In this document: piece by piece, positions 1-9,504 of the stretch
How the letters are laid out: each line of letters begins with the position of its first letter
Numbering within the stretch: position 1 is the stretch's first letter
Source of the DNA: a bacterium
GTDB lineage: Bacteria > SM23-31 > JAUVVT01
Length of the DNA stretch: 9,504 nt
NCBI GenBank assembly: GCA_030616165.1
Contig: JAUWXV010000145.1
Coordinates: 1-9,504, forward strand
Reading direction: 5' to 3'
Translations under genes and position numbers: made by a program
The notes under the pieces: generated by a model
The model's input: the letters and a program-made list of their open reading frames with translations, nothing else
Database searches by the model: none
What the model was told of the DNA's origin: nothing

Positions 1-1
1 G

Positions 2-67
2 AAAAAATTTGAAAAAATATTACCTCATATTTATATTGAATCGAAAGATAAAAAAACTGAAAATTGA
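2..67 (+). CDS. Possible 3' end of an upstream gene (partial)
   Basis: An open frame enters from the left edge and ends at TGA 65-67, giving a 21-residue charged tail that starts KKFEKILPHIYIE. It reads more like protein than the other two + frames: one stops at once, and the other gives only a Lys/Ile/Leu-rich string. It would be the last gene before the promoter at 82-110. The fragment is too short to assign to a family, and a chance open frame in AT-rich DNA is possible. Confidence 0.3.
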   Translation, partial: KKFEKILPHIYIESKDKKTEN

Positions 68-81
68 ATAATAAAAATTTA

Positions 82-110
82 TTGACTTTAAAAAAAAATA
101 TAACTAATTT
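82..110 (+). promoter_or_regulatory. Sigma-70-type promoter for the gene at 208
   Basis: A TTGACT -35 box (82-87) and a TAATTT -10 box (105-110) are separated by exactly 17 bp, in a very AT-rich stretch with an A-tract in the spacer. Transcription would start near 117, giving a leader of about 90 nt before the ATG at 208. The same ATTGACTTT core recurs at 7439-7447 upstream of the ATPase gene. Both hexamers are one or two bases from consensus. This is a sequence match only. Confidence 0.5.
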
Positions 111-207
111 TATTTGATTTAAATTACATAATTTATTTACAGAACTTCAGCAAATTATTCGAAACTTACAAAAGATTTGTCAATTAAAAGGAAGAAAAGT
201 TAAAATT

Positions 208-1155
208 ATGTACCAATATAACATCACTGTGTGGAGAATGTGCGAGGAAGCAGCAAAATCATTAACCGAGATTTTCACTCCTATTGATGTTATTAGAGAA
301 GTTCAGAAAAAATACCCAGATGTAAAGAATTCGACGATTAGGTGCCAGGTAATAGCTTCAAGTCCGAATCACCCTTCTTCTAAACATTATACAACAACCC
401 ATAGAGCATTTTATTATTTGGGAAATGGTAGGTATAGATTCCTTAAATCCGATGATAAAATAATAGAAAAAGAAATGAACCTTTATGAAAGATGGGGCAA
501 GACTTTGATAAAAGAAGGGGCAGAAAAACGCATAAATTCTTTAATCGAAAATCTCGATTCAATATTAAGTGATTTCAAATACAGGGAAGGACCTGACTTG
601 TATTTTTACAGAAGGATTATAACAGAACACAAATCCAAAAAATTGTCTGAATTGCTTCAAAGTAACTATTTCATCGAATTGATATATGCTACCCTTGTAT
701 CTTGGGATATGAGTTCCAGGGCGGCTAAAATGAAATATTTTGATGAATTTAAAAAAGCAATCATAAAAAATAAAGAAGTAATATTAGAACTTTCCGAGAA
801 AAAAATAGATAAATTGAACAAAGATGAATTTGGTGATGTATTAGCAAAAATATTGTCTATTTATGACAAATTACATGTGATGAAAAGTGATTCAAGATTT
901 GTTTCAAATTCGAAAGTATTGCATTTTTTATTACCTAATTTAGTAGTTCCAATGGATAGAAAAAGCACATTAAAATTCTTTTACGAAAATACCACTGAGT
1001 CAAGAAATAAATTCAGAGATATTATGAATGAAGCACACAAAATTTCTAAAAATCAAATATTCAAAAATCATTTCGATAGCAAGTGGCATACAACAATTCC
1101 AAAAATGATAGATAATGCAATTATTGGTTTCATGAAAAATAAAGTTTACCGATAG
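208..1155 (+). CDS. Uncharacterised protein with winged-helix-like N-terminal domain (restriction-associated type)
   Basis: The protein has 315 residues, no signal peptide and no membrane segment. Residues 8-80 look like a small helix-turn-helix/winged-helix module: an FTPIDVI helix, KKYPDVKNSTIR, an NHPSSKHY stretch, then FYYLGNGRYRFL. From memory this resembles the DUF7669-type domain found at the N-terminus of some restriction-related proteins. The rest (90-315) is mostly helical, with two stretches that look conserved: LVSWDMSSRAAK (163-174), and SKVLHFLLPNLVVPMDR (235-251) followed by TLKFF. I recall similar motifs in unnamed bacterial and archaeal proteins but can give no function, and I see no nuclease or methyltransferase motif. 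AAGGAAG at 188-194 is a Shine-Dalgarno, 13 nt before the ATG. The next gene follows after 31 bp. A DNA-binding role, perhaps in a restriction or defence module, is inference. Confidence 0.8.
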   Translation: MYQYNITVWRMCEEAAKSLTEIFTPIDVIREVQKKYPDVKNSTIRCQVIASSPNHPSSKHYTTTHRAFYYLGNGRYRFLKSDDKIIEKEMNLYERWGKTLIKEGAEKRINSLIENLDSILSDFKYREGPDLYFYRRIITEHKSKKLSELLQSNYFIELIYATLVSWDMSSRAAKMKYFDEFKKAIIKNKEVILELSEKKIDKLNKDEFGDVLAKILSIYDKLHVMKSDSRFVSNSKVLHFLLPNLVVPMDRKSTLKFFYENTTESRNKFRDIMNEAHKISKNQIFKNHFDSKWHTTIPKMIDNAIIGFMKNKVYR

Positions 1156-1166
1156 CGCAAAAATCT

Positions 1167-1175
1167 TGCTATAAT
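1167..1175 (+). promoter_or_regulatory. Perfect extended -10 element before the GIY-YIG gene
   Basis: TGCTATAAT matches the extended -10 consensus TGnTATAAT exactly and sits in the 31-bp gap between the two genes. No clear -35 box is visible, and an extended -10 need not have one. Transcription from here would start near 1182, leaving about 5 nt before the ATG at 1187 and excluding the GGAG at 1176-1179. It may be a second promoter making a nearly leaderless message, or chance in AT-rich DNA. Confidence 0.35.
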
Positions 1176-1186
1176 GGAGTGTTAAT

Positions 1187-1582
1187 ATGGGAGGTCAGGA
1201 ATATACAAAGATTAATAGAAAAAAATTAGGTGATATTCCGGAAAAGCCAGGTGTTTATCAAATTAAATGGTCTAATGAAATTATTGGTAGATTACTCGGA
1301 AAAGATAAGGAAGGTATTTTAATGATTGGTGAAGGAGTTAACTTGAGGAGGAGAATAAGGCAGTTTTTAACATCAATAGAAGGAGGTTCTCGCCCACATG
1401 CGCAAGGAGCTAGATTTCGGAACCTGAAACTGCATGAAAGGATAGGTATAGATAAACTTGAGGTTAAATTATCACAAACAGAAAATAAGGAAAATGCAAT
1501 GCGAAAAGAAGATGAATTTTTAAAATACTACCAACAGAAATTTGGTGAATTACCTCCTCTAAACAATAAGGGTGGTTTTTAA
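1187..1582 (+). CDS. Small GIY-YIG-like nuclease domain protein
   Basis: The 131-residue protein has the GIY-YIG elements in order: GVY (22-24), the second strand LMIGEG (45-50) in place of YIG, an arginine-rich helix NLRRRIRQF (52-60), an acidic helix RKEDEFLKYY (106-115) that could supply the catalytic Glu, and a terminal PPLNN (123-127) supplying the Asn. GIY-YIG enzymes cut DNA with a single divalent metal and occur in restriction enzymes, homing endonucleases and repair nucleases. Here the domain is the whole protein, so target recognition would need another subunit or the loops. The second tyrosine is replaced by Met46, which may weaken activity. GGAG (1176-1179) lies 7 nt before the ATG. 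Close spacing behind the winged-helix-like gene suggests co-expression. The family call is by motif, not by alignment. Confidence 0.65.
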   Translation: MGGQEYTKINRKKLGDIPEKPGVYQIKWSNEIIGRLLGKDKEGILMIGEGVNLRRRIRQFLTSIEGGSRPHAQGARFRNLKLHERIGIDKLEVKLSQTENKENAMRKEDEFLKYYQQKFGELPPLNNKGGF

Positions 1583-1613
1583 CAGTTATACATTTTGATA
1601 CTTTATTAGCTAA

Positions 1614-1643
1614 AGATAACCAGATGTAAAGAGTTCAACTGTT
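1614..1643 (+). pseudogene. Possible relic of a second winged-helix-like domain
   Basis: This stretch reads R-stop-PDVKSSTV and matches KYPDVKNSTI in the gene at 208 (residues 35-44). Of the 20 bases at 1620-1639, 18 agree with 315-334 of that gene. The changes look like coding drift: TCG to TCA and ACG to ACT are silent, AAT to AGT and ATT to GTT are conservative, and TAC to TAA makes a stop. A palindromic repeat begins 15 bp downstream. The match is short, so chance similarity is possible. Confidence 0.25.
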
Positions 1644-1657
1644 TATTAATTATTTAG

Positions 1658-1678
1658 ATGCTGAAATAAATTCAGCAT
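1658..1678. repeat. Short palindromic dispersed repeat (CTGAA...TTCAG type)
   Basis: A perfect inverted repeat has 8-bp arms, ATGCTGAA and TTCAGCAT, around a 5-nt ATAAA loop, followed by GACA. It has the form of the CTGAA-n-TTCAG-ATGACA dispersed palindromes common between genes in several bacterial groups (recalled, not searched). It lies between the accessory genes and the pilus cluster. No T-tract follows directly, so it is not a classic terminator, though the transcript would fold. Confidence 0.6.
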
Positions 1679-1768
1679 GACAAGTAGGTAATACTAATGT
1701 GAAAATAATAACTCTTACATATATTATAAATTTACAAAAGTTAAACAATACACACATTTGGAGTTGAA

Positions 1769-2272
1769 ATGGCAAATGAGAAAAAGAGCAGGTCGCTCAT
1801 ATATGAAATACTAATAGTAATACTCATAGGCGGACTTCTTGGGTCATTACTTATCCCTAAACGTATTTGGGATATAGAATCAAAAAATGAAGAAGAATGT
1901 CAGTCCAGATTACTGAACCTCTGGACATTAGAGACATTTTTTAAGCAAAAAACAGATAGTTATGCTGCTTCTGTCGACACCCTTATTGAAGTTTTAAAAA
2001 GTGATTCTGCAATTATGACGCTCTTAGATACTTTCTATACTCGCAACATCTTTCCAAATGAAGATACCCTCGAGACTATTTATAAAATGCCCATTGATTC
2101 TGTTCGAACCTGTCCCATGACGGGAATGGAATATTATATCGCCATTTCCGACTCTATACCATTCATTAGAATAAACTGCCCTAATGTGGAATCTACGGTG
2201 CCTGAATATTTCGTCTTCAAGAAAAAAATAATCAATCATGGTTCAATTATTGATGGGAAAGTGAGCTGGTAA
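1769..2272 (+). CDS. Pseudopilin-like membrane-anchored protein
   Basis: This 167-residue protein has a short basic N-terminus (residues 1-8) and one hydrophobic segment (about 9-30). The segment aligns without gaps to a type IV pilin N-terminus: SLIYEILIVILIGGLLGSLL then IP puts Glu13 at pilin position +5 and Pro30 at +22. The residue at -1, normally Gly for prepilin peptidase, is Arg8, and +1 is Ser. The globular part has paired CP motifs, CPMTGMEYY (115-123) and CPN (137-139), a layout I recall from pseudopilin-like proteins of some uncultivated phyla; Cys115 and Cys137 could form a disulphide. GGAG (1760-1763) lies 5 nt before the ATG. The PilM-like gene starts 4 bp after its stop, so this is the first gene of the cluster. 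It could be a minor pseudopilin or simply an anchored platform subunit. Confidence 0.65.
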   Translation: MANEKKSRSLIYEILIVILIGGLLGSLLIPKRIWDIESKNEEECQSRLLNLWTLETFFKQKTDSYAASVDTLIEVLKSDSAIMTLLDTFYTRNIFPNEDTLETIYKMPIDSVRTCPMTGMEYYIAISDSIPFIRINCPNVESTVPEYFVFKKKIINHGSIIDGKVSW

Positions 2273-2276
2273 TAAT

Positions 2277-3239
2277 ATGCGAAATAAACCCCGGACAAAA
2301 AAAATAGGGCTTAACCTTGGACCACATGAACCATGCATCGTTGAAATTACTCATCTTTCAGACCGCTTAGAAGTTACAAATTTAGTTGATATAGACATAG
2401 GTTCTCCTTTCAATTTCGATACCATTAATAAGAAAACCACTCTTAAAAACATTGGATATAATTTAAAAAAAGCAATCCTTTCCGAAAAAATAATCGCACA
2501 AGACCTATTAATATCACTTGACTGTAGTATGGCAGTGATAAAACGATTGCCCATTGATAATAATTTAAATGATAATGAAATTCAACAACATGTTTTATGG
2601 GAACTTCAACAGCATCTGATATCACCTGTAGAAGAATACTACTTTGATTTTCAAAAACTACCAAAAACATCATATTACAATTATCCATCTCTCCTCATAG
2701 TAGCAGTAAAAAAAAAGATAATAAAAGCAGTAAGATATATTTCAAAAATATCCCATCTAAACCTGAAACTCATTGATATTAATATATTTGCATTTATAAA
2801 TGCCCTTGAGACAAACTACAAGTTAAAATCGACAGAAAAAATAGCAGCGATTGAAATAGCAGAAAATCAACTGACATTTATAATACTCGAAGGTAACAAT
2901 TTTCTTGGGTTTCATCACATACAACTAAACGAAAACCTTTATCCTGACAAAAAAATTCCTCCCGAAAAAATTTCCGGGGAGATAAGAAAAAATATGCCTC
3001 TTCTCATTTCATATCATGAAACCCAAGAAAACAAAACGGAGTTTGATAGAGTGTTTTTATTTAAAAATAACAAAAATTTAAACTTAAACGAAATTTTAGA
3101 GATAGAGAGTGAATCAAAATTTGAAATTTTAAACCCTTTAAAAAAATTGTCAATATCTCCAGAACTTAAGGAAAAAATAGACCCGCTTGCCGACTATTCC
3201 GAATTTACAGAATCAGTCGGTCTCGCAATAAGAGAGTAA
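2277..3239 (+). CDS. pilM: PilM-like actin-fold protein of a pilus/secretion platform
   Basis: The 320 residues follow PilM, the FtsA/actin-fold cytoplasmic protein that binds the PilN N-terminus in type IV pilus and type II secretion platforms. Landmarks in order are KIGLNLGPHEPCIVEIT (9-25, the phosphate-1 strand pair), AVIKRLPI (86-93), a PilM-type helix then ISPVEEYYFDFQKL (115-128), LLIVAVKKKIIKAVRYIS (139-156), LIDINIFAFINALE (165-178), AAIEIAENQLTFIILEG (190-206) and a terminal ESVGLAIRE. In typical PilM the first motif is DIGS and the later one contains DIG. Here they read NLGP and EIAE, so nucleotide binding may be reduced or lost. It starts 4 bp after the preceding stop with no strong Shine-Dalgarno, suggesting translational coupling. 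The PilN-like gene starts 8 bp downstream. Length is slightly under the usual 350. Confidence 0.7.
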   Translation: MRNKPRTKKIGLNLGPHEPCIVEITHLSDRLEVTNLVDIDIGSPFNFDTINKKTTLKNIGYNLKKAILSEKIIAQDLLISLDCSMAVIKRLPIDNNLNDNEIQQHVLWELQQHLISPVEEYYFDFQKLPKTSYYNYPSLLIVAVKKKIIKAVRYISKISHLNLKLIDINIFAFINALETNYKLKSTEKIAAIEIAENQLTFIILEGNNFLGFHHIQLNENLYPDKKIPPEKISGEIRKNMPLLISYHETQENKTEFDRVFLFKNNKNLNLNEILEIESESKFEILNPLKKLSISPELKEKIDPLADYSEFTESVGLAIRE

Positions 3240-3247
3240 AAGATACT

Positions 3248-4210
3248 ATGATAAAAATAAATTTATTAGGGACCGAAGAAAAACAAAAAAAACCAATTAA
3301 GCGAAAAGGAAAAAAGAGAAGTTCATTTACTGAAAAAATTTTACCTTTCGTTATATTAATAATTGTTGTTGGACTTTTTATTTATATATATTTGCCAGAT
3401 TTATTAAATTTTATACCTTCAATACTAAAAGATGAAGTGAGTATCACCGAGCCTGTTCAGATTGAAGTTCCTGAAAAGAGTGAACCGGCAATAGATATTG
3501 CCCAAATGCCTGCAGTAAAAGAAGAGGCTAAACCTGAGATTGAACCGGTAAAAGAGGTGCCAAAACCCCAGCCGGAGAGACCAAAGCCACCTGTTAAAAC
3601 GGAAGATTATTTAATAAAGGCTTATTTTATCAATCAGAGGGAAATTAATGGTTTTTCTGCTTTGAGGAGTGCTGTTTCAAAAAAGATAGAATATAATCTT
3701 ATCACTGTAAATGAAGGCTATTTTATTTCTGAAATAATTGTTGACTCCAATGATGAAATTGCACAGTATGATATTGACCTAAAGGGAAAAATTCCAGGAG
3801 GTGGAATAAAAATTATTGGTGTAAATAAAACCATTGAAACCAATAAATTAATAGCACAAATCTGGGGCTATCTTGAATCTTATAAAGGTCTGCCGCAAAA
3901 GACTGAAACCCCTTTCAAAGAGTTTTACGAACCATCTGAAATTATATCTAAAATCAGGGAAATTGGGGAAAAAAGTGGTTTCGTTATAAAATCATATGCT
4001 ATACAAAAAACATTTGAACAGGATAATTATCAGAAATCTCCAGTATTATTAAAACTTCAAGGTTATGATGAAAATTCCATTAACTTTTTTGAAAGTTTAA
4101 AAAAAGAAAATTTAAATTTTCTCATTCTCAAAATCTCTGGAGTTCCCATACTGGACAAAAAAAGTGTCCTGATTGCTATTAATCTTGAAGTTTTTGTTCC
4201 TTCTATCTGA
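3248..4210 (+). CDS. PilN/PilO-like single-pass inner-membrane platform protein
   Basis: The protein begins MIKINLL, the hallmark PilN N-terminus that docks into PilM. A basic stretch (11-24) and one membrane helix (about 31-49) follow. Residues 63-118 form a Pro/Glu/Lys-rich linker (VPKPQPERPKPPVK at the end), expected to span periplasm. The C-terminal 200 residues have alternating strands and helices ending in LLKLQGYDENSINFFESLKK and VLIAINLEVFVP, the pattern of the ferredoxin-like lobes of PilN/PilO. At 320 residues it is longer than a usual PilN (about 180-220), so it may merge PilN and PilO roles. It follows pilM by 8 bp and the next gene is rsmD, not pilO, pilP or pilQ. The N-terminal call is good; the fold of the C-terminal half is inferred from strand/helix pattern. 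Confidence 0.65.
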   Translation: MIKINLLGTEEKQKKPIKRKGKKRSSFTEKILPFVILIIVVGLFIYIYLPDLLNFIPSILKDEVSITEPVQIEVPEKSEPAIDIAQMPAVKEEAKPEIEPVKEVPKPQPERPKPPVKTEDYLIKAYFINQREINGFSALRSAVSKKIEYNLITVNEGYFISEIIVDSNDEIAQYDIDLKGKIPGGGIKIIGVNKTIETNKLIAQIWGYLESYKGLPQKTETPFKEFYEPSEIISKIREIGEKSGFVIKSYAIQKTFEQDNYQKSPVLLKLQGYDENSINFFESLKKENLNFLILKISGVPILDKKSVLIAINLEVFVPSI

Positions 4211-4244
4211 TATGAACATCCAATAACAATCTCTAATCTCTCCA

Positions 4245-4250
4245 TATAAT
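4245..4250 (+). promoter_or_regulatory. TATAAT -10 box positioned for a leaderless rsmD message
   Basis: A perfect TATAAT ends 7 nt before the rsmD ATG at 4258, which places the expected transcription start at or next to the A of the start codon. The gap holds only T and A bases, and no purine-rich Shine-Dalgarno precedes rsmD. This layout is typical of leaderless genes. No good -35 is seen. AT-rich DNA yields such hexamers by chance. Confidence 0.4.
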
Positions 4251-4257
4251 TAAAAAA

Positions 4258-4845
4258 ATGAGAGTATCAGCAGGGGAAAAAAAGGGAACAAAACTTAAAG
4301 GTCCAAAAAAAAGAGATATAAGACCCACAACTTCTATCGTCAAAGAATTTATTTTTGAATTTTTGCGCGAATACATAAAAGGGAAAAAAGTGCTTGACCT
4401 TTTTGCAGGAACAGGAAACTTAGGAATTGAGGCAATATCAAGGGGGGCAAAATCGGTTTCTTTTATTGATATATCCAAGCATTCTATTCATCTGATAAAT
4501 GATAACCTAAAAAAGACCGGTTTTGAAAAATACGCAAATGTCTTTAAAACTAACGTGTTTAGTTTTATTTCAAGGGCATTTAAGGATAAAATTAAATACG
4601 ATATTGTTCTTACTGACCCACCGTTCAAATATAAAGACCTTTATAAATTATGTAAAAGTGAAAAACTTTATGCCATTATACAAAAAGGTGGATATTTTAT
4701 AATCGAACACTATCCAAAAATAGAAAAGAGGTCTTATTACAGGGGATTCGAACTTATAAAATTTAAATCATTCGGGGGAAATAAAATATCAATCTTTAAA
4801 AAGGTGGAAAAAATTGAAAACAGCAGTATATCCAGGGACATTTGA
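4258..4845 (+). CDS. rsmD: 16S rRNA (guanine-966-N2)-methyltransferase RsmD
   Basis: RsmD uses S-adenosylmethionine to methylate N2 of G966 in 16S rRNA during 30S assembly, in the cytoplasm. The order matches the family: MRVSAGEKKGTKLKGP at the start, RPTTSIVKEFIFEFL (22-36), motif I VLDLFAGTGNLGIEAISRGA (45-64) binding the cofactor, and motif IV DPPF (120-123) binding the target base, with Phe in place of the common Tyr. The family-like C-terminus SFGGNKISIFKK ends near residue 182; the last 13 residues overlap the next gene. At 195 residues the length is normal. The start fits the family N-terminus although no Shine-Dalgarno is visible, which agrees with the leaderless arrangement at 4245. 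rsmD followed by coaD is a widespread bacterial gene pair. Confidence 0.92.
   Translation: MRVSAGEKKGTKLKGPKKRDIRPTTSIVKEFIFEFLREYIKGKKVLDLFAGTGNLGIEAISRGAKSVSFIDISKHSIHLINDNLKKTGFEKYANVFKTNVFSFISRAFKDKIKYDIVLTDPPFKYKDLYKLCKSEKLYAIIQKGGYFIIEHYPKIEKRSYYRGFELIKFKSFGGNKISIFKKVEKIENSSISRDI
4801..4807 (+). promoter_or_regulatory. Ribosome binding site that fixes the coaD TTG start
   Basis: AAGGTGG lies inside the 3' end of rsmD, 6 nt before the TTG at 4814. The distance and purine content support TTG as the start codon; no ATG or GTG gives the family-standard AVYPGTFDP N-terminus. Confidence 0.6.
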
Positions 4846-5284
4846 CCCCATAACAAACGGGCATATAGATATAATTGAAAGGGCTCTTAAAATTTTCGAT
4901 AAAGTAATTATTGCTGTCTCTGTCGATTCAACCAAAAATCCTTTGTTTACCGTCGAAGAAAGAATAAAGATGATAAGTGAAGCAGTAAAAGACATACAAA
5001 GGATTGAAATTGACTCATTTAGTGGATTATTAGTGGATTATGCGAAAAAGACAAACGCGATAGCAATAATCAGGGGACTTCGTGCGGTATCCGACTTTGA
5101 ATATGAATTCCAGATGGCTTTGATGAACAGGCGGCTGAACGAAAAAATCGAAACTGTCTTCTTAATGCCCAACGAAAAATTCACATATCTAAATTCGTCA
5201 ATAGTTAGAGAAGTGGTATCACTTGGCGGAGATATAAGCGACTTCGTTCCCGAAAATGTTAAAAATGAACTGAAGAAAAAATGA
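4814..5284 (+). CDS. coaD: Phosphopantetheine adenylyltransferase CoaD
   Basis: CoaD transfers AMP from ATP to 4'-phosphopantetheine, giving dephospho-CoA, the penultimate step of coenzyme A synthesis; it is a cytosolic nucleotidyltransferase, usually hexameric. The sequence has the AVYPGTFDPITNGH N-terminus with the TNGH nucleotidyl motif (14-17), the conserved IIRGLRAVSDFEYEFQMA (85-102), and YLNSSIVRE (125-133) containing the ISSS/T-type ATP-binding motif. Its 156 residues match the usual 155-165. The start codon is TTG at 4814, supported by AAGGTGG at 4801-4807 and by the family N-terminus. It overlaps the rsmD 3' end by 32 bp, so the two are likely co-transcribed and translationally linked. 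Confidence 0.95.
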   Translation: MKTAVYPGTFDPITNGHIDIIERALKIFDKVIIAVSVDSTKNPLFTVEERIKMISEAVKDIQRIEIDSFSGLLVDYAKKTNAIAIIRGLRAVSDFEYEFQMALMNRRLNEKIETVFLMPNEKFTYLNSSIVREVVSLGGDISDFVPENVKNELKKK

Positions 5285-5314
5285 GACATTAACTCAAAGT
5301 AAGTAATAACATCC

Positions 5315-5342
5315 TTGCTGCTTTTAATAATTACGCTAAAAT
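5315..5342 (+). promoter_or_regulatory. Possible promoter of the aminotransferase gene
   Basis: TTGCTG (5315-5320) and TAAAAT (5337-5342) are separated by 16 bp in the 81-bp gap between coaD and the aminotransferase gene. A start near 5349 would leave a leader of about 17 nt holding the strong TGGAGGA Shine-Dalgarno at 5354-5360. The -35 is a moderate match, so the gene may instead be read from rsmD-coaD. Confidence 0.35.
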
Positions 5343-5365
5343 AAATACAAAAATGGAGGACTACG

Positions 5366-6562
5366 ATGAAAATATCCAGGAAAATAAAAAATATAAAACC
5401 TTCACCAACAATTGCAATAAGTTCCCTTGCAGGAGAGATGAAGAGAAAGGGAATAAATGTAATAAATTTTTCTGCCGGTCAGCCCGATTTCCCTACTCCA
5501 GAAAATATTAAGGAAGCGGGTATTCAGGCAATTAGAAATAATCATACAAAATATACACCTGCTCCAGGGATTCCCGAAATTAGAGAAGCAATATGCCGTA
5601 AATTGAAAAGAGAGAACGACCTCGAATACACGCCAGACCGGGTCATTGTCTCCTCAGGTGGTAAACAATCTGTATATTTGGCACTGCAGGTTCTTCTGGA
5701 AGAAGGAGACGAAGCCATAATAATTTCTCCCTACTGGGTTTCATATCCACCTCAGGTTTCACTTACTGGTGCAAAACCCGTTATAATAAACACCACAATC
5801 GAAAATGATTTCAAAACAACAGCAGAGAAAATCGAAAAATACATTACAGATAAAACTCAGATACTTATTTTAAACAGCCCGAATAATCCCACCGGTTCAT
5901 TATTCACAAAAAACGAGTTAGAAGAAATAGCAGATTTATGCGTGAGAAAAAATCTCTTTGTTATAACGGACGAAATATATGAGCAGTTAACATACGATAA
6001 TCAGAAAGCATTCAGCATAGCATCGCTGAATGACGACATAAAAAAGATAACACTTACCATAAACGGTGCATCAAAAAGTTTTTCAATGACCGGGTGGCGG
6101 TTAGGATATGCCGCCGGACCAAAAGAGGTAGTAGGGGCAATGTCCAAACTCCAGAGTCAACTTGACACCCACGCTGTTTCAATCTCGCAGTATGCAACAA
6201 TCGAAGCCCTTGATAATGGAGCAGAATCTACAAGAAAAATGAGGGAAAGTTTTGATGAAAGAAGAAAATACGTTGTAAAGCGTCTTAATGAGATTGACGG
6301 CATAAAAACAAACGTTCCAAAGGGAGCTTTTTACATATTCCCGCAGGTATCCGCATACTATGGGAAAAAACATAATGATACGCTCATAAACGACTCGGTC
6401 AGTTTCTGTAAATACATGCTTGAGGAGATGAAGATTGCACTTGTTCCTGGCTCTGCATTTGGTGATGACAACTGCCTCAGATTTTCTTATGCCGCTTCTA
6501 TGGAGGATATTAAAAATGGAATAGGCAGACTTGAAGAGGGACTAAAAAAACTCGAAGGCTAA
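5366..6562 (+). CDS. Class I PLP-dependent aspartate-type aminotransferase
   Basis: This 398-residue cytosolic fold-type I aminotransferase moves an amino group between an amino acid, most likely aspartate, and 2-oxoglutarate. Visible family marks are NFSAGQPDFPTP (34-45), YTPAPGIPEIREAI (63-76), the cofactor-contacting SPYWVSYP (121-128), SPNNPTG with Asn174, TDEIYE with Asp202 and Tyr205, the Schiff-base lysine Lys237 in GASKSFSMTGWRLGY, phosphate-binding Arg245, and substrate carboxylate Arg372 in LRFSYA. These fit the subgroup I-gamma enzymes (Thermus/Bacillus AspAT type), which can also act on prephenate or other amino acids, so the exact substrate is open. A strong TGGAGGA (5354-5360) lies 5 nt before the ATG. 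It is the last gene before the repeat mosaic, and no T-tailed terminator is seen after it. Confidence 0.93.
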   Translation: MKISRKIKNIKPSPTIAISSLAGEMKRKGINVINFSAGQPDFPTPENIKEAGIQAIRNNHTKYTPAPGIPEIREAICRKLKRENDLEYTPDRVIVSSGGKQSVYLALQVLLEEGDEAIIISPYWVSYPPQVSLTGAKPVIINTTIENDFKTTAEKIEKYITDKTQILILNSPNNPTGSLFTKNELEEIADLCVRKNLFVITDEIYEQLTYDNQKAFSIASLNDDIKKITLTINGASKSFSMTGWRLGYAAGPKEVVGAMSKLQSQLDTHAVSISQYATIEALDNGAESTRKMRESFDERRKYVVKRLNEIDGIKTNVPKGAFYIFPQVSAYYGKKHNDTLINDSVSFCKYMLEEMKIALVPGSAFGDDNCLRFSYAASMEDIKNGIGRLEEGLKKLEG

Positions 6563-6622
6563 AAACAACAACCTTCTTCCTGCTTTCTACTGTAATATAT
6601 TGATTTATTTTATATCCGTAGG

Positions 6623-6695
6623 GGCGGACTTGTCCGCCTCTGGCGGGCTTGTCCGCCTCTGGCGGGCTTGTCCGCCTCTGGCGGGCTTGTCCGCC
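6623..6695. repeat. 19-bp tandem repeat with nested hairpins
   Basis: Three identical copies of CTTGTCCGCCTCTGGCGGG lie head to tail (6629-6647, 6648-6666, 6667-6685) and a fourth is cut off at 6695. Each copy can pair CCGCC with GGCGG around TCT. Across the left edge, GGCGGA and TCCGCC pair around CTTG (6623-6638). Single full units recur at 6781-6799 and 7207-7225, and one with a single change at 6953-6971. There are no spacers, so this is not a CRISPR array. Confidence 0.9.
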
Positions 6696-6724
6696 CTTCT
6701 TGTCATTCCCGCCCCCTCTTTGTC

Positions 6725-6748
6725 ATTCCCCCGAGTACTCGGGGGAAT
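6725..6748. repeat. 24-bp perfect palindrome (ATTCCCCC/GGGGGAAT)
   Basis: The two halves are exact reverse complements meeting at GAGTACTC. The sequence around it, TGTCATTCCC before and CC after, has the form of the TGTCATTCCC...GGGAATCC intergenic element I recall from many bacteria. A truncated second start, TGTCATTCCCGCC, sits 20 bp upstream at 6701. Confidence 0.85.
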
Positions 6749-6760
6749 CCATACAAAATA

Positions 6761-6928
6761 TTCCCTTCCTGCCCTTCGGGCTTGTCCGCCTCTGGCGGGC
6801 TTTCCCTTTTTTCCCATCCTTTTAATAAAAATGGTGGGATAGACATTCTTGTCTGTCATAATTTAACTATCTTTGTATGACCGTGTAATCCGTGGATACT
6901 TCTTATCTTTGCCTCCCTGCCCTTCGGG
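6761..6928. repeat. 168-bp duplicated block, copy 1
   Basis: This block aligns without gaps to 7187-7354, offset 426 bp, with six mismatches by eye. It contains in order TTCCCT, a CCCTTCGGG hairpin, a 19-bp unit, a T-rich stretch, TTTTAATAAAAATGG, the dyad at 6838-6857, GTGTAATCCGTGGATACT, and a second CCCTTCGGG. Each copy starts and ends near the mini-hairpin. Confidence 0.9.
6838..6857. repeat. Dyad in copy 1 (GATAGAC/GTCTGTC)
   Basis: GATAGAC and GTCTGTC flank ATTCTT. Six of seven pairs are Watson-Crick; the T at 6840 faces G and would be a G-U pair in RNA. The matching dyad in copy 2 is perfect. Confidence 0.7.
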
Positions 6929-6952
6929 TCTCTGTGCCCCCTGCCCTTTGGG

Positions 6953-6971
6953 CTTGCCCGCCTCTGGCGGG
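6953..6971. repeat. Variant 19-bp unit
   Basis: CTTGCCCGCCTCTGGCGGG differs from the tandem unit by one base (C for T at the fifth position). It sits between a TGCCCTTTGGG and a TGCCCTGTGGG mini-hairpin. Confidence 0.8.
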
Positions 6972-7031
6972 CTTGCCCTGTGGGCCTGTCCTTCGGATCT
7001 GTGGTTCAATCCCCATTCCCAAATCGCCCTC

Positions 7032-7102
7032 ATTTGTCATTGAGTCATTTAGATTTGATTTGTCATTTGAGCTTTGACATTTATGCGTTAGCATTTGAGC
7101 TT
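7032..7102. repeat. AT-rich TTTGTCATT / CATTTGAGCTT repeat block
   Basis: ATTTGTCATT occurs at 7032-7041 and 7058-7067, and CATTTGAGCTT at 7064-7074 and 7092-7102, with looser copies between (TGAGTCATTTAGATTTG). It is a degenerate short-period repeat inside the otherwise GC-rich mosaic. No coding sense is seen. Confidence 0.6.
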
Positions 7103-7186
7103 AATATTCCTGCTTCTATCTCTCTGTGCGTCCTTGCCCTGTGGGTCTGCGGTTAATTCTCTATATTCGTAAATCGTAAATCTTAA

Positions 7187-7354
7187 TTCCCTCCTTGCCC
7201 TTCGGGCTTGTCCGCCTCTGGCGGGCTTGCCCTTTTTTCCCATCCTTTTAATAAAAATGGTGGGACAGACATTCTTGTCTGTCATAATTTAATTATCTTT
7301 GTATGACTGTGTAATCCGTGGATACTTCTTATCTTTGCCTCCCTGCCCTTCGGG
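7187..7354. repeat. 168-bp duplicated block, copy 2
   Basis: This is the second copy of the block at 6761-6928, gap-free and differing at six positions. After it the sequences diverge into CTTTCCCTTTGCC and the GCCTCTGCG-rich right end of the mosaic. The 258 bp between the copies hold a different set of repeats. Confidence 0.9.
7264..7283. repeat. Dyad in copy 2 (GACAGAC/GTCTGTC)
   Basis: A perfect 7-bp inverted repeat surrounds an ATTCTT loop. It corresponds to the dyad at 6838-6857. It shares a TTGTC core with the 19-bp unit. No T-tract follows, so it is a weak terminator candidate. Confidence 0.75.
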
Positions 7355-7439
7355 CTTTCCCTTTGCCTCTGCGCCCTCCGCGCCTCTGCGGTTAATTTTA
7401 TTCAACTTGTTCATTATTTAAAAAAAAATAAATATTCTA

Positions 7440-7468
7440 TTGACTTTCCTAAAATAAATTATTAAATT
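7440..7468 (+). promoter_or_regulatory. Sigma-70-type promoter at the right edge of the repeats
   Basis: TTGACT (7440-7445) and TAAATT (7463-7468) are 17 bp apart, in the same ATTGACTTT context as the promoter at 82-110. Predicted transcription starts near 7475, about 340 nt before the ATPase start. It would make either a long leader or a separate small RNA. Confidence 0.45.
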
Positions 7469-7562
7469 TAATAAATTACAATTACGTTCTATAAAACAAA
7501 TACTATACATAAAACTTCTCCGCTCATCATCCTTTTCATCTGATTCATGTATTTCTTAAAAA

Positions 7563-7578
7563 CATACAATTTCTTATG
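7563..7578. promoter_or_regulatory. Operator-like dyad, copy 1
   Basis: CATACAATTTCTTATG has CATA and TATG at its ends. It matches the element at 7633-7648 in 14 of 16 bases. It overlaps a 7-bp hairpin, TTTCTTA and TAAGAAA around TGAT (7570-7587). Two related dyads upstream of one gene suggest binding sites for a dimeric regulator; this is inference. Confidence 0.35.
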
Positions 7579-7632
7579 ATTAAGAAAATTCATATACACT
7601 ATACCTATTCCCTGACAACATAGTTAGAAAAT

Positions 7633-7648
7633 CATACATTTTCGTATG
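7633..7648. promoter_or_regulatory. Operator-like dyad, copy 2
   Basis: CATACATTTTCGTATG has perfect 5-bp arms, CATAC and GTATG, around a 6-nt centre. Its centre is 70 bp from that of copy 1. Confidence 0.35.
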
Positions 7649-7726
7649 TCACAATTGGCAAGAGTATTGGGGGCATGCTTTAACCAAAAAAAAGGGTAAG
7701 AAAACTAAAAAATAGAAAAATAAGTA

Positions 7727-7756
7727 TTGTGTCAACAAATTTTATAAAAATATATT
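7727..7756 (+). promoter_or_regulatory. Weak proximal promoter candidate for the ATPase gene
   Basis: TTGTGT (7727-7732) and TATATT (7751-7756) are 18 bp apart. Transcription would start near 7763, giving a leader of about 55 nt. The surrounding DNA is almost all A and T, so chance matches to TATATT are expected. Confidence 0.25.
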
Positions 7757-7816
7757 TAAATAATGAGATTAATTAATAATTATTATATTTTATTATAAAA
7801 TAATATGGTGAATAAA

Positions 7817-9504
7817 ATGAAAGGATATACGCCTGATTCTAAATTATTTCAGGATAAATGGGATTTACCTGATAATCCATTTCCTTTTTTAGGAGCAGAC
7901 CAATATGCTGAAGATAAAGTTTTAAGTCTATTTGAAATAGATAGAGATTCTACATTAAGGGCTTTTTCTTTACAAAACACAATAATTGAAGGTTCATTCG
8001 GAACAGGTAAAACTATGCTTTTGAAGGCAATTTATGCTTTTCATTATTCAAAGATGATTGTTGATATCGCTGAAAGGAAAAAGTGTAATGTTCTCCCGAT
8101 TTATATAAAGTTTTCTGATTTACCTTATGATTCAGAAAACATATATAGAGATATAATTTTATATATTTATGAAAAAATATTAGATACTCGTTTTCTAATT
8201 ACAAATTTTTTAAGAGATACAAATTGGTTTATTAAATTTAAATTATGGTTAGAGCGTCTATCTAAATCTGGTATTTTTGCTGAAGACAAAAGATATTCTG
8301 AATTAACCGCTGAGACTGTGACTGAACGTGTTTCTAATGTTTTTAAGACCGAAGGTTCTGTGGGGTATAAATGGATTAAAGACTTAACCAATACTTATGA
8401 GAAAAGGTATGAAAAAGAATTAATAAAAAAATCTAAACCAGGAATTAAGGATTTAGAAAATCTTTTCAAATCTAGTTTTAGTAATATTTGTGATAAATTT
8501 TTATTATTAATTGATGAAGTTGATAGGCTTCATTATTCAGCTTTTTCAAAAGACAAATCAGAAGAGTATTCTGTATATGAAACAATATTCAATCAGTTTA
8601 GAACTAGTAATTTTCTTTTTTATAAGATGGCAGTTTATCCAGAAACAGAATCTTCCAAACAAGTTGAAGGTTCACGTATTGGGACAAGAATAAAATTAGG
8701 TTTTAATATTAAAGATATAGATGAATTTATATCTTCTCGTGATTTCTTTTTTAGAATTCTAAAGTCATATATTTCTTTTTGTGCAGGTCATGAAATTAAT
8801 CCGGTTAAAATTTTTTATATTCAATATAGTAATTTACCGCATAAATATCCTAATCGTACAAAACGTGTTGATGATTTAAAATATGGAGATTCGCTTGAAC
8901 AATTAGTGTTTGGTTCAAAAGGTGTTGTAAGACGTTTTATAAAACTAGCTGGTGATTCAATGATAGAAGCTGCAATAAGAGGTAAGCATATGAGAATTTC
9001 AAAATATAATGTATTTGATGCTATGCGATCTTTTGGAAAAGAATTGGTTGAAAGACTCCACGAAAACGATCGTGTATTGATTGATAGAATGGCATATTTT
9101 TGTCAAAATAAAAGGGTATTTAGGTTTAGAGCACTTGGTGAGGAAAAAATATTTTATGATATTTATAACAAAAGTAAACAAGATAATGTATTATATCCTA
9201 TTTTAGATCAGGATAGAAGAGGTATAACTTATATTTTTGAATTTGACTATTGTTATTGTTTATACAGAAATGTGCCTACTCATTCTTTTTTAAATGCTGA
9301 AAAAATAAACAAAGAGAGATCTTTAGTTAATGGTAAATGGATTGTAACTCCTTCAAATGTTCCCAAAAATGTTATAAATCTTGATTCAAAAATAAAGGGA
9401 TTTATAAAAAACTATCACAAAGATAAAGGATGGGGGTTTATTGCCTATTTACCGGGAAATGATCTATTTTTCCATAAAGTTAATATTATTTCTTTAGGTA
9501 AGCA
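7817..9504 (+). CDS. ORC/Cdc6-like AAA+ ATPase fused to a cold-shock domain (3' end outside window)
   Basis: An open frame of 562 codons runs off the window with no stop. The P-loop GSFGTGKT is at residues 59-66 and Walker B FLLLIDEVDRL at 228-238, with a sensor-1-like NFLFYKMAVYPE near 265. GSKGVVRRFIKLAGDSMIEA (367-386) looks like the sensor-2/winged-helix start of ORC/Cdc6-type ATPases. The long insert between Walker A and B (about 100-225) is helical and charged. Near the end, KIKGFIKNYHKDKGWGFI (525-542), then NDLFFHKV, matches a cold-shock domain: KGWGFI is RNP1-like and LFFH RNP2-like, and the usual KWF is KNY. Cold-shock domains bind single-stranded RNA or DNA. ATG 7817 is preferred because GGTGA (7807-7811) sits 5 nt upstream; ATG 7805 adds four residues. 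No membrane segment is seen. A nucleic-acid-responsive ATPase, possibly for defence or replication control, is inference. Confidence 0.8.
   Translation, partial: MKGYTPDSKLFQDKWDLPDNPFPFLGADQYAEDKVLSLFEIDRDSTLRAFSLQNTIIEGSFGTGKTMLLKAIYAFHYSKMIVDIAERKKCNVLPIYIKFSDLPYDSENIYRDIILYIYEKILDTRFLITNFLRDTNWFIKFKLWLERLSKSGIFAEDKRYSELTAETVTERVSNVFKTEGSVGYKWIKDLTNTYEKRYEKELIKKSKPGIKDLENLFKSSFSNICDKFLLLIDEVDRLHYSAFSKDKSEEYSVYETIFNQFRTSNFLFYKMAVYPETESSKQVEGSRIGTRIKLGFNIKDIDEFISSRDFFFRILKSYISFCAGHEINPVKIFYIQYSNLPHKYPNRTKRVDDLKYGDSLEQLVFGSKGVVRRFIKLAGDSMIEAAIRGKHMRISKYNVFDAMRSFGKELVERLHENDRVLIDRMAYFCQNKRVFRFRALGEEKIFYDIYNKSKQDNVLYPILDQDRRGITYIFEFDYCYCLYRNVPTHSFLNAEKINKERSLVNGKWIVTPSNVPKNVINLDSKIKGFIKNYHKDKGWGFIAYLPGNDLFFHKVNIISLGK

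Follow-up and report, generated by a model that had tools for sequence, protein, structure and literature searches.

A truncated bacterial gene joining an ORC/Cdc6-like ATPase to a cold-shock domain as a candidate conflict switch

Gene content of the contig

The window, that is, the whole stretch of DNA analyzed here, is a complete contig of 9504 bases (G000:C217) belonging to a draft genome of 343 contigs. Its last gene encodes an ATPase followed by a C-terminal cold-shock domain (CSD), and the reading frame stays open to the contig end with its 3′ end cut and no stop codon (Table 1). The encoded protein has 562 amino acids (aa) when read from ATG 7817 (short numbering); a start at the in-frame ATG 7805 would add four residues, giving 566 aa (long numbering). 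The sequence GGTGA, located 5 nt upstream of ATG 7817, makes 7817 a plausible start. No contig overlapping the cut end was recognized, because a 1705-base query against its own genome matched only itself, and an HMM search did not find the second half of the CSD elsewhere in that genome. The GC content at third codon positions (GC3) of the gene was 14.8%, whereas the five other genes of the window for which it was measured had 23-35%; the low value suggests that the gene was acquired from elsewhere.

Upstream of the ATPase gene, and behind an aminotransferase gene, the repeat mosaic mentioned in the preliminary description was recovered, with eight copies of a 19-nt unit and two 169-nt copies at 96% identity. 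This mosaic (GGCGGGCTTGTCCGCCTCT) is GC-rich, the contig otherwise having 26-41% GC. At the opposite contig end (positions 208-1582), a DUF7669 protein (E 4.8e-16), for which no plasmid relative was found, precedes a small protein that weakly resembles GIY-YIG (E 0.078); the two are possibly a restriction-type pair. Another contig of the same genome (G000:C302; L083:1-2655) carries a NACHT-type STAND protein whose start is cut by the contig end.

Table 1. Positions in the window of the ATPase-CSD gene, its motifs, and the upstream repeats
Feature	Position	Strand	Remarks
GC-rich repeat mosaic	6623..7388		Flanked by the aminotransferase and ATPase genes
ATPase-CSD gene	7817..9504	+	Open frame to contig end, 3′ end cut, no stop codon
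Walker A, GSFGTGKT	7991..8014	+	Residues 59-66 (short numbering); G-x-x-G-x-G-K unchanged throughout alignments A5 and A9
Walker B, LLLIDEVD, acidic pair in DEVD	8513..8524	+	DEVD at residues 233-236 (short numbering); neither D237 nor E238 (long numbering) varies in A5 or A9
Candidate arginine finger, R295 (long numbering) in SRIGTRIKLGF	8687..8689	+	Placed by analogy with the SR-F box of ORC/Cdc6
Sensor-2 region, GSKGVVRR	8912..8935	+	G373 and R376 (long numbering) identical in all six aligned sequences
First half of CSD, RNP1 KGWGFI and RNP2 DLFFH	9395..9490	+	About residues 527-558 (short numbering)

Motifs and class of the ATPase

The motifs of the ATPase part are intact. Walker A and the DEVD of Walker B lie at the residues that the preliminary description had given for them, counted from ATG 7817, and the sensor-2-like region that it had mentioned was located at GSKGVVRR with its two invariant residues. 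R295 may serve as the arginine finger, judging by analogy, and is not conserved in the branch of L055, one of the relatives described below.

The assignment of the protein to the ORC/Cdc6-like ATPases, also proposed in the preliminary description, held through its relatives, whereas the direct match was weak. The window protein matched the AAA profile with 21.4 bits (cut-off 21.2) and the ORC-CDC6-like family PF24389 with 18.2 bits, under the cut-off of 27 (residues 29-240 on model positions 6-226). Features of PF24389, namely the Walker A/B motifs and a sensor-2 arginine in the lid, were present. Because the relatives L055, L069, and L073 pass the PF24389 cut-off, and because hhalign against a profile of four relatives gave a probability of 97.6% over residues 55-315, the window ATPase is likely a member of the ORC/Cdc6-like clan, although its own score would place it outside PF24389 as curated. 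Two AlphaFold models of the protein, built with few and distant sequences, reached pLDDT values of 31.3 and 35.4; poor confidence is common under such circumstances. The PADLOC and NCBIfam libraries gave no named system for the window protein, and its PADLOC matches (CSD_V, HEC-02A, and PifA) were partial and weak only.

The cold-shock half-domain and its junction with the ATPase

The tail of the protein is the first half of a CSD, in keeping with the earlier suggestion of a cold-shock domain starting at about residue 525 in one frame; the match covers the first half only. The Pfam CSD model (PF00313) gave E 0.0024 and 18.1 bits at model positions 2-33 of 66, below the cut-off of 27 because the contig end at 9504 halves the domain, and the PADLOC model CSD_V matched the same half with E 2.4e-5. 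The half-domain keeps the pattern KG..K......KGWGFI......DLFFH...I, with RNP1 and RNP2 aligning gap-free to stand-alone CSDs. A model built from stand-alone CSDs scored 29.1 bits on the real protein, and the best of 2000 shuffled tails of the same composition reached 7.3 bits, so the CSD half is far above chance.

The junction of the ATPase with the CSD, located about 110 bases from the contig end, is genuine: there is no stop and no frame change between the two parts, and third-position GC is 14.8% and 19.6% on its two sides. The other CSD matches in the same genome were four stand-alone proteins (open frames of 66-87 aa) and one weak score in an RNase R-like protein (E 0.8), leaving the window gene as the sole match in this genome attached to an ATPase of the ORC/Cdc6-like kind. 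A weak CSD score in the NACHT protein (E 0.8) was discarded, as no CSD was visible by eye. In another genome, a 197-aa frame (L011:1363-1953; G269:C238) has a cold-shock domain that follows a stretch similar to a ribosome hibernation factor.

Distant relatives and their neighborhoods

No close homologue was found among plasmids, phages, viral contigs, and approximately 1,200 overlapping genome look-ups, and a scan of 84,980 species yielded two relatives, both distant, among the matches listed. The phage matches (E ~0.02), internal virion proteins of Aeromonas, covered residues 169-353 only, a segment that lacks the P-loop, and were dismissed as chance matches. Five other genomes of the phylum (63-83% complete) did not yield the gene, and no paper describing this ATPase-CSD fusion was found in the literature. 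The absence of relatives is weak evidence for the rarity of the fusion because the genome samples overlap, the species scan speaks only for the matches listed, and a positive control for close homologues was lacking. Since no close homologue was found, the fusion is represented by a single truncated gene from a single draft genome.

The nearest relatives are ORC-CDC6-like ATPases with approximately 20-25% identity (24% over 314 aa with L055 in blastp). The nearest group comprises L055, L069 from a Planktothrix plasmid, L073 from Sphingomonas, L074 from Sphingobium, and six viral contigs (L084-L089). These ATPases end in HhH-like tails, and in all ten a gene for the same small protein (232-265 aa) lies directly upstream; four of the ten supplied the sequences for the profile of this partner, so the remaining six are independent. 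Neighbors in this group include PAPS reductase and DUF4007 genes, as well as C5-methylases and DUF4928; one of the methylase contigs also has a gene for phage capsid scaffolding, and Dnd-like genes occur on the Planktothrix plasmid. PF24389 relatives carry other fusions (SIR2, kinase-like, and others), and the relative fused to SIR2 adjoins a DUF6884 gene. Among the plasmid relatives, the ATPase of L070 and L071 is flanked by a methyltransferase gene on one side and by another small protein on the other, and that of L072 has toxin-antitoxin genes upstream and a similar small protein downstream. The relatives are patchy and often located on mobile elements. The window protein is distant kin to defense-associated ATPases, and a defense role is likely for these relatives. 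The CSD was absent from all relatives examined, including those with defense-like neighbors; among the relatives found, only the window protein has a CSD within the ORC/Cdc6-like ATPase clan.

The small upstream gene and the ATPase gene form a two-gene module (L055:6824-9176, L069:5254-7611, L073:9072-11503, L074:9144-11506, L084:5062-7394, and L089:7293-9608) that is found both on prophage-like contigs and next to Dnd-like genes. The 232-265 aa partner contains LRLVLEL and S..(V/T)HG motifs, appears HEPN-like by eye only, and matched no convincing Pfam family. The relatives point to a module that recurs in Dnd-like islands and on prophage-like contigs, and no convincing PADLOC model was found for the members scanned. 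The related plasmid ATPases (L070:6578-7627, L071:6693-7541, and L072:6669-7493) have a zinc ribbon and an HhH-like tail and are followed by a small protein, which in L070 and L071 bears an RHC..H motif reminiscent of HEPN nucleases; a methyltransferase gene precedes the ATPase in two of the three.

A possible sensor ATPase in conflict

Our preferred reading, to which we assign a probability of roughly 0.42, is that the gene encodes a rare fusion in which a conflict-type ORC/Cdc6-like switch ATPase reads single-stranded nucleic acid through its CSD and thereby releases or recruits an adjacent effector. In ORC/Cdc6 and STAND-type switches, nucleotide binding and hydrolysis set the off or on state, and the CSD is an OB fold whose known members bind single-stranded RNA or DNA. 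The ATPase would belong to the ORC/Cdc6-like clan employed by prokaryotic conflict systems and, by analogy with these switches, act as a nucleotide-dependent switch, its off or on state being set by nucleotide binding and hydrolysis. The C-terminal CSD replaces the HhH or zinc-ribbon tail of the relatives, sitting where a trigger or target would be read, and might bind single-stranded RNA or DNA exposed during phage or plasmid replication. This binding could shift the ATPase, through its Walker A/B motifs, sensor 2, and lid, from a resting to an active and probably oligomeric state, which would then release or recruit an effector encoded next to the ATPase gene.

A defense role is plausible for the window gene because methylases, Dnd-like genes, and prophage cargo occur next to its distant relatives, one of which is fused to SIR2. 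The preliminary description had suggested that the ATPase may be part of a defense system; these neighborhoods favor that claim, whereas the relatives without a CSD and the failure to find a close homologue weaken it. Any downstream partner genes of the kind that it expected would lie beyond the contig end, and no defense gene is visible on that side. The position of the gene behind a repeat tract and housekeeping genes, as well as the absence of a library model naming a system, also speak against the preferred reading.

The stronger claim, that the protein stands for a previously undescribed class of conflict ATPases whose ORC/Cdc6-like switch detects single-stranded RNA or DNA directly via a CSD and triggers an effector, appears unlikely to us. 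How the switch ATPases of bacterial immunity recognize infection is mostly an open question, and a single-strand-binding domain built into such a protein would let the sequence itself reveal the trigger, which would be checkable with one purified protein.

Alternative explanations

The main rival to the sensor reading assigns the CSD the role of effector: once the ATPase is activated, the CSD would bind cellular mRNA and block translation or growth, acting as an abortive-infection toxin. The CSD half does match the NCBIfam model of the retron Se72 effector (E 0.0011), which, like the CSD_V model of PADLOC (E 2.4e-5), derives from defense settings. However, ordinary CspE-type models score nearly equally (E 0.0015), so the Se72 match does not single out an effector type, and position alone cannot distinguish a sensor from an effector; we regard this role as improbable.

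A maintenance function for a mobile element or plasmid, in which an ORC-like initiator or transposition regulator holds single-stranded DNA with its CSD, would agree with the ORC/Cdc6 kinship, the low GC3, and the placement of the gene beyond a repeat tract. Yet no integrase, replication, or transposase gene lies within the window, and several of the relatives are carried as cargo next to methylases or Dnd-like genes rather than next to replication genes, making this function quite improbable. Also considered was a cellular ATPase for stress or RNA handling, unrelated to conflict, since the complete genes closest to it on the contig (pilM, coaD, and an aminotransferase gene) have housekeeping roles. 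The failure to find the gene in the five other genomes of the phylum, its composition, which differs from that of neighboring genes, and the patchy, often mobile distribution of the relatives make such a role distinctly doubtful. An assembly or indel error merging two genes, one for the ATPase and a separate small one for a CSD, conceivable for a junction so close to a contig end in a single draft genome, is very unlikely given the frame open across the junction, the low third-position GC on both sides, and residues ahead of the CSD match that form a linker and do not resemble the short Met start with which stand-alone CSDs begin.

Comparison with known systems

The window protein shares with PF24389 ORC-CDC6-like proteins the P-loop core, the Walker A/B motifs, and the sensor-2 arginine, but it scores under the family cut-off, and the PF24389 relatives have other fusions and no CSD. 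The two-gene module represented by L055, L069, L073, L074, and L084-L089 provides its best sequence relatives, which differ by their HhH-like tails, the small upstream gene, and the lack of a CSD. A CSD is also used in defense by the retron effectors of the Se72 family and CSD_V, to which the window protein gave weak matches; a Se72-type effector is a small protein with a CSD that is associated with a reverse transcriptase, and no reverse transcriptase was detected among the nine window proteins scanned.

The models for the P-loop ATPase family Sll1717 (NF047389) and DS-41 (NF053860), the latter a validated anti-phage defense system (PMC13092281), score below cut-off on the relatives L051 and L055, and neither matches the window protein. 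The BrxC/BrxD proteins of BREX use an ORC-Cdc6 AAA+ core in defense, in a paper that mentions no cold-shock domain (PMC12839542); their ATPase type resembles that of the window protein, and no BREX partner was seen in the window. In type I CoCoNuT, a predicted RNA-targeting system, CnuB/McrB joins an NTPase to an N-terminal CSD-like OB fold (PMC11090510). That system has an McrB GTPase, an N-terminal CSD, and coiled coils, in contrast to the ORC-like ATPase and C-terminal CSD of the window protein, and neither McrB nor McrC found a match among the window proteins. CSDs also occur among the effector domains of other conflict systems (PMC7159879). The ATPase-CSD pairing of the window gene combines two known parts.
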